A stretch of DNA of 57,309 bases from a virus. The DNA is taken from the IMG/VR virus record IMGVR_UViG_3300033183_000118, positions 1 to 57,309 of that record; one strand, 5' to 3'. Under the pieces are notes generated by a model. The model was not told the origin of the DNA. It did not search any database and was given only the letters and a program-made list of their open reading frames with translations. This document shows, piece by piece, positions 1 to 57,309 of this stretch. The translations under genes were made by a program, and so were the position numbers. Each line of letters starts with the position of its first letter. Within the stretch, counting starts at the first letter, position 1.

Positions 1-84
1 ATCTGCACAACCGTATTTACCCAAGCTGTAAAAGACGCATACGCTGCGCATCTCGCAGCACAGGAACAAGCGGCAGCAGAATAA
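1..84 (+). CDS. C-terminal end of a late structural protein (5' part outside the window)
   Basis: An open frame enters at base 1 and ends at TAA 82-84, giving 27 residues rich in alanine and glutamine that end AAQEQAAAE. The next gene starts at 84 in a TAATG overlap, which supports this as a real translated end. Its position after the tail-fibre cassette, if the genome is circular, suggests a fibre or tail protein. The frame is the same as that of the unfinished gene at the right edge, so the two could be ends of one protein. Too little is present to name it. Confidence 0.6.
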   Translation: MCTTVFTQAVKDAYAAHLAAQEQAAAE

Positions 85-332
85 TGGAAATGGATGGCAT
101 GCTATTCTGGAACGTCCTCTTGACGCTGGTCATCGCGCCAGCCTTTTGGACGTTCCGTCAACACACAGCAGAGGTGAAACGACTAGACATCTTACTGAAC
201 AAGACGCGGGAAGAGCTTGCCAAGCAATACATTACGAAGGCCGAAGTCCACATGGACATCGGTCGCGTCATCGACCGCCTCGAAGCTCTCGACGCAAAGC
301 TCGACCGCATCTTGGACCTGAAGGGACGATAA
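84..332 (+). CDS. Small membrane-anchored coiled-coil protein
   Basis: This 82-residue protein begins with a hydrophobic segment (about residues 7-24, LFWNVLLTLVIAPAFW) followed by a charged, heptad-like helix. That is one N-terminal membrane anchor with a cytoplasmic or periplasmic coiled coil. It starts inside the stop codon of the preceding gene, so it is translationally coupled to it. Small anchored coiled-coil proteins near tail genes can be holin- or spanin-like, but there is no lipobox and no second membrane span, so no function is assigned. The final GGA CGA codons also form the -35-like part of a late promoter. Confidence 0.7.
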   Translation: MEMDGMLFWNVLLTLVIAPAFWTFRQHTAEVKRLDILLNKTREELAKQYITKAEVHMDIGRVIDRLEALDAKLDRILDLKGR

Positions 333-354
333 CCCTGTCTCTCCAGTGTATGAT
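324..354 (+). promoter_or_regulatory. Late promoter, GGACGA-N19-TATGAT, nested in an SD-masking hairpin
   Basis: GGACGA at 324-329 is followed after 19 bases by TATGAT at 349-354, the pattern shared by eight late sites in this genome. TGTC-T-CTCC at 336-344 pairs with GGAGGACA at 370-377 (one bulged T), which covers the Shine-Dalgarno of the gene at 380. Transcripts started from this promoter would begin near 361 and lack the 5' arm. Confidence 0.65.
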
Positions 355-379
355 GATCTCGTCTACATAGGAGGACACC

Positions 380-472
380 ATGAAATCAGCATCTACTAAG
401 AACCGTGCCTTTGGCACCGTCGTCGCTGGCGCAGCCAAGGCGAAGAAAGGTAAAAAGCAGAAACGCAAATGA
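380..472 (+). CDS. 30-residue basic protein
   Basis: A strong AGGAGG (369-374) precedes ATG 380. The product MKSASTKNRAFGTVVAGAAK... ends in a lysine/arginine tail (KAKKGKKQKRK). The stop overlaps the ATG of the next gene as ATGA. The very good ribosome site, coupling and dedicated upstream promoter argue that it is real. It resembles the other tiny basic proteins at 32.5-33.3 kb in style. It may bind nucleic acid, but nothing specific can be said. Confidence 0.6.
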   Translation: MKSASTKNRAFGTVVAGAAKAKKGKKQKRK

Positions 473-729
473 CCCCGAAAAGTAAGATCAAAGCCATCGA
501 CGGTCTTACGAAATCGCAAGGTTGGCGCGTAATGCGTGAGGTAATGGAGCAAGAAATTCTGCAAGCAGCAATGCAAATCGCAGAAACGCCTTCCATGCCA
601 CTCGATGAAATCAACTTCCGTCGCGGCTCTATCTGGGCCGCAAAAACAATGTTGGAACTTCCCGAACGTCTTCGCATGAAACTCGAAGCTGAGAACATTC
701 TCACAAAGGACGACAATGCCGAGCCTTAA
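469..729 (+). CDS. Conserved small late protein upstream of scaffold
   Basis: This 86-residue, mostly helical, soluble protein starts in an ATGA overlap with the previous gene. It contains a central amphipathic helix (MREVMEQEILQAAMQIAETP) and a basic/acidic C-terminus. Its place just before the scaffold and capsid genes suggests a head-assembly or packaging accessory role. No catalytic motif or metal site is visible and I do not recognise the family. Confidence 0.65.
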   Translation: MTPKSKIKAIDGLTKSQGWRVMREVMEQEILQAAMQIAETPSMPLDEINFRRGSIWAAKTMLELPERLRMKLEAENILTKDDNAEP

Positions 730-789
730 CGGGCATACTCGCAACATTAACGCAAACCGTCCCGCTTCGGCTGGACAAAGGAGATAGAA

Positions 790-1827
790 ATGGCAACACC
801 GCAATCACCCGATCAAATGGCCGCAATGGTTGACAACATCGCCGCCAAGCAAATGGGGGTGGCTCCGCAGCAGGCCGAGCAGACACAGCAAGCCAAGGAA
901 CCAACCAAAGAAAGCCCTCAAGAGAAAGCCGCAGAGAAAGGCTCTCCAGAAACTGAAGGCGATAAAATCGGCGCAGACGCCGTTATTTATGAGGTTCAGT
1001 TCTCGGACAACGACACTCGCAAACTGACCCCGCAACAAATTAAATCGACATTCGAACGCTACAGCGCGATGAACTACAAGAACGCGCAGTACAAGCCAGT
1101 CATGGATTTGATCGAGCAGTACATGCGCCAGACGGGCCAAAGCCCAAAGCAAATGGCTGAGTATCTACAGAACGTCCAGAAAGCCCAGCAATCTAACCCA
1201 CAGATGGGCAACACTCAAGGCGACAAGTCTGGCCCGCCCTACGACAAAGCTCCACAGCAAGGCGACCTCGACGCGACCCTAAAGAAGTGGGAAGAAGAGA
1301 ACGCAGCATCTCTACCCCCTGGATACCGCGACATGATGGTCGGCAGCCAGCAGCAGATGCAGGCAATGCAGCAGCAACTGGCTCAAACCCAGCAGATGCT
1401 TCGCCAAGTCTTGGGCAACGCACAAGGTATGACAGACGCAGCACGCGCTGGCATGCAGCAGGGCCAAGTAAAGCAGGCGAACGCAGTCCGCCAGCAGATC
1501 GCAAACAACATCGACCGCAGCCAGCAGGCTCTCAAGCTCCCAGACGACAAGGCGCAAGACTTCATGGTCTTCGCGGCGGAGCGTGGCTACACGATGGAAG
1601 ACTTCGCAGACGTACAGCTAACTTTCAAAGTTATGTCTGACTTCAAAAACAACATGGACAGCCCAGAGATGGAACGCATGCGTCAGATCGCACAGCGTCG
1701 CCAAGCCTTCACTGGCTCTTTAGGCTCTACTCCAGCAGCAAGCGGTGCGCCAGCCGAGGATGCACAAGAGGGCAACCGCTTCGATCAATTCGCTTCTGCC
1801 GCTATGGCGAAGCGCGGGATGGGATAA
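790..1827 (+). CDS. Capsid scaffolding protein (predicted)
   Basis: This 345-residue protein lies directly upstream of the capsid gene and has the usual composition of a scaffold: a disordered glutamine/glutamate/lysine-rich N-terminus, a short conserved patch (VQFSDNDTRKLTPQQIKSTF, about 70-89), and a long glutamine- and alanine-rich helical region. An AAAGGAG precedes ATG 790. Scaffolds direct procapsid assembly and then leave the head. A strong terminator follows, which separates scaffold and capsid transcription. The call rests on position and composition, not on a catalytic motif. Confidence 0.75.
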   Translation: MATPQSPDQMAAMVDNIAAKQMGVAPQQAEQTQQAKEPTKESPQEKAAEKGSPETEGDKIGADAVIYEVQFSDNDTRKLTPQQIKSTFERYSAMNYKNAQYKPVMDLIEQYMRQTGQSPKQMAEYLQNVQKAQQSNPQMGNTQGDKSGPPYDKAPQQGDLDATLKKWEEENAASLPPGYRDMMVGSQQQMQAMQQQLAQTQQMLRQVLGNAQGMTDAARAGMQQGQVKQANAVRQQIANNIDRSQQALKLPDDKAQDFMVFAAERGYTMEDFADVQLTFKVMSDFKNNMDSPEMERMRQIAQRRQAFTGSLGSTPAASGAPAEDAQEGNRFDQFASAAMAKRGMG

Positions 1828-1854
1828 TTTACCTCGTATTCTCTCTGATGACTG

Positions 1855-1880
1855 GCACCGCTTCGGCGGTGCTTTTTTTT
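1855..1880 (+). terminator. Rho-independent terminator after scaffold
   Basis: GCACCGC (1855-1861) and GCGGTGC (1866-1872) form a 7-bp perfect stem closed by the stable tetraloop TTCG, followed by eight T residues (1873-1880). Confidence 0.93.
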
Positions 1881-1885
1881 GATAG

Positions 1886-1916
1886 GGACGAAAAACTTAA
1901 AACAACCGTCTACAAT
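1886..1916 (+). promoter_or_regulatory. Late promoter for the capsid gene, GGACGA-N19-TACAAT
   Basis: GGACGA at 1886-1891 and TACAAT at 1911-1916 are separated by exactly 19 bases, immediately behind the scaffold terminator. The promoter would give a leader of about 115 nt before the capsid ATG. A second, weaker candidate (TTGACC 1978-1983, CTAAAT 2002-2007) resembles a host-type promoter. Confidence 0.65.
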
Positions 1917-2035
1917 CACATCAATGCCACTACGTCGCGCTACGGCCTGACAGGCAGCACTGGGCATCGCGATGGTTTTGACCGCGTAGCTCGCTGAACC
2001 GCTAAATGTAACCAGCCTTACAAGGAGACACTCTC

Positions 2036-3232
2036 ATGGCTGCTATTCAAGGACTTCGCGGATCAGGCGAGTTTTCGACTGATTTCCGCCCCAAAAACTA
2101 CCGTGAGCTTTTCACGCTTATGGAACCAAACGGCAACGCGCCACTGAACGCACTTTTGGCAATGGGATCATCTGAACCTACAGACGACCCTGAGTACAAA
2201 AACTTCCGTGACGAACTGCCTGACCGCAAAATGACTGTGAACGGTGCTGTCGCTTCGACATCTACTGGCACAATCACTATCGACGCGTCTGACGACAACA
2301 AGTTTGCTGTCAACGGATCAATCGTCGTAAACAGCGAAACTGGCGAAGTAATGCACGTTACTGCTGACACTACAGGTACAACCCTGACTGTCACTCGTAA
2401 CATCGGCGGCACTACGCACCAAATCGCTGACAACGCGGAATTGTTCATCGCTGGCTTCGCCGCACAGGAAGGTGGCTCATCGCCAACTGCAATCAGCTTC
2501 GACGCAACAGTTGCATCGAACTACACGCAAATCTTCCGTACAGCGTTCCAAGTATCGAACACTCTAAACTCAACCTTCTTGCGCACTGGCGACAAGATGG
2601 ACGAAGCAATGACCAAAGCTCTAAAGCTACACATGTCAGACATCGAACGTGCGATGTTCTTCGGCGTGAAGCACGAGAGCAACGGTTCTTCTGCGCAACC
2701 AACTCGCTTCACTGGCGGTTTGTTGAACAGCTTGACTAACGTCGTCGACATCACCACAGACTACGGCTCATATGGCGGTTCTGCGGCTGGCGAGATGACT
2801 GAAGAAGGCTTCGACCAGCTTCTGATTTCAACCATCTTTAAGTACGGTTCTAAGCAGAAGATCGCTTTCGTAGGCGAGAACGTAGCGAACCATCTACAAC
2901 AGATGGGTAAAGATCGCTGGCAACCAACTGCACTAGAAGGTGCGTATGGCGTGAACCTAACTCGCTATAACACTTTCGCAGGCGACCTAATGGTTCACTT
3001 GCACCCGCAGTTCCGTCAGGTTCCAAATATGAAGAACGCGATGATTATCGTCGACTTCCCATATTTGACATATCGCTACCTAGAAGGTCGTGACACACAA
3101 CTGTTGGAAAACCGTCAGTCACCTGACGCCGACAGCGTCAAGCACGAGTACCTAACTGAATGTGGCCTTGAGCTTCTTCAGGACAAAGTACACGGCTATA
3201 TCAAAAACTGGAGTACACGCACTGCATCGTAA
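2036..3232 (+). CDS. Major capsid protein, SU10/DUF5309 family
   Basis: This 398-residue protein has the length and layout of the SU10-type major capsid family: a short N-arm, an Ig-like or beta-tongue insertion (about 70-150, many alternating Thr/Val), and the core stretch beginning NYTQIFRTAFQVSNT with DIERAMFFG about 40 residues later. It forms the icosahedral shell. An AAGGAGA lies just before ATG 2036. It has its own promoter and is closed by a strong terminator, as expected for the most abundant virion protein. Confidence 0.9.
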   Translation: MAAIQGLRGSGEFSTDFRPKNYRELFTLMEPNGNAPLNALLAMGSSEPTDDPEYKNFRDELPDRKMTVNGAVASTSTGTITIDASDDNKFAVNGSIVVNSETGEVMHVTADTTGTTLTVTRNIGGTTHQIADNAELFIAGFAAQEGGSSPTAISFDATVASNYTQIFRTAFQVSNTLNSTFLRTGDKMDEAMTKALKLHMSDIERAMFFGVKHESNGSSAQPTRFTGGLLNSLTNVVDITTDYGSYGGSAAGEMTEEGFDQLLISTIFKYGSKQKIAFVGENVANHLQQMGKDRWQPTALEGAYGVNLTRYNTFAGDLMVHLHPQFRQVPNMKNAMIIVDFPYLTYRYLEGRDTQLLENRQSPDADSVKHEYLTECGLELLQDKVHGYIKNWSTRTAS

Positions 3233-3263
3233 GGACGACCGCAGTCGACAAGTAGTACATTAT
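3233..3263 (+). promoter_or_regulatory. Late promoter between capsid and connector genes, GGACGA-N19-CATTAT
   Basis: GGACGA (3233-3238) directly follows the capsid stop codon. The -10-like CATTAT (3258-3263) overlaps the left arm of the capsid terminator. A transcript starting near 3270 would lack most of that arm and escape termination. Confidence 0.55.
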
Positions 3264-3292
3264 AGGGGGCGTAGACACGCCCCCTATTTTTT
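3262..3292 (+). terminator. Terminator after the capsid gene
   Basis: TAGGGGGCGT (3263-3272) pairs with ACGCCCCCTA (3277-3286) around loop AGAC, followed by TTTTTT. The Shine-Dalgarno of the next gene starts right after the T tract. Confidence 0.92.
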
Positions 3293-3301
3293 GGAGGAAA
3301 C

Positions 3302-3655
3302 ATGGCAACTGCACCTAAAAAAACAACCGCCAAAGCAGCGCCCAAGCGCACCCGCGCACGCACTGCTGAAGGCCACTTCATTGCTGACGACCCATCCACA
3401 CCTGATGTGAATGAGGCTTACGTTCAAGAAGAACCAAAAGCCAAGGCAGCACCAAAGCCGAAAGCAGAACCAGCACCTGAACACGTCTGGTATCAATCCC
3501 GCGAGAAAGAACCCACTATGTTCGCGGTTGCTGGCATCAACCCGATCCGCAACTTCAGTAACGGTCGGCTTGAATACAAAGTTCACAAGGACGACGCGGC
3601 TCGCTTCGAAGCCAACCACTTTTTTCAGAACGCCCGTATCGTCAAGAAGGTATGA
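3302..3655 (+). CDS. Conserved head-region protein with basic Ala/Lys/Pro N-terminus
   Basis: This 117-residue protein has a GGAGGAAA ribosome site. Residues 1-60 are low-complexity lysine, alanine and proline, interrupted by the motif GHFIADDPSTPDVNEAYV. The C-terminal half (about 60-117) looks folded, with the pattern MFAVAGINPIRNFSNGRLEY. It sits between the capsid and the adaptor, so a head-decoration, head-fibre or head-completion role is plausible. I cannot identify the family with certainty. Confidence 0.7.
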   Translation: MATAPKKTTAKAAPKRTRARTAEGHFIADDPSTPDVNEAYVQEEPKAKAAPKPKAEPAPEHVWYQSREKEPTMFAVAGINPIRNFSNGRLEYKVHKDDAARFEANHFFQNARIVKKV

Positions 3656-3658
3656 TCC

Positions 3659-4120
3659 ATGGTCCATAGCAACACTAACCCCCACATACGCGAAAAGAAC
3701 GCGCCACTAAACGTATTGGCTATGCAAGCCTTGCGACGCTATGGCGACTTCCATGCTGGCACGGTGGACGGTGACGTGATGCTCATGTTCATTGAATTTG
3801 CCAACATGATTATAGACGAGATACGCATGCACCCATACTACGACGGTGTGGAAGTTGACTATTATCAGTCTCCCACAGACGCCAGAGCCATCAATGACCA
3901 GATTGTCGTAGCAGGATTGCTGTATCACTATGCCGCTCAACAGATGAGCGACAAGCTGCAAATCTATACTCCTCAGTACCAGCGCATCCTGAATGCTCGT
4001 ATGTGGGAGCAGTACAACGGCAACACAAAACTTCAGATGCGTACTGTCGATGGTGGCACCAACAAGCGCAACATCAACGGTGCGAAGACCAACACCAAGA
4101 ACGGGACGGTTAGTTACTAA
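3659..4120 (+). CDS. Head-tail adaptor (tail tubular protein A / gp11-like)
   Basis: This 153-residue protein is the first gene of the connector pair behind the capsid. The segment DQIVVAGLLYHYAAQQMSDK followed by YTPQYQRILNARMWEQY matches the helical pattern of podovirus adaptor proteins that dock under the portal. It ends in an ATGA-type overlap with the nozzle-like gene, so the two are made together. The T7 order capsid - gp11 - gp12 supports the call. Sequence divergence from T7 is large. Confidence 0.65.
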   Translation: MVHSNTNPHIREKNAPLNVLAMQALRRYGDFHAGTVDGDVMLMFIEFANMIIDEIRMHPYYDGVEVDYYQSPTDARAINDQIVVAGLLYHYAAQQMSDKLQIYTPQYQRILNARMWEQYNGNTKLQMRTVDGGTNKRNINGAKTNTKNGTVSY

Positions 4121-5631
4121 TGTCGAGCAGTACACGTTCAGCTACTGGCCTAAAGACCAAGACGTTCGTTTACGAGAACTTCCAAGGTCTCGACACGTCG
4201 CGCGACATCACATCGCTCGACACTGGCAAGGAGCAACACCTTTCCAAGATCAACAATGCGACCGCAGACTGGCGTGGCCAGATTGTGCGTGACGCAGCCT
4301 GCCTCGAACGCGGCGGCGAATATCGTGTCCAACATGTTCGCTTCTTTGGTAAAGACGAATTGGTCTGGGTAGAGCGCACGGGTGCTGGCATCAACTTCAA
4401 CTCAGAACGTGGCCACGTCTTGGAGAATGTCCACGAAGCCACAGCCATTGTAACCAGTACCGTTTTTAACCAGAACGTTATCTTCGCTGCTCGCACCAGA
4501 CCAATGTATTCTTACGACGGCATCACCTTTCAGCGCAACCAATCCCCAGCAGCAGACCTTCTACGCCCAGCATACGTCACGTCTTGCCAAAGACGTCTGG
4601 CGGTTGCAGGTATTCCAGGGCGTGAAACCCAAGTCCACCTTTCTCGCGTCGACCAAGATCAAATCTTCCCAGACGACGAGGAAGAAGATAGCACAAACGT
4701 CTTACGCGCTGGGTTCATCGACGTGGCAAACCTACTCGGCACCGCCGATCAAATCACTGGCATTGGCTCCTTCGAGCAAAACCGCCTCGTCGTCTTCACG
4801 GCTGACCGTGCAATCATCTATCGTGTCGACCCAGACCTTACAAAATGGGTGATCGACGACAACGCCAACATCAACATTGGCTGCGCCAGCCACAATACAA
4901 TCGTAAACGCTGGCACCGACCTACTCTTCTGCTCGCGCTCTGGCGTCCATTCCATCAAGCGTTCAGAAGAAAATGGTATCCTTGTTTACAGCTATTCGAT
5001 GTCCGACAAGATCGACATTCTTTATCGCGAACTCTTTAACTCAGTGGAAGACCCTGAAACAATCAGCGCGGTCTTCGATCAGGATACAGCCCAGTATCAT
5101 ATTTTCTTCCCGCAGGGCAGCGGCACATCATGTAAGCGCCTCACTCTTGCGACAAACCCAGAGGGCGGACAGCCCCAACCTAAGTTCTCAACTGGCGATT
5201 TTCTCAACGCCAACTGTGGTTCATTCCTCGGTGGCAAGCTCGTCTTAGGAACCAACGGTGGTGTCTATGAAGTCCTCAAGGCGGAAGACGATAGAGACGA
5301 TGCTTTCATACCAGAGATGGAGGTCGTTACCCCCTACCTCTGGCATGGGAGTTTGATGGACACAAAGGAAACCGTGAGCATCATCCTGCAAGCCGCAGGA
5401 AAAGGCATAATTGAGATGGATGCAATCGACCTAAGTGGCAGAACAATCGGCTCACTTGTCATCGAGGTAGATGACACATCGGACGACAACTACTTTCTCG
5501 ATGTGCCATTATCCAAACAATATGAACGCAAGTGGTCGCATCGCTATCTCGCAGCCCAATATCGCTTCAAAACCAAGGGCGGTGGCGGGTTACTTAGGAT
5601 AATTGGCTTCGCAGTGACCGTGAGGACGTAA
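4120..5631 (+). CDS. Tail nozzle / tubular protein B-like structural protein
   Basis: This 503-residue beta-rich protein has repeated short blades (for example FEQNRLVVFTADRAIIY, TDLLFCSRSGVHSIK and DQDTAQYHIFFPQ), which fits a beta-propeller nozzle at the tail tip. It starts at 4120, overlapping the adaptor stop, and is followed after one base by a fibre gene. In T7-like virions the nozzle sits below the adaptor and receives the fibres. The function is inferred from gene order and fold pattern. Confidence 0.65.
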   Translation: MSSSTRSATGLKTKTFVYENFQGLDTSRDITSLDTGKEQHLSKINNATADWRGQIVRDAACLERGGEYRVQHVRFFGKDELVWVERTGAGINFNSERGHVLENVHEATAIVTSTVFNQNVIFAARTRPMYSYDGITFQRNQSPAADLLRPAYVTSCQRRLAVAGIPGRETQVHLSRVDQDQIFPDDEEEDSTNVLRAGFIDVANLLGTADQITGIGSFEQNRLVVFTADRAIIYRVDPDLTKWVIDDNANINIGCASHNTIVNAGTDLLFCSRSGVHSIKRSEENGILVYSYSMSDKIDILYRELFNSVEDPETISAVFDQDTAQYHIFFPQGSGTSCKRLTLATNPEGGQPQPKFSTGDFLNANCGSFLGGKLVLGTNGGVYEVLKAEDDRDDAFIPEMEVVTPYLWHGSLMDTKETVSIILQAAGKGIIEMDAIDLSGRTIGSLVIEVDDTSDDNYFLDVPLSKQYERKWSHRYLAAQYRFKTKGGGGLLRIIGFAVTVRT

Positions 5632-5632
5632 A

Positions 5633-7192
5633 ATGGCTCGAATTAGACAACAATACCCACAGAACTACGGTTCATCTGGGAACATCAATACCGAATTTGA
5701 AAACGTAATTCGGTATATCAACGCAGCGGAACTGGGTAACAGTACCATCGGCGAGTTGATGGCGAAAATCTTTGACGCCAACGGCAACTTCGATGGCCCC
5801 ATCGAACTACGCAAGGATAGCTCGGCTGGTATTCAGTACCGCGTCGGCGAATACTCAGACGCTGAAAGCGGGTGGGTAACTCTAGCCACACTGGCTGAAC
5901 TGCGTGGCGAAAGCGGCAAAGACTTTGGTGAGATCGGTGCGCCCATTCTCTTTGGTCGAGTAGACTACACAGCAACCTCTGCGCAAACCGACTTCGATTA
6001 CGCTCACGAAACAACCGACGAAATCCTCGTCTACGTCGACGGTGTCTTGCAACGCGAAGGCGCGACACACGATTACACAACCAGCGACACAGGTGGATCA
6101 GCATCTGCGGGCGTCGTCATCTTCAACTCTGGCCGCACTGCTGGTGAGATTGTATCGCTGTTCAAAATTCGAGCCACAGCGATTACAGGCTACACCCGTA
6201 CAGACGCGGACACTGTGAACGCGCAGGCCGTGTTCCCATTCGTCTTCGACGAAAACACTAAACTTCAGGTGTACAAGAATGGTATCTTGCAGCGTGAAGG
6301 TGGTGCGAACGACTACACAGTACAGCCAGCGAACAACACGGTCACGTTCACAACGCCTGTTCCGTCTGGCAACGTGGTCACAATCCTAACCGTTGAGAAC
6401 ACCTCGGTTCAGGCTGTGACTGGCATGATGTTTGAAGAGAAGTATGTTGACACTGCCTCTGGCTTAATCCGCTTTGACAAGATCACAATCGCTAATGGCG
6501 ACATCGCACAAGCAAAAGTCAGCGACCTTGTCACTGACCTTGGCGAGAAGGCCAAGCTGACTGTGTCGCCATCTACTCCAGTCACCGTAGTAACAGGCGA
6601 CTTGTGGCACGATACATCGGTAACGCCGAACCAACTTAAATTCTACGACGGCACACAATGGCTGCGCACGTCTCCAGATAGTTCTCTCCCTACCTTCACG
6701 ACGTCCAACTCTGGTCAGTTTGTTAAGGTGAACGGCACTGGTACGGCGCTTGAGTATGGCACGGTCGATCTCTCCTCGGTCGTCCCTGTTACACAAAAGG
6801 GCGCAGCCAACGGCGTCGCGTCATTAGATAGTTCTGGTCGATTACCTTCCTCCCAGTTACCAGAAGTGCTTTCATCAGATAGCTTGTATCTAAATGTCGC
6901 GACGCCTTCTGCCCAAAACTATGCGATCAAGCGTATCTACCGCCAAAAGCTGCGGGTCGATGGCATCTCCATCCAAACCACGTCTGGCACATGTACTGTT
7001 CAAATCTCATTTGACGGCGTGGGATATGGCTCAACATTCAGCGCATCTTCCGTCGTGAACGAAAGTGTTCTTGGTACACCACTAGAAATTGACGCGACCA
7101 CAATCTCCCACGAGATTGGCTTCCTTGTCACCAACGTCTCATCGACGTCGCAACTTGAAGTCACGCTCGCGGTCAGTGTGGTTGCGAGCTAG
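5633..7192 (+). CDS. Tail fibre / appendage protein 1
   Basis: This 519-residue fibre protein has an N-terminal anchor (about 1-95) ending GIQYRVGEYSDAESGWVTLATLAEL. Two tandem beta domains follow, each carrying a VYVDGVLQREG or VYKNGILQREG signature about 75 residues apart. Next come WHDTSVTPNQLKFYDGTQWLRTSP, a typical fibre hinge (QKGAANGVASLDSSGRLPSSQLP) and a beta-rich tip. The anchor resembles the N-terminus of the fibre at 51364, suggesting both dock at related sites on the virion. It probably forms a trimer that contacts the host surface. Confidence 0.8.
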   Translation: MARIRQQYPQNYGSSGNINTEFENVIRYINAAELGNSTIGELMAKIFDANGNFDGPIELRKDSSAGIQYRVGEYSDAESGWVTLATLAELRGESGKDFGEIGAPILFGRVDYTATSAQTDFDYAHETTDEILVYVDGVLQREGATHDYTTSDTGGSASAGVVIFNSGRTAGEIVSLFKIRATAITGYTRTDADTVNAQAVFPFVFDENTKLQVYKNGILQREGGANDYTVQPANNTVTFTTPVPSGNVVTILTVENTSVQAVTGMMFEEKYVDTASGLIRFDKITIANGDIAQAKVSDLVTDLGEKAKLTVSPSTPVTVVTGDLWHDTSVTPNQLKFYDGTQWLRTSPDSSLPTFTTSNSGQFVKVNGTGTALEYGTVDLSSVVPVTQKGAANGVASLDSSGRLPSSQLPEVLSSDSLYLNVATPSAQNYAIKRIYRQKLRVDGISIQTTSGTCTVQISFDGVGYGSTFSASSVVNESVLGTPLEIDATTISHEIGFLVTNVSSTSQLEVTLAVSVVAS

Positions 7193-7200
7193 GAGCTTAA

Positions 7201-7677
7201 ATGAAGGATAGGAAGCAGACAAAAGTAGAGCAAGCATACGAAGCGGCACTGCGTGCCAGCTTCGATGCTTTGCGTCTTCCTAAATCTGCATCCGACTTTT
7301 TGATTGATATGTGGTTCTGCATACAAATGTTCGATGACGTCGCCGATGGCGACGAAGTCTCACGCGACAATCTTGACCGTGTTCTATGGTCTACCCTTGT
7401 CGGCATGCCAATGAACCCATTCTATGCGTCCAACGCAAAAACACTCATCCCAGTAATCGCAACGCAAATCCTGAAGTGGCAGGGGTCTGACAAAGTCGAG
7501 CAAGACGGAAAAGCAGACGCCCGTAGTTACGTCTGGCGGGCTGGTTACTATGATCTTGTACTAATAATCGTCCAGCTTTGCCATGGCTATGAAGCAGCAA
7601 TCAAGGCGGCTCCCACCGTTCTGGCTTTATACGGCGAAAAACTTGAGGACTACTTAAAGGAGTTCAATCATGCCTGA
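7201..7677 (+). CDS. Conserved all-helical phage protein with an aspartate-rich motif
   Basis: This 158-residue, apparently all-helical protein lies between the fibre and internal virion genes. Its most conserved-looking part is IQMFDDVADGDEVSRDNL (about 41-58), then ADARSYVWRAGYYDLVLIIVQLCHG. The DDVAD sequence recalls the aspartate-rich helix of isoprenoid-synthase folds, but the protein is far too short for such an enzyme and no second motif is present. A virion-assembly role is more likely from context. The next gene overlaps by 8 bases. Confidence 0.65.
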   Translation: MKDRKQTKVEQAYEAALRASFDALRLPKSASDFLIDMWFCIQMFDDVADGDEVSRDNLDRVLWSTLVGMPMNPFYASNAKTLIPVIATQILKWQGSDKVEQDGKADARSYVWRAGYYDLVLIIVQLCHGYEAAIKAAPTVLALYGEKLEDYLKEFNHA

Positions 7678-10078
7678 TCCAGTAACAGCCCTCGTTATAG
7701 TCGGTGGTGGCGTTGCGATTAGTGAAAGCGAGAAGAACCGCAAAGCAAAGAAGGAAGCGGCAGCGAAGGAAGCTGCCCGCCTTAAACGTCTGTCAGACGC
7801 GGTCGACGCTCGCGAAGCTGAGTATCAAACCCAAGCTGACACATATAATGCCGCCGTCGATAGTTATAACACAAGTTTTAACAACGCGATTTCTGGCCTC
7901 ACTGGTCTTAGCAACAACATTGGCGGACTTACAGTCGCCGATCTGTACGACGACCCGACCACATCGGCGAACGAAAACCAGTACGACAACTACCTGACGT
8001 CTCTGAACAACATGGAAACGGCACTGAACAATCTGAGCTTTAATGCAGACCGCCCGACATTCAGCAGCGTACTGACGACAGATGACGGTACAGCAACAGT
8101 TGACGACATCCCGACCCTTGGCACGGCGATGACAGGCAATGTTCCTGATTATCTGGATACAATCGACAACTTGCGCACATCACTAAAAGGTCTGAGCCGT
8201 GATCGTCGCAAAGAAGAAAACAGAATTAGCGACTTCCAGTCCGACCTAAACTACGACCTTGGTCAGATTAACCGCGACGTAGGTCGCTTAGACATCTCAC
8301 AAACAGATCGTCTTGGTGGATATGAGGATCAGCTTGCAGACCTAGAACGCAGCTACAATTCATTCTCGTCAGACATCCTTGGCCAAGTCGGCGGCCTGTC
8401 ATACGATGACAGCGGCATTGAGACTGCCATCCAAGGTTTGCGCGATGCGAGGGATGCCGAACAAAAGCGTATTGACGACTTTGGCACAAACCTCGGAAAT
8501 TTTGCGGACACATATTCAGACAACCTGTCTGGCTACAACATCACCAACCTTGATGAGCTAAACAATCTGCAAGGATTGATCGACACCCAGCAAGACGCAG
8601 CGAGCGACTTCGACAGTTTGCTAGACTTCGACTTCAGCAACCAGTTGAATGCCCTGGGGCAGACGGAACGTGGCGTAAGCAATTTGCTAGACGACCGCGA
8701 AGCAGAACTCGACCGTATTTCAGCAGCGGAACTGGAAGCCCAGCGTCGCGCAACTGGCTTGAGCCGCTTCGCAGACAGTCTTGGCATCGCCGACATCGAC
8801 ATGATGAACGAGCTTGGCTACGACATCGACGACTACAATACAGACATCGGCAACTTCGAAAGTCTTCTGGACTTCGATTTCTCTGGCGCAAACGAAACTG
8901 CAACAAACGCAGCTAATGCTCTTGCCCAGCTTCGCGCTGACCGCCAGACAGAGCTAGATCGTATCGACCAGTTCGGTACTGATCTGGGCGGCTTCGCATC
9001 TCAGTATGCAACAGACCTTGGCGGCTACAACATTGCCAACATCGACGAGATGGACGCGCTGCAAGAACTGATCGACCAACGTCAGAAAGAAGCTCGCCGC
9101 TTTAGCTCCGAGCTAGACTTCGACTTTGGCACTCAGCTTGATGATCTGAGCAACGTCGAGAGCGACCTTGGTGATCTATACCTAGAACGTCAGCTTGAGC
9201 AGGGTCGCATCGAAGACGCAGAGCGCGATTACTTACGCACGGCACAATCGCTTGATCGCCTTGCAGACAGCACAGGCATCTACAGCAAGGCTGGCATCGA
9301 CGCTCTACAAGAAGACCTCGACAACTTGAACGCCGACATCACTGGCTTCGAGAGCCTTCTGGACTTTGACTTCAGCGGCACAGACGAGTTCCGTAACCAA
9401 GCTGGCCTAGACATTGCTGACCTGTACTCACAGCGCAGCGAAGCCCTAGACGCTATCAACAACCCAATCACAGGCATCTCTGAAGGTGCAGCGGGTCTCG
9501 AACTGTACGACGAGACAGGAATGCGCGATGCACGCGGCGAACTATCAGATTTGAACCGCGACCTATCCCGCTTCTCAGGTGGCCGCGTAGAAGAAATCCA
9601 AGGCAACATAAACACAGCCATCGGCGACATCGACACGCGCTTGGAGGAACTCGACACTTATCGCAACGAGCTAGAGACCAAAGCACAGGGTCTACTCGAA
9701 CAGGTCAACAACGCCACATACTATGGCCTTGGCGATTTGGAGGGCGACCTCGGAAGCCTAGACGCACAGCAAGCAGAGATCGAGCTTTACAACGCACAGG
9801 TTGCGATGGACGAGTTGGATCAGTTGCAAGAACGTCTGTACGGCGAGCGCAACCGCCTAGAGCAAGACGCTCAGAACGTGGCAGCACGTCGGAGTAGCGC
9901 ACAAGAAGCTCTTCTGGGCGCGCTGAACGCATTCGGTCTACCGCAGTTCGACAGTCTGTCGCAAATTGATCCAATGACCATGGAGCAGTTCATGGCGATG
10001 ATCCAAAACCAAGAAGAAGAAGAAGAATTTACGTCCAACCCGAACGCATTTAGCAACAATGTAATTCGTGTTGGGTAA
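7670..10078 (+). CDS. Large repetitive coiled-coil internal virion protein
   Basis: This 802-residue acidic protein starts with a short hydrophobic stretch (VTALVIVGGGVAI, about 5-17), which may be a membrane-seeking segment. The rest is mainly helical. Residues about 317-644 contain four tandem units of exactly 82 residues, each with a conserved LDFDF core; the flanks hold degraded units. The gene is the first of four large genes in the position of the T7 ejection-protein genes, so it is likely carried in the capsid and injected. No enzyme motif is visible. Confidence 0.75.
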   Translation: MPDPVTALVIVGGGVAISESEKNRKAKKEAAAKEAARLKRLSDAVDAREAEYQTQADTYNAAVDSYNTSFNNAISGLTGLSNNIGGLTVADLYDDPTTSANENQYDNYLTSLNNMETALNNLSFNADRPTFSSVLTTDDGTATVDDIPTLGTAMTGNVPDYLDTIDNLRTSLKGLSRDRRKEENRISDFQSDLNYDLGQINRDVGRLDISQTDRLGGYEDQLADLERSYNSFSSDILGQVGGLSYDDSGIETAIQGLRDARDAEQKRIDDFGTNLGNFADTYSDNLSGYNITNLDELNNLQGLIDTQQDAASDFDSLLDFDFSNQLNALGQTERGVSNLLDDREAELDRISAAELEAQRRATGLSRFADSLGIADIDMMNELGYDIDDYNTDIGNFESLLDFDFSGANETATNAANALAQLRADRQTELDRIDQFGTDLGGFASQYATDLGGYNIANIDEMDALQELIDQRQKEARRFSSELDFDFGTQLDDLSNVESDLGDLYLERQLEQGRIEDAERDYLRTAQSLDRLADSTGIYSKAGIDALQEDLDNLNADITGFESLLDFDFSGTDEFRNQAGLDIADLYSQRSEALDAINNPITGISEGAAGLELYDETGMRDARGELSDLNRDLSRFSGGRVEEIQGNINTAIGDIDTRLEELDTYRNELETKAQGLLEQVNNATYYGLGDLEGDLGSLDAQQAEIELYNAQVAMDELDQLQERLYGERNRLEQDAQNVAARRSSAQEALLGALNAFGLPQFDSLSQIDPMTMEQFMAMIQNQEEEEEFTSNPNAFSNNVIRVG
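8618..9601 (+). repeat. Four tandem 246-bp coding repeats (82 residues each)
   Basis: The LLDFDFS-type cores begin at 8618, 8864, 9110 and 9356, a spacing of exactly 246 bases each time. Each unit also carries a DR..ELDRI-like segment, and units 1 and 3 share GYNI.N.DE. DNA identity between units is only moderate, so the array is old. Confidence 0.9.
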
Positions 10079-10091
10079 AAGGAGTAGGTAG

Positions 10092-11888
10092 ATGTCATTT
10101 TCCACAATGCTCCAACTGGGGATGGGAATACTCGGCACGCGCCAAGCGGGCCAAGAGTATCGTGACGGCATACGCGCTCGCTACGAAGCTCTGGCAATGC
10201 AGCGCGATCAGTACAATCAGAACTACGGCAGCTACCTAGACGCCCTTCGAGCGCAACAGGAAGAAAACGAGTACATCCGCCAGCGCGAAATGCTGGACCG
10301 TATGACACGCGGTTCGGAACGTGACTTTGCAGAAAGCCAACTGTTCTCTTATCTCGACCAGCTAGACGCCGAACGTCAGTATGGCATGGACAGGCAGCAG
10401 ATGCTTGATAGAGACGCTGCCCGCCAAAGAGCGTTCCAGCTTCAGCAGCTTCTTCAGAACCAGAACCTTCGCGCCGATGAACGGCGTTTTGCTTTAGAGC
10501 AGCTACGCATTGCTCAAGACATTGCAGCGGGCGAGCGCGACTTTACAATGGGCATCTACCAAGACGAGGCAGATCGTCTGGCAGAACGCCAAGCATTGAT
10601 GGATGAAGAAGCGCGAGAGATGCAGCTATATCGCTTGCGCGAAGCTGCACGAAACAGAGACTTAGTGGCAAGCGAACGAGAGTTCGCTAAAATGCTTTTA
10701 GGGCAAGCCCAAGACGTAGCAGGCACAGAGCGTGACGAGCAGATGGCTCGCTTCCTCGAAGACCGCGAGACCCGTGCAGACGAACGTCAGTTCGTCGTGG
10801 ATCAATACGAAGATTACTTGCGCCAAGCACAAGCAGAGCGCGACGCTGAGATGGGCATCCGCGAGCAAATACTTGCTGGCGCAGATGACCTACAAAGTCG
10901 TTTAGAAGCCACAGCATCTCAGCTTGGCTACGTCCCAGAGATCGAACAGATCACACCTGAGATGATCGAAGCTGAAGTTGCACGCCGTACTGGCGAGTAT
11001 CAGGCAGATGTTGATCGCGCAGCGGAAGCTGTTGCATCCGTCAACGAGGCAGACCTGATCCGCGCTGGCCTCGACGCATCAACTGGTGGCACCCAGCGCC
11101 GTGGCGAAATCGCTGCGCGTTTGGCACAGGAATATCAGAACGCACGCACACGCGCATACGACGATGCAATGGGCTACATTTCTGGCCGCAGCAACGCGAT
11201 GGCAACAAACGTCGGCAACATTATGGATCGCCGTGCAGCTATCCTTGGAGAGACTGCAAACATCGGTGGCGCAGAGCTTGGCATCCTACAGAACCTTCGT
11301 CAGCTACCAAGCGCAACTGGCGCGTATCAGATGGCAGCAAACATTGGCTCTGGCATCCTAGACCGCAACATCGTAAGCGCGAACAACTACAGCGCACCAA
11401 TCGCAGTTACATCTGGCTTATACGACGCATCGAACGCGATGACGTCTGGCATGTCAAACTACGACTACAACCTGATGAACCTGATGTCGGGAATAAAAAG
11501 CGGCAATAACTATAGCTCACCAGTCGCGATTGGCTCCGCTATCTACGACGGAAATATCGGTGGCAACTACGCAAGCACGCTATCTCCATCATCATCGGCC
11601 TCAACGGCTGGCCTAAATCTTGGCTCATCAGTTCTGGCTCCATATAACCAGACGTTCCAGAACCCGATGACGTATCTGGGCAACGCTAATTCTTACAACA
11701 ACAGCATAATTAGCGGTCTGGTGGGGCAATACAACCAAGGTTATAGCCGTCTAACAGATGCAAGTTCACACTTCGGTGATCTACTAGACGCGAACGCGGG
11801 TGATCTGGACCCGAATAACGTGCTTTACAATAAATTTAGCAACTGGGCGACTTCGAAATTACCTAGTTGGATGGGAGGCGGCGGATAA
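10092..11888 (+). CDS. Internal virion (ejection) protein, helical
   Basis: This 598-residue protein has AAAAGGAG before its ATG. Residues 1-290 are an almost continuous charged helix with recurring DERRFALEQ / DERQFVVDQ / SEREFAKML blocks. Residues 290-400 are alanine-rich helix. The C-terminal part (about 400-598) is asparagine/serine/tyrosine-rich and repetitive (NNYSAPIAVTSGLYD and NNYSSPVAIGSAIYD), suggesting a beta-type structure. It fits the position of T7 gp14/gp15-type ejection proteins. The stop overlaps the next start as TAATG. Confidence 0.7.
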   Translation: MSFSTMLQLGMGILGTRQAGQEYRDGIRARYEALAMQRDQYNQNYGSYLDALRAQQEENEYIRQREMLDRMTRGSERDFAESQLFSYLDQLDAERQYGMDRQQMLDRDAARQRAFQLQQLLQNQNLRADERRFALEQLRIAQDIAAGERDFTMGIYQDEADRLAERQALMDEEAREMQLYRLREAARNRDLVASEREFAKMLLGQAQDVAGTERDEQMARFLEDRETRADERQFVVDQYEDYLRQAQAERDAEMGIREQILAGADDLQSRLEATASQLGYVPEIEQITPEMIEAEVARRTGEYQADVDRAAEAVASVNEADLIRAGLDASTGGTQRRGEIAARLAQEYQNARTRAYDDAMGYISGRSNAMATNVGNIMDRRAAILGETANIGGAELGILQNLRQLPSATGAYQMAANIGSGILDRNIVSANNYSAPIAVTSGLYDASNAMTSGMSNYDYNLMNLMSGIKSGNNYSSPVAIGSAIYDGNIGGNYASTLSPSSSASTAGLNLGSSVLAPYNQTFQNPMTYLGNANSYNNSIISGLVGQYNQGYSRLTDASSHFGDLLDANAGDLDPNNVLYNKFSNWATSKLPSWMGGGG

Positions 11889-14131
11889 TGTTTTTTGACT
11901 ACGCATCACGAGGAGCGCAACAAGGTCGAGAAAAGCGGAACCGTCAACGCCGCGAACTAGCTCAAGCGTTCCAGCAGTTCCAAGCCGCAAACCCTGAAGC
12001 TACGATGATGGACTTCCAGTCTTTCATCGACAGCATGGCAGGCAATGGTCTTGGGTCAAACTACATACGAGGCGGCGCACCATCTCGCGACGTCTTGCAA
12101 AGTCTTGCAGAACAAGGCGCAGCCCGTAAACAGCAGCGTCTGTTGGAACAGACATCCGCGAACTTCCGTCGTCGCGCTGAAGACCTATCTACCCTCGAAG
12201 CCATGGCAGACCGTGCTGTCCTGAACATGAACGGTGATGACTTCGACAGTGCCTACGACACATTCGTCCAATCACTTGGTCCCAACGGTCAACAGATTGT
12301 GAACGGCATGAACCTGCGCAATCGCTTCACCATCCAAAACCGCGACACTCTAATGGGCCGTCGCTTGATGGAGAGCATGCCACAGATCGACAACTACCTG
12401 AACATGTATGGCTACAACACAGAAGCCCTCGATCCAGATCAGATGTCTCGTTACTTTGGACTGCCTGCAAATCAGATGCAGCCGTTCATCGAGGCAGCTA
12501 ACCGCAAAATCCAGATGAGCATGCAGGAATGGCGTCAGACCAACAACTCTAACCTGATGCAAGTTGCACGCGACGCAGCAACAACTCTTGGCCCTGAAGG
12601 CGTAGAGCCTGCGCTGCGCAACTATCTACAAAACTCACTATTTGGCGAGCAGATGCTAGAAGGCTTTGACTTCGCACCATACGTCGCAGAGGCCGAGCGC
12701 CTCGTGGCAGAACGCGAAGAACAGAACCAAATCGAAAGCCAAGGTCGTGTGAACCGCATGATTGACGCATGGGAAAGCAACGCGCGTCTGCAACGCTTCC
12801 TACGAGATGGCGACAACGACAGCGCGTTACAACAGATGTATGACATCGCTGCACGCAACCTATCGGACGAAGACTTCCAACGCCTATACGGCAAGACGAA
12901 AGAAGAGATTGCAAGCAACCCAGCTTTGGCATTCCAGTCAGACCTCGACCGTTACGTCGGTTCCGAGCGCGACGCACAGGAAGAAAACTATGCAACTCGC
13001 TCACAAGAGTTGGATGCAACACTGGCAGAAGTTTCTCGTACATACGTCACAAACAACCAAGCTCGCCTTACAGAAGTTCTTGGCAACTACTTCTCAGAGC
13101 AAGTTGCTGGCACATTGGGTATGCAGCTTGGTCAGCGTTATGCTTACTCACCTGAACTGGCGAACGCAGTCTTCGAGATCAACTCGAACATGGACGAGGA
13201 CACTCGCAAAGCGGCGCAGGACAACCCAGCCGTTGCAGTTTCTTACATCTTGGAGCAACTACAATCTCGTGGCTTCACGCCGAACATCGAGCAAACACGC
13301 GATCAGTTCATCGAGCAGCAGCGTGAGCAGAATGGTTTGTATCAACCACAAACATTCGATGACTGGTTCAACAGTGAGACTGACAGCATAACAACTGCGA
13401 TGAATGGCTATCGCGAACGCTTCAACCAAATGCTCGAAGCATATGGCGACAACCCAAGCGTCTTGGCCTCAGAGCTTATGAAGCTCAAGACCGTCGTCGA
13501 CAGCGTCCCTGCATTGGTTGAGCAAGAGATGGCTGCACGCGCTCGCTCTGAACGCACATGGCTTTACTACAACTCTGGTGGTTGGGATCAGGCTCGCGTT
13601 CAGCAAGGTATCATTGACCCTGCAAACAATGGCGCAGCAGAGCTATCTCGCGTCATCGAGCAAGCGATCACACAAGCCAACGAACGTGCGAATGAAACGC
13701 CTGAACCTGTACCATCCAACCAGACTGTTGATGCACCGTCTGAAGACCAGTCTTCAATCAGCAGATCAGTCAGCGAAGGTGTGGAAGAAGTCTACGGCGT
13801 GGGTAACGAAATCCGCAGCAGCGTAAACATGCGACCTGCGGGTGCAGTTGGCTGGATTTCAAGCCCGCTCTACAGAGGTCTTCGCTGGATTGCCGAAGAA
13901 GGCATAATGAACGAAGCAGATGCGCAAGGCGTACAAGACCGCCGTGCATGGGTAGAACCACGCTTCGACAGGCTGCAAGAATATGGCCGCCATTTGAAGA
14001 ATATGAACCCGCAGCTATACGCTCAGATGCTGGTTGACTTCCAGAACATGACATCCGAACAGCTATCGCAGAAATATGATCCAGTTCTGGATGCACTAGC
14101 GAACGACAGACAGATCAGACTTCCTCAGTAA
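11888..14131 (+). CDS. Internal virion (ejection) protein 2
   Basis: I chose ATG 11888 because it overlaps the preceding stop (TAATG); an upstream in-frame ATG at 11867 exists but lies inside the previous gene. The 747-residue product is acidic, helical and glutamine-rich without transmembrane segments or catalytic motifs. The size, order and composition fit the middle core protein of a podovirus ejection complex that lies between the gp14-like and gp16-like proteins. Residues near 640-747 look more globular. Confidence 0.7.
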   Translation: MFFDYASRGAQQGREKRNRQRRELAQAFQQFQAANPEATMMDFQSFIDSMAGNGLGSNYIRGGAPSRDVLQSLAEQGAARKQQRLLEQTSANFRRRAEDLSTLEAMADRAVLNMNGDDFDSAYDTFVQSLGPNGQQIVNGMNLRNRFTIQNRDTLMGRRLMESMPQIDNYLNMYGYNTEALDPDQMSRYFGLPANQMQPFIEAANRKIQMSMQEWRQTNNSNLMQVARDAATTLGPEGVEPALRNYLQNSLFGEQMLEGFDFAPYVAEAERLVAEREEQNQIESQGRVNRMIDAWESNARLQRFLRDGDNDSALQQMYDIAARNLSDEDFQRLYGKTKEEIASNPALAFQSDLDRYVGSERDAQEENYATRSQELDATLAEVSRTYVTNNQARLTEVLGNYFSEQVAGTLGMQLGQRYAYSPELANAVFEINSNMDEDTRKAAQDNPAVAVSYILEQLQSRGFTPNIEQTRDQFIEQQREQNGLYQPQTFDDWFNSETDSITTAMNGYRERFNQMLEAYGDNPSVLASELMKLKTVVDSVPALVEQEMAARARSERTWLYYNSGGWDQARVQQGIIDPANNGAAELSRVIEQAITQANERANETPEPVPSNQTVDAPSEDQSSISRSVSEGVEEVYGVGNEIRSSVNMRPAGAVGWISSPLYRGLRWIAEEGIMNEADAQGVQDRRAWVEPRFDRLQEYGRHLKNMNPQLYAQMLVDFQNMTSEQLSQKYDPVLDALANDRQIRLPQ

Positions 14132-14163
14132 GGACGACACCTACAGGCGTCTCCAGTTATCAT
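14132..14163 (+). promoter_or_regulatory. Late promoter for the giant gene, GGACGA-N20-TATCAT
   Basis: GGACGA (14132-14137) follows the stop codon of the previous gene directly. TATCAT (14158-14163) is 20 bases on, or TTATCA at 19. The expected start near 14170 falls in the loop of the 14151-14191 inverted repeat. Confidence 0.6.
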
Positions 14164-14191
14164 CGGCTTGATTGCTCACGGATAACTGGAG
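14151..14191 (+). promoter_or_regulatory. SD-sequestering inverted repeat upstream of the giant gene
   Basis: CTCCAGTTATC (14151-14161) and GATAACTGGAG (14181-14191) are a perfect 11-bp inverted repeat with a 19-base loop. The 3' arm contains most of the Shine-Dalgarno GGAGAA (14188-14193) of ATG 14202. Read-through mRNA would bury this site, while mRNA started at the nested promoter would not. Confidence 0.75.
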
Positions 14192-14201
14192 AACCGCCGC
14201 A

Positions 14202-17200
14202 ATGTCGAAGTATTTGCCTGAAGCGCCCGCGCTTATCGACCCAAACACTGTCACACAGACGCAAAATGTGGACTATTTGTCCAACACTGGAGGCGCAGAC
14301 CTGCTTCGCAGCCCTGCTTTCCTCAACGATCTACGCCAACACTACGAAAGCAAAGGCGTCCGCTTCCTAACCGAAGAGGAATTGATCGACCGTTTCTACT
14401 CAGACAACACTTGGGACGACCTTAACACAGTCGGCGCGATTAGTTCGGCAGCAGAAGCAGCGACAGCAGGTTCCGAAGAGAAGCAGCGTCTCAATCGCTT
14501 GCAACAAGCGTGGCGTTCACTGCCAAACTTTTGGCAAGAAGGCGGTCGTGGATTTATGGCGGCAGCTTCAGACGCCGCAGGCGCGATCATCGCAGACCCA
14601 ATCAACCTTATTCCAGTGGTCAACGCATATGGGAAGGCCACAACAGCAGCCCGTGCAGCATCAGCAGCGGGTCGCAGCGCAATGCGTGCTGGCGTCACAG
14701 CGGGCGCACGCTCTGGTGCGCTATCTGAAGCAGCAATCTCTGGCGGCCAAGAAGCAATCGTAAACGCGGCAAACCAAGTCCGCGACGTCCAGCTTGGCCT
14801 GCGCGACAACTTCAGCACAGGCGAACTAGCTGGCGCAACAGCAATCGGTGCTGGTCTTGGCGGTACAGTTGGTGGCGCAATCGGTGCGGGTGCAGGTGCA
14901 TTGGCCTCCCGTACTGGCGCACAACAAGCACAGAGCCTTGGACGTCTTGGCTACAGCCCAGAAGAAATTGGTGGCATGTCAAATCAGGAAGCGCAGCGTC
15001 GCATCCCTGCGGAAATGCCAGACTTCCAGATGCCAGCACCACGTCAGGCAGACGAAGCGGCAGAGGAGACACCCGAACTAACACCCGAACAGCAGCGTGA
15101 TGCCAAATGGCAGGAACAGACTGCCCGTGCAACAGCAGTCCGCGATGCACTTCGTGATCGCGTCGATGAGTTGCGTGCAGACGGGGCAGACCCAGAAGTT
15201 ATTGAGGCAATGCAGCAGCGACTAGAAGCTGCAACACGACTAATTCCGATGACCCAGCGCCTTGCAAAGGAGGAAGCTGACATCATCAATTTCGGCGGAA
15301 CAAACGACAGCCAGCAACGAGCGCGGCATTCACGTCGAACAAAAGAATACGAGCGCGACTTCTCCGAATGGCGCGAACTCGTCAGCACAGTCGAGGACGC
15401 CTCAGACGTAGATGCAGTGAACGCACGCATCGACGAGATACAGGCGCGTATCGAAGCTGATAGAGCGCAAGAAGCAGAAGCCGCAGCGGAAACTCCACCA
15501 GAAGCAGCGGCTGACGAGGCGGTTGCGACAGGTGGGGAAGATGCTCCATCCCCTGATGGCCCTGATGCAGCCGCCTCACCTATTGAGACGTCTCCAACGA
15601 CCGAGCCATTGGATGGCGCAGAGCCAGAAGCGGAAGGCTTCCCTGAATTTAAGTATCGCTCAGACGCCCAGCGCGACAGCGTTCGCAACTTGCTCGAACA
15701 GGCAGGTATGAATGAGTACGACCTGTCTGTCATGGTAGCAAACGGCGAGATCAAAGTCGGCAAGCGTGGCAACCTACTGACCCAACAGAGCGTCAAAGAC
15801 CTGCGCGTCAAACTCAAGCCTATCATCGAGGAGATGGCGGCACGAAAAACGGACGACGAGCTACCATCAGCGGCTGGCCCTGACCCTGTTGCGGTTGAAA
15901 CTCCAGCCCCAAGACAGGAAGTATCTACCGATCCACTGCGTGGCCAAGCTCTATTCGCTGGCATTGACCCGAACAGCATCACGCCGCCCAAGCGCAGCAA
16001 GACTGGTAAGGTCACAAAGGCACAAGTCAACAAGGCGATTGCGGCTCGCGCACCAGACGCAGAGCCTGACGCATATGCAGCACAGGTTCGCCAAGAGCTA
16101 GACGATGCACTTGATCTTATCGGTGCGGAAGAAGACATCGACGCATTGCGCCAAGCCGTCGCAATGCTGGCTCGATCATCAAAATCAGAAGACGCAGACA
16201 TTCTGGCTCTGTTCGATCACCTAATAGATGCCATGCCAGACGATGGCCCAGAGGTATCTCTTGGCTCTATAGACTTCACGAAGACGGAACTCAAGAAGAT
16301 TGAGCGTCGTGCGAAAGAACTGCGTCGTCAACAGCCTGGGATGGGTGCCGATCTTGCGACAGAAATCGCGACAGGCGAGATCAAAGCGCAACGCGGCGCA
16401 GATACTCAATCCGTCCGTGGCACTGGCGAAAGCATCGAAGACGCCAAGAAGTTCACGACTGCTGGTCGCAACGTGGCTGGCCGTATCCAAGGCTTCCTAC
16501 GTCGTGGCACACCCATTGGCAAAGGCAGCGACTACACAACAACCCGCGACATGCGCGTGAAGCGCAACGAGTTTGGCTTCGAAGCAGCCCTGATCGAAGC
16601 ACGCAGCGGCAAAGGTCCAGACATCGTGGCCTACACGACGCTTGGCCCTGAAACGATTATGACCCGCACTGGCAAGGTGCAGGTTCCAAAAGGCACAGTT
16701 GCATATGCAGACGGCTACACCCGTCGTGCATATGACAGCATGGAACTGGCAATCGAAGCGCGTGGTGATGGCCGCAAAGACCGCTCGATGCCTAAAGTTA
16801 CGGACAAAGGTCCAGCGCAGAACAACATCAAGAAACTTCTCGACGAGTTCGGCGACGATCCCGAGGCATTCCGCCGTGCATTGCAGGCGGTTCGCGACGG
16901 AGCAACCACAGCCAAAGCACCTGCTATCGAAAAACTACCACTGGTTCGCGGCGCAAAGCTGGCAATCGCCAAGCACAAGACGCGCAAGGGCAAGAACGGC
17001 GGTCCACTTATCCGCATGGTCGACCCCAAGCAGGCGGACGCTGGCAAGAATATCTCTGCGGTTCTAGGCAAAGACCTAGACGGTTGGGAAGTAAAGTATG
17101 CAGATCGCAGTCGTTTCACCAATAACCCGAAGAAGCTGCGCGACCTGTGGGAAGCAACATCTGACGATGCCCGCGCAGAAATGGAAGGCATCCCACCAGA

Positions 17201-20200
17201 TGCAGCACTAAACGAAGCGGGCTACGAAACAAGTCTTGGCCGCCCGATGAACCAAGTCGAGGCGCATTATATCGAGATCACAGCCGATACGACGCTGACG
17301 GAGAAAGAGACAGCGGCGATCCTGTACGCAGCGAAGAAAGCAGACCACGTCAAGAAGATCGACGAGGTCACTGTCGCAGATGTTCTTTACTATGAGATGG
17401 CTCTGAACAGCACACGCTGGCAGAAAAACATCAACGAACACCGCGCAATCGGCGAAGCTATCAAGTCACTCAACGACGTTCTAAGTCGCGTCGCACCTGA
17501 CGGCATCAAGTTGCCCAACGAAAAACGTGTCGACGCGATGCGCAAGTTGGACGCAATCTTCGCAGGTGTTGGCTCTGACGAACTACAGCATGCGCGAGAG
17601 TTCATCATACGCATGGGTGGCGACAGAGCGGTCGCGCCTGAACTTCGCACCACCACTCCAAGACCTACGATGACGGGCGTATACGAGTTCGGCATCCCAT
17701 CAGCCGACAGTGGCGCAACTCGCGTTGCTGACTTGGGTGTATCACAGCGTGTTGGCGTCGTCCCCACCCCAACGAAGGTGTATGCGAACCCACGTTTGAT
17801 GACGTTCTACCATGAGATGGCGCACTGGGCGTACTTCAACATCCTGACCCACAAAGATCGCGCCGACTTCTGGAAGTCGATGGAGAAATACTACACCGAC
17901 GACGGCAAGCTGGACATTGATCTACTGGTCGCAAGTGTCCCGAAGGTCGACGAGAAAGGCGTGCCGCTCAACAACGCGCTTGAGGCACCAGCCGAACTGT
18001 TTGCTAACCAGTTCGAAGTCTTCATGGCCAACAAGATCAAGGGCTATGCAACTGCATCCGAGAGCTACTGGCGTCGCGTAACAAGATACATCCAAGCAGT
18101 GTTCGACCGCTACTTTGGTGGCGTGATGATCGACCCTGACCTAGAGCCGATGTTCGCAAAAATCCTCCCAGAAGAGGACAGCGGCGCATTCGCAATGGGT
18201 AAAGACGCAGTGGCCAAGACGGAAGCGGGCAAGACCTACAACCGTCGATACGCACAGATCAAGATGGACCGACAAGACCTGAAGGATGCCATCTTCGATG
18301 ACAGCCCTGAAGGCATTGTCAACGCATCTCGCACTATCGTCGAAACGCTACTCACACTGGCACCTCGCGTACACGTCGCAATGAAGCGCGGCACAACTGG
18401 CACTTTGATGCCACTGATCCCAATGCGCACCATGATCCGTCAGCGCATTGATGACATCAGTGAAATCCTGTCAGGCAAGCCATTCGACTTTGACGCATAC
18501 GACAAGGGCGAAATGCCACGCTGGATGATCGACGAAGGTTTGACTGCCGTCGATGACCCAACGGAAGCCGCAGACATGTTGCGTGACTTCTACTTCAATG
18601 GCTACAACGGCAAGTTCCAACCGTCCAACGGCATCCCTGCTGGCCCGAAAGGTCAGCCCATCAACAAGCAGTACACGTCTCTCGAAAAACTGTTCGACAT
18701 GATGGAGAACCGTCTGGAAGCGGCGTACAAAAAAGCAGAAAGCGGAGACCTACCGCCAGAAGCAACGCCGAAACTGGATACAGACGTCGAGCCGTCTGAA
18801 AGACCAAACCCAATTAAGCGGAAAGCTGCCAAGAAGAAGCAACGCATCGAGAAAGCAGCAGACGCAGCAGCGGCAGCCGTCACCAAGACGCCCGCAGCTA
18901 AACGCGCAAGACGCAACCCTAAGTCTGGCCGCGTCGTTGACCCAGCATTCGCAGAGAGCTTGAAGACAAAAGAGCCTAACGAACTGCGCTCGCTGTTCAT
19001 CGAACACAAAGGCACAGAGCGTGGCGATCAGGTCGCGTTCGAGCTTATGCACCGCGTCAAATCGCAACCAGCATCTTCCTATAAAGAAGTTCGCATCACA
19101 AAAGAAATCAAGGCGATGAAGTCTGATGAGCTTGAGGCGACATTCTTGAATGGCGTCGAAACTGGCGATGTGAACATGACAAACATGGCGATCACCGAGA
19201 TGATGCGTCGCCAAATCAACAAGCGTCGCAGAAAAGAAGGCTTGCAAATCATTCAGCCTCGCATCCTGAAGCGCGAAATCCTTCAGACAGAGATCGACGA
19301 CAACGTCGGTCTGGCATCGAGCGATGGTGTACCGCCCGCAGCGCGTGCATCTGTACGCGAATTGCTAGGTTACATCACGCACCGTGACCCAGAAATTCAG
19401 TACACCGCCCGCACCATGGCATATCGGATGCTGAACCTGATGGGTAAAACCTCGCGCAAGACGCTTGGCGAAGCCAATGTTATGACATCCGCAGACCTTG
19501 CACGTCTGGCCAACACTGACCCGAACACAGTGGGCAACGCTGCATTCGCAGACTTCCGCGCACCTGAGTTCCAAAAGCTACGCAGTGACCTACGCCGCAT
19601 GTCGATTGGCCTGAATAAAGGCAAGGCAAACCCATTTGACATCATGCACGAGATTGGCCATGTCATGGTTCGCTCTGGTGTTCTGGCGGACGACGAGATC
19701 GCAGCGATACGCGAAGCCTATACACTGGCAAATGACACCACCAAGAAGCGTATTCAGAACGCATACGCTGGCAAGTACGGCGGACGCACTGAAAACCTAG
19801 ACGATCTGCTTGCAGAAGAGTGGTTCTCAGAAGGTCTGGCCTACTACATGGCAGAGCGTGTCGCCAAGGGCGACATCCTAGAAGCTGCACTTGATGGCAA
19901 CATCGGCAACCTTCGCATGCGCAACTCATTCAGCCGTGCGATGGACAAGATGATCGAGTACATTGCCTACGTCTTAAACGGTATGGTTGGTCGTAACGAC
20001 ATCAAGCAGCAGTATCGTCGCTTGTTCTTGTTCGGTGACATGTTCCAGTCAGATGCAACTCCGCCACTGGCTACAACGATCCGCCGCAAGAAGGGCGTGC
20101 ATTCGTCATACGCAGCAGATGCTGTGGCTGACCACATTGCAACCAGCCCGTCTGCCCGTCTGGCGAAGATACGCAACTTCGTCGGTGAAGGTATGAGCTA

Positions 20201-23200
20201 CGACACAGAGAGCGGCAGCTTCCTAGAGTTCTACCACGGAACTCCGAATGGCTGGGCGTTCAAGCGCAACACCAACCCAGACGTCATTCTTGCGGGATCA
20301 TCTCGCGGACAGAAGGGTCCAGGGGTTTATCTAACACGCTCTGCTGCCGTCGCGTCTGAGGTCTATTCTCGTAAGCCAACCTACGAGAACTTGCTAGGTC
20401 AGATCAACAGACTGGTCGAAGAAGGCAAGATCGACGAGGAGACATCTGTCTATATGGTCGACGCTGCCCGTGACCTCATCAACACACGTCTGGCTCTATC
20501 GAAAGCACGTCGTAAATATTCTGAGTTCACGCAGTTCAACCAAGCAAAAGAGAAGCGCAACCTTATCAAGGAGCGCATCGACTACTTCGTTGATGAAGAG
20601 CAGGAACTTAACGAGTACCTGATCGAGCGTGGTCTTCTGGTCGAACCGATGGTTATCCCGACGTTTGTGCGTGTGATGAACCCTGCGGACTTCCGCACCA
20701 GAACAATCTACCAGCCGAACCAAGCTGGCATCCCGTCGCCAATGGCTAAGATATTCATCGACCATGGCGACATGATGCAAATCTTCAGGCCGACTGCTCT
20801 GGATAGCTTTGCTCGTGACACGTCTTCACGTCGTTTGGATGGCGAAGAAATGTATCAGCGCATCGTTCAACTCTACACGGACAGTGGCTTCAGCAAGGAA
20901 GAAGGTCAGCGCATGCTGAACGAAGTCCTTGATGACAATGGCTACGACGGCATTCGCTCAACACACCGCAACAGCCTTGGCATTGAAGGTACAGAGCAGA
21001 TGCCGAACGGCGACTTCTACGAAGCGTCAATGACTGAGTACGAAGCTCTGACTGTGTTCGAGACATCAAACGTCAAGCATGTGGATGCTGACGAGTTCGA
21101 CGATTTCGACGACCGTCTATTCTACCGTGCCACTGAGGCTATGCCTCGCGGCACTGCTGGCTCTATCACCGAAGCGATTATGAACCGCGCCATCGACAAG
21201 ACGTCTGACATCAACCCTGCCTCTCTTGGCGAGGTGATGGAAGGTGACGGTGTGAGTTCACCAATGACATCGGCAATCATGTCGATGATCCGAGGTCGCA
21301 AGCTCGACGTTAAAGAAGAACAAGCGATGCGGAAGGTGTCACCGTTTTTCTGGCTTAAATCGCAGTCAACTCGCATGTCTGTCCTTGGCGCAAACTGGGT
21401 GGCGAAGTGGTATAAAGACAACTTCCCATCCTTGCATCAGAAGTTTGCATCTAAATACTTCCCGATCCACCACCAGCTTCGTGCGCTGCCAGACGCTGAC
21501 GGCAAGGTCCGTGCATGGGCGCGTGCTGCATCAGGCAACGTCGGGCAATCACAACCGAAGTCATACCAGCGCATCGTGAAAGCGTTGCGTCGTGGCTACG
21601 ACAAAGACGGAAACGAAACCCGTCACATTAAAAATCTTAGCGAGCAGGAGCGTAAGGTCTGGAACCAAATCCGTAATGCAATGTCTGCCGAGCGCGAAGA
21701 GATGATCGCCAAAGGTATGTATGTCGGAGACCGTGGCCCGAACTACCTGCCACAAGTTTGGAACAAGGAGAAAATTCGTGACAACAGACAAGAGTTTCTT
21801 GCCGCAATGGCTGACTACTTCCGCATGGAAAAAACGGCGCACGGCATTCTCGATTACACTGAAGAACAAGCTGCTGATTTTGCGGATGGATTGTTTGAGA
21901 CTTTGGCTGAAGATGGAGCGGATGGCGTGTTCGTTCCGATCCAAGGTGGCTCGCGCAATCCAAAGTTTGACAACGTAGACTTTAGCCGCGTCATCGAACT
22001 GGAGAAGTATCCTGCCGCAATGGACAGCCTAGAGAAGTTCCTTGAGGACGATCTCGAAGCACTGCTGGTTAAATACTTCGAAGGATCATCGCGTCGCATC
22101 AACCATGCGGAGCAGATGGGCATCAACAGCCACGCGTTCTACGACTACATTCTGACCGCAGACGCTGGCCGCGAAGGTATCATCCGCTTGCTGACAACTT
22201 CGAAGGACTTCCGCAAGGACATCCGAGCAATCAGCGAGACAGGATACCCAGAATACGCACAGCTATCAGACGTCGTGCGTATGCCATTCGAAGGCAAAGA
22301 CGCAGACGCTGGCCGTTTCGTCGACGACTTGATGCGCACACATGCAGAGCAGGGCGAAGGTGCAGCACTCAAGATGCTCGAAACAATCGCGCCTCGTGAC
22401 CCAGACGGTAACATTCCGTTGGCTTACAAGCGTCGCTCAGACGCAATCATTGGCGCACTGACGGACTTCAAGGGCCAAAAGGTCAAGTGGAAGCCAAGCG
22501 ACTTTGAGTTTATGGAGAACTCGATGCGCGTTGCCATGAAGAAGCCAATGACTGGCACTGGTTCTCGCGGCATGATGAACTTCAGCCGCGCGATGCGCAG
22601 CTTCAACAGCGTCACGCTTCTAGGCTTCACAACCCTAACGTCTTTGGGTGACTTGGTGCTGCCAATCATCCGTTCTGGTTCATTCTCTGACTGGGCAAAG
22701 GGCGTACATAAGTGGAAGTCCGATCCAGAATACGCACAGTTCATCCACGATACTGGCGTCGCAATGGAGAACATCGTCCACGAACGTATGGTTCACATGT
22801 ATGGTGCGGTTGATGGTAAGCTGACCAACGCATTCTTCAACGCAACAATGCTAACGCCTTGGACTGACATGAACCGTCAGATCGCAGGTGCCACTGGCTA
22901 CGAAGCGATGAAGACTATGCAGCGCAAGGCTCGTAAGCATTACAAAGACGGCCTGCCAATCGGCGAGCAGCCTGTTCAGTACAAGACGGCAGCACGCTTC
23001 TTGAATGCTTACGGACTGGGCGATTACTTGCCTAGTGGAGTGAGCAAAGACATCAGTCTTGGCGACCGCAAGTTGATGGCGAGTGACCCAATGTTAGGGA
23101 AGGCGATCATCAAGTTCGCAGACGAAGCAATCTTCCAGCCTAACCCGAATGACATCCCGCTCTGGGCGCAAACACCATGGGGTTCAATGATCTTCCAACT

Positions 23201-23825
23201 GAAGTCATTCCCACTAATGATGACACGTCTTGGCAAGCACGTCGTGGACGAAGCTATGCAGGGCAACGTCAAGCCCCTGGCATATTTCGCAACACTTGGC
23301 CCTGCTTTCGGTATGGGTGCGCTGGCTGCGAAGGACATTATCCAGATGCGTGGTGGCGACGACGAGCGCAGTCCAGAGCTACGCCGCCGCAACATCCTCA
23401 AGGTTCTTGGCTACGACGAGAAAGTCCACGGCGACGAGCAAGACTTCCTTGGTTGGTATGTCGAAGGGATGATGATGATGGGCGGTCTTGGCTTGCTTGG
23501 TGACGTTATGCACAGCGCGGTCACACAGGTGGACAACGGCGCATACGGTAAAATCCGTCTGGCCTCCACGGTACTAGGTCCATCATTTGGAGCGTACATG
23601 TCTTCTATCGACGTCCTTGCAGGGGCGAAGGACATGGCTGTCGGTGGTGATAACAGCAACGCAAAAGAAAGAACAATGGTCAGAGAGATGGCCACACGCA
23701 TTCCTGTCGTGGGCGGCATCAGAGCCGCACGCGAGGGAATTGTCGACACTCTGGCAGGTGAGCCAGACAGCGGCAGACGCAAGCGCAACCCATGGCAAAC
23801 AAGCTGGAGTGGCGGTTGGGAATAA
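14202..23825 (+). CDS. Giant polyvalent virion protein: two HExxH peptidase-like domains plus an ADP-ribosyltransferase-like domain
   Basis: ATG 14202 follows GGAGAA with an 8-base gap; an upstream TTG is less likely. The 3207-residue product has a glycine-zipper hydrophobic region (about 205-245) that could insert in a membrane and a long charged linker. A zincin motif HEMAH (1204-1208) is followed by PAELFANQFE. A second zincin HEIGH starts at 1816, with a downstream EEWFSEGLAYY. From about 2007 a FYHGT...GPGVYLTRS...GYDGIR pattern (His 2012) matches polyvalent-protein ADP-ribosyltransferases. The C-terminal 700 residues are helical. It occupies the T7 gp16 position, so it is probably injected and may modify host targets. 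Enzyme activities are inferred from motifs. Confidence 0.85.
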   Translation: MSKYLPEAPALIDPNTVTQTQNVDYLSNTGGADLLRSPAFLNDLRQHYESKGVRFLTEEELIDRFYSDNTWDDLNTVGAISSAAEAATAGSEEKQRLNRLQQAWRSLPNFWQEGGRGFMAAASDAAGAIIADPINLIPVVNAYGKATTAARAASAAGRSAMRAGVTAGARSGALSEAAISGGQEAIVNAANQVRDVQLGLRDNFSTGELAGATAIGAGLGGTVGGAIGAGAGALASRTGAQQAQSLGRLGYSPEEIGGMSNQEAQRRIPAEMPDFQMPAPRQADEAAEETPELTPEQQRDAKWQEQTARATAVRDALRDRVDELRADGADPEVIEAMQQRLEAATRLIPMTQRLAKEEADIINFGGTNDSQQRARHSRRTKEYERDFSEWRELVSTVEDASDVDAVNARIDEIQARIEADRAQEAEAAAETPPEAAADEAVATGGEDAPSPDGPDAAASPIETSPTTEPLDGAEPEAEGFPEFKYRSDAQRDSVRNLLEQAGMNEYDLSVMVANGEIKVGKRGNLLTQQSVKDLRVKLKPIIEEMAARKTDDELPSAAGPDPVAVETPAPRQEVSTDPLRGQALFAGIDPNSITPPKRSKTGKVTKAQVNKAIAARAPDAEPDAYAAQVRQELDDALDLIGAEEDIDALRQAVAMLARSSKSEDADILALFDHLIDAMPDDGPEVSLGSIDFTKTELKKIERRAKELRRQQPGMGADLATEIATGEIKAQRGADTQSVRGTGESIEDAKKFTTAGRNVAGRIQGFLRRGTPIGKGSDYTTTRDMRVKRNEFGFEAALIEARSGKGPDIVAYTTLGPETIMTRTGKVQVPKGTVAYADGYTRRAYDSMELAIEARGDGRKDRSMPKVTDKGPAQNNIKKLLDEFGDDPEAFRRALQAVRDGATTAKAPAIEKLPLVRGAKLAIAKHKTRKGKNGGPLIRMVDPKQADAGKNISAVLGKDLDGWEVKYADRSRFTNNPKKLRDLWEATSDDARAEMEGIPPDAALNEAGYETSLGRPMNQVEAHYIEITADTTLTEKETAAILYAAKKADHVKKIDEVTVADVLYYEMALNSTRWQKNINEHRAIGEAIKSLNDVLSRVAPDGIKLPNEKRVDAMRKLDAIFAGVGSDELQHAREFIIRMGGDRAVAPELRTTTPRPTMTGVYEFGIPSADSGATRVADLGVSQRVGVVPTPTKVYANPRLMTFYHEMAHWAYFNILTHKDRADFWKSMEKYYTDDGKLDIDLLVASVPKVDEKGVPLNNALEAPAELFANQFEVFMANKIKGYATASESYWRRVTRYIQAVFDRYFGGVMIDPDLEPMFAKILPEEDSGAFAMGKDAVAKTEAGKTYNRRYAQIKMDRQDLKDAIFDDSPEGIVNASRTIVETLLTLAPRVHVAMKRGTTGTLMPLIPMRTMIRQRIDDISEILSGKPFDFDAYDKGEMPRWMIDEGLTAVDDPTEAADMLRDFYFNGYNGKFQPSNGIPAGPKGQPINKQYTSLEKLFDMMENRLEAAYKKAESGDLPPEATPKLDTDVEPSERPNPIKRKAAKKKQRIEKAADAAAAAVTKTPAAKRARRNPKSGRVVDPAFAESLKTKEPNELRSLFIEHKGTERGDQVAFELMHRVKSQPASSYKEVRITKEIKAMKSDELEATFLNGVETGDVNMTNMAITEMMRRQINKRRRKEGLQIIQPRILKREILQTEIDDNVGLASSDGVPPAARASVRELLGYITHRDPEIQYTARTMAYRMLNLMGKTSRKTLGEANVMTSADLARLANTDPNTVGNAAFADFRAPEFQKLRSDLRRMSIGLNKGKANPFDIMHEIGHVMVRSGVLADDEIAAIREAYTLANDTTKKRIQNAYAGKYGGRTENLDDLLAEEWFSEGLAYYMAERVAKGDILEAALDGNIGNLRMRNSFSRAMDKMIEYIAYVLNGMVGRNDIKQQYRRLFLFGDMFQSDATPPLATTIRRKKGVHSSYAADAVADHIATSPSARLAKIRNFVGEGMSYDTESGSFLEFYHGTPNGWAFKRNTNPDVILAGSSRGQKGPGVYLTRSAAVASEVYSRKPTYENLLGQINRLVEEGKIDEETSVYMVDAARDLINTRLALSKARRKYSEFTQFNQAKEKRNLIKERIDYFVDEEQELNEYLIERGLLVEPMVIPTFVRVMNPADFRTRTIYQPNQAGIPSPMAKIFIDHGDMMQIFRPTALDSFARDTSSRRLDGEEMYQRIVQLYTDSGFSKEEGQRMLNEVLDDNGYDGIRSTHRNSLGIEGTEQMPNGDFYEASMTEYEALTVFETSNVKHVDADEFDDFDDRLFYRATEAMPRGTAGSITEAIMNRAIDKTSDINPASLGEVMEGDGVSSPMTSAIMSMIRGRKLDVKEEQAMRKVSPFFWLKSQSTRMSVLGANWVAKWYKDNFPSLHQKFASKYFPIHHQLRALPDADGKVRAWARAASGNVGQSQPKSYQRIVKALRRGYDKDGNETRHIKNLSEQERKVWNQIRNAMSAEREEMIAKGMYVGDRGPNYLPQVWNKEKIRDNRQEFLAAMADYFRMEKTAHGILDYTEEQAADFADGLFETLAEDGADGVFVPIQGGSRNPKFDNVDFSRVIELEKYPAAMDSLEKFLEDDLEALLVKYFEGSSRRINHAEQMGINSHAFYDYILTADAGREGIIRLLTTSKDFRKDIRAISETGYPEYAQLSDVVRMPFEGKDADAGRFVDDLMRTHAEQGEGAALKMLETIAPRDPDGNIPLAYKRRSDAIIGALTDFKGQKVKWKPSDFEFMENSMRVAMKKPMTGTGSRGMMNFSRAMRSFNSVTLLGFTTLTSLGDLVLPIIRSGSFSDWAKGVHKWKSDPEYAQFIHDTGVAMENIVHERMVHMYGAVDGKLTNAFFNATMLTPWTDMNRQIAGATGYEAMKTMQRKARKHYKDGLPIGEQPVQYKTAARFLNAYGLGDYLPSGVSKDISLGDRKLMASDPMLGKAIIKFADEAIFQPNPNDIPLWAQTPWGSMIFQLKSFPLMMTRLGKHVVDEAMQGNVKPLAYFATLGPAFGMGALAAKDIIQMRGGDDERSPELRRRNILKVLGYDEKVHGDEQDFLGWYVEGMMMMGGLGLLGDVMHSAVTQVDNGAYGKIRLASTVLGPSFGAYMSSIDVLAGAKDMAVGGDNSNAKERTMVREMATRIPVVGGIRAAREGIVDTLAGEPDSGRRKRNPWQTSWSGGWE

Positions 23826-23843
23826 GGAGCAAAGGAGCAACTG

Positions 23844-24236
23844 ATGCTACAAGCACTCATCGGTCCTGTGACTGGCTTGCTAGACAAGTTCATCGAGGAC
23901 AAAGACCAACGGGCGCAACTCGCCCATGAAATAGCAACCATGGCGGAGCGTCACGCGCACGAAGCCGCCATGGCTCAAATCGACGTAAACAAACAAGAAG
24001 CTCAACACCGATCCGTCTGGGTCGCTGGTTGGCGACCTGCATGCGGATGGCTTTGCGCTGCCGCAATGGGCGCACACTTCGTGATCTTCCCGACAATAGC
24101 CGTCGTAGCGACGGCATTCGGACAGACAGTCGACTTCCCAGAGTTTGACATGAACAGCTTGATGACCGTCTTGCTTGGCATGCTGGGTCTTGGCGGTCTT
24201 CGCAGCTTCGAAAAGAGCAAGGGGGTTGCGAAGTAA
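23844..24236 (+). CDS. Holin, 3-TM-type family
   Basis: This 130-residue protein has a helical, charged N-terminus (HEIATMAERHAHEAAMAQIDVNKQEAQ). The hallmark WVAGWRPACGW (about 58-68) then leads into two or three membrane spans (AAAMGAHFVIFPTIAVVATAF and LMTVLLGMLGLGGL). This matches the phage holin family described as Holin of 3TMs. It would permeabilise the inner membrane to release the amidase encoded two genes on. A GGAGCAAAGGAG lies before ATG 23844, and the stop overlaps the next start. Confidence 0.88.
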   Translation: MLQALIGPVTGLLDKFIEDKDQRAQLAHEIATMAERHAHEAAMAQIDVNKQEAQHRSVWVAGWRPACGWLCAAAMGAHFVIFPTIAVVATAFGQTVDFPEFDMNSLMTVLLGMLGLGGLRSFEKSKGVAK

Positions 24237-24736
24237 TGCCTGACTTTAGCGACATCAAGAACATCATTGCTGCGGTGGGTGCGCTCATCGCTGCAATATC
24301 TGGTGGAGCTACATTGTCTGGCAAGTTCGGGTGGGATTGGTTCGACCGTCCCGTACTCGAATGGCACCCAGAGCAGTTCGAAATATCTGATGGATATATA
24401 GACGAAGGGTTCAAGGTGGTCGTCGCAAGGCAGAAGTTGCGTGACGATTGTGAAGTCGTCAGCTTCCGAGTGGAGCTTCGCGACAGCGAGTATCTGGTCC
24501 ACCCACTGACACCTTCTGTCGCTAAGTTTAGCGGACCTGCAAACGAGACCGTCGACCTGTTCGGCTATCGTATCTACCTGCCTGAAATGCACATGCACAA
24601 GGTCGCCATGGGGGAGGCAACCCTCCTTGGCCAGATCAAATACGCATGCCCAGAGGGCGAGCAAATCGTGACCTATCCATCTCACCCAAACCTCACATTC
24701 AATATACTAGGAGTAAGCAGCGATGAGACACATTGA
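24236..24736 (+). CDS. Membrane-anchored beta-domain protein in the lysis block
   Basis: This 166-residue protein has one N-terminal hydrophobic helix (about 8-28) followed by a beta-rich domain with the pattern VVSFRVELRDSEYLVHPL, resembling an immunoglobulin-like fold. It is coupled to both the holin and the amidase (overlaps of 1 and 14 bases), so it probably works in lysis, for example as a holin regulator or a spanin-like factor. There is no lipobox and no coiled coil, so a standard spanin call is not supported. Confidence 0.6.
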   Translation: MPDFSDIKNIIAAVGALIAAISGGATLSGKFGWDWFDRPVLEWHPEQFEISDGYIDEGFKVVVARQKLRDDCEVVSFRVELRDSEYLVHPLTPSVAKFSGPANETVDLFGYRIYLPEMHMHKVAMGEATLLGQIKYACPEGEQIVTYPSHPNLTFNILGVSSDETH

Positions 24737-25163
24737 TGAGATCGTAATTCACTGCACAGCGACAAACCCAAGCTGGTACGAAGACCGTCCAGTTGCCGAA
24801 GTGGTAAAAGAAATTACTCGCTGGCACACAGACCCGAAACCAAAGGGCCGTGGGTGGTCAGACTGCGGCTACCATTACATCGTCCACAGAGACGGCTCTG
24901 TTGGAACGGGTCGTCCCGTCTGGCGTTCAGGTGCGCACGTCGCAGGACATAATGAAAGTACGATTGGCGTTAGCTTGGTCGGTGGTCGTGGCGGTTGTTC
25001 AGACGACAAGTTTCTCGACAACTTTACAGAAGCGCAGGAGAAAGCACTGCGCGAACTGGTTGAAGACCTGAAGAAAGAACACAAGACCATTACGAAGGTG
25101 ACGGGCCACAACGACTATGCGTCAAAGGCTTGCCCCTGTTTTGATGTCGATGAGTGGTACTAG
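24723..25163 (+). CDS. N-acetylmuramoyl-L-alanine amidase, T7 lysozyme-like endolysin
   Basis: This 146-residue protein has the length and motifs of the amidase_2 family. H10 (VIHCTAT), H129 (TGHNDY) and C137 align with the three zinc ligands of T7 lysozyme, and the H129-C137 spacing of eight matches T7 H122-C130. GWSDCGYHYIVHRDG supplies the conserved tyrosine. It cleaves the amide bond between muramic acid and L-alanine. T7 lysozyme also inhibits T7 RNA polymerase, but no such polymerase gene is seen here. The stop overlaps that of the opposite gene at CTAG. Confidence 0.92.
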   Translation: MRHIDEIVIHCTATNPSWYEDRPVAEVVKEITRWHTDPKPKGRGWSDCGYHYIVHRDGSVGTGRPVWRSGAHVAGHNESTIGVSLVGGRGGCSDDKFLDNFTEAQEKALRELVEDLKKEHKTITKVTGHNDYASKACPCFDVDEWY

Positions 25164-25492
25164 CGTTTCTTTAATATTTTATCGAGGCGGGACTGGCGTT
25201 CTGCCTCGTTACCTACGAACTCACCACCGAGGGCGCTGTATCCACATTTGTCGATCCAACTATCCTCATGGCCCAGAGAGTTCAAAAGTCTTGACGTCTT
25301 CATCCAGTCAAGCATCAGAGCAACGTGCTGTGCTGTGAGGTATCCGTGAGACGTAAGCGCAGATTTAAGAATGATGTTCCACCCTTCCGCAATGCGCTCG
25401 AAGTTTTCATGTGCGTCGCCATAATCTTGAGCGCGTTGGCCATTGATATACTCGTTCGCCTTCTCTAGGATTTCATCCCTCTTCATCTTCAC
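25160..25492 (-). CDS. DUF6378 family protein
   Basis: This 110-residue protein matches the DUF6378 pattern well: ANEYINGQRAQDYGDAHENFERIA, VALMLDWMKTSRLLN and DSWIDKCGYSALGGE. Family members are common in phages, often near nucleotide-metabolism or replication genes, and their function is unknown. It is the last gene of the - strand recombination operon and overlaps the previous gene by 20 bases. Translation may start at M1 or M3. Confidence 0.85.
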   Translation of the reverse strand: MKMKRDEILEKANEYINGQRAQDYGDAHENFERIAEGWNIILKSALTSHGYLTAQHVALMLDWMKTSRLLNSLGHEDSWIDKCGYSALGGEFVGNEAERQSRLDKILKKR

Positions 25493-25778
25493 GCACCTCG
25501 TAGTCGACCAGCCATTTGAACCGCATCTTCAGCGCGTCAATGTCTGCCTCGACAAGACGCACGTCGTGCTTCCTGTTTGAAATATCAGCACGCACACGCT
25601 TACGCTTGTCTCGTGCCTTCGCGATCTCGTCTAAGTTGCGAGGTCTTGCGTCTTGCAGTTCCTCGATCCGCTCAGAAATACTCGTCACCTCGTCTTCCAT
25701 ATCGTTGACGTGCTTCAGAATGCTAGATCGCTTCTGTGATAGCTTCGTAAAGTCTTCCAAAATATCCGTAAACTTCAT
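25473..25778 (-). CDS. Small coiled-coil protein of the recombination operon
   Basis: I chose ATG 25778, four bases past the exonuclease stop. Longer in-frame starts would run through the exonuclease gene. The 101-residue product is a charged helical hairpin: a long coiled coil (about 10-75, with VTSISERIEELQDARPRNLDEIAKARDKRKR), then a short acidic tail. It is probably an accessory or oligomerising factor. No family is recognised. Confidence 0.7.
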   Translation of the reverse strand: MKFTDILEDFTKLSQKRSSILKHVNDMEDEVTSISERIEELQDARPRNLDEIAKARDKRKRVRADISNRKHDVRLVEADIDALKMRFKWLVDYEVREDEEG

Positions 25779-25782
25779 GCGG

Positions 25783-26604
25783 TTATTCCTTCGGCAATGG
25801 CTCATATGTTTCGTAGTCTGCACAAGGGCCATTTGCTTCTTTGTCATGCTTGTCGCAATGCCATGCTCCACTAGGATGGGCTGTCGAAAAGCGGCATGTG
25901 CCGCATCGTACTGGAATGTCCATACCTTCCCAACATACGCCACGTTTGAAGCACCCGCGACATCTCCAATCAGTCCCGTCGTCGCTGATCTTTCTGGCTT
26001 TTCCAAGGACAACACGTTCGATGCGTTCCTTGATGTGTGCAAATTCAAATTCGTCATAGTCTACTAGCTCCGCATGGTATTCGCAGTTGTTCTTATTGAT
26101 GGCGACGAACAAAGTCTGCGTCATATCGGACATGCCCATCATCATTTGGACCTGTCCGAAATACTGTGGGTGAGATGACTTCACCCCATTTTTCTTAAAT
26201 TTATTGAAGCTCGCGTCATTCATGGATTTAATTTCCAAGACGCGCACGACGCCATCGTCAAGCTCGACGTGGCCATCCATATGGCAGACGATGTGTCCAC
26301 CCCATGCTTCGTATGTATGCTGTCTGTTTGTAAGACCGTCTACTTCCCAGACGCGGATGTCTGCCTTCTTCTTGAGGTCTTTTACGACTTCGTCTTCGAG
26401 GATGTGGCCCAACTGGAATATCCGCTTGAGGCGAGGGTCTGGCTCCACATTAGGAAATCCGCGTAAGTTAAACGCGATTGCGGCGTCACATGCGTTTCCG
26501 ATGATGGACGCACCAATATACTCTCTGGCTTTTTCTTCTCGTTTGTCATTGTCGTACCCTTCGTCAATGGCGAACACGACCTCTTCTGCTGTCTTTACCT
26601 GCAC
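25783..26604 (-). CDS. Cas4/RecB-like PD-(D/E)XK exonuclease with a cysteine cluster
   Basis: The 273-residue protein begins at GTG 26604. It carries the RecB-type nuclease residues: H67 (QLGHILEDE), D110 (HMDGHVE), E124 and K126 (LEIKS). C39 plus the C-terminal CRGCFKRGVCW cysteines resemble the split Fe-S cluster of Cas4/AddB nucleases. A further zinc-ribbon-like segment (CGTCRF...C.KH) ends the protein. With the SSB-like and Sak4-like genes just upstream, it would form a phage recombination module that resects DNA ends. The start codon is unusual but no better ATG exists. Confidence 0.82.
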   Translation of the reverse strand: MQVKTAEEVVFAIDEGYDNDKREEKAREYIGASIIGNACDAAIAFNLRGFPNVEPDPRLKRIFQLGHILEDEVVKDLKKKADIRVWEVDGLTNRQHTYEAWGGHIVCHMDGHVELDDGVVRVLEIKSMNDASFNKFKKNGVKSSHPQYFGQVQMMMGMSDMTQTLFVAINKNNCEYHAELVDYDEFEFAHIKERIERVVLGKARKISDDGTDWRCRGCFKRGVCWEGMDIPVRCGTCRFSTAHPSGAWHCDKHDKEANGPCADYETYEPLPKE

Positions 26605-26627
26605 TGCCTTACCCTATTCTTGTTAGG

Positions 26628-26652
26628 TTGAGGGGGGCAAAGCCCCCCTCAA
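26628..26652. other. Perfect intergenic hairpin between SSB-like and exonuclease genes
   Basis: TTGAGGGGGGC (26628-26638) and GCCCCCCTCAA (26642-26652) form an 11-bp perfect stem with loop AAA. On the operon (-) strand no T tract follows, so it is not a standard terminator. It could stabilise the upstream mRNA or reduce expression of the downstream nuclease. Confidence 0.8.
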
Positions 26653-26659
26653 TATGTCA

Positions 26660-27142
26660 TTAGAACGGGATTTCGTCGTCCATCTTTGTGGGTTTAGAGG
26701 ACTTGTCCGAGCCTCCTTCAGAACCTGAAGCGAGCGGTTTGAAGCTCTTAATCTCCGTCTGCTGACGTTGGTTTCCATCCCTGTCTTGCCATGGTTTACC
26801 CAAGCCAACGTAGACCTGACATTTCAGACCTACCAAAGAGGAAACATCATCTGGTTTGTCAGGGTTTGGGTGGCCCCCCGCAACCAGAAATGACTTCAAC
26901 TGACGCAGTCCGATCTCGACGGCTTGCGCATTTGAATGGTGGACATTGAAGTTCATTCGAATGTCACCCGACCCATCGACGTCTTCGAAGTCTGCAACCA
27001 CGCGTTTGTTCGCGCTGTCACCGATGCTTTCTACCTTCGCCGATGTGCATTTTACTGTGTAATTACCTGTATCCAGACGACGGGAGCCTTCGCTTCCCTC
27101 AACCTTTGAAAGGTCTAAGTCTCCAAAACCACTCCAACTCAT
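26660..27142 (-). CDS. Single-stranded DNA-binding protein, DUF669-like
   Basis: This 160-residue protein has an OB-like beta domain: YTVKCTSAKVESIGDSANKRVVADFEDVDGSGDIRMNFNV, then GLKCQVYVGLGKPW. A serine/glycine/lysine-rich linker leads to a C-terminal MDDEIPF, the acidic tip typical of SSB proteins that recruits partners. It overlaps the ATPase gene by 4 bases (ATGA). The DUF669/SSB and Sak4 pair is a known phage recombination arrangement. Confidence 0.83.
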   Translation of the reverse strand: MSWSGFGDLDLSKVEGSEGSRRLDTGNYTVKCTSAKVESIGDSANKRVVADFEDVDGSGDIRMNFNVHHSNAQAVEIGLRQLKSFLVAGGHPNPDKPDDVSSLVGLKCQVYVGLGKPWQDRDGNQRQQTEIKSFKPLASGSEGGSDKSSKPTKMDDEIPF

Positions 27143-27945
27143 TTTTCATCTCCTATCTTTTTGTCAGATTGAGCCGATTGATATTTCTCCCACTCGTCGT
27201 CTGGCATAGACATACGCGCTAGGAGTTCAGTTATGTCTTCCACCTTTTCATATGGTTTCAGACGTTGGCGGGGATCACGAACCTTGCCGTGCCATCCGCT
27301 TGCCTCATCAGTCACGACGTAGCGTGAAACCTTGGGCATACCTTGGTCGTTCTTTTCCGTCGTGCGCACACCGCACAAGACGTGATCGAACAACGCAGGG
27401 ATTTGCTTCGCCACCTTTTGGCCTTTTACGAATGGCCAATACTGGGTGACATCGTTTGCGTCTTGCTCTTCAGCAGCAAGGCAGGTGACATAGACGTGCA
27501 TGTCCAGATCGCGTATCCATTTCAGGGTGCCGATCATCATCCGTGAGTAGTCTGCCCATAGCTGAAAGCCGTTATTGTTATGCTTATGCTCGACCTCTAG
27601 GTGTTCGATCAGGCGTTCAGCCAGTTCGGTCAAGCTGTCGATGGCGATCCATTTGTAACCTGCCTTCTGAAAATCTTCAGTGGCAATCATCTTACAGATA
27701 CCTCGGTAAGAGAATACGCCGCCTTCAGGATCGTGGCTGCCATCCCATGAGGAGAATGGAACGTAGTCGATGTCGACGTCTTCGACAGACTTCAGTCCGC
27801 TCTCGCCTGAGATAATCAAGCCCTTTCCAAAGCGCTTTTGATAGTACCGACATTGGTACGTTTTACCGTACCCATGGTGAGCATAAAGCAGCACCTTAGT
27901 GGGGCCATCCTTTGTAATGGATGACGTCTTGGGGAAATTAAACAT
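27139..27945 (-). CDS. Sak4-like RecA-fold ATPase (AAA_24 type)
   Basis: This 268-residue protein has a Walker A at 22-29 (AHHGYGKT), a Walker B-like WIAIDSL, and the C-terminal RecA-core features of Sak4-type single-strand annealing or recombinase ATPases. It would load on ssDNA together with the SSB-like protein encoded next to it and the Cas4-like exonuclease. It is coupled to its neighbours by overlaps of 4 and 8 bases. Confidence 0.85.
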   Translation of the reverse strand: MFNFPKTSSITKDGPTKVLLYAHHGYGKTYQCRYYQKRFGKGLIISGESGLKSVEDVDIDYVPFSSWDGSHDPEGGVFSYRGICKMIATEDFQKAGYKWIAIDSLTELAERLIEHLEVEHKHNNNGFQLWADYSRMMIGTLKWIRDLDMHVYVTCLAAEEQDANDVTQYWPFVKGQKVAKQIPALFDHVLCGVRTTEKNDQGMPKVSRYVVTDEASGWHGKVRDPRQRLKPYEKVEDITELLARMSMPDDEWEKYQSAQSDKKIGDEK

Positions 27946-28372
27946 GTGGGATCACCTTAATTTTCGGTTTGTCTAGCTTTCGAGTGAGAGCAAATTTCAG
28001 CTTCTCCTGCTCGCTTGTTGGAAGTTTAAGGAACTTCCGCTTGTCTACGGTCAACGACCGCTTGACGTGATCGGGCAATTCGCCTTGAGAGAATGCCTTC
28101 TCCAATGCTTCCTTGTCCCATGTCCACCGCTCAGAGCGGTTGACTACCACCTCGTAGCTGTCTGTAGACATCGCGCGTTCGCCTGCCTCTTCTGGAAAGA
28201 CATGCGCGATTTCTGTTTCGACTTGGGCTAAGAGAATGGTCAGAGCTTCTAGCTGATTAGACACCTCAAGGTGTTGCTTCGCTAAATCCTCCAGTGTTTT
28301 ACTTCGCTCGGAAGGTTTGGGGGTCTTCTTGCCTATGCTATCAAAGACATCCCATTCATCGCTTTCGATCAT
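27938..28372 (-). CDS. First gene of the recombination operon, coiled-coil protein of unknown function
   Basis: ATG 28372 is preceded by AGGAGG; an in-frame GTG at 28393 would place that ribosome site inside the gene, so the ATG is preferred. The 144-residue product has an acidic N-terminus, a coiled coil (about 25-65) and a C-terminal domain with YEVVVNRSERWTWDKEALEKAF. Similar small proteins precede Sak4-type ATPases in many phages, but the role is unknown. It is the promoter-proximal gene, driven from the operator region at 28411-28459. Confidence 0.72.
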   Translation of the reverse strand: MIESDEWDVFDSIGKKTPKPSERSKTLEDLAKQHLEVSNQLEALTILLAQVETEIAHVFPEEAGERAMSTDSYEVVVNRSERWTWDKEALEKAFSQGELPDHVKRSLTVDKRKFLKLPTSEQEKLKFALTRKLDKPKIKVIPHV

Positions 28373-28410
28373 ATGCTCCTCCTGTGAACTCACCAGCTAC
28401 AAAATCGTTT

Positions 28411-28459
28411 GGTGTCTTGTCACACCCAAAGGTGTAGTATATATGATACAAGGTGTCAA
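28411..28459. promoter_or_regulatory. Divergent operator/promoter region between the repressor and the recombination operon
   Basis: Three elements are packed here. ACACC-CAAA-GGTGT (28422-28435) is a perfect inverted repeat. TGTAG-TATATATG-ATACA (28433-28450) matches the early operator TGTAK-N8-ATACA. On the - strand TTGACA (28459-28454) is a -35 box aimed at the recombination operon. A GGTGT...ACACC dyad also spans 28411-28426. Confidence 0.7.
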
Positions 28460-28477
28460 CAACATGGAGTAGATAAA

Positions 28478-28705
28478 TTGTCTGCACGATTGAACATTGA
28501 AGCACTGATCTGTGATCTTGGGGGAGCAGCCGAAGTGGCCAAGATAGCAGGTGTGGTGCGCACTGCGCCCTATGGGTGGGTGAAACGGAACTACGTTTCC
28601 AGTTCAGTCTTGGAGAAAATCAAAACTGCCAAACCTGACATTGACTTAGACTTATACTTTCACGAGGTGGACGATGACCAAGACAAAACTGGAGGCCGCA
28701 CTTGA
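28478..28705 (+). CDS. Small Cro/repressor-like helix-turn-helix protein
   Basis: I chose TTG 28478, 8 bases after GGAG (28466-28469); longer in-frame extensions would cross the operators. The 75-residue product has the pattern LGGAAEVAKIAGVVRTAPYGWVKRNYVSSSVLEKI, a helix-turn-helix like YdaS/Cro-type phage regulators. It is divergent from the recombination operon and next to a dense operator cluster, so it probably controls the early promoters. The non-ATG start suggests low expression. It overlaps the primase-helicase start by 32 bases. Confidence 0.72.
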   Translation: MSARLNIEALICDLGGAAEVAKIAGVVRTAPYGWVKRNYVSSSVLEKIKTAKPDIDLDLYFHEVDDDQDKTGGRT

Positions 28706-30584
28706 GTATTTGGATCGCGGCTGGGCCGTTATCCCTATCAAGGGCGACAAGAGACCCGCAATAAAGTGGGCAGACTTCCAACAGAGGCACCCGACTGAAG
28801 AAGAAGTCGTAGACTGGTGGACCAAATGGCCAGACTACGACATCGCAGTCATCACAGGTGAAATAAGCGGGATCGTCGTAGTCGATTGTGACAACGAGGA
28901 AGCCGTGGACGCAGCCCAAGAAGCGGGTATGCAAAGTCCAATAAGGGTGAAGACCAAGCGCGGTCTTCACCTTTACTTTGAACACCCCAAGGATGGCATT
29001 CGTCGTGGCCCACGGGCAGGTGTGAATAGCCGAGGAGCAGACTGGCCAAAGATCAATGGCCTAGACTTCAGGGGCGATGGCAGCTACGCGCTGCTTCCCC
29101 CATCCAACAATTACGAGTGGACAATACCGCCATACATGGACTGGGATGAGATGCCCATGTGGCGTGACTGGCGTCCGACGCTGAAGGAAGACCGTCTTAC
29201 AGCAGACTTCACCTTCTCAAAGCTCGACCTGTCTTCGATTGACCCCCTTGATCCAGACGAGTTCATCAGCGAATGGGATCGCACCGCCAAGTATGTAGTC
29301 GAACACTTCCCATCGACCAAGAAAATACCAACTGGTGCGGGTAACGGACGCAACGAGCGTGTGATGCGTTACATCAGCGAGAGTATTCTGGAAGGTTTCT
29401 TTGGTCCAGAGCTACGCGTGCGTGGCTTCGCCTTTATGAATGAGTTCTTTGAGGAGAACCTAGACGAGCGAGAGTTCGAGGCGACAGTCCAATCCATGGA
29501 GCAAGCCGAGCGTCGGAACCATCCCGAACGCTTCGACGACAAGGGCCAGTACATATATAGCCGAGACCTGACACCAAAGAAGGAAGAAAACAAGAAGCGC
29601 AAGCTCATTCAGATGCGGGATGCGGAGCAACTTTTAGAGGAAGCAGACGCAAAAACCTATTTGATAGAACCGTGGCTTCCTGCTAATACAATCGTGCAGG
29701 TTTTCGGATATTCTGGGCATGGGAAATCCTTGTTCGTGCAGCACGCTGTAACGGCGTTGTGCGCAGGAAGGAAATACTTTGGACCGTTTGAGATCGGTCG
29801 ACCTGCACGAGTTCTCTACCTCGACTTTGAAATGGGCATGGCCACGATTGCCAGACGTCTGATGGAGATGCGCCAGATGCATGGTGACACCCAAGACCGC
29901 CTGAATATCTGGACACCATTCATCGAGGGACGGGAGATCGACTTGCAGACGCGAGAAGGTCTCCTCGATCTACAAGAATGGATCAAGTTTGCTGGCCCAG
30001 ACGTCGTCGTGATCGACACCATCCGCTCTGCATACCCAGGGATGGCGGAAAATTCGGCAGACGAATGGGCAAAAGTAAACAAGCTGGCGGTCACGTTGCG
30101 AAACTCTGGCCTTGCAGTCATCCTTATTCACCACAGCAACAAGCCATCCGAGAGTGGCGTCGGCAGGGAAGCTGGCTCAACGAACCAGTTGACCGTCTTG
30201 GAGACGCAGATCAGGGTGGCTCAAGTCTTCAGGGATGAGGAGACCGCAAAGCAAAACGCTGGCTTGTACGACGGCAACTATGACAACCCCGTCTGGCCTT
30301 TGCTGGAGAGCAAGCTGCCACCAGAGTATCGTCTGTATATGGTTATGGAAATTCGGTACGGGAAGGTGCGTGAATGGACTGACCTACATGACCGTGTGCA
30401 GTGGATTGGCTATGCGGCACACAATACAACAGACGAAAAGATCGTCGTGAGCAGCAAGTCTACCAAGCAGCGTGCAAAAGACATGGCCCTAGAGGGTCTG
30501 TCTGCACCTGCTATTTCTGATAAGCTGCATCGACCTCTACGGTTGGTCCGTGAGTGGCTCGAACTTCCAGATACTTCTTCCTAG
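28674..30584 (+). CDS. Primase-polymerase / RepA-type helicase fusion
   Basis: This 636-residue protein joins two replication domains. The N-terminal Prim-Pol domain (about 1-165) shows D71-x-D73 (VVVDCDN), H99 (GLHLYF) and LDFRGDGSYALLPPS near 130-144. The C-terminal RecA-like helicase (about 320-560) has Walker A GYSGHGKS (345-352), Walker B DVVVID (443-448) and LIHHSNK as the sensor-like strand. A helix-turn-helix-like tail ends the protein. It should prime and unwind the phage origin, with a host polymerase doing synthesis. Confidence 0.9.
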   Translation: MTKTKLEAALEYLDRGWAVIPIKGDKRPAIKWADFQQRHPTEEEVVDWWTKWPDYDIAVITGEISGIVVVDCDNEEAVDAAQEAGMQSPIRVKTKRGLHLYFEHPKDGIRRGPRAGVNSRGADWPKINGLDFRGDGSYALLPPSNNYEWTIPPYMDWDEMPMWRDWRPTLKEDRLTADFTFSKLDLSSIDPLDPDEFISEWDRTAKYVVEHFPSTKKIPTGAGNGRNERVMRYISESILEGFFGPELRVRGFAFMNEFFEENLDEREFEATVQSMEQAERRNHPERFDDKGQYIYSRDLTPKKEENKKRKLIQMRDAEQLLEEADAKTYLIEPWLPANTIVQVFGYSGHGKSLFVQHAVTALCAGRKYFGPFEIGRPARVLYLDFEMGMATIARRLMEMRQMHGDTQDRLNIWTPFIEGREIDLQTREGLLDLQEWIKFAGPDVVVIDTIRSAYPGMAENSADEWAKVNKLAVTLRNSGLAVILIHHSNKPSESGVGREAGSTNQLTVLETQIRVAQVFRDEETAKQNAGLYDGNYDNPVWPLLESKLPPEYRLYMVMEIRYGKVREWTDLHDRVQWIGYAAHNTTDEKIVVSSKSTKQRAKDMALEGLSAPAISDKLHRPLRLVREWLELPDTSS

Positions 30585-30768
30585 CTTTTATCTCTTCGGG
30601 CGTAAGGTGGCGCACAGACGTCACCTTCGCCTCTGGGAAGTGGTCTCGAACTCTATCAACTAACTCTGCAATCTCTGGATACTTGCGACGGTTTTCCTCG
30701 ACAAGTTTCTTCCGCATAAGCTCTTCGTAGCGTAGCTTATCTGCTGCAATTTCTTTCTTAGTTGCCAT
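30511..30768 (-). CDS. Small basic helical protein, antiparallel to the primase end
   Basis: This 85-residue protein (MATKKEIAADKLRYEELMRKK...) is charged and helical in its first 45 residues. Its last 25 codons overlap the 3' end of the primase-helicase gene on the other strand. A weak GAGAAA precedes the ATG. The start lies 12 bases from the 109-bp dyad at 30781, so that element may be its leader. Coding evidence is moderate; the pattern HLTPEEIKARKKYLEVRA looks protein-like. Confidence 0.55.
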   Translation of the reverse strand: MATKKEIAADKLRYEELMRKKLVEENRRKYPEIAELVDRVRDHFPEAKVTSVRHLTPEEIKARKKYLEVRATHGPTVEVDAAYQK

Positions 30769-30780
30769 ATTTTCTCAGAA

Positions 30781-30889
30781 TTAAAATCGTCTAGGCGTGT
30801 GACGTTGTCACCTCGACGTTGCTGTCGTTTAACGACCGAGGCAGGCACTTCCGTGCCTGTCTCGGCCTAACGTCTCGCGACGATTTTAA
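30781..30889 (+). ncRNA. 109-bp cloverleaf-like dyad: structured RNA or replication-origin candidate
   Basis: Outer stem: TTAAAATCGTC (30781-30791) with GACGATTTTAA (30879-30889). Second stem: TAGGC (30792-30796) with GCCTA (30865-30869). Inside are three hairpins: GTGAC/GTCAC (30799-30811), GTCGT/ACGAC (30824-30836) and a 12-bp stem at 30837-30864 with loop TTCC. The only non-Watson-Crick pair is G30841-T60 of that stem, a wobble in + strand RNA but a C-A mismatch on the other strand. Whether it acts as RNA or DNA cannot be told from sequence. Confidence 0.6.
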
Positions 30890-30909
30890 CTTTCTTGGTG
30901 GGAAAGTCA

Positions 30910-30958
30910 ACACCTTTGACACCTTTGGGTGTTGATTTTTAGTAGCGTTGCTTATACA
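30910..30958 (+). promoter_or_regulatory. Early promoter/operator for the 31.0-kb genes
   Basis: Direct repeats ACACCTTTG at 30910 and 30919 merge into the inverted repeat ACACC-TTTG-GGTGT (30919-30932), the same element as at 28422 in reverse. TTGATT (30932-30937) and TATACA (30953-30958) are plausible -35/-10 boxes, with a weak operator AGTAG-N8-ATACA (30941-30958) between. Confidence 0.6.
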
Positions 30959-30994
30959 TTTGCAGCATAACTAACTGTGCGACAAGGAAATATC

Positions 30995-31288
30995 ATGCCA
31001 AAGATGGTTCACGTCTCAGACGCGGACCTGAGTTGGCTCAAAGATAACCATCACGAATACTCTTACCAAGACATGGCCAAACGTATTGGATGCTGTGTCG
31101 ACACCCTGAAGAGAATACTTGTACGAGAAGGTCTTCAGGAATTTGACGGAGCCAAGTATCAGGTTCGCACAATCGACAAAACAAAAATATGGACACGTCC
31201 CTGCATGTCTTGCGGGGAGGAAGAAGAACGTCCTCGGTTCTGGTACTTCTGTCGTAGCTGTAGAAAAACAATGGGATACACCGAATGA
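30995..31288 (+). CDS. HTH plus zinc-ribbon small protein
   Basis: ATG 30995 is preceded by AAGGA; an in-frame GTG at 30977 is less likely. The 97-residue product has an N-terminal helix-turn-helix-like region (YSYQDMAKRIGCCVDTLKRILVREGL, about 20-45) and a C-terminal zinc ribbon with CMSC and CRSC knuckles. It is probably a DNA-binding regulator or a partner of the nuclease whose gene overlaps by 4 bases. Phage antirepressors and late regulators often have this size. Confidence 0.72.
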   Translation: MPKMVHVSDADLSWLKDNHHEYSYQDMAKRIGCCVDTLKRILVREGLQEFDGAKYQVRTIDKTKIWTRPCMSCGEEEERPRFWYFCRSCRKTMGYTE

Positions 31289-31665
31289 CCAAAGCGCATA
31301 AGCGTAAGGGCGACGCATATGAGAGAGAGTTAGCAGCATACATCAACGACGCAACAGGGTTGAACTGTTCTCGCGCACCCCTATCAGGCGGGGGAAAGGT
31401 CGGGATGCACGGCACCGCAGACTTAATCGGAACGCCAGCACTATTCGTCGAAGCCAAACGAGTAGAGCGACTAAACTTTCACGACGCACTCAAGCAAGCA
31501 GAAACCAATATCCAAAAGACCAACAGCATGTGCATGCCTGTCGTCGTCAACAGACGATCCAGAATGAAAACAGGCGAAAGCCTCTGCCTCCTCAGACTTG
31601 ACGATCTTCTCAAGCTCTATCGCTGTTACCTCGTCCTCAACGGCTACACAAAGGACGACCACTAA
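31285..31665 (+). CDS. PD-(D/E)XK endonuclease, Holliday-junction-resolvase-like
   Basis: This 126-residue protein has the compact resolvase layout: KRKGDAYERELAAYINDATG, then GTADLIGTPALFVEAKRVE with the catalytic D-(x)n-E-x-K triad (D near 49, EAK near 57-59), then SMCMPVVVNRRSR. It would cut branched DNA formed during recombination or before packaging. It is coupled to the zinc-ribbon gene. The last codons overlap the late promoter at 31653. Confidence 0.82.
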   Translation: MTKAHKRKGDAYERELAAYINDATGLNCSRAPLSGGGKVGMHGTADLIGTPALFVEAKRVERLNFHDALKQAETNIQKTNSMCMPVVVNRRSRMKTGESLCLLRLDDLLKLYRCYLVLNGYTKDDH

Positions 31666-31683
31666 CGTCTTCGATGCCATAAT
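31653..31683 (+). promoter_or_regulatory. Late promoter, GGACGA-N19-CATAAT, nested in an SD-masking hairpin
   Basis: GGACGA (31653-31658) lies in the last codons of the nuclease gene and CATAAT is at 31678-31683. TCCTC (31683-31687) pairs with GAGGA (31696-31700), the ribosome site of ATG 31705. Initiation near 31690 would remove the 5' arm. Confidence 0.6.
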
Positions 31684-31704
31684 CCTCAAGAAAGCGAGGA
31701 CATC

Positions 31705-31980
31705 ATGGCTGCAAAGAAAAAGAAACGCTGCAACGTATCCCTTTCCGTCAAGCGCGGAGAGAAGAAACCTGCTTCGCAGGGCGCTGGTCTAACCGCAAAG
31801 GGTCGTGCCAAGTACAATAAAGCCTGTGGCTCTAAACTCAAAGCCCCCCAACCATCTGGCGGTTCTCGCAAGAAATCCTACTGCTCACGCAGCGCAGGCC
31901 AGATGAAGATGCACAACATCAACTGCTCCAAGACGCCAGAAAAACGTATCTGCGCAGCCCGCAGACGTTGGAAGTGCTGA
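31705..31980 (+). CDS. DUF6321-like basic cysteine-containing protein
   Basis: This 91-residue protein has the hallmark GLTAKGRAKYNKACGSKLKAPQP, then RKKSYCSRSAGQMKMH and a C-terminal RRRWKC, matching the DUF6321 family found in many marine phages. It is very rich in lysine and arginine with conserved cysteines, so it may bind nucleic acid or zinc. It begins a run of tightly coupled small basic genes under a late promoter, which suggests virion or late DNA-condensing roles. Confidence 0.83.
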   Translation: MAAKKKKRCNVSLSVKRGEKKPASQGAGLTAKGRAKYNKACGSKLKAPQPSGGSRKKSYCSRSAGQMKMHNINCSKTPEKRICAARRRWKC

Positions 31981-32549
31981 TGGCAGACCCCAAAGACATA
32001 GCAGATGAAATCTTTAAGTGGTCCAACGAAGTCGTCGAGACCCCACTAGAAGTCTTCGGTGGCCTCCCCGCCTGCCCGTTTGCACGGGCGGCGTGGACGC
32101 AACAAAACGTCATGCTTCACGTTCTCTACGACATCGACGTCGTCACCGACATCAAGCTCGCCATCAATCCCTTCGCCCCCAACGTACACATCTGCGCATG
32201 GGTAGACTACGAAGAGATGACAGCCGACGAGTTCCAAGCGTGGATCGACCATCACAACGAGAACCACTTCGGCGTCTGGCTCATGGGCTTCCACCCAGAA
32301 AGCCAAGAAAATACCATGACACCTGAGTTCGATGGCATCGTTGAGGACGACTACGCCCTAGTTCTTGTGCAATCATTGCAACATCTGGTGGGGGCGTCCG
32401 ACAAACTTCGTCGCACAAGTTACTACGACGCATTCTCACCAGAGGACATGTCATACATCAACTACCGCAAGGAAATTTACGATGCGTGGAATGAAAAAAT
32501 CAGTACGCAAAAAGCCTTCCTCTACCAAGAAGAAGAAGCGATAAACTAG
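31980..32549 (+). CDS. Conserved acidic phage protein of unknown function
   Basis: I chose ATG 31980, which overlaps the previous stop, over an upstream in-frame ATG at 31968. The 189-residue acidic protein has MADPKDIADEIFKWSNEVVETP, CPFARAAWTQQNVMLHVLYD and WLMGFHPESQE. The CPFA/WxxxxV pattern occurs in unnamed phage proteins. No catalytic site is clear. It is the only acidic product in this basic cassette. Confidence 0.7.
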   Translation: MADPKDIADEIFKWSNEVVETPLEVFGGLPACPFARAAWTQQNVMLHVLYDIDVVTDIKLAINPFAPNVHICAWVDYEEMTADEFQAWIDHHNENHFGVWLMGFHPESQENTMTPEFDGIVEDDYALVLVQSLQHLVGASDKLRRTSYYDAFSPEDMSYINYRKEIYDAWNEKISTQKAFLYQEEEAIN

Positions 32550-32558
32550 GAGGCCAGC

Positions 32559-32738
32559 ATGGCAAGAATACGCAAAGATAGAGGTGTCGTCTTCGGCACA
32601 TCTGGAATGTCCAGCCGCAACCAGCCAGTCATGGGCGGCAACCAATTCCAAAACGCTTCGAACGTGTCTTCACAGTTCGGTTCATCCCTGTCCCGCACCC
32701 CAGTCTACTTGGGTCGCCAACGGTCGATGCGTCGATGA
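32559..32738 (+). CDS. 59-residue serine/glutamine-rich basic protein
   Basis: AGGAGG (32548-32553) precedes ATG 32559. The product MARIRKDRGVVFGTSGMSSRN... is low-complexity, ending RQRSMRR. It overlaps the next gene by 4 bases (ATGA). The good ribosome site and coupling support it as real; the function is unknown. Confidence 0.65.
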   Translation: MARIRKDRGVVFGTSGMSSRNQPVMGGNQFQNASNVSSQFGSSLSRTPVYLGRQRSMRR

Positions 32739-32845
32739 AGTCTCGTCAAGTCAAATCAGTCGGTCGCAAGACCAAGTCAGCCAACATGCAGCACGACGTC
32801 TGTCCCTGCGTCTTGGCTAACAACAAAAGGAGTAAGTCCAAATGA
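32735..32845 (+). CDS. 36-residue basic protein
   Basis: MKSRQVKSVGRKTKSANMQH... with two cysteines (CPC) and a basic tail. It starts in ATGA overlap with the previous gene and ends in ATGA overlap with the next. Coupling is the main support; the protein is too short to classify. Confidence 0.5.
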   Translation: MKSRQVKSVGRKTKSANMQHDVCPCVLANNKRSKSK

Positions 32846-32991
32846 TGGGTCGTAAAAAACCAATGCGTCGTGGGGCAGGTCCGAAGATCAACCCACGCCA
32901 AGCGCAAATGATGATGGCTAGGATGAACCCTGCCCAGCGCAAGAAGGTAATGATGATGGCGCAGCAAGTCTTGGCAAGAGGCCGCCGCTAA
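32842..32991 (+). CDS. 49-residue Met/Arg-rich basic protein
   Basis: MMGRKKPMRRGAGPKINPRQ... is strongly basic with a methionine-rich helix (QAQMMMARMNPAQRKKVMMMAQQ). AGGAG at 32829-32833 precedes it. It is linked by overlaps on both sides. Function unknown. Confidence 0.6.
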   Translation: MMGRKKPMRRGAGPKINPRQAQMMMARMNPAQRKKVMMMAQQVLARGRR

Positions 32992-33149
32992 TGCCTGCAA
33001 AGAAGAAGAAGGCTGCCAAAAAAGACGCTTGCTACAGCAAGGTCAAGGCTCGCTACAAAGTCTGGCCTTCTGCTTACGCGTCTGGCGCACTCGTTCAGTG
33101 CCGCAAGGTCGGCGCAAAGAACTGGGGCAACAAGAGTAAAAAGAAATGA
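32991..33149 (+). CDS. 52-residue basic protein, DUF5872-like
   Basis: MPAKKKKAAKKDACYSKVKARYKVWPSAYASGALVQCRKVGAKNWG contains the conserved phage sequence ARYKVWPSAYASGALVxCRKVGAxNWG, seen in small late phage proteins and in DUF5872-type contexts. Two cysteines flank the core. It overlaps the next gene by 4 bases. Confidence 0.75.
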   Translation: MPAKKKKAAKKDACYSKVKARYKVWPSAYASGALVQCRKVGAKNWGNKSKKK

Positions 33150-33343
33150 GCGATCTTCGCAAATGGTTCAGCCAGAACGGTGGCAAAGGATGGATCGACT
33201 GCAAGACAGGGAAGCCTTGCGGTCGCAAGAAGGGTGAGAAGCGCAAGTCTTATCCCGCCTGTCGTCCTACCAAGAAGCAATGCACGTCTGCCGCTCGCAA
33301 GAAGACAAGCTCAAAACGTATTAGTTGGAAGAAAAAGAAATGA
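33146..33343 (+). CDS. 65-residue basic protein, DUF5872-like
   Basis: MSDLRKWFSQNGGKGWIDCKTGKPCGRKKGEKRKSYPACRP shows the W.DC..G.PCGR..GE.R..YP.CRP pattern of a conserved phage/giant-virus family (DUF5872-like), with four cysteines that could bind zinc. Together with the preceding gene it may encode two parts of what is one protein elsewhere. Confidence 0.78.
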   Translation: MSDLRKWFSQNGGKGWIDCKTGKPCGRKKGEKRKSYPACRPTKKQCTSAARKKTSSKRISWKKKK

Positions 33344-34290
33344 CTTTCTCATCTAACATGGAAGGTCGAGACATCGTCTCCCTCATCAACGAAACAGCAT
33401 CAGCCCTTGGCGCTGACCCTGTCGACCTAGCCACCGTCATCTCTTACGAGACAGGCGGCACCTTCGATCCCATGGAAGTCGGCCCAACCACCAAGTGGGG
33501 TACGCACCGTGGCCTCATCCAGTTTGGCGAGCCACAAGCTGAACAGTATGGCGCAGACTTCTCATCCGCAGACGCAGCCCTCACCTCGCAACTCGGAGCC
33601 AACGGAGCAATCGTCAGATACCTCCGCCAGAACGGCTATCAAGAAGGCATGGGCATCCTCGACCTGTATTCGATCATCAACGCAGGCGCACCCAACATGT
33701 ATGGCGCATCAGATGAAGCGTCTGGCGGCGCTCCAGGGACTGTTCGCGACAAGGTGACGTTCCAAATGGGCGACCATCGCACAAAAGCCTTGGCCCTGCT
33801 CGGCAACGAACACCCACAACCAGACGCCATGGCCTCTGCCATCAACGCAGCAGTCGCAGAAGCAATCGACTACGACCCAGACGCACCCAACATACAAGCG
33901 TCAAACGCAATGAACCAAGACCCATCCGCGCCCCCTTCGGGCGCGTCTGGGCAACAAAAGAAAATTGACAGCAGCGTAACCGACGCAGCTAACGAAGCCC
34001 AACGTCGTGAAGCCTATCGCGCGGCCCAAGAATTTATCTTCTCGATGACCCCCCAACAACGCATGATGGAGAAGCAACTCTACTACAAAGCGCAGTTGGA
34101 ACAGGGAGAAGCCCGTGGCTTCGACCAGTGGTTTACCAACACGCGCTTTGGAAACTACGCCCAAGAGTACATGAACGGCGACCAAGCCTTCGTAAACCAA
34201 CTCTCTGGCCCCCAACAAGTCTTGCTGCAACAGCTCACAGCAAACGTACCCCAAGCTCAGTCCTTCGCCCACTACCTGATGGGCGTATAG
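33340..34290 (+). CDS. Lysozyme/transglycosylase-like peptidoglycan hydrolase (predicted)
   Basis: I chose ATG 33340, in ATGA overlap with the previous stop. The 316-residue protein has an N-terminal SLT-like domain (about 10-140): candidate catalytic E37 in VISYETGGTFDP, and HRGLIQFGEPQAEQYG as the substrate-cleft strand. The C-terminal half (about 170-316) is glutamine-rich and helical without a known fold. It sits with late structural-type genes, so it is probably a virion-associated enzyme that opens the wall during entry, separate from the amidase endolysin. Confidence 0.72.
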   Translation: MTFSSNMEGRDIVSLINETASALGADPVDLATVISYETGGTFDPMEVGPTTKWGTHRGLIQFGEPQAEQYGADFSSADAALTSQLGANGAIVRYLRQNGYQEGMGILDLYSIINAGAPNMYGASDEASGGAPGTVRDKVTFQMGDHRTKALALLGNEHPQPDAMASAINAAVAEAIDYDPDAPNIQASNAMNQDPSAPPSGASGQQKKIDSSVTDAANEAQRREAYRAAQEFIFSMTPQQRMMEKQLYYKAQLEQGEARGFDQWFTNTRFGNYAQEYMNGDQAFVNQLSGPQQVLLQQLTANVPQAQSFAHYLMGV

Positions 34291-34320
34291 GACGAAACCT
34301 TGGCCCTGTTCTGATACCCT
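34290..34320 (+). promoter_or_regulatory. Late promoter, GGACGA-N19-TACCCT, nested in an SD-masking inverted repeat
   Basis: GGACGA (34290-34295) starts on the last base of the preceding stop codon; TACCCT is at 34315-34320. CCTGTTCTG (34305-34313) is perfectly complementary to CAGAACAGG (34359-34367), which covers the weak ribosome site of the gene at 34375. Confidence 0.6.
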
Positions 34321-34374
34321 AAACATACCTCACTTCACCTGACTTCACTGAACGACGACAGAACAGGTGTGTTT

Positions 34375-34827
34375 ATGGACCCTCTCACAACAGGCATAGC
34401 AGCATTCAACGCCATCAAGATGGGCGTCCGCGCGGGTAAGGAAATCCATTCCCTCGGCAAAGAGATCGGGTCTCTCTTCGACGCAATCGACGACAGTCGC
34501 AAGACGCACGAGAAAAAGAAACGCCGCTCAATCCTCACCGCCAACGAGGAAGCCATGGAAACTTTCATGGCCAAGAAGAAAGCGGAAGACATGGAGAAAC
34601 AGCTACGCGAAATCATAATCCATACGCGTGGTCTCTCCGCATGGCAGGAACTCCTGCAAATAAGACGCGACATCCGTCTCCAACGCAAGGAAGCGGAACG
34701 CCAAGCAAAGAAGGAGCGGCAAGAAAAAATCGAGGCTATCGCAATAGGCGCAACCATATTCGTCGCAGCCATCGCCGTGATCGGCATCGCCTATCTCATC
34801 TATCTCAGAAGTAAAGGTGACATATGA
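34375..34827 (+). CDS. Coiled-coil protein with a C-terminal membrane anchor
   Basis: Start ATG 34375 is taken; an in-frame GTG at 34369 is possible. The 150-residue product has a glycine-flanked N-terminal helix (TTGIAAFNAIKMGVRAGKEIHSLGKEIGSLFDAI), a long highly charged coiled coil (about 40-115), and one C-terminal transmembrane helix (AIAIGATIFVAAIAVIGIAYLIYL) followed by a short basic tail. Tail-anchored coiled coils of this type are common in phage late regions. A virion or membrane-associated ejection role is possible. Confidence 0.7.
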   Translation: MDPLTTGIAAFNAIKMGVRAGKEIHSLGKEIGSLFDAIDDSRKTHEKKKRRSILTANEEAMETFMAKKKAEDMEKQLREIIIHTRGLSAWQELLQIRRDIRLQRKEAERQAKKERQEKIEAIAIGATIFVAAIAVIGIAYLIYLRSKGDI

Positions 34828-35000
34828 CGTGGTATCTCGTACTCATCACACACATGATGGTCCAAACACCCCATGGCCCTACTCTCGCACAAGTCTGCCA
34901 CTACAAGACGGACCCTGAACAAAAATGGGAGGACAGACGCTTCTACGTTGTCCCCCCATCCTACGTTTGTCCGAAGTCTTACAAAGAAAAGTCGGCCTAA
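34824..35000 (+). CDS. 58-residue protein with a hydrophobic N-terminus
   Basis: MTWYLVLITHMMVQTPHGPTLAQVCHYKTDPEQKW... starts in ATGA overlap with the tail-anchored gene. The short hydrophobic start could be a weak signal sequence and two cysteines could form a disulfide outside the cytoplasm. The stop shares CTAA with the stop of the opposite gene. No family recognised. Confidence 0.6.
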   Translation: MTWYLVLITHMMVQTPHGPTLAQVCHYKTDPEQKWEDRRFYVVPPSYVCPKSYKEKSA

Positions 35001-35161
35001 GCCTTCTTATCCTGACGTTCCAAGAGCAATCGGGCTAGATGCCCGATGCTCTCAGCCCTTTGCTTGATGGTCATGCGTGGCGGAACTCTCGCCGCATCCA
35101 TCGCAATCACGTCTGCTGCCCTTACAATCTGATCGACGATCTTCTTATCTTCATCATCCAT
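34997..35161 (-). CDS. 54-residue acidic/basic helical protein
   Basis: ATG 35161 overlaps the stop of the upstream gene (TGATG). The product MDDEDKKIVDQIVRAADVIAMDAARVPPRMTIKQRAESIGHLARLL is helical. It is the last gene of a four-gene - strand operon. Function unknown. Confidence 0.62.
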   Translation of the reverse strand: MDDEDKKIVDQIVRAADVIAMDAARVPPRMTIKQRAESIGHLARLLLERQDKKA

Positions 35162-35412
35162 CACAGCAGACCTCCCAACCAAGACGTCATGTACTTCATG
35201 GCCTTTGGCCCCACTGAAACACCCTGCGTGTTCTTTGCGACAACTCCAATGTGATCCAGTGTTACCAAGTTCCTAGCGAGTGTCGAGCGTTTGATGCCCG
35301 TCTCGTCTTCAAGCTCACTCAGCGTCAGCTTGTACTTTTTTTCGCTGTTTTTTTCCAGCGCCTTCAGCACCAGTATCGCTACTGTCACTTGCTTGTGTGT
35401 CAACCTGTGCAT
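35161..35412 (-). CDS. Winged-helix regulator
   Basis: This 83-residue protein fits a MarR-like winged helix: HKQVTVAILVLKALEKN, then LTLSELEDETGIKRSTLARNLVTLDHIGVVAKNTQG with the recognition helix at about 36-50 and a wing. Its first 98 bases overlap the previous gene in another frame, which is unusual, so a later start is possible although no ATG exists before the HTH. It is likely to regulate phage promoters. Confidence 0.68.
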   Translation of the reverse strand: MHRLTHKQVTVAILVLKALEKNSEKKYKLTLSELEDETGIKRSTLARNLVTLDHIGVVAKNTQGVSVGPKAMKYMTSWLGGLL

Positions 35413-35638
35413 CGCCCTGCTCCCGATCTTGCACTCTCATTACTGTGTTCATAGTCCAACCAGTGCTATTCAATGCACCTTTCAAATTGTCCAAGACCAA
35501 GACCGCGCCCTGCTTATTCAAGACGTTCTCGGTGAACACAGTCTCAACGCCCAGTATCTGCTCACCGTTCTTCACGATATACAGATCACCAACGTGTACC
35601 ATCTGTGGCTGCTGCTGCTCTTCATTCGCCTGTGACAT
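35315..35638 (-). CDS. Small phage protein with disordered C-terminus
   Basis: ATG 35638 follows AGGAG with a 7-base gap and overlaps the upstream gene by 17 bases. The 107-residue product has a folded part (about 10-70, VHVGDLYIVKNGEQILGVETVF) that looks like a small beta domain, then an Asp/Ser/Gln/Lys-rich tail that overlaps the winged-helix gene. Function unknown. Confidence 0.66.
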   Translation of the reverse strand: MSQANEEQQQPQMVHVGDLYIVKNGEQILGVETVFTENVLNKQGAVLVLDNLKGALNSTGWTMNTVMRVQDREQGDAQVDTQASDSSDTGAEGAGKKQRKKVQADAE

Positions 35639-35849
35639 TATCCAACTCCTCTTTCGTTTCATGGATGTCGACCCTGCAATCAATCAGGGCGTCTAAAATT
35701 TCCTTCAAAAAGTTTTTCACATAAGGAGACTGACTATCATCGCACTCCTTTTGCGCAGCTTCGATGATGTTATCCAAGATGTTATCCATCTCGTCCAAGT
35801 CCTCTTCATTTGCGACGACCTGAAAGTTTACTCTGATTATGTTACTCAC
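35622..35849 (-). CDS. 75-residue acidic helical protein, first gene of the operon
   Basis: Start is GTG 35849, preceded by GGAG at a 7-base distance. The product (VSNIIRVNFQVVANEEDLDEMDNILDNIIEAAQKE..., Met-initiated) is acidic and helical. It lies directly downstream of an early operator on the - strand. Its role is unknown; the acidic character could suit an inhibitor or DNA mimic, but that is speculation. Confidence 0.68.
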   Translation of the reverse strand: MSNIIRVNFQVVANEEDLDEMDNILDNIIEAAQKECDDSQSPYVKNFLKEILDALIDCRVDIHETKEELDNVTGE

Positions 35850-35866
35850 TGATGCACTCCATCATT

Positions 35867-35890
35867 TGTATTGTTGACACTACAGGTGTC
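35867..35890 (-). promoter_or_regulatory. Early operator upstream of the 35-kb operon
   Basis: Read on the - strand it is TGTAG-N8-ATACA (35884-35867), 9 of 10 fixed bases of the operator set. It overlaps an inverted repeat GACAC-N5-GTGTC (35876-35890). The preceding GACACC on the - strand keeps the same geometry as at 28.4 and 45.1 kb. Confidence 0.6.
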
Positions 35891-36035
35891 TGCGACGTCT
35901 GTAAACACACCATATCTTGTGCCAAAGTGCGTCACGAAACACCCCTGCTTCGATGTAGTTGTCAAAAGTCCGCACACCCCAAACATTCCAAGACGTTAAA
36001 GGTGTGCCAATGTGTCAGGAGTTTGTGTCAACTTT

Positions 36036-36048
36036 CCCTTGGTAAGGG
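36036..36048. repeat. Second copy of the tRNA anticodon-arm core, possible integration-site element
   Basis: CCCTTGGTAAGGG repeats the 11-base CCTTGGTAAGG found in the anticodon arm of the adjacent tRNA gene (36097-36107). Both are dyads. It lies 33 bases before the tRNA and near the integrase gene. It could be part of attP or a chance dyad. Confidence 0.4.
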
Positions 36049-36068
36049 TATTGTGGCACGAGTAAAAT

Positions 36069-36143
<75 letters not shown>

Positions 36144-36173
36144 TTACTCCCTTCACGAAAATGCGTGTGTCAA

Positions 36174-37172
36174 TTATGTGCCACGCACACCTAGAAGACC
36201 TACGGTGTCCTCAAGGTGTGATGGCGCAAGGTGACTGTAACGCATGACCATTGACAGTGAACTGTGGCCAAGCAAGTCAGCCACCGCTCTTAGCGACGCG
36301 CCCCTCTGCACCAGTAACGATGCAAATGTGTGACGCATATCGTGCGGCCTAAAATCCTCAATGGCTGCACGTCTCGTGGCCCTGTAGAAATAATCGTAGA
36401 AATTATCTCTGTGCCACATACCCCCTGCGGGGTTCGGGAAGACCAAACCTGTACCTCTCTCCCCTATGGCTCTGGCAGCGTCGTCGACTAACGGCACGGC
36501 TCTGTACCGCGTCTTGCCCGACGTTCCCTTGCGCGTTCCGAAAGTCGCCCGACCATCCACGATGTCGGACCACTCCAGACGAAACGCCTCGCCAAGCCTC
36601 GCCCCTGTAAAGAACAGGAACGTGACCAATCTCTCAATCTCTGGCTCACATGCCTCGATGAGCGCATCCCGCTCATCTTCGTCGAGCCACCGTGTGCGGC
36701 TGTCGTCGACCTTCGGCTTCTTCAACCGCAAGTCTGGCACATCCAGTCCCATGTCTCGTGCATGGTTCAGCATGGCCATGATGCTGTTGATCTCCCGCTT
36801 TACGGTCGACGCTTTGTTCCCACGACTATTCACCCACAACATAACATCGGCAACAGTCAGCCTATCCAGACGCGTCTTGCCCACGGCACTATCAAAGCGC
36901 CCCAGTATCCCCACATCTGTCTCGCCAACCTTGTTTGGCCTGTCCAAGAACAGCCTAATCGCCTGTCCCACAGTCACACTAGACGTCGCGCCCTTCTCAA
37001 GACGCCCATCCAACGCATCCCTAAGTATCCGCCCCATGGCTTCTTGCGCATGTGGCTTCATACCCCGACCAAACCCAGTGCTTTTGCGGACGCGTAGTCG
37101 ATCACCAGTTGGCGTGACCACGGTCCCACTCACTTGCCAAACATCGTTACGCAATGTCAGTCGTAGTGTCAT
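36174..37172 (-). CDS. int: Tyrosine-family site-specific integrase
   Basis: ATG 37172 with AGAGGA upstream is chosen over longer in-frame starts that run into the regulator gene. The 332-residue protein has an N-terminal SAM-like DNA-binding part (about 62-150) and a catalytic domain with R192 (TGARLGEAF), K215 or K220, H277-x-x-R280 (HDMRHTFAS), H303 (LGHSS) and nucleophile Y312 (RYSHL). It would insert the genome at a host site, probably within a tRNA-Thr gene, given the adjacent tRNA. It overlaps the upstream regulator gene by 26 bases. Confidence 0.93.
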   Translation of the reverse strand: MTLRLTLRNDVWQVSGTVVTPTGDRLRVRKSTGFGRGMKPHAQEAMGRILRDALDGRLEKGATSSVTVGQAIRLFLDRPNKVGETDVGILGRFDSAVGKTRLDRLTVADVMLWVNSRGNKASTVKREINSIMAMLNHARDMGLDVPDLRLKKPKVDDSRTRWLDEDERDALIEACEPEIERLVTFLFFTGARLGEAFRLEWSDIVDGRATFGTRKGTSGKTRYRAVPLVDDAARAIGERGTGLVFPNPAGGMWHRDNFYDYFYRATRRAAIEDFRPHDMRHTFASLLVQRGASLRAVADLLGHSSLSMVMRYSHLAPSHLEDTVGLLGVRGT

Positions 37173-37605
37173 TCCTCTTCTCCGCATACAAACGAGCGAA
37201 CGGATCAGGCTCAACAAACTCGGCGTCCCAATCCTTGGGCAGCCCACCTGTCATCATCATGTATCCGTTGTCATCAATCTCGTCGAACTCCTTGTGCAGA
37301 CGATGGATAAGTTGTGCGCGTGAATTAACATTCAGTTTCCTGAACATCCCTCTCACATGCACCTTGGCCGTGTTGATGCTCACGCCCATCCTGTCTGCAA
37401 TTTCTTGGTTATCAGCCCCTCGCATCAGCATTTGCAATGCGACGTGCTGCTTCGTCGTGAACTTGTGCAGCACACTTTCCGTTGGGGTCGCCTTTGTTTC
37501 CGTTGGCGAGACTTCGCCGCCCGTAGTTGCGTCGTAGGCTTTCGCCATCAGCGCACCAAGTATTTGGTCGAGCTTCCACTCGATCCGATCCAGTTGAGTA
37601 GTCAT
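37147..37605 (-). CDS. LuxR-type helix-turn-helix regulator
   Basis: Start ATG 37605 is preferred because TAGG precedes it; GTG 37650 is possible. The 152-residue protein has a short N-terminal coiled region (TTQLDRIEWKLDQILG), a linker, and a GerE/LuxR HTH at about 48-105: FTTKQHVALQMLMRGADNQEIADRMGVSINTAKVHVRGMFRKLNVNSRAQL. There is no receiver or ligand domain, so it may act as a simple DNA-binding activator. It is coupled to integrase and could control lysogeny or activate phage promoters. Confidence 0.82.
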   Translation of the reverse strand: MTTQLDRIEWKLDQILGALMAKAYDATTGGEVSPTETKATPTESVLHKFTTKQHVALQMLMRGADNQEIADRMGVSINTAKVHVRGMFRKLNVNSRAQLIHRLHKEFDEIDDNGYMMMTGGLPKDWDAEFVEPDPFARLYAEKRNDTTTDIA

Positions 37606-37775
37606 TTGTTTGCCTAATCCCGTAAAGTTGCGTCGTTCTTTTTTCTTCACGGGAACACGGTGGTCCGCAGGGTGGGCAACACCAGTGTGTCACTGATATC
37701 CCACACTTGGACGAGCTATACGCCTCATGTCTCATGTCGCTCCTCATGTTTGCAGGTGGCACACCCTATGCCACC

Positions 37776-37793
37776 TGTATCATACGTTATACA
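37776..37793. promoter_or_regulatory. Early operator TGTAT-N8-ATACA upstream of regulator/integrase
   Basis: TGTAT-CATACGTT-ATACA is a perfect member of the operator set. A TTGACA on the - strand (37811-37806) and a second dyad ATAAC-AA-GTTAT (37796-37807) adjoin it, together with two GGTGT half-sites at 37811-37825. The whole 37651-37825 gap is regulatory in appearance and holds no gene. Confidence 0.65.
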
Positions 37794-37825
37794 CATAACA
37801 AGTTATGTCAAGGTGTTTGTGGGTG

Positions 37826-38302
37826 TTAAAATTCCATCAACCTGTCGCATGCGGTGACTGCATCTCTGAAGTCTGGATAGGCGTGTTCCAATTTGAGGCC
37901 GTCCACTCTGTGCTTGTTTCCTTTAGTGTCCTCGAAGTCGAACTCGGACGACCAACCCTCAACAGTACACACGCAGTAGTCGCCGCCCTTGATGCCAAGC
38001 AAAACAACTTGACCATTCTTCAACTCAGGTATCTCCTTCTGGCTTACCCAACCACCTGCAAGCTGATCCATGCCCTTCTTCCTCGTGTCCACACCATCGA
38101 CACGCTTCATCCAGTATGGCTTGTAGCTCCCCCGACGTTTCTTCTTGGGCGTCACAGACGACCAACCCTCAGAAGTCTTCGCCTCCCACTTGTCTGCAAG
38201 ACCAGAGCCATCCAACTCGTTCCCGATCTGCAAGACGACCTCTTTCTTCTCCTCTTCATCCATGGCCTTGAACAGGCGCATCACAATATTCACAGCTTCC
38301 AT
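37826..38302 (-). CDS. Conserved phage protein of unknown function
   Basis: ATG 38302 overlaps the upstream stop (TGATG). The 158-residue protein has a helical N-terminus (MEAVNIVMRLFKAMDEEEKKEVVLQIGNEL), a basic middle (TPKKKRRGSYKPYWMKRVDGVDTRKKG), and a beta-rich end (NGQVVLLGIKGGDYCVCTVEGWSSEFDFEDTKGNKHRV). It may bind nucleic acid through its basic centre. I do not recognise the family. Confidence 0.66.
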   Translation of the reverse strand: MEAVNIVMRLFKAMDEEEKKEVVLQIGNELDGSGLADKWEAKTSEGWSSVTPKKKRRGSYKPYWMKRVDGVDTRKKGMDQLAGGWVSQKEIPELKNGQVVLLGIKGGDYCVCTVEGWSSEFDFEDTKGNKHRVDGLKLEHAYPDFRDAVTACDRLMEF

Positions 38303-39471
38303 CACTTCGCTCCTTTGCTTTTCAATTCGTAGTCGTGGACAATCGTGCCGACCTCGGCACTGCCCACCCATTGCTCTTCAATCCACCGCGTAATCACGGT
38401 GCCGTCCTTGCGTCTGTATCGACGCCAATGCCCACGTCTGACGTGCCGACGCTTCTTGCCGCCGCCACCCTTGAACATGCGCTCGTACCTCGTCGTCCCT
38501 CTTGGCTTTGGCAGATCAATCTCCAAAGTGCGCAACTCATTGCGTGGCACAGGCCGACCAAACGCCACGCGTCTGATGCCCTTCTCCAACTTCCGCTCGA
38601 TGACCGTGTGCGGGTAATTAACAAGTGCAAGCACAGCAATTAGGAAGCGCAAGTCGCCAACCCACATGTCAATGGAACTGTTGCGCTGCTCCTGTAGGAA
38701 ATCTTCTGCCCTGCGTCTGTCACTCGCAGACGAACTGCGTGTCGCTGCAACCCAGTCAAGCAGGTGCGCCCCACCAAAGTTGCCCAACGTCAGCAACGTG
38801 CGTTCGAAGACGTCAGTCATCCGCTTTGTGCGCTTGCCACCATGATTGTGAACGTAGATCGGACTAATCAGACGCTCGCCATGCAAGTGCTGATTGGCTC
38901 GCATCAAAGCCTCGTCACTCTTCTGGCCCATCGTAGAGACCAGACGCTCTGGCTCATACAAAATGGGCGCGTCGGGACAAAACTGCACAGAGAACGCAGG
39001 CATTGCGATCTTCCCACCCTTGCCGTCTGGGTTTTCGATGAAGCAAAACTGCTCCACGTCGTAGTGATTAACACCCTTGTCCTTGTTGCGTCTGATGTGC
39101 AGACCAATCGTGTCTTGCCACCTGTCTGGCAAAGGGTCTTCGCCTCGTTCCCATCCCAACTCGTCCATCGTGTCGAACAAAATAGGCATACGCTTCTTGT
39201 CGTCCCACTCAATCCACATGTTGTCGAATGGCGGCACACCAACCTCGAACATGTCGAGCAACGTCTGCGGCGGCGCAAGACTGGCCGTAACCGCATGCTG
39301 CAAAAGACTGTCGCACACGACAAACTTCTGCGCTCCAAGCAAATCGGCACGCGTGGTGCGTGCCGTTGCTGCAATGTGTTTCTTAATCGTTTGGCTCTTC
39401 ACGTCCTTGTGCCAGAACCCACGCTTCGGGTCGCCGCAAGCCGCAACCACCAAGTTGAATAAATCGCTCAT
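38302..39471 (-). CDS. Conserved phage protein with a C-terminal RGHWRRY motif
   Basis: AGGAGG precedes ATG 39471 by 7 bases. The 389-residue protein ends with a motif widely seen in unnamed phage proteins: RRHVRRGHWRRYRRKDGTVITRWIEEQWVGSAEVG. The N-terminal part is helical, and the centre contains RNSSIDMWVGDLRFLIAVLALVNYPHTVIER. The function is unknown; homologues are common in phages of Proteobacteria. Confidence 0.72.
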   Translation of the reverse strand: MSDLFNLVVAACGDPKRGFWHKDVKSQTIKKHIAATARTTRADLLGAQKFVVCDSLLQHAVTASLAPPQTLLDMFEVGVPPFDNMWIEWDDKKRMPILFDTMDELGWERGEDPLPDRWQDTIGLHIRRNKDKGVNHYDVEQFCFIENPDGKGGKIAMPAFSVQFCPDAPILYEPERLVSTMGQKSDEALMRANQHLHGERLISPIYVHNHGGKRTKRMTDVFERTLLTLGNFGGAHLLDWVAATRSSSASDRRRAEDFLQEQRNSSIDMWVGDLRFLIAVLALVNYPHTVIERKLEKGIRRVAFGRPVPRNELRTLEIDLPKPRGTTRYERMFKGGGGKKRRHVRRGHWRRYRRKDGTVITRWIEEQWVGSAEVGTIVHDYELKSKGAK

Positions 39472-39483
39472 GTCTCATCCTCC

Positions 39484-39693
39484 TCACGGTAATGGCATCC
39501 AGTGCGTCACATTCGTGATCGGCTTCCCATGATCCGCCACCCATTGCTGCCGCTTTGGGTTCCACCATGCGCCCGTCACGCCCCAGCGTTCTGATCCGTC
39601 TAGCAAATCTTTGTGGGTATACGACACAAGCACACGCTCAGTTGGCCTGCGTGCGCCCTTCTCAATCTTCGTCCACGGCGGAAGTTTAATCAT
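39484..39693 (-). CDS. DUF551-like small protein
   Basis: This 69-residue protein ends ITNVTHWMPLP, the characteristic end of the DUF551 family, preceded by RVLVSYTHKDLLDGSERWGVTGAWWNPKRQQWV. DUF551 proteins are short, phage-encoded and of unknown function. Its ATG 39693 overlaps the stop of the upstream gene. Confidence 0.8.
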   Translation of the reverse strand: MIKLPPWTKIEKGARRPTERVLVSYTHKDLLDGSERWGVTGAWWNPKRQQWVADHGKPITNVTHWMPLP

Positions 39694-39833
39694 GCCTCAT
39701 CCTCCTCGTAGCACAGGAATTTCACGACCAGTGTATGCTCATCCTCTTCGAGTATCTGGATACCCAAGTCAGTCATCGTGCCATCGTCGTCTGTCATCAG
39801 CGAACGCAGCCACTCTTTGATCCGCTCTTTCAT
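39690..39833 (-). CDS. 47-residue acidic protein
   Basis: MKERIKEWLRSLMTDDDGTMTDLGIQILEEDEHTLVVKFLCYEEDEA starts in TGATG overlap with the upstream stop and ends in ATGA overlap with DUF551. The pattern of helix, acidic turn and beta hairpin looks like a real small fold. Function unknown. Confidence 0.68.
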   Translation of the reverse strand: MKERIKEWLRSLMTDDDGTMTDLGIQILEEDEHTLVVKFLCYEEDEA

Positions 39834-40300
39834 CACTTGTCCTCCACGCTGATGACCCGATACTTGCCGTCGTGCGGATCAAGATGTTTGAAATGGTCTG
39901 GCAGCAGCGCAGACAACGCATCCCGCAGCGCAGTCCCCGCAGTCCCCTGATTGATGAGACCCGCACCCTCGGTCACGTCCAAGACGTAGTCTGCAAGCAC
40001 ACTCACCAGACGCTCGTAATCAGAGCGCGAGTATCTTGCCGTGTCCTCTGGCCACGGCAACTCGCGCAGAGCCATCAGCTTCCTATCCACCTTGGCCTTG
40101 CTCAAGACGCTCGGCGTCTGTATGGCAGGCACACGCTTGGCATAGTCCGCATAAGACGTGGCAGGCTTTGGTGTATACTTCTGTGTATACGTCTTGCGTG
40201 GGGCAGTCGTCTTGGCGGTCGGTGCCTCACGCTCAACTCCGTAGTCTGCGAGCTTGCTGCTCGCGATCTTGTTCACAACATCATTAGCTTGCTTGGTCAT
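39833..40300 (-). CDS. Small phage protein with C-terminal helical domain
   Basis: GGAGAGAG precedes ATG 40300; longer in-frame starts would overlap the upstream gene fully. The 155-residue protein has a basic, threonine/proline-rich N-terminal half and a helical C-terminal domain (about 85-150: PWPEDTARYSRSDYERLVSVLADYVLDVTEGAGLINQGTAG). Two short DNA direct repeats (GTGTATAC) in it simply encode YTQKYTPK. Function unknown. Confidence 0.65.
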   Translation of the reverse strand: MTKQANDVVNKIASSKLADYGVEREAPTAKTTAPRKTYTQKYTPKPATSYADYAKRVPAIQTPSVLSKAKVDRKLMALRELPWPEDTARYSRSDYERLVSVLADYVLDVTEGAGLINQGTAGTALRDALSALLPDHFKHLDPHDGKYRVISVEDK

Positions 40301-40586
40301 ACTCTCTCTCCTCTGGTAGGGTTTGTGTGCGAAAGAACCCCTGATATTGGGGGTGTTCCCACATGAACAGCCGCGAGTAGTACGGCGTGTAATTGTTAGA
40401 CATCTTGAACTCCTCACCTGTGGTCTCCACGTCTGTGTGCCACCTGATGCGCTCAAAGATTGCCTTGCTGCTGTATTGCTCATGCCCTCTGGCAATCACC
40501 TCAAACGTGAACCGCTTGAACAACTCGTAAATGTGCGGGTTATCTTTGTGATACATCCACCACTTGTGCTTGATACTCACGCTCAT
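40284..40586 (-). CDS. Conserved phage protein (IRW...NNY pattern)
   Basis: ATG 40586 overlaps the upstream stop. The 100-residue protein has the pattern LFKRFTFEVIARGHEQYSSKAIFERIRWHT, then FKMSNNYTPYYSRLFMWEHPQYQGFF, which recurs in unnamed phage proteins. It is probably one compact alpha/beta domain. Its role is unknown. Confidence 0.75.
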   Translation of the reverse strand: MSVSIKHKWWMYHKDNPHIYELFKRFTFEVIARGHEQYSSKAIFERIRWHTDVETTGEEFKMSNNYTPYYSRLFMWEHPQYQGFFRTQTLPEEREYDQAS

Positions 40587-41089
40587 GCCGCCACCTCGTA
40601 GTCTGCCAACCACTCTGGCTGCTCACGCTTGGTCCACTTGTGCAGGTGACGCTTGTCGCATGCGTAATACCAACGGTAACTGGCGACATGACACGACATG
40701 TCGCCGACATGTCGCCTGTAGTCCACCTTGTACTCGTCTGGGATGCAGCGTGGCGGATTGCGCCAACCATTCTCAGGTATCAGACGCGACGCAAGCCCAA
40801 GACTTGGCAGCACCTGCATCGAACCGTGCGCTTTTCCGTACCGTTTGATCCACTCATCAGCCAACGCAACCGCATGGTCCCAACACCACTCGTAGTGCGA
40901 CCGACTGGCCCCAACCCACAAGGTCATGGGATGGTGGACGTGCGTGTCTGCATACCCGCCGACGAACCCGTACTCACGGGCCGACGTGGACATCATCTGA
41001 CAGCACTCAATCAATATCTTCCCGACGTGCTTGTCCGCATAGTAACGCGCAGCCTGATCGGGATCGTCGTGCAAAAAGAATATGTTCAT
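40583..41089 (-). CDS. Conserved phage protein, pyrimidine-dimer-glycosylase-like length and opening
   Basis: This 168-residue protein begins MNIFFLHDDPDQAARYYADKHVGKILIECCQMMS, with HHPMTLWVGASRSHYEWCWDHAVAL next, a pattern well conserved in cyanophages and other marine phages. It loosely recalls T4 endonuclease V-type proteins but lacks a verified active site here, so no enzyme call is made. It overlaps the small gene upstream (ATGA). Confidence 0.72.
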   Translation of the reverse strand: MNIFFLHDDPDQAARYYADKHVGKILIECCQMMSTSAREYGFVGGYADTHVHHPMTLWVGASRSHYEWCWDHAVALADEWIKRYGKAHGSMQVLPSLGLASRLIPENGWRNPPRCIPDEYKVDYRRHVGDMSCHVASYRWYYACDKRHLHKWTKREQPEWLADYEVAA

Positions 41090-41226
41090 ATGTCTAACTC
41101 CTCACATATGGCTTTGATGGTTGATAAATCTGCGTGGCGCACGTTGCGCTCACGCACTCTCTTGGACACTGCCAACCAGAACTTCATGTCCTTGCGTGGA
41201 TGCAGGTGCATCCATGCAGTTCGCAC
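41086..41226 (-). CDS. 46-residue basic protein
   Basis: GTG 41226 follows AGAGG at a 6-base distance; ATG 41211 and a longer GTG at 41259 are alternatives. The product contains MHLHPRKDMKFWLAVSKRVRERNVRHADLSTIKAICEELDI and ends in ATGA overlap with the next gene. The overlap and the protein-like helix pattern support it. Function unknown. Confidence 0.55.
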   Translation of the reverse strand: MRTAWMHLHPRKDMKFWLAVSKRVRERNVRHADLSTIKAICEELDI

Positions 41227-41248
41227 TGTCCACCTCTTGACGCGCGGC

Positions 41249-43132
41249 CTATACCGCACGGTCAATTAGCTTGCTGTGGTCCAACTCGACACGCTCACCA
41301 AGAAGTATCTTGGAAAGCTGACCCATGACCTCACCCTCCAGATCGCTGATGCGATGGACCACGACGTGATTGGTGTAGAAGTGATTGACGGCGTCGCTCT
41401 GGATGCCAATGCCCACGATGTCAGTGCCACTGGCCTCGATGTCACTCACGACACGACGCAGGTGGTCACGCATCTTGACCATCGAACTCATGGCCGCAGG
41501 ATACCCATCGCTCAAGACCATCATCACCTTGCGCTTCTCGGGTCTGTCTTGCAGCCTGTCGAACGCAAGCTGCACAGCCTCGCCGTCTGTGTTGTCACCA
41601 ATGGCAAGGTCAACCATGCTTGCGATGCTGCCCTTGGCCTCGAACAGACGCTCGTTGAACTGCTTGAACACAGCCATGTTGAGCGGCTGCAAGCGACCCC
41701 ACTCGCGCTCCTCGTCCTTGCCGACGATTTCACTCACACGCTTGCGAAGCTCTGGGTGTATCTCGCCGTAGAAGTCATTCACGAAGCCAAGCATCTCGTA
41801 CTTGATACCAGTGCGATCAATGGCCTCGGCAATCGCAATGGCACACTGACGTGCAGTGTGGATCGGCGTGCCTGACATGCTGCCACTCAGGTCAATCAGC
41901 AAGCTGACCGCCGTGTCCATGTCGTGTCTGTCGGTGCGCGTCTTGAACACATTCTGGCGACCCGCAACCGCAGCAGTCAGACGCTTGGTGTCAAGACGCC
42001 CATGCTCTTTGGCCACATCCCAGTCACGCGTCTGCTTGGAAATCAGCGCACGCTCCAACTTGCGGCGCAGCATGTTGATGGTGCCGCTCATGCTCGCAAG
42101 CACCCTGTCGTACACATCGGCGTCGTACTTGCTCATAACGTAGTGGCCGAGATTGTAGCGTTGCTTGCGACCGTACTTGTTTGGCTCGTCATTGCGATGC
42201 CACCAACGGTCGAACTCTGTCGACAGCACACGATAGGTGCCACGACCACCACCCGCAAGCTCACGCTGTATGCTCTTGAGTGCTACTTCTGATCCGAAGT
42301 CGTCGTATACGTCATCCACAGCAGCGTCACCCTCGGCGGCGTCTCCGTCCCCGTCGCCATCATCAGGCTTGTCGCCTTCTGAAACATCGCTTCCCTCTGG
42401 CTTGTCGGTCCCGTCCATGTCTGGGTCATGTCCACGCCATTCTCCGTCGCCCATCTCGCCGTCAGCGTCCCCACCTTCTCCATCGCGCTCTCCTGTCTCG
42501 CTGTCACGCTCACTGCGGATGCGTGCTTCTAGCTCCTCGGCAAGGCTGAACACCTCGCCACTGTTCTTGCAGCCCAAGACGCGCTCGGCATACTCACGCG
42601 CCATGGCTGCGATGTCGTGGTCAATCATGTTGAGGCACTGCTCGTTCGTGTCGCCGCCGTAGCTCTCACGTCCTGCCCACGTCACACTCACTGGCCCCAC
42701 GAATACTGGGTCGCCAAGACGTGCGTCGTCCTCTGGCACACTGGCGATGAACTCACGATTGACAGCCTCAGACGTAGCACGCAGGTTGATCTCGGAACCT
42801 GGGTATTCCTCACGCACCTTGCTCTCCAACCACACGTCTTCGAGTGCGTTGGCACACGAGTGCAGCAACTTGTTGTCCTTCATCTTATCCGCATTGCGCT
42901 TCAGCACGCTGAAGTCTGTGTGGCGCACATGCCCTGCCTCATGGTCGACATACCCACGCATGATAGCTGCTTGCTCCTCGGTCACGTCTGCGTTCAGGTC
43001 AATCGCAGGTAGCTTGACCGTGGTGCCGTTCGTGGCTGCGCCGTCACCGTCAAACACAACCTCGATGTTTTTCTTGCGGCCAAACACGCTCGATGTCTTG
43101 GCTAGTTCGTTTGTGAAAATGTTCGCTTTCAT
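41249..43132 (-). CDS. CobT-like VWA-domain protein with an HEAGH motif
   Basis: ATG 43132 has AAGGAG 8 bases upstream. The 627-residue protein has an N-terminal domain with HEAGHVRHTDF (H64-H68), a zincin-like site. A very acidic Asp/Gly/Glu linker lies at about 205-275. The C-terminal von Willebrand A domain has MIDAS D414-L-S416-G-S418 and a downstream SDGYP. CobT-type VWA proteins work with a MoxR/CobS ATPase, encoded just upstream in the same operon. Phage versions are often labelled cobaltochelatase, but no other cobalamin gene is here. Confidence 0.85.
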   Translation of the reverse strand: MKANIFTNELAKTSSVFGRKKNIEVVFDGDGAATNGTTVKLPAIDLNADVTEEQAAIMRGYVDHEAGHVRHTDFSVLKRNADKMKDNKLLHSCANALEDVWLESKVREEYPGSEINLRATSEAVNREFIASVPEDDARLGDPVFVGPVSVTWAGRESYGGDTNEQCLNMIDHDIAAMAREYAERVLGCKNSGEVFSLAEELEARIRSERDSETGERDGEGGDADGEMGDGEWRGHDPDMDGTDKPEGSDVSEGDKPDDGDGDGDAAEGDAAVDDVYDDFGSEVALKSIQRELAGGGRGTYRVLSTEFDRWWHRNDEPNKYGRKQRYNLGHYVMSKYDADVYDRVLASMSGTINMLRRKLERALISKQTRDWDVAKEHGRLDTKRLTAAVAGRQNVFKTRTDRHDMDTAVSLLIDLSGSMSGTPIHTARQCAIAIAEAIDRTGIKYEMLGFVNDFYGEIHPELRKRVSEIVGKDEEREWGRLQPLNMAVFKQFNERLFEAKGSIASMVDLAIGDNTDGEAVQLAFDRLQDRPEKRKVMMVLSDGYPAAMSSMVKMRDHLRRVVSDIEASGTDIVGIGIQSDAVNHFYTNHVVVHRISDLEGEVMGQLSKILLGERVELDHSKLIDRAV

Positions 43133-43144
43133 GTTCGTCACTCC

Positions 43145-44941
43145 TTACGAAAACACACGCTTGGCCAAGCCGTTCAGCACCGCACGGTCCTGCACACTGG
43201 CTCGGTCGAGGACAGTTGCCTCAAGCGCCTGATTGGTTGCGTCTGACATGCCCATCTGCGTGAACATCTCCGTCGCCTTGGCGAAAGCGAGGAAGGTGCG
43301 TGGACTGATTGGCTGCAAGACTTTGGCTGTCGTGAACGCCTCAAGGTGTTCGCCGACGTACTGGTTGACACGCTTGAGCAAGTCACCACCAAGCGTTGGC
43401 GCATTGGCTGCGATCAGCTTCTCGCGATCCGAGGCACTCATGTACTCAACCTTGACCCACACGGTGAAGCGGTCGAGCAATGCCATCGACTGCGGTCTGG
43501 CACCCTGATACATGCCATGCTCATCACCCTGACCCACAGTGTTGCCTGTCGCAAACATGCGGAACATCTTGTGTGGCTTCACAATGCGACCGCCATCCTC
43601 GGTGAGCATGAGGCCGTTGCCCTCGAACGCACGCTGCATGACGTAGGCAACATCTGGTCTGACGAAGTCGATCTCGTCGAAGATGCCGATGTATGGCCCC
43701 GACATCATCTGCGGCAGAATACCGTCCACGAACGTCGACGTGGTGGCACCGTCCTCAGACGACAAGACGTCACGACCGATGAGGTCCATGCGTGTGATCT
43801 CGCTGTCGAAGTTGACGCGCATGACTGGCCAGTTCAGCACGGCAGCAACCTGCTCCACGAGCGTGGTCTTGCCTGTGCCTGTGTGACCGTGCAGATACGC
43901 ACGTTGGTTGGTGATGACCGCATACAAGACGCGGAACAACTCGAACGGACGGAAGATGTAGTTGGGGTCACGCGCTGGCACATGCGGATGCGGTGCATCC
44001 CACTGCCACACTGGCACGTCGAAGTTCAGCGTGGCCTTGGCACCCGAAGACGTCAGGCCGAACACCTCATACGCTTTGGCCGTCGTGACCTTGCCTGTTG
44101 GCATCTTGCCGTCTGGCGTGACCTCGACCTCGGTCGGCACACTTGGCATGACCGCAGCCTTGGCCGCAGCCGATGCGGCTGCAAGGTCGCTCGTGAGCTT
44201 GTCGATCTGGTCGAGCATGGTGTTGATGCTCGGAAGCGATGCGGCAGACAGCATGGCGTCGATCATCTTGGCCTCGCCTGCGTCTGGTCGCTTGGACTTG
44301 GCCTCTGGCGTTGGTGTCGGCTCCGCCTCTGGCTCATCAAGGATGCGCTTGGCGATACCTCTGGCACTGGCCGCATGCTCGCTCGACAGATACGGTGGCT
44401 CGGTCGGTGTCTCGTCACGAATGCGAATGGCGTCGAGTGCGGCTTCGAGCTTGCCGAGCTTCACGTCTGTGTGTATACGCATGGCCTCCTTGATGATCGT
44501 CAGCGGTGCCTTCGTGTGGAACGTGACGTGGTCGATGATGTCGATGAGTTCGGATAGGTTCATGTCGGTATCTCTCTCCAGTTTGCTCGCTTCTTCGATG
44601 ATCGCGGCGCATGACGCCTCGTTGAAGTGGTCGGGACGACCGATGTCGTACCCGTGCTTCGTACCGTGGCTCTCGATGCCTCGGTTCTCAGGGTCGATGA
44701 GCGCGTCGCAGACGTCGTGGACGGTCACTGCGCCTGAGACGAGGCCGATCAGTGTCTGCATGCTCATGTTGTCGCGAAGCGCGGCATACGACGGTTTGAG
44801 GTCGAATGGCCCGCGAGCTATCGCGTCTTTGACCTTGCTCTCGTAGAGCTTGAGGTCGGCTGACACTGCATTGCGCATGAGCTTGCGCCGTTCGGCGAAC
44901 GGCTTGCTCATCGTGTCTTGGATGAACTTGAGGTTCTTCAT
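43145..44941 (-). CDS. CobS-like MoxR-family AAA+ ATPase
   Basis: ATG 44941 follows GGAGGAG. The 598-residue protein has a long N-terminal helical part (about 1-300, with a Pro/Glu/Ala linker) and a C-terminal AAA+ domain. The latter has Walker A GHTGTGKTT (from 352), Walker B IGIFDEID, sensor-1 FATGN, and ALLDRF near an arginine finger. This matches CobS/MoxR. It pairs with the CobT-like VWA protein 12 bases downstream, so the two probably form a chaperone or chelatase-type machine acting on a host or phage target. The N-terminal extension is not found in ordinary CobS. Confidence 0.86.
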   Translation of the reverse strand: MKNLKFIQDTMSKPFAERRKLMRNAVSADLKLYESKVKDAIARGPFDLKPSYAALRDNMSMQTLIGLVSGAVTVHDVCDALIDPENRGIESHGTKHGYDIGRPDHFNEASCAAIIEEASKLERDTDMNLSELIDIIDHVTFHTKAPLTIIKEAMRIHTDVKLGKLEAALDAIRIRDETPTEPPYLSSEHAASARGIAKRILDEPEAEPTPTPEAKSKRPDAGEAKMIDAMLSAASLPSINTMLDQIDKLTSDLAAASAAAKAAVMPSVPTEVEVTPDGKMPTGKVTTAKAYEVFGLTSSGAKATLNFDVPVWQWDAPHPHVPARDPNYIFRPFELFRVLYAVITNQRAYLHGHTGTGKTTLVEQVAAVLNWPVMRVNFDSEITRMDLIGRDVLSSEDGATTSTFVDGILPQMMSGPYIGIFDEIDFVRPDVAYVMQRAFEGNGLMLTEDGGRIVKPHKMFRMFATGNTVGQGDEHGMYQGARPQSMALLDRFTVWVKVEYMSASDREKLIAANAPTLGGDLLKRVNQYVGEHLEAFTTAKVLQPISPRTFLAFAKATEMFTQMGMSDATNQALEATVLDRASVQDRAVLNGLAKRVFS

Positions 44942-45348
44942 CACGTCTCCTCCGTGATTTGGGTTGGATTGAAATTCGAGGCATTCTGCCCCACCTGATA
45001 ACCCCTTTTAGGGGGAAGCGCGTGCCGCGCGAGGACACCTTCCGACACCTCACATGTATAACGTGCTATACAGGGTGTCAAGGGTGTCTCTTTCGTGAGT
45101 GTGACGGTGTCGCCGACGCTTGCGATGCGTTTGACGTCTTTGATCGACACTCTGCGGTCGCCTCTGGCCGTGACGTAGAAGCGAACCTTGGTGGCAACGC
45201 CGTTGACGTAAGCGTTGACCTCGACCTTCTCGCGAAGGCTTGCGTAGTCGATGCCGTAGGCGTCGAGCGCCCAAGACCTCACCGACGCGTTGGCGTCGAT
45301 GATGTGCTTGTCGAGCATCGTGCGAGTGAGTTTGATCGTCGCGCTCAT
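44941..45348 (-). CDS. Small protein upstream of the CobS-like gene, with regulatory DNA in its 3' part
   Basis: ATG 45348 overlaps the upstream gene, and the TGA overlaps the CobS-like ATG. The 135-residue product has a convincing first 85 residues (MSATIKLTRTMLDKHIIDANASVRSWALDAYGID..., VRFYVTARGDRRVSIKDVKRIASVGDTVTL). The remaining 50 residues look less protein-like. Their DNA holds an operator, a TTGACA box and four GGTGT/ACACC half-sites. The gene may be real with a promoter embedded, or an older stop may have been lost. Confidence 0.6.
   Translation of the reverse strand: MSATIKLTRTMLDKHIIDANASVRSWALDAYGIDYASLREKVEVNAYVNGVATKVRFYVTARGDRRVSIKDVKRIASVGDTVTLTKETPLTPCIARYTCEVSEGVLARHALPPKRGYQVGQNASNFNPTQITEET
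45035..45087 (-). promoter_or_regulatory. Early promoter/operator driving the CobS/CobT-like pair
   Basis: On the - strand TTGACA (45081-45076) precedes TATACA (45060-45055) by 15 bases. The perfect operator TGTAT-N8-ATACA (45055-45072) fills this gap. ACACC at 45035 and 45045 and GGTGT at 45074 and 45083 flank it symmetrically. Confidence 0.68.
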
Positions 45349-45653
45349 GCTTCGGCTTCCTTGTATTCGAGGTCGCTTGCGTTGAGCGTGTGGACTTCGT
45401 CTTCGATCTCGATGCGTCGGAAGCATCCGCCCTCTTGGTTGGCCACGGTCACGAGGTCGTCCACGGATGTGAACCCTCGCCAGTTGATGAGGTCGTCGTC
45501 GTATGCGTCGTATATCTCGCAGAGGTAGTCGATCAGATACGCAAGCGTGCCGTCGTGAGCTTGCTCTCGTGTGGCTCCGACGATTGGGGTCGACCATGTT
45601 TCGTCGCCCTCGAATGTGATTGTCCAGACGTGTACGTTGATTTGCTTAGTCAT
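45345..45653 (-). CDS. Small acidic phage protein
   Basis: ATG 45653 is chosen, as it lies two bases after the upstream stop. The 102-residue acidic protein has MTKQINVHVWTITFEGDETWSTPIVGATREQAHDGTLAYLIDYL, a beta-beta-helix pattern, then an Asp-rich region and GGCFRRIEIEDEVHTLNASDLEYKE. Function unknown. It overlaps the next gene by 4 bases. Confidence 0.7.
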   Translation of the reverse strand: MTKQINVHVWTITFEGDETWSTPIVGATREQAHDGTLAYLIDYLCEIYDAYDDDLINWRGFTSVDDLVTVANQEGGCFRRIEIEDEVHTLNASDLEYKEAEA

Positions 45654-45655
45654 GC

Positions 45656-45928
45656 TTAGTCCCTCCATGGCATGAACACGCACTCGCCATGAATGCGCTC
45701 GCCCGTGTATGTGATGAATGTTTCGCCGCAGCCTGTGACCCAGTTGATGCCCACCCATGCGAACATCAGCCCGAGTATGGCCGCGATGAGGATGTTGCCG
45801 ATGGTCTCGACGATGCGCTCGCGACGGCGTTGTTTGATCTCGCGTTCGAGCGCCTTGAGGACGATGTCGGCTTTGCCCTCGCCCATGTGGGCGTTGGTGT
45901 AGGTGTTGTCGTCGTGTCGGTATGTCAT
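45656..45928 (-). CDS. Small single-span membrane protein
   Basis: AGGAG precedes ATG 45928. The 90-residue protein has a charged N-terminal half (KADIVLKALEREIKQRRRERIVETIG) followed by one transmembrane helix (NILIAAILGLMFAWVGINWVTG, about 46-67) and a short outside part with one cysteine. Positive residues before the span place the N-terminus in the cytoplasm. Function unknown; a superinfection or membrane regulator is conceivable. Confidence 0.7.
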   Translation of the reverse strand: MTYRHDDNTYTNAHMGEGKADIVLKALEREIKQRRRERIVETIGNILIAAILGLMFAWVGINWVTGCGETFITYTGERIHGECVFMPWRD

Positions 45929-45953
45929 GTGCGTGTCTCCTGTGATTTGGCAC

Positions 45954-45986
45954 AAAAAAAACCCCCCACGCGGATGCGTGAGGGGT
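45954..45986 (-). terminator. Rho-independent terminator (- strand)
   Basis: Read on the - strand, a GC stem (from 45985 to 45976, pairing with 45971 to 45962) with loop ATCC is followed by eight T residues (45961-45954). It ends transcription of the gene at 46004-46381. Confidence 0.88.
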
Positions 45987-46003
45987 CATGCAGGTGTGTG
46001 TGA

Positions 46004-46381
46004 TTATGCGCGCGCTTTGGTCAGCGCCTTGAAGAACGCCGCCATTTGGACTTCGTCCAAGTCGGCGAGTTGGGCCACCAACGCGTCCATGTCGTTCGCG
46101 GGCGTCTTGGCCTTCGGCTTCGCCTTCGCAGGCTTGGCCTTCGGCTTGGCGGCAGCCTTCGGCTGTTCGTCGCGTGCGACCGCCGACCAATCGCCAGAGC
46201 CTCGCGCAGTCACGCGGTCGAGGCGACCCGCGTCGATGTCGGCCAACAGGCGCGTCCAGCGCACGCGTTTGTTGGTCTCGCACTTGGCCGCGACAGCGTC
46301 GCGGATTTTCTTGCGTGCAGGCGCGGTTTTCGCGTTTGCGTATGCGGCTGCGTGATCTTTGGCGGAAAATAGTTTGGTCAT
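46004..46381 (-). CDS. Ala/Lys-rich phage protein of unknown function
   Basis: AAGGAG lies 9 bases before ATG 46381. The 125-residue protein has a folded N-terminal half (KDHAAAYANAKTAPARKKIRDAVAAKCETNKRVRWTRLLADIDAGRLDRV), an Ala/Lys/Pro linker (PKAAAKPKAKPAKAKPKAKTPAND), and an acidic C-terminal helix. The linker resembles histone H1-like tails and suggests nucleic-acid contact. It has its own terminator. Confidence 0.72.
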   Translation of the reverse strand: MTKLFSAKDHAAAYANAKTAPARKKIRDAVAAKCETNKRVRWTRLLADIDAGRLDRVTARGSGDWSAVARDEQPKAAAKPKAKPAKAKPKAKTPANDMDALVAQLADLDEVQMAAFFKALTKARA

Positions 46382-46721
46382 CGCGTGTACTCCTTCGCGT
46401 TACGGGCCGAGAACAGCCTCGGCCTCCACCCGAGAAGCCCCTTTGGGGACCGCGCGTAGGCGCGGACGACGCGATATGCGCGAGAAGTTAAACTGTTGAA
46501 TAGACTGATGTTGCCCCTTTTAGGGGCAGTGTTCAGGCGCAAGCGAGGGGTCGAGCCGAAACGTCTCGGCCCTGAAAGGGCCACACACACCCGTAGGAAG
46601 GGAGCGAAAACCGTGCAAAATCAGTGCCTTAGCCTCGCATGTGTCAGCCATTTGCCATGCAAGTGGTCATATGCGCGTGAGGGGGGCGGGGGGCGATCCG
46701 CCGCCGACGTTTTTGCGTTAG
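46382..46721. other. 340-bp gene-free region between divergent transcription units
   Basis: No convincing gene is seen. The stretch holds GC dyads: CCCCTTTGGGG (46438-46448), CCCCTTTTAGGGG (46514-46526, also found at 45002-45014) and GGCCCT...AGGGCC near 46570. It contains the late promoter at 46464 and a G-rich run (46681-46695). Divergent promoters, and perhaps a packaging-recognition site close to the terminase genes, are likely contents. Confidence 0.55.
46464..46494 (+). promoter_or_regulatory. Late promoter upstream of the terminase genes, GGACGA-N19-TAAACT
   Basis: GGACGA (46464-46469) and TAAACT (46489-46494) are separated by 19 bases, as at the other late sites. Transcription from here would carry the small and large terminase genes and have a leader of about 220 nt. 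Confidence 0.5.
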
Positions 46722-47267
46722 ATGTCACCTCCCCTACCGCGCGAGCAATCGGAGCAAATTTTGAAAACGTCGGACAGGGAAAGACAAAGAGTAAAATATG
46801 GCGCTGTTGATGGCGAGCGCGTCAAGCTCATCTGCACAAATTGCAAGAAAGAGTATTGGAACCGCGCGTCTCACGAAGACCGCAGCAAGTTCTGCTCACT
46901 AAAATGCAGGAAAGAAGCCCCAGCAAAACGAAAGGCAGAAGAAATGGCAAAACTAATGGAGAAAGCTGAACTCACCCCAGCACAATCTGCAAAAATCCGT
47001 GGCCAAATCGCAAACTATGTGCGCGATCAGATCACAGATGCACACCAAGTCGTGATGGGCAGCAAAGAATGGAACCCAACGCAAGCCCGCGTTTTCTCAG
47101 CCCTCCTCAACAAGGTCGTGCCAGACCTAAACGCCTCATATGTGCAGCACGAACACACAACCAAAGAAGTAACAGACCTCTCACGCGAAGAATTGGAAGC
47201 CATCGCCCAAGGCGTATCAACAATCGAGGTCGAATATAAGGAGCTAACCCAAAATGAAGATAACTAA
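46722..47267 (+). CDS. Small terminase-like protein with a zinc finger (predicted)
   Basis: This protein of up to 181 residues lies upstream of the large terminase. It contains a treble-clef-like zinc site LICTNCKKEYWNRASHEDRSKFCSLKCRKE (about 36-65), a helical middle and a C-terminal segment with EVTDLSREELEAIAQG that resembles the end of small terminases. ATG 46722 has no good ribosome site; TTG near 46760 after GGAG is an alternative. It would recognise phage DNA for packaging. The assignment is by position. Confidence 0.62.
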   Translation: MSPPLPREQSEQILKTSDRERQRVKYGAVDGERVKLICTNCKKEYWNRASHEDRSKFCSLKCRKEAPAKRKAEEMAKLMEKAELTPAQSAKIRGQIANYVRDQITDAHQVVMGSKEWNPTQARVFSALLNKVVPDLNASYVQHEHTTKEVTDLSREELEAIAQGVSTIEVEYKELTQNEDN

Positions 47268-47475
47268 CCGCCAAGCTGAAGCCCTAGACAGCAACATGAC
47301 GACCGACGAACTGGGCAAAGCCATGTCACAAGTCGATCTATCTGCCGTCCCAGCCCACAAGCGCAAGGCAGCGATCATGGATCACTTCATGCGCGTGATG
47401 GCAGACGCCATATTCGACAAAAACAAAGCCCAAGAAATCCACATGTCGCGCATCCTGCGCAAACGAGGTCTCTAA
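47254..47475 (+). CDS. 73-residue helical protein between the terminase genes
   Basis: It overlaps the upstream gene by 14 bases and ends two bases before the large terminase ATG. The product MKITNRQAEALDSNMTTDELGKAMSQVDLSAVPAHKRKAAIMDHFMRVMADAIF is helical and mixed in charge. Given its place it may assist packaging, but no family is recognised. Confidence 0.66.
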   Translation: MKITNRQAEALDSNMTTDELGKAMSQVDLSAVPAHKRKAAIMDHFMRVMADAIFDKNKAQEIHMSRILRKRGL

Positions 47476-47477
47476 CC

Positions 47478-49097
47478 ATGGCCAAGATGACCCAAGCCCA
47501 AGTCGCCAAGTATCTCTTGTCGCTTCGCGACGCGGCAGACGGCTTCGAGGGTTTCGTCCGCCTGATGTTCCCCGACTGGGAACTGGCTGACTTCCAACTA
47601 GAGCTAATCAAAGCCCTCGACGACCTAGAAAAGGACAAGCTCGGCTGCAACAATCTGCTAATCACCATGCCCCCGCGCCATGCCAAGTCCACCTTTGGCA
47701 CAGTCCTCTTCCCATCGTACTTCATGGCCCGCAACCCGCAACGCTACATCATGTCTTGCTCCTATAACGCCCAACTCGCGACCGACTTTGGCCGTCAAGT
47801 CCGCGCCATTGTCGAGCAAAAGCAGATGCAGCAAGCCTTCCCATCTTTCACCCTCTCAACAGAAAGCCGAGCAGCCGACGTATGGCGCACCGAAATAGGC
47901 GGTGCCTATTTCGCTGTCGGCGTCGGCGGCACCACCTCTGGCCGACCAGCAAACCTCCTCCTAGTAGACGACCCTATCAAATCTCGCGAAGACGCAGAGA
48001 GCATGACCCAGCGGAACAAAACGTGGAACTACTACACATCAGCCCTAGCCACCCGCTTGCAACCCGAAACAGGCGGAAGCCCACCCAAACAGATCGTGAT
48101 CCTCACACGCTGGCACCCAGACGACCTCGCAGGTCGCCTGCAACAAACGGAAGACTGGGCTGAAGGCCGCTGGAAGCACATCAACTTCCCCGCCATCAAA
48201 ACCGTCCCAGGCAAGCGCATCCGTCGCAACCACTTACCCCAAGACCACCCGATGTACCTCGACGCCAAGGCAGTCAACCTCGTCTCACCCGCCAAACGCG
48301 AAGTCCCCGAGGAGGCAGAAGCCCCCCTCTGGCCCGAACGCTTCCCACTCGAAGACCTAAAACGCCGCCAACGCCTCAACCCGCGCGAGTTTGCGTCCCT
48401 CTACCAACAACAACCTTACATCGAGGGCGGCAACATCATCAAAACGGAGTGGTGGCAAAAATATCCAGCCGACCTAAAACCCGAGAACTTCGTATCCCTC
48501 GTCATCGCAGCCGACACGGCCTTCAAAAAGACCGAGACCGCCGACTACTCTGTCGCAGTCGTCGCTGGCCTCGACCGCAACGGCGACATCTACATCGTCG
48601 ACATCATGCGCGGCAAGTACGACTTCCCAGAACTCAAGCAACGCCTCATCCGCCTCAACAACCGCTGGCGCGGACGCGGCTTACGCGCCCTTTACATCGA
48701 AGACAAAGCCTCTGGCCAATCTCTCATCCAAGAACTCAAGCGCGAGAGCGGCATGTCGGTCATTCCCTACAAAGTCGTAAACGACAAGGTGGCACGGGTA
48801 AACGCGATCCTCCCTCTCGTAGAGGGAGGTCGCGTCTTCATACCCGATGCCGCAGAATGGCTCGACGACTTCATCGACGAGAGCGTATCATTCCCCAACG
48901 GCAATCATGACGACCAAGTCGACGCCGCCACAATGGCCATCGACATCCTGTCCCGAACATCCGTCAGTCCAGAGGCGTGGTCCCTGCACAGCGACCCGCA
49001 TCAATCCCTAAACCATCTGGACGACAAACACTTTGGAAAATCGTTATTAAAGACCGTCAACAAGGCTGCCTCGAAATGGCAGGGCTGGGGTCTCTAA
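47478..49097 (+). CDS. terL: Terminase large subunit
   Basis: This 539-residue protein has the packaging-motor layout. The ATPase domain has Walker A-like PPRHAKST (65-72) and Walker B LLLVDD (160-165). The RNase H-like nuclease domain has the first acidic residue at D346 (VIAADTAF), a central IEDKASGQSL and D478 in NHDDQVDAATMAI. It cuts concatemers and pumps DNA into the procapsid through the portal encoded next. The PPRHAKS form of Walker A is typical of terminases of Alphaproteobacteria and Proteobacteria phages. Confidence 0.96.
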   Translation: MAKMTQAQVAKYLLSLRDAADGFEGFVRLMFPDWELADFQLELIKALDDLEKDKLGCNNLLITMPPRHAKSTFGTVLFPSYFMARNPQRYIMSCSYNAQLATDFGRQVRAIVEQKQMQQAFPSFTLSTESRAADVWRTEIGGAYFAVGVGGTTSGRPANLLLVDDPIKSREDAESMTQRNKTWNYYTSALATRLQPETGGSPPKQIVILTRWHPDDLAGRLQQTEDWAEGRWKHINFPAIKTVPGKRIRRNHLPQDHPMYLDAKAVNLVSPAKREVPEEAEAPLWPERFPLEDLKRRQRLNPREFASLYQQQPYIEGGNIIKTEWWQKYPADLKPENFVSLVIAADTAFKKTETADYSVAVVAGLDRNGDIYIVDIMRGKYDFPELKQRLIRLNNRWRGRGLRALYIEDKASGQSLIQELKRESGMSVIPYKVVNDKVARVNAILPLVEGGRVFIPDAAEWLDDFIDESVSFPNGNHDDQVDAATMAIDILSRTSVSPEAWSLHSDPHQSLNHLDDKHFGKSLLKTVNKAASKWQGWGL

Positions 49098-49099
49098 AA

Positions 49100-49130
49100 G
49101 GACGACCGACTAACAATAGCAAGGTATCTT
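49100..49130 (+). promoter_or_regulatory. Late promoter for the portal gene, GGACGA-N19-TATCTT
   Basis: GGACGA (49100-49105) and TATCTT (49125-49130) are separated by 19 bases. Since the portal ATG is at 49137, initiation 6-8 bases after the -10 box would give an mRNA with almost no leader. Confidence 0.6.
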
Positions 49131-49136
49131 AAAGCC

Positions 49137-51098
49137 ATGGCAGTAAACGGACCTAAAAGCACACCAAGTCTCCCATCGGGAAGCAGCTACCGCAACGCGG
49201 AGTACACTGCTGGCCCCAACGAGGGCGTGGTCGTAGACCTATCAGAGTTTGCAGATCGTCTTACCAACTACGAAGACATCTCCGCAGACCTTTCCGAGGA
49301 GCAAGAGCGCCGCATCGTCGACTACGTCAAGTCGATGGTCGATATGTCATATTTCAAAATCCGCAAACGCTACGATCACTGGAAGGAGGCAGACCGCGCA
49401 CATGACGTGTACGTCAACCCAGATGCGACCGATTTCCGCGAAAAGGCGGTCATCGCGGACACCCGAGCAATCGCCGACACAGTCCTCACCTATCTCATGG
49501 CCGCTCTCGGCGGACGCAACCCTATGTTCCAACTGGAAGGACTTAACCGCAAATCGCGCCAGTCCTCCCTTATCCTTGAGCGCGTCCTCCACCAGCAAAT
49601 GCGCCGCACGGCGGGCGAAGCCCGTCTGGCCCAGCTATTACTTGACAGCACTCGTTATGGCTTTGCCCCTACCAAGGTAGTCTGGGACGCCAAGTCCAAC
49701 CAGAACCAACTCATCAACTTCGATCCCCGTCGCTGTTTCCCTGACCCGCGCGTCAACTGGGGCGACTGGGACAACATGCAGTACATCGTCTTCGCCGACT
49801 ATGTCTCATACAACTCTCTCCTCTACTCTGGCCTATACCCCAAACTCAAAAAGTTCCCAGCCCTGCGCCACAAGATCAGCCCACCACGCAACGCGTGGAA
49901 TGCGCACCACTGGCACAAAGAAGAAGGCCGTGGCCTCAACATAGACCCAGCCCAACCCCACCAACGCGAACGCTTTGACCACGCCTATTTCACACTGGGC
50001 GACGCACGCGTCATCGACGAAGCATGGGTCCGTTTATCTGGCCACGAGATCAACATTCCGTCCATCGACCAAATCTTCCTCGTCATCACCATCCTCGACG
50101 AGAACGTGGTCATCCGCATGCAGCTAAACCCGTATGGCCGACAGTTCCCTGTCGTCATCGGTGGCCTATACCAAGACGCGCACAAAACATTCGGTCAATC
50201 ACTCTACGACCTAATCCTGCCGATGCACGACATCGCAACTTACCTGCTCCGCAGCCGCATCGACAACGTCACGGCAGCCCTCAACAACTTAATTTTCGCA
50301 GACCCAACCCAAGTCAGCGTCCCAGACCTCATCGACCGCAATCCATGGGGTATCGTCCGCACAATGCCAGGGACAAAGCCTGGGGACGGCGTATTCATTG
50401 CCCAAGTTCCAGACGTCACTCGTGGCCATTTCAACGACATAGCCGCGATGTCCGAACTGAAGCAGCGAGTATCCGCAGCTTCAGATGCGCAGCAAGGTAT
50501 GCCAACCGCAGACGGCATCCGAACAGCCACTGAAATACAACGCCTTACACAACTCGGTTCCCAGCGTCTTGGCGTCCTTGCTCGCATCATGTCAGCAACA
50601 ACCATCCGCCCGATGGTCCGCATGATGACGGCCAACATCCAAGACAGCCTCTCGCTCTCTGGCTCCATCAAGATCGACAGTAGCAACATGCCGACCCAAC
50701 TCGCATCCATGGTGGAAGACGGCTACCTCGATTACGACGTCGCGAAAGACCTGCAAGGCGACATCGACTACCTCGTCATTGACGGCACTCTGCCCGTCGA
50801 ACCCACTCGCAACGCCGAAACATGGATGAACATGCTTCAGATCATGTCCCAGACTGGCCTGAACATGGAGTACAACGCGGGCCAGATCGCAGAAGAAGCT
50901 ATCCGCGCCATGGGCATCACAGACCTCGACCGCTTCCGCGTCTCCAAAGAGCAACTTGATGCAGAGGGCATGTCACCCTCTCAACAGTTGGCCCTAATGG
51001 AGAAGATGCGCGGTGCATCAGTACAACCTAATGAACAAGTCCAGAACGAAGTTCAGAAGGGCAACCTCATTCCAATGTCGGAGGCCAGACGCGCATGA
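49137..51098 (+). CDS. Portal protein
   Basis: This 653-residue protein follows the large terminase and has portal features: a helical N-terminal region, the wing beta-domain (FDPRRCFPDPRVNWGDWDNMQYIVF), and a long C-terminal helical region with AASDAQQGMPTADGIRTATEIQRL, a stretch seen in podovirus head-tail connectors. Twelve copies would form the ring through which DNA passes. Only a distant AAGG precedes the start, and a promoter lies directly in front. Confidence 0.9.
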   Translation: MAVNGPKSTPSLPSGSSYRNAEYTAGPNEGVVVDLSEFADRLTNYEDISADLSEEQERRIVDYVKSMVDMSYFKIRKRYDHWKEADRAHDVYVNPDATDFREKAVIADTRAIADTVLTYLMAALGGRNPMFQLEGLNRKSRQSSLILERVLHQQMRRTAGEARLAQLLLDSTRYGFAPTKVVWDAKSNQNQLINFDPRRCFPDPRVNWGDWDNMQYIVFADYVSYNSLLYSGLYPKLKKFPALRHKISPPRNAWNAHHWHKEEGRGLNIDPAQPHQRERFDHAYFTLGDARVIDEAWVRLSGHEINIPSIDQIFLVITILDENVVIRMQLNPYGRQFPVVIGGLYQDAHKTFGQSLYDLILPMHDIATYLLRSRIDNVTAALNNLIFADPTQVSVPDLIDRNPWGIVRTMPGTKPGDGVFIAQVPDVTRGHFNDIAAMSELKQRVSAASDAQQGMPTADGIRTATEIQRLTQLGSQRLGVLARIMSATTIRPMVRMMTANIQDSLSLSGSIKIDSSNMPTQLASMVEDGYLDYDVAKDLQGDIDYLVIDGTLPVEPTRNAETWMNMLQIMSQTGLNMEYNAGQIAEEAIRAMGITDLDRFRVSKEQLDAEGMSPSQQLALMEKMRGASVQPNEQVQNEVQKGNLIPMSEARRA

Positions 51099-51364
51099 GC
51101 AAAGTAGCAGCCCTCGCATCCCTATGCGATGCAAAAACAGTAGACTACGTCACGGAAGCCATCCGCGTGGCCGTAGCCGAACAGCAACTCGAAAACGTAA
51201 AACTATCAGAGCGCATCTCCTCCCAACGCGCCGAGATCGAAGCGCTTATAGCCCGCATCGCGGAGCTAGAAGCGCACGCAAACTCGGCGTCTGGGGACGA
51301 CAAGTACAGCTTAACTAAGGCAAAGTTAGTGCGTCTGATGAAAGAAAATGGATGGTATGACTAA
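51095..51364 (+). CDS. Small coiled-coil protein after portal
   Basis: This 89-residue protein overlaps the portal stop by 4 bases (ATGA) and its own stop overlaps the fibre gene start. The middle (EQQLENVKLSERISSQRAEIEALIARIAELEAHA) is a clear coiled coil, ending with LTKAKLVRLMKENGWYD. It may be a structural or assembly factor. No family recognised. Confidence 0.68.
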   Translation: MSKVAALASLCDAKTVDYVTEAIRVAVAEQQLENVKLSERISSQRAEIEALIARIAELEAHANSASGDDKYSLTKAKLVRLMKENGWYD

Positions 51365-53406
51365 TGGGTATCACGCGTCCTACAGGTGAACAGCTTCGCT
51401 TCCGCTCACAATACACGGGCGACCATGTGCTCGATGCCTACCTTGAGAGTTCGGAAAAGGGTGGGCGCTCTGTACCCGATCTTCTTGACGACATTTTCGA
51501 TAGCTCTGGCGTGTTCCGTGACGAGAACTTCGAGTTCCGTTTTGACGCAACAACCGACAAAATCCAATTCCGCGTAGGTAACTTCGCGTCCTCCACCACT
51601 GGCTGGACCGACATCACGACATTCTTCAAAATTACTGGCACCTTCAACGCGGCCACGACGTACCAGAACTTCGACCTTGCGACGACATCAGCCAAAGACG
51701 TTTACTTCGTCCATGGGCTATCATCTGGCACAACCTTCGCAAACGAAGCAGCCTTTATCGCATCATCCAATACAACGCGCATCGTCGACGTATCCGAAGC
51801 ACGCGACTGGGCCAAAAAGACTGACGGCATCGTAGACAGCACCGATTATTCCTCCAAAGCGTGGGCAATCGGTGGCACTGGCGTAACCAACTCAGCAACA
51901 GGAGGTGCAGCAAAAGAATGGGCTATCAAAACAAGTGGGACGGTCGACGGGACGAACTATTCGGCAAAGTATTGGGCGACACACCCAGACGTCATAGATG
52001 TCGCTACCCACATCGCGGATGTGAGTACGGTTGCAAACAACATCGTGAATGTAGTCCACGTCGGTGCCTATATCTCCAATGTCAACACAGTCGCAACTAA
52101 CATCGCTGACATCAACGCCGTTGTGGCAGACGCTACTGATATTGGTACGGTATCGACCAACATTTCCGATGTGAATACGGTTGCGGGCATTTCAGCAAAT
52201 GTAACGACCGTAGCGAGCAATATAAGCAACATCAGTGCGGTTGTCGCAGACGCTACGGACATTGGCACTGTGGCTACCAATATCGCTTCTGTGAACACTG
52301 TAGCTACCAATATTGATGATGTGATTACGGTAGCTAATGATCTGAACGAAGCAATCTCTGAGATTGAAACTGCTGCGAATGATTTGAATGAAGCCGTATC
52401 TGAAATTGATACGGTTTCCGCCAGTATCTCCAATGTTAATATTGTTGGTACGAACATTAGTCATGTTAATACCGTTGCAGGGATTAACGCAGCAATTTCT
52501 ACAGTTTCAGGCATTGCGTTAAATGTCAGCACTATCGCGAACAATTTAACCAACGTCACAACCGTTGCAGGGATTAGCTCTGACGTAACAACCGTTGCAA
52601 GTAACATGAGCAGCATCAACGACGCTGTTTCTAATATGAGTGCGATTAACTCAGCAGCGACTAATGCAATGGCTGCGTATAATTCAGCTAATACTGCGGC
52701 ACAAACACTCGACACATTTGAAGATATTTTCTTAGGGGTTAAGTCTTCTGCACCTTCGGTAGACAATGATGGGGACACCCTGCAAGACGGTGCGATCTAC
52801 TTCGACAGTTCAAACGATACTCTGTATGTTTATCGTAGTAGTATATGGCGAGCGATTGATGACCTAAACCAACAGGTAATCTCTAACTATACCTTTACTG
52901 CATCTGCAAACCAGACTTCATTCGGCACAACAGACGATAACAGTAATACTGTTTCGATTAACACGTCAGCAGTAACTGTATACCTAAACGGCGTTAAACT
53001 TGTACCTACGAATGACTATACGCCTTACACACAAAGTATCGTTCTGACTGAAGCTGCCCTTGCAGGTGATGTTCTTGAAGTTGTTACCTTTGAGAAGTTT
53101 TCGCCAGTACAGCATATCGCGTTCAATCAGCTAACTGGCGTGAACTTATTGCGCACATCAGGTTTCACAAACTCTATTGATGTTATGGGCATAGACGGGA
53201 ACGGAAATGTTGTTTCTCAGGCGGCTAATGTCGGCAGTCCTGTCAAACTTAATGCAGGTAACGCCGTTCAGGTGGGGTCTTGGCTTTTTGATGCGACTGG
53301 GACATCGCTTCTGATTAAGTACGGAAGCACTACCGTAATGAAAGTCACGTCAAGCGGTGATGTAGAGTTTGCGGGTAATGTTACTGCCAATGCAACTATC
53401 ACATAA
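51364..53406 (+). CDS. Tail fibre protein 2, repeat-containing and mosaic
   Basis: This 680-residue fibre starts with an anchor domain (about 1-90: VPDLLDDIFDSSGVFRDENFEF...KIQFRVGNFASSTTGWTDITTF) similar to that of the fibre at 5633. Two AKKTDG/AIKTSG-type repeats with SSKAWAIGG and SAKYWA follow (about 140-205). Next come many VNTVATNI-type repeats (about 212-435), then GDTLQDGAIYFDSSNDTLYVYRSSIW and a beta-rich tip. The base composition changes inside the repeat region: early codons end mostly in C, later ones mostly in T or A. Confidence 0.83.
   Translation: MGITRPTGEQLRFRSQYTGDHVLDAYLESSEKGGRSVPDLLDDIFDSSGVFRDENFEFRFDATTDKIQFRVGNFASSTTGWTDITTFFKITGTFNAATTYQNFDLATTSAKDVYFVHGLSSGTTFANEAAFIASSNTTRIVDVSEARDWAKKTDGIVDSTDYSSKAWAIGGTGVTNSATGGAAKEWAIKTSGTVDGTNYSAKYWATHPDVIDVATHIADVSTVANNIVNVVHVGAYISNVNTVATNIADINAVVADATDIGTVSTNISDVNTVAGISANVTTVASNISNISAVVADATDIGTVATNIASVNTVATNIDDVITVANDLNEAISEIETAANDLNEAVSEIDTVSASISNVNIVGTNISHVNTVAGINAAISTVSGIALNVSTIANNLTNVTTVAGISSDVTTVASNMSSINDAVSNMSAINSAATNAMAAYNSANTAAQTLDTFEDIFLGVKSSAPSVDNDGDTLQDGAIYFDSSNDTLYVYRSSIWRAIDDLNQQVISNYTFTASANQTSFGTTDDNSNTVSINTSAVTVYLNGVKLVPTNDYTPYTQSIVLTEAALAGDVLEVVTFEKFSPVQHIAFNQLTGVNLLRTSGFTNSIDVMGIDGNGNVVSQAANVGSPVKLNAGNAVQVGSWLFDATGTSLLIKYGSTTVMKVTSSGDVEFAGNVTANATIT
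51997..52674 (+). repeat. Tandem V-NTVATNI-type repeats in tail fibre 2
   Basis: Units of about 10-11 residues with the core (V/I)xTV(A/S)xNI recur about 20 times. A longer 24-residue block (VVADATDIGTV.TNI..VNTVA) occurs twice at an exact 120-base offset (52121 and 52241). Such repeats form shaft segments in fibres. Confidence 0.85.
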
Positions 53407-53417
53407 GGGACACAACC

Positions 53418-54215
53418 ATGCCAGTTTCTAAATCCAGACTAGTCGCTAAATGGCTAAACTCTTTTTACCGTGATACTCAGACCCAAGAGGTGGAATCCAC
53501 CCACCTAGATGAATTAGGTGGTGGGCTTCCTATTCAGATTACAAGCGAAAACATTGCTGGTTCTTTTCAGGAGATTAACGTTCTTACTGCGGATTACACA
53601 AACAACGCAGAAACCACCAAAATATACCACCCTGTTAATCGCTTAAACACTCAGCCAGAGGGCGATAATAGCCCTGCCATTGAAACACATTATGAGGGTA
53701 TCAGGGTTCGTGGCAAAGGAACTCTTTCTTGGACCACATACCAATCAGATGGAGTTTTTTCAAGGGGCGTGGGATTTGATGGAAGGGATGGTACCGCAGG
53801 ACGCATCCGTTTAGACGAAGGCTCTTCTGGCTATCCTAGCATTGTAAGTAATTACACAAATACTACCACTTCTGACTTTCGTTATGCGGATATGAGCCAT
53901 ATACGGTCACATACGCCTATGGCATATAAAATAACCCAAGGCAACCTTGCAGGGGAATATCCTATTGGTATTGTGAATATGTCTTCCTTTTCAAGCTCCC
54001 CGAATGTCACTTTAAATGCCCTGAAGGTAGGGCAGGAAGTTTTATTTAAAGTTGTGTGCGATAATAAATCCATAACGTGGCCTTCTGGTTTGACATGGTT
54101 AAACAATGGGGGTTCTGCCCCTACGCTAGTCAATGGCCAAACCCTCACCGTGGCTATAATTAAGATGGCTTCAAGTCCAGATGCCTACGATGCTTGGGTA
54201 TTGGGGAACGCATAA
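53418..54215 (+). CDS. Fibre-associated structural protein
   Basis: This 265-residue beta-rich protein sits right behind fibre 2. Its N-terminus (MPVSKSRLVAKWLNSFYRDTQTQEV) is helical and could attach to the preceding fibre. The rest is beta-rich (NVTLNALKVGQEVLFKVVCDN, SITWPSGLTWLNNGGSAP), like the SITWP tips of phage receptor-binding proteins. Codon use is AT-richer than in the packaging genes. It ends in a TAATG overlap with the next gene. Confidence 0.7.
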   Translation: MPVSKSRLVAKWLNSFYRDTQTQEVESTHLDELGGGLPIQITSENIAGSFQEINVLTADYTNNAETTKIYHPVNRLNTQPEGDNSPAIETHYEGIRVRGKGTLSWTTYQSDGVFSRGVGFDGRDGTAGRIRLDEGSSGYPSIVSNYTNTTTSDFRYADMSHIRSHTPMAYKITQGNLAGEYPIGIVNMSSFSSSPNVTLNALKVGQEVLFKVVCDNKSITWPSGLTWLNNGGSAPTLVNGQTLTVAIIKMASSPDAYDAWVLGNA

Positions 54216-55234
54216 TGCTTAGTAAGTTAGCCGCAAATTGGGACGATAGTCAGGGTGGCCCATCCTTGCCTACTTCAATGTCGCTTGTTAATTCGTGGCA
54301 CGGTGACGCTGAGAGTACGACTAGTACACAATTAGTTTGGAACCCCATTTTTCAACAGTATGTATCACAGACTGTGACTACCCCTCCTTCTACTGGTTAT
54401 TATTATATACCCGTGGATGAAGGAGACTTGGTAGCAGTAGTCACATCCAATGACATTAATGTTACTGGGGGTAGGTTTCTTAATAATAGTTCTTACGGAC
54501 TAGGTGTGTACTCATCCCTTTCCTCAGGCAGTGTACGAGTATCTGTGTTTAACGCCAGTGCGTTGGGAAATTATTTCTATTACAGAAACCCTGCGGGGAA
54601 CATTTACTTAAATTTCAATTTTAGCAATCTACAATCTAGACAAACAGACAGTACGGTAGCGCTTAAAAACCACGGCATTATCAGTATTTTCCACCTTCGC
54701 CCCGATGAACCTTTTTTAGCTGGTAACATAGCAGGGACAAATACACTAACAACAGGTGTAACCACCAATAGCCTTGCTGTTGCTTCTCGTAGTTCAACGA
54801 CACCTACTAACAACTACTCTACACCGTCTACGGGTTTTGAGTTTGGCATTATCAGTACCGATATGTTTGTCCAAGCAAATTTATTTGGGACAAGTCCTTG
54901 GGCACCTACAAGCGTCGGCCAACCATATTACGTTACCGACACTACTACGGCAAACCGCCCTCAACCTGCTAACACCCCTTCTAACCTGACGAGTAGTGGC
55001 GCACCTACCTTATATGCCAACACCACTAACCTTGTCACTCCGAGAACCGATGTGGCGTGGTCTTGGACATATAGTTTCTGGAATAACAATTATACTTATA
55101 TGGCGTTCAGACACGATACCTTTGTAGTTCCAACTGCGGGCACCACGCATAATATGGCGCACGCTTTCACATGGTCTGGATCGCAGAGCAGTATATTCGA
55201 GACAAAGTACTTCAGCTTTAACATTGGTGTCTAG
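54215..55234 (+). CDS. Fibre cassette protein, possible receptor-binding protein
   Basis: I chose ATG 54215, which overlaps the preceding stop; an in-frame upstream ATG at 54194 lies inside that gene. The 339-residue product is rich in Thr, Ser, Asn and Tyr, with no charge-rich helix, as expected for an extracellular beta structure. It starts MLSKLAANWDDSQGGPSLPTSMSL. The AT-rich codon use matches the other genes of the cassette. Its exact role is unknown. Confidence 0.65.
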   Translation: MLSKLAANWDDSQGGPSLPTSMSLVNSWHGDAESTTSTQLVWNPIFQQYVSQTVTTPPSTGYYYIPVDEGDLVAVVTSNDINVTGGRFLNNSSYGLGVYSSLSSGSVRVSVFNASALGNYFYYRNPAGNIYLNFNFSNLQSRQTDSTVALKNHGIISIFHLRPDEPFLAGNIAGTNTLTTGVTTNSLAVASRSSTTPTNNYSTPSTGFEFGIISTDMFVQANLFGTSPWAPTSVGQPYYVTDTTTANRPQPANTPSNLTSSGAPTLYANTTNLVTPRTDVAWSWTYSFWNNNYTYMAFRHDTFVVPTAGTTHNMAHAFTWSGSQSSIFETKYFSFNIGV

Positions 55235-55236
55235 TG

Positions 55237-56346
55237 ATGAAGAAAGTAGCGATATTAGGAAGAGGCACAGCAGGCTGCATAGTTGCAAACAGGCTTCGGG
55301 ACGTGCCTTGTGAAATAGAGTGGTATTATACTTCTGATAAAAAGCCACAGCCTGTGGGCGAAGGTACAACCCATACCTTCCCTGCTCACCTAGAACAAAC
55401 CTACGGAATGACGTTTAGTGAAATGGAAGAAGCCTTCGACGCTACGGTGAAGCTAGGCATTCATTATGAACGATGGAATAACGTAGATAGGTTTACTCAC
55501 GGGTTTGATGCGGCGGTTCACGGGATGCACTTGAATGCAGGTAAGTTTCAAGAATACGCTTTTAACTCGGCCCTTATCCTACCAAATGTAACGGCAATAG
55601 ATAAAGCTGCTACTGAAGATGAAATAGACTGCGACTACATCTTTAATTGTTCTGGTCGCCCTGCCTCTTACAAGGGGTATAGAAAGCCTAAGTATATCCC
55701 TGTTAATACTGCATATGTGACGCAATGCTTCTGGGATGCACCTCAGTTCTTCTACACAAAGACTGTCGCAATGAAATGGGGTTGGGTATTCATGGTTCCT
55801 CTGCGGAACCGTTGCAGTGTCGGATACTTATTCAACAGAGACATATGTTCTCTGGATACTGTTAAAGAGGACGTACAGCGCGTATTTGATTGGTACAAGC
55901 TCCAACCTAGCGACGTAATCAACCACATAGAGTTTGATAACTACGTCAAGGAACAGATCATCACAGAGCGTACAGCGTACTTAGGCAATGCAGGGTTCTT
56001 CCTAGAACCTATGGAAGCTACCACTATAGACGGCATACTCAGGGCAGCAAACGCAGGTATGCAAGCAATGCTTACGCCCCGTGACACGCGCAAAATGAAC
56101 GGCGAGATGCAAAAGTTCTTTGGCGATGTCGAGCAGTTCATAATGTTGCATTACGCGGCAGGTGGGTCAGAAGACAGCCCTTTCTGGGAATACGCAAGAG
56201 AGCGGGGGGAGGCTTGCTTAAAGGACATGGAAGGCAAACAACCTCTTACCGATCAGACAGAAACTTACTTCTGTCCGAAAAGCTATCAGCAAAACCTAAA
56301 AGGCATGAGCCTAAACATCCAAATGGAGCATATTCATGTATGTTAA
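55237..56346 (+). CDS. Flavin-dependent (tryptophan) halogenase-like enzyme
   Basis: ATG 55237 is preferred to the GTG at 55234. The 369-residue protein opens with a FAD dinucleotide-binding motif GRGTAG (8-13), then GEGTTHTFP and DATVKLGIHYERW, whose K72 lies where the catalytic lysine of tryptophan halogenases is found. WVFMVP (183-188) replaces the family motif WxWxIP, and YLGNAGFFLEPMEATTIDG fits the conserved FAD-site end. It is much shorter than typical halogenases (about 500 residues or more). Since it lies within the fibre cassette, it may alter a fibre protein or a host metabolite; that is speculative. Confidence 0.83.
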   Translation: MKKVAILGRGTAGCIVANRLRDVPCEIEWYYTSDKKPQPVGEGTTHTFPAHLEQTYGMTFSEMEEAFDATVKLGIHYERWNNVDRFTHGFDAAVHGMHLNAGKFQEYAFNSALILPNVTAIDKAATEDEIDCDYIFNCSGRPASYKGYRKPKYIPVNTAYVTQCFWDAPQFFYTKTVAMKWGWVFMVPLRNRCSVGYLFNRDICSLDTVKEDVQRVFDWYKLQPSDVINHIEFDNYVKEQIITERTAYLGNAGFFLEPMEATTIDGILRAANAGMQAMLTPRDTRKMNGEMQKFFGDVEQFIMLHYAAGGSEDSPFWEYARERGEACLKDMEGKQPLTDQTETYFCPKSYQQNLKGMSLNIQMEHIHVC

Positions 56347-56791
56347 AGTGACAGATGGTGTAGCGACTGAGTACACGCTTAATCAGCTACGGGCTGAACA
56401 CCCTAATATCTCATTCCCCGTAGCACCTTCGGCTGAATTGTTAGCTGAGTACAGCATGTATCCGTACACTATTGCGGAACACCCTGAATATAATGCTGAA
56501 ACACACACCATCGTTTCAGGTGATATTGAGCAAACCTCTGACGGAGATTGGCAAAAGGGTTGGGTACTACAGGCTATTCCCGAAGAAGACATTGCTCAAC
56601 GGGTTCGTTCTCAACGTAACGCACTTCTAGCCGCTTCAGACTTCACGCAGCTTCCAGATACCGCAAGGGACGACGCTGAACGGGCGGAGTGGGCTATATA
56701 TAGACAGGCATTACGAGACGTGACCACACAAGAGGGCTTTCCTAACACGGTTACTTGGCCTGTGACGCCAGTAAGAACTGCGGGAGAATAG
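56336..56791 (+). CDS. Phage tail assembly chaperone-like protein
   Basis: This 151-residue protein overlaps the halogenase by 11 bases. The C-terminal half matches the phage tail assembly chaperone pattern: RSQRNALLAASDFTQLPDTARDDAERAEWAIYRQALRDVTTQEGFPNTVTWP. The N-terminal half (MYVKVTDGVATEYTLNQLRAEHPNISFP) is often found with it in fibre cassettes. It likely aids folding or attachment of fibre proteins. Confidence 0.82.
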   Translation: MYVKVTDGVATEYTLNQLRAEHPNISFPVAPSAELLAEYSMYPYTIAEHPEYNAETHTIVSGDIEQTSDGDWQKGWVLQAIPEEDIAQRVRSQRNALLAASDFTQLPDTARDDAERAEWAIYRQALRDVTTQEGFPNTVTWPVTPVRTAGE

Positions 56792-56793
56792 AC

Positions 56794-57309
56794 ATGAGTA
56801 TTAAAGTAGGCACGAATACAGTCATTACAGATGACTTAGCCATAACCCTACCTATTACTGCGGGTGCTAGTACGGTTGCGGCACTAAGCGTTACTGATAC
56901 CTTGAACGTATCAAATCTGACTACCATCAGTGGTTTGCAGATTACGAGTGGTCTACCTCGTATCACCATGACTGATAACCAAGTCACGAACGGGACTTTT
57001 GAGTTAGAAACTAACAGTCTTGATTTTAACATCACACATAAACCTGACGGACAGGTATCCCGCCGCAGGATTACTGTAGCGGATGACGGCGACATCTCCT
57101 TCTACAATACGGCGGGAGATACGGCAAAAGTATTCTATGATGCGAGCAGCGGTAATCTGTTGGTGGGGACTACTAGCTACAACTCTAATAATGTTGGCAT
57201 TTTGAACAGTGCAAACGGCAGACTATATGCAACAGTTGACGGCAACACACCACTTAACCTCAATCGCAAAACATCAGACGGTGAACTTGCACGGTTCCAA
57301 AAAGACGGC
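56794..57309 (+). CDS. Fibre protein, N-terminal part (runs off the right edge)
   Basis: The frame is open from ATG 56794 to the end of the window (172 residues shown). MSIKVGTNTVITDDLAITLPITAG is a beta-prism-like start. DISFYNTAGDTAKVFYDASSGNLLVGTTSYN and GELARFQKDG are standard in phage fibres that end in self-cleaving chaperone domains. The rest lies outside. Its frame is the one that enters at base 1, but continuity cannot be shown. Confidence 0.8.
   Translation, partial: MSIKVGTNTVITDDLAITLPITAGASTVAALSVTDTLNVSNLTTISGLQITSGLPRITMTDNQVTNGTFELETNSLDFNITHKPDGQVSRRRITVADDGDISFYNTAGDTAKVFYDASSGNLLVGTTSYNSNNVGILNSANGRLYATVDGNTPLNLNRKTSDGELARFQKDG

Follow-up and report, generated by a model that had tools for sequence, protein, structure and literature searches.

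In the Frpo/ssi single-stranded DNA promoters of conjugative plasmids, both the -35 and the -10 have complementary regions in the fold, in the structures described in PMC11541004 (citing Masai and Arai, 1997). The virion RNA polymerase of phage N4 uses as promoters DNA hairpins of 5-7 bp that have their centre at -11, and the C(GNA)G loops of these hairpins are required for their extrusion from DNA (PMC4496689). Furthermore, some Streptococcus phages, Sfi21 among them, are known to carry noncoding origins within the replication module (PMC6356513).

Here we describe a folded element that adjoins a phage primase-helicase gene. The DNA analysed, hereafter the window, is the whole of a 57.3-kb IMG/VR virus record (57,309 nt) that has its relatives among the CRP-810-group Roseobacter phages. 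Among 50,697 phages, the only similar record is that of Roseobacter phage CRP-810 itself (71% DNA identity over the region), whose primase is 76% identical to that of the window. The title of PMC11288001 presents the CRP-810-type phages as a marine phage family that is diverse and distributed globally; that paper nowhere uses the terms origin of replication, intergenic, noncoding or promoter.

A Conserved Folded Element Beside the Primase Gene

The folded element at positions 30781-30889 is real and conserved (Table 1). On the plus strand, its 109 nt fold with an energy of -55.5 kcal/mol, against -29.3 +/- 3.4 kcal/mol for shuffled sequences (z = -7.8), and on the minus strand with -51.9 kcal/mol (z = -7.7); 0 of 200 shuffles match the fold energy of the element. 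The perfect 11-bp outer stem and the hairpins that an earlier note on this DNA had recognized are present, and its denial of tRNA identity agrees with a tRNA search that gives no match at the element. The 5-bp inner stem TAGGC/GCCTA, also proposed there, is possible as a pairing, but G30865 is shared with the long hairpin and the energy model picks otherwise. An Rfam search of the element yielded no family at the gathering threshold and only weak matches below it. The window record has the element once, and neither the window nor the initial 50 kb of CRP-810 yielded an extra copy, that is, one copy per genome where tested.

Table 1. Features of the element and its surroundings in the window.
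Feature	Position	Strand	Basis or remark
Left arm of closing stem P1, TTAAAATCGTC	30781-30791	+	Perfect inverted repeat; inverted copy of the leftward-promoter -10 region
Right arm of P1	30879-30889	-	Perfect inverted repeat; holds the leftward-promoter -10 region on the minus strand
5' half of possible inner stem, TAGGC (with 30865-30869)	30792-30796		Sequence; not the energy model's choice
Small hairpin P4, GTGAC-GTT-GTCAC	30799-30811		Sequence; folds
Third hairpin, GTCG-TTTAA-CGAC	30824-30836		Sequence, folds; not general among relatives
Long hairpin P3	30836-30865		7 bp from the 4-nt loop, interruption G30841/T30860, then 5 bp
Predicted transcription start	30876	-	7 nt past the -10 hexamer; inferred from the usual sigma-70 layout
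-10 hexamer TAAAAT	30883-30888	-	Register conserved in 34/35 families
-35 hexamer TTGACT	30905-30910	-	Spacer 16 in the window
Probable operator, palindrome GACACCTTTGGGTGTT, upstream of the -35	30918-30933		0 mismatches
Small ORF, 85 aa	30511-30768	-	First in the leftward transcript
Primase-polymerase/AAA_25 helicase gene	28674-30584	+	Adjoins the element

Scans of IMG/VR with three primase queries produced 136 loci having DNA downstream of the primase gene; after removal of duplicates and unrelated stems, 65 different elements remained, which fall into 35 sequence families of CRP-810-type phages with primase identities of about 64-99%. In nearly every locus with enough downstream DNA, a perfect inverted repeat closes an element of 86-128 nt, located about 100-760 nt past the primase stop. 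The closing stem, perfectly paired over 8-15 bp, is kept in all 35 families, at an arm-to-arm distance of 74-116 nt that shows no helical phasing. The arms themselves vary widely in sequence (TTAAAATCGTC in the window, and TGATACAACGAC, TGGTATAACGTC, CGATACACTCGC, TGATAAAACTAC, CGGTACAACGC and others elsewhere), and are always matched within a genome; the TGATACAACG-armed form was found in IMG/VR only beside this primase. No element lies beside the primase at loci L113 and L120, and none was found in the 2 kb downstream of the primase of a Poseidonocella prophage (L171; primase 53% identical).

Compensatory changes in homologous loci, the test named in the earlier note, were found, with the two arms of the outer stem changing together. 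When related elements were compared, 41 two-sided compensatory changes were counted in the outer stem, as against 5 changes to G-T or A-C and 21 others; the corresponding counts for the interior (99 two-sided, 53 G-T, 72 A-C and 241 other) are partly alignment noise. An invertible segment was also considered and is not supported, as motifs shared inside the element point the same way with respect to the flanks in all the families that were compared.

A Leftward Sigma-70 Promoter Overlapping the Right Arm

A promoter escaped the earlier note: in 34 of the 35 families, the right arm is a sigma-70 -10 region on the minus strand. The consensus across families is TTGAC, 17 bp, TAnAAY, and among the families that combine a TTGAC-like box with a TAnnnn box, the spacer is 17 in 31 and 16 in 3, the window included. 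The promoter of the window, TTGACT-N16-TAAAAT, reads leftward through the element to the small ORF. Because a match in one sequence alone is not significant (1 found, 1.1 expected), the assignment is made from conservation in register across families. The most distant family (L084) lies outside this register, and no matching -35 was found outside the left arm. The -10 box frequently ends in C or A, and the absence of T from -7 is usual for Alphaproteobacteria (PMC8407463).

The Left Arm as an Exact Copy of the -10 Region

Throughout the range -12 to -5, the left arm matches the promoter base in 34 of 34 families. The copying encompasses positions that vary freely, such as -10 (C in 19 families, A in 10, T in 4, G in 1) and -7 (C in 14, A in 10, T in 10), as well as -6 and -5, at each of which all four bases occur and are still copied in every family; random dealing at the variable positions gives 11-14 matches compared with the observed 34. 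The copy extends to positions -15 to -13 in 29-32 of the 34 families and to -4 in 23, whereas outside the range from -15 to -4 it is at or near chance (4/34 at -16). The part of the promoter spanned by the closing stem is the part read by sigma, and the stem ends short of the predicted start site. Since the P1 bases lie upstream of that site, the closing stem cannot form within RNA from this promoter, unless there is a transcript that starts further upstream, in which case an RNA helix of P1 would be possible. In one group of families (L071/L075/L080), the left arm is inside the small ORF, and the codons change so that pairing with the -10 is kept. We tentatively view the element as a folding DNA module built around the sigma-70 -10 box in CRP-810-type phages.

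Interior Hairpins and the Strand Question

The long hairpin has a uniform architecture in most of the 35 families, namely 6-7 Watson-Crick pairs from a loop of 3-4 nt, one mismatch or bulge, and 4-6 further pairs, despite sequences that are unrelated between families. G30841/T30860, which the earlier note took for the single non-Watson-Crick pair of the element and for a wobble that tells the strand, coincides with the position, 6-7 bp away from the loop, where almost all relatives have an interruption (A-G, T-T, C-T, G-T or a 1-nt bulge) and so loses that meaning; in the rest of the long-hairpin core, A-C pairs are missing and G-T occurs once at most. A small hairpin at the place of P4 is frequent in relatives.

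On the minus strand, the triloops are GNA in 10 of the 17 triloop families (P = 2e-7), as opposed to 1 of 17 on the plus strand, and these 10 families carry the C(GNA)G loop of N4-type promoters; the loop of the window hairpin is a tetraloop, GGAA on the minus strand. The near-absence of G-U-type pairs from the closing stem and the long hairpin, together with the C(GNA)G minus-strand loops, favours folded DNA. Thus, we read these patterns as folding at the DNA level, probably of the minus strand, with RNA folding possible too. Fold energy was tried as a guide to the strand and was rejected, as the apparent preference for the minus strand in 32 of 35 families is mostly explained by base composition; apparent UNCG tetraloops on the plus strand proved to be the triloops in another register.

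Neighboring Genes and an Operator-Like Palindrome

The small ORF matches no Pfam or PHROG family, and a core of its product, RENRRKYPEIAxFVDEVRKxFPxAKV, is kept in most families. At L113 (5369-6301) and L120 (3576-4139), the small ORF is preceded by a ribosome site, AGGAGG, and a folded element was not found next to it, in contrast to the ORFs that adjoin an element, most of which have no clear ribosome site.

The palindrome upstream of the -35 is probably the operator of a phage regulator. The ACACC/GGTGT motif to the right of the element is enriched about 9-fold over the distant flank, and palindromes near RACACCTWWRGGTGTY have 9 matches in the window (both strands) where 0.29 are expected; the copies at 28260-28275, 28421-28436 and 30918-30933 lie in or near two early divergent promoter regions. 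An intrinsic terminator on the plus strand (30916-30935) was considered for the same site, but relatives mostly keep the palindrome without a T run, and hence it is read as an operator. The first gene of the divergent rightward operon (30995-31288, plus strand) encodes a small protein without a Pfam family, with a possible helix-turn-helix and CxxC pairs. Its start, MPK-V-V-D-DL-WL, seems to be kept by almost every relative, and this product could be the operator-binding protein.

Elsewhere in the window, the sole tRNA found, a tRNA-Thr (36069-36143), lies beside a tyrosine integrase gene (the pair occupying 36069-37247), an adjacency that suggests integration of the phage at a host tRNA-Thr. 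The adjoining genes at 41249-44944 (minus strand) resemble CobT and CobS, as they are named in CRP-810.

Discussion

Tentatively, we favour the interpretation of the element as a promoter-embedded single-strand initiation element that would work like Frpo/ssi sites without being filed among them. The region would become single-stranded on a replication or transcription intermediate, and the strand would fold. Pairing of the arms would then rebuild a duplex -10 region within one strand, on which host RNA polymerase could start RNA that serves as a primer for phage DNA synthesis and/or as an early transcript. In double-stranded DNA, the leftward mRNA would come from the same -10, acting with the -35 as a conventional regulated promoter. 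The site would, then, behave as an ssi/Frpo-type element beside the phage's own primase-helicase gene. The coupling to the single-stranded form, with the -10 duplex rebuilt for RNA polymerase, is the part that we infer, and we advance it as a possibility short of probable.

Several lines of evidence point to single-strand initiation: the fixed register between promoter and right arm (34 of 35 families, 31 of them with a spacer of 17); the exact copy of -12 to -5 with sharp ends at -15 and around -4; the excess of 41 two-sided over 5 one-sided changes in the outer stem, with few wobble-type pairs in the stem and the long hairpin; the GNA triloops of the minus strand and the unphased spacing of the arms; the codons that follow the -10 in the L071/L075/L080 group; and the adjacency to the primase-helicase gene in a single copy per genome where tested. 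Against it stand the position of the -35 outside the stem, which would oblige RNA polymerase to use the -10 alone on single-stranded DNA, and an inner fold that could equally be RNA, given that energy does not tell the strand. Moreover, GC skew gives no origin signal, the single-strandedness of the region is hypothetical, the element is absent beside the primase in L113, L120 and L171, and L084 is off register.

The main rival, which we consider somewhat less likely, is a structured 5' leader RNA: the first ~100 nt of the leftward mRNA would fold into the long and the small hairpin, and this fold would stabilize the small-ORF mRNA or regulate it. The left arm, which lies directly before the start codon, could in addition give feedback by pairing with the non-template -10 of its own promoter when that is melted. 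The promoter indeed reads into the element toward a conserved ORF, which usually starts 2-24 nt past the left arm and often has no clear ribosome site. On the minus strand, the fold of the interior is also more stable than that of shuffled versions (mean z about -4), with compensatory changes, and the lower-helix mismatches of three families are A-C on the plus strand, equivalent to G-U on the minus strand (7 vs 0). However, the closing stem is formed from untranscribed bases, such that only the inner hairpins lie within the predicted transcript; the long hairpin is nearly without wobble pairs; four loci (L021, L022, L065 and L066) keep the element although the usual small ORF is not the next one; and the left arm of one group is part of the ORF. 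The earlier note's suggestion of a leader for 30511-30768 is therefore half right: because the promoter overlaps the right arm and the outer stem includes the untranscribed -10, the inner part would be the start of a leader under the leftward promoter, whereas the complete cloverleaf cannot be leader RNA. For a free small RNA, another of its options, the analysis of the element yielded nothing specific.

A replication origin, likewise among the earlier options, is possible. One specific version, an R-loop-type origin, seems improbable to us: RNA would stay on the plus strand, the displaced minus strand would fold, and the closing stem would clamp it open, so that this RNA would prime replication, with the primase-helicase loading on the displaced strand. 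The GNA loops on the non-template (minus) strand, a stem whose start coincides with the upstream border of the promoter bubble, the replication gene next door, and the noncoding origins of Streptococcus phages such as Sfi21 (PMC6356513), which have distant primase relatives, are compatible with such an origin. The sharp limits at -15 and about -4, in contrast, are unnecessary for a clamp, and GC skew, which is uninformative here, has no origin signal.

It is very improbable that the arms are two operators of one DNA-looping phage repressor, differing in sequence since the repressors differ; their location on the promoter and their fast divergence between phages suit this idea, but their distance (74-116) is not phased with the helix, the copies are exact at all of -12 to -5 and always inverted, and the interior is structured in its own right. 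Equally remote is the maintenance of identical arms by a mutational process (template switching or quasipalindrome correction) instead of selection for pairing, for although such correction perfects nearby inverted repeats, the matched span keeps a fixed promoter register in 34 families and the long hairpin retains an imperfect position that correction should erase.

Returning to the single-strand initiation element, we propose, with more reserve than for the element itself, that it could represent a new dual-form promoter/initiation class in double-stranded DNA phages, in which the -10 is duplicated in inverted form ~100 nt downstream, and folded single-stranded DNA would recreate the -10 duplex, from which host RNA polymerase would prime or switch replication. 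A conserved fold whose stem follows a sigma-70 -10 box at every base would show that RNA polymerase recognition elements are used again as structural stems in the genomes of such phages. The start of replication in phages with a primase-polymerase would become directly testable in cultured CRP-810, and the comparison supplies 34 natural compensatory variants.

Comparison with Known Systems

Structured 5' leaders of bacterial and phage mRNAs have a conserved fold between promoter and start codon, as does this locus, where, in contrast, the closing stem is untranscribed promoter DNA. In Streptococcus thermophilus phages such as Sfi21, a noncoding origin lies beside the primase gene (PMC6356513), and the present element is similarly noncoding and part of the replication module; the likeness is one of location and of primase kinship, the Streptococcus phage primases being distant relatives (27% identity over part of the protein). 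The N4 promoters resemble the element in their C(GNA)G-looped DNA hairpins, comparable to the minus-strand loops here (PMC4496689), and differ from it in that they are used by the phage virion polymerase whereas the promoter here belongs to the sigma-70 type of the host; the window proteins scanned, a 3217-aa protein included, showed no RNA polymerase family.

The Frpo/ssi promoters, as described in PMC11541004, share with the element a sigma-70 -10 in a stem formed by a single strand and a place beside genes used early in DNA takeover, here the primase-helicase gene. Unlike in Frpo, only the range from -15 to -4 is duplicated here and the -35 is unpaired; because a paired -35 was looked for and not found, we do not file the element as a member of Frpo/ssi. 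Furthermore, the Frpo hosts are conjugative plasmids, whereas the present element belongs to a double-stranded DNA phage. The element suggests a so far undescribed mode of initiating transcription or DNA replication on folded DNA.
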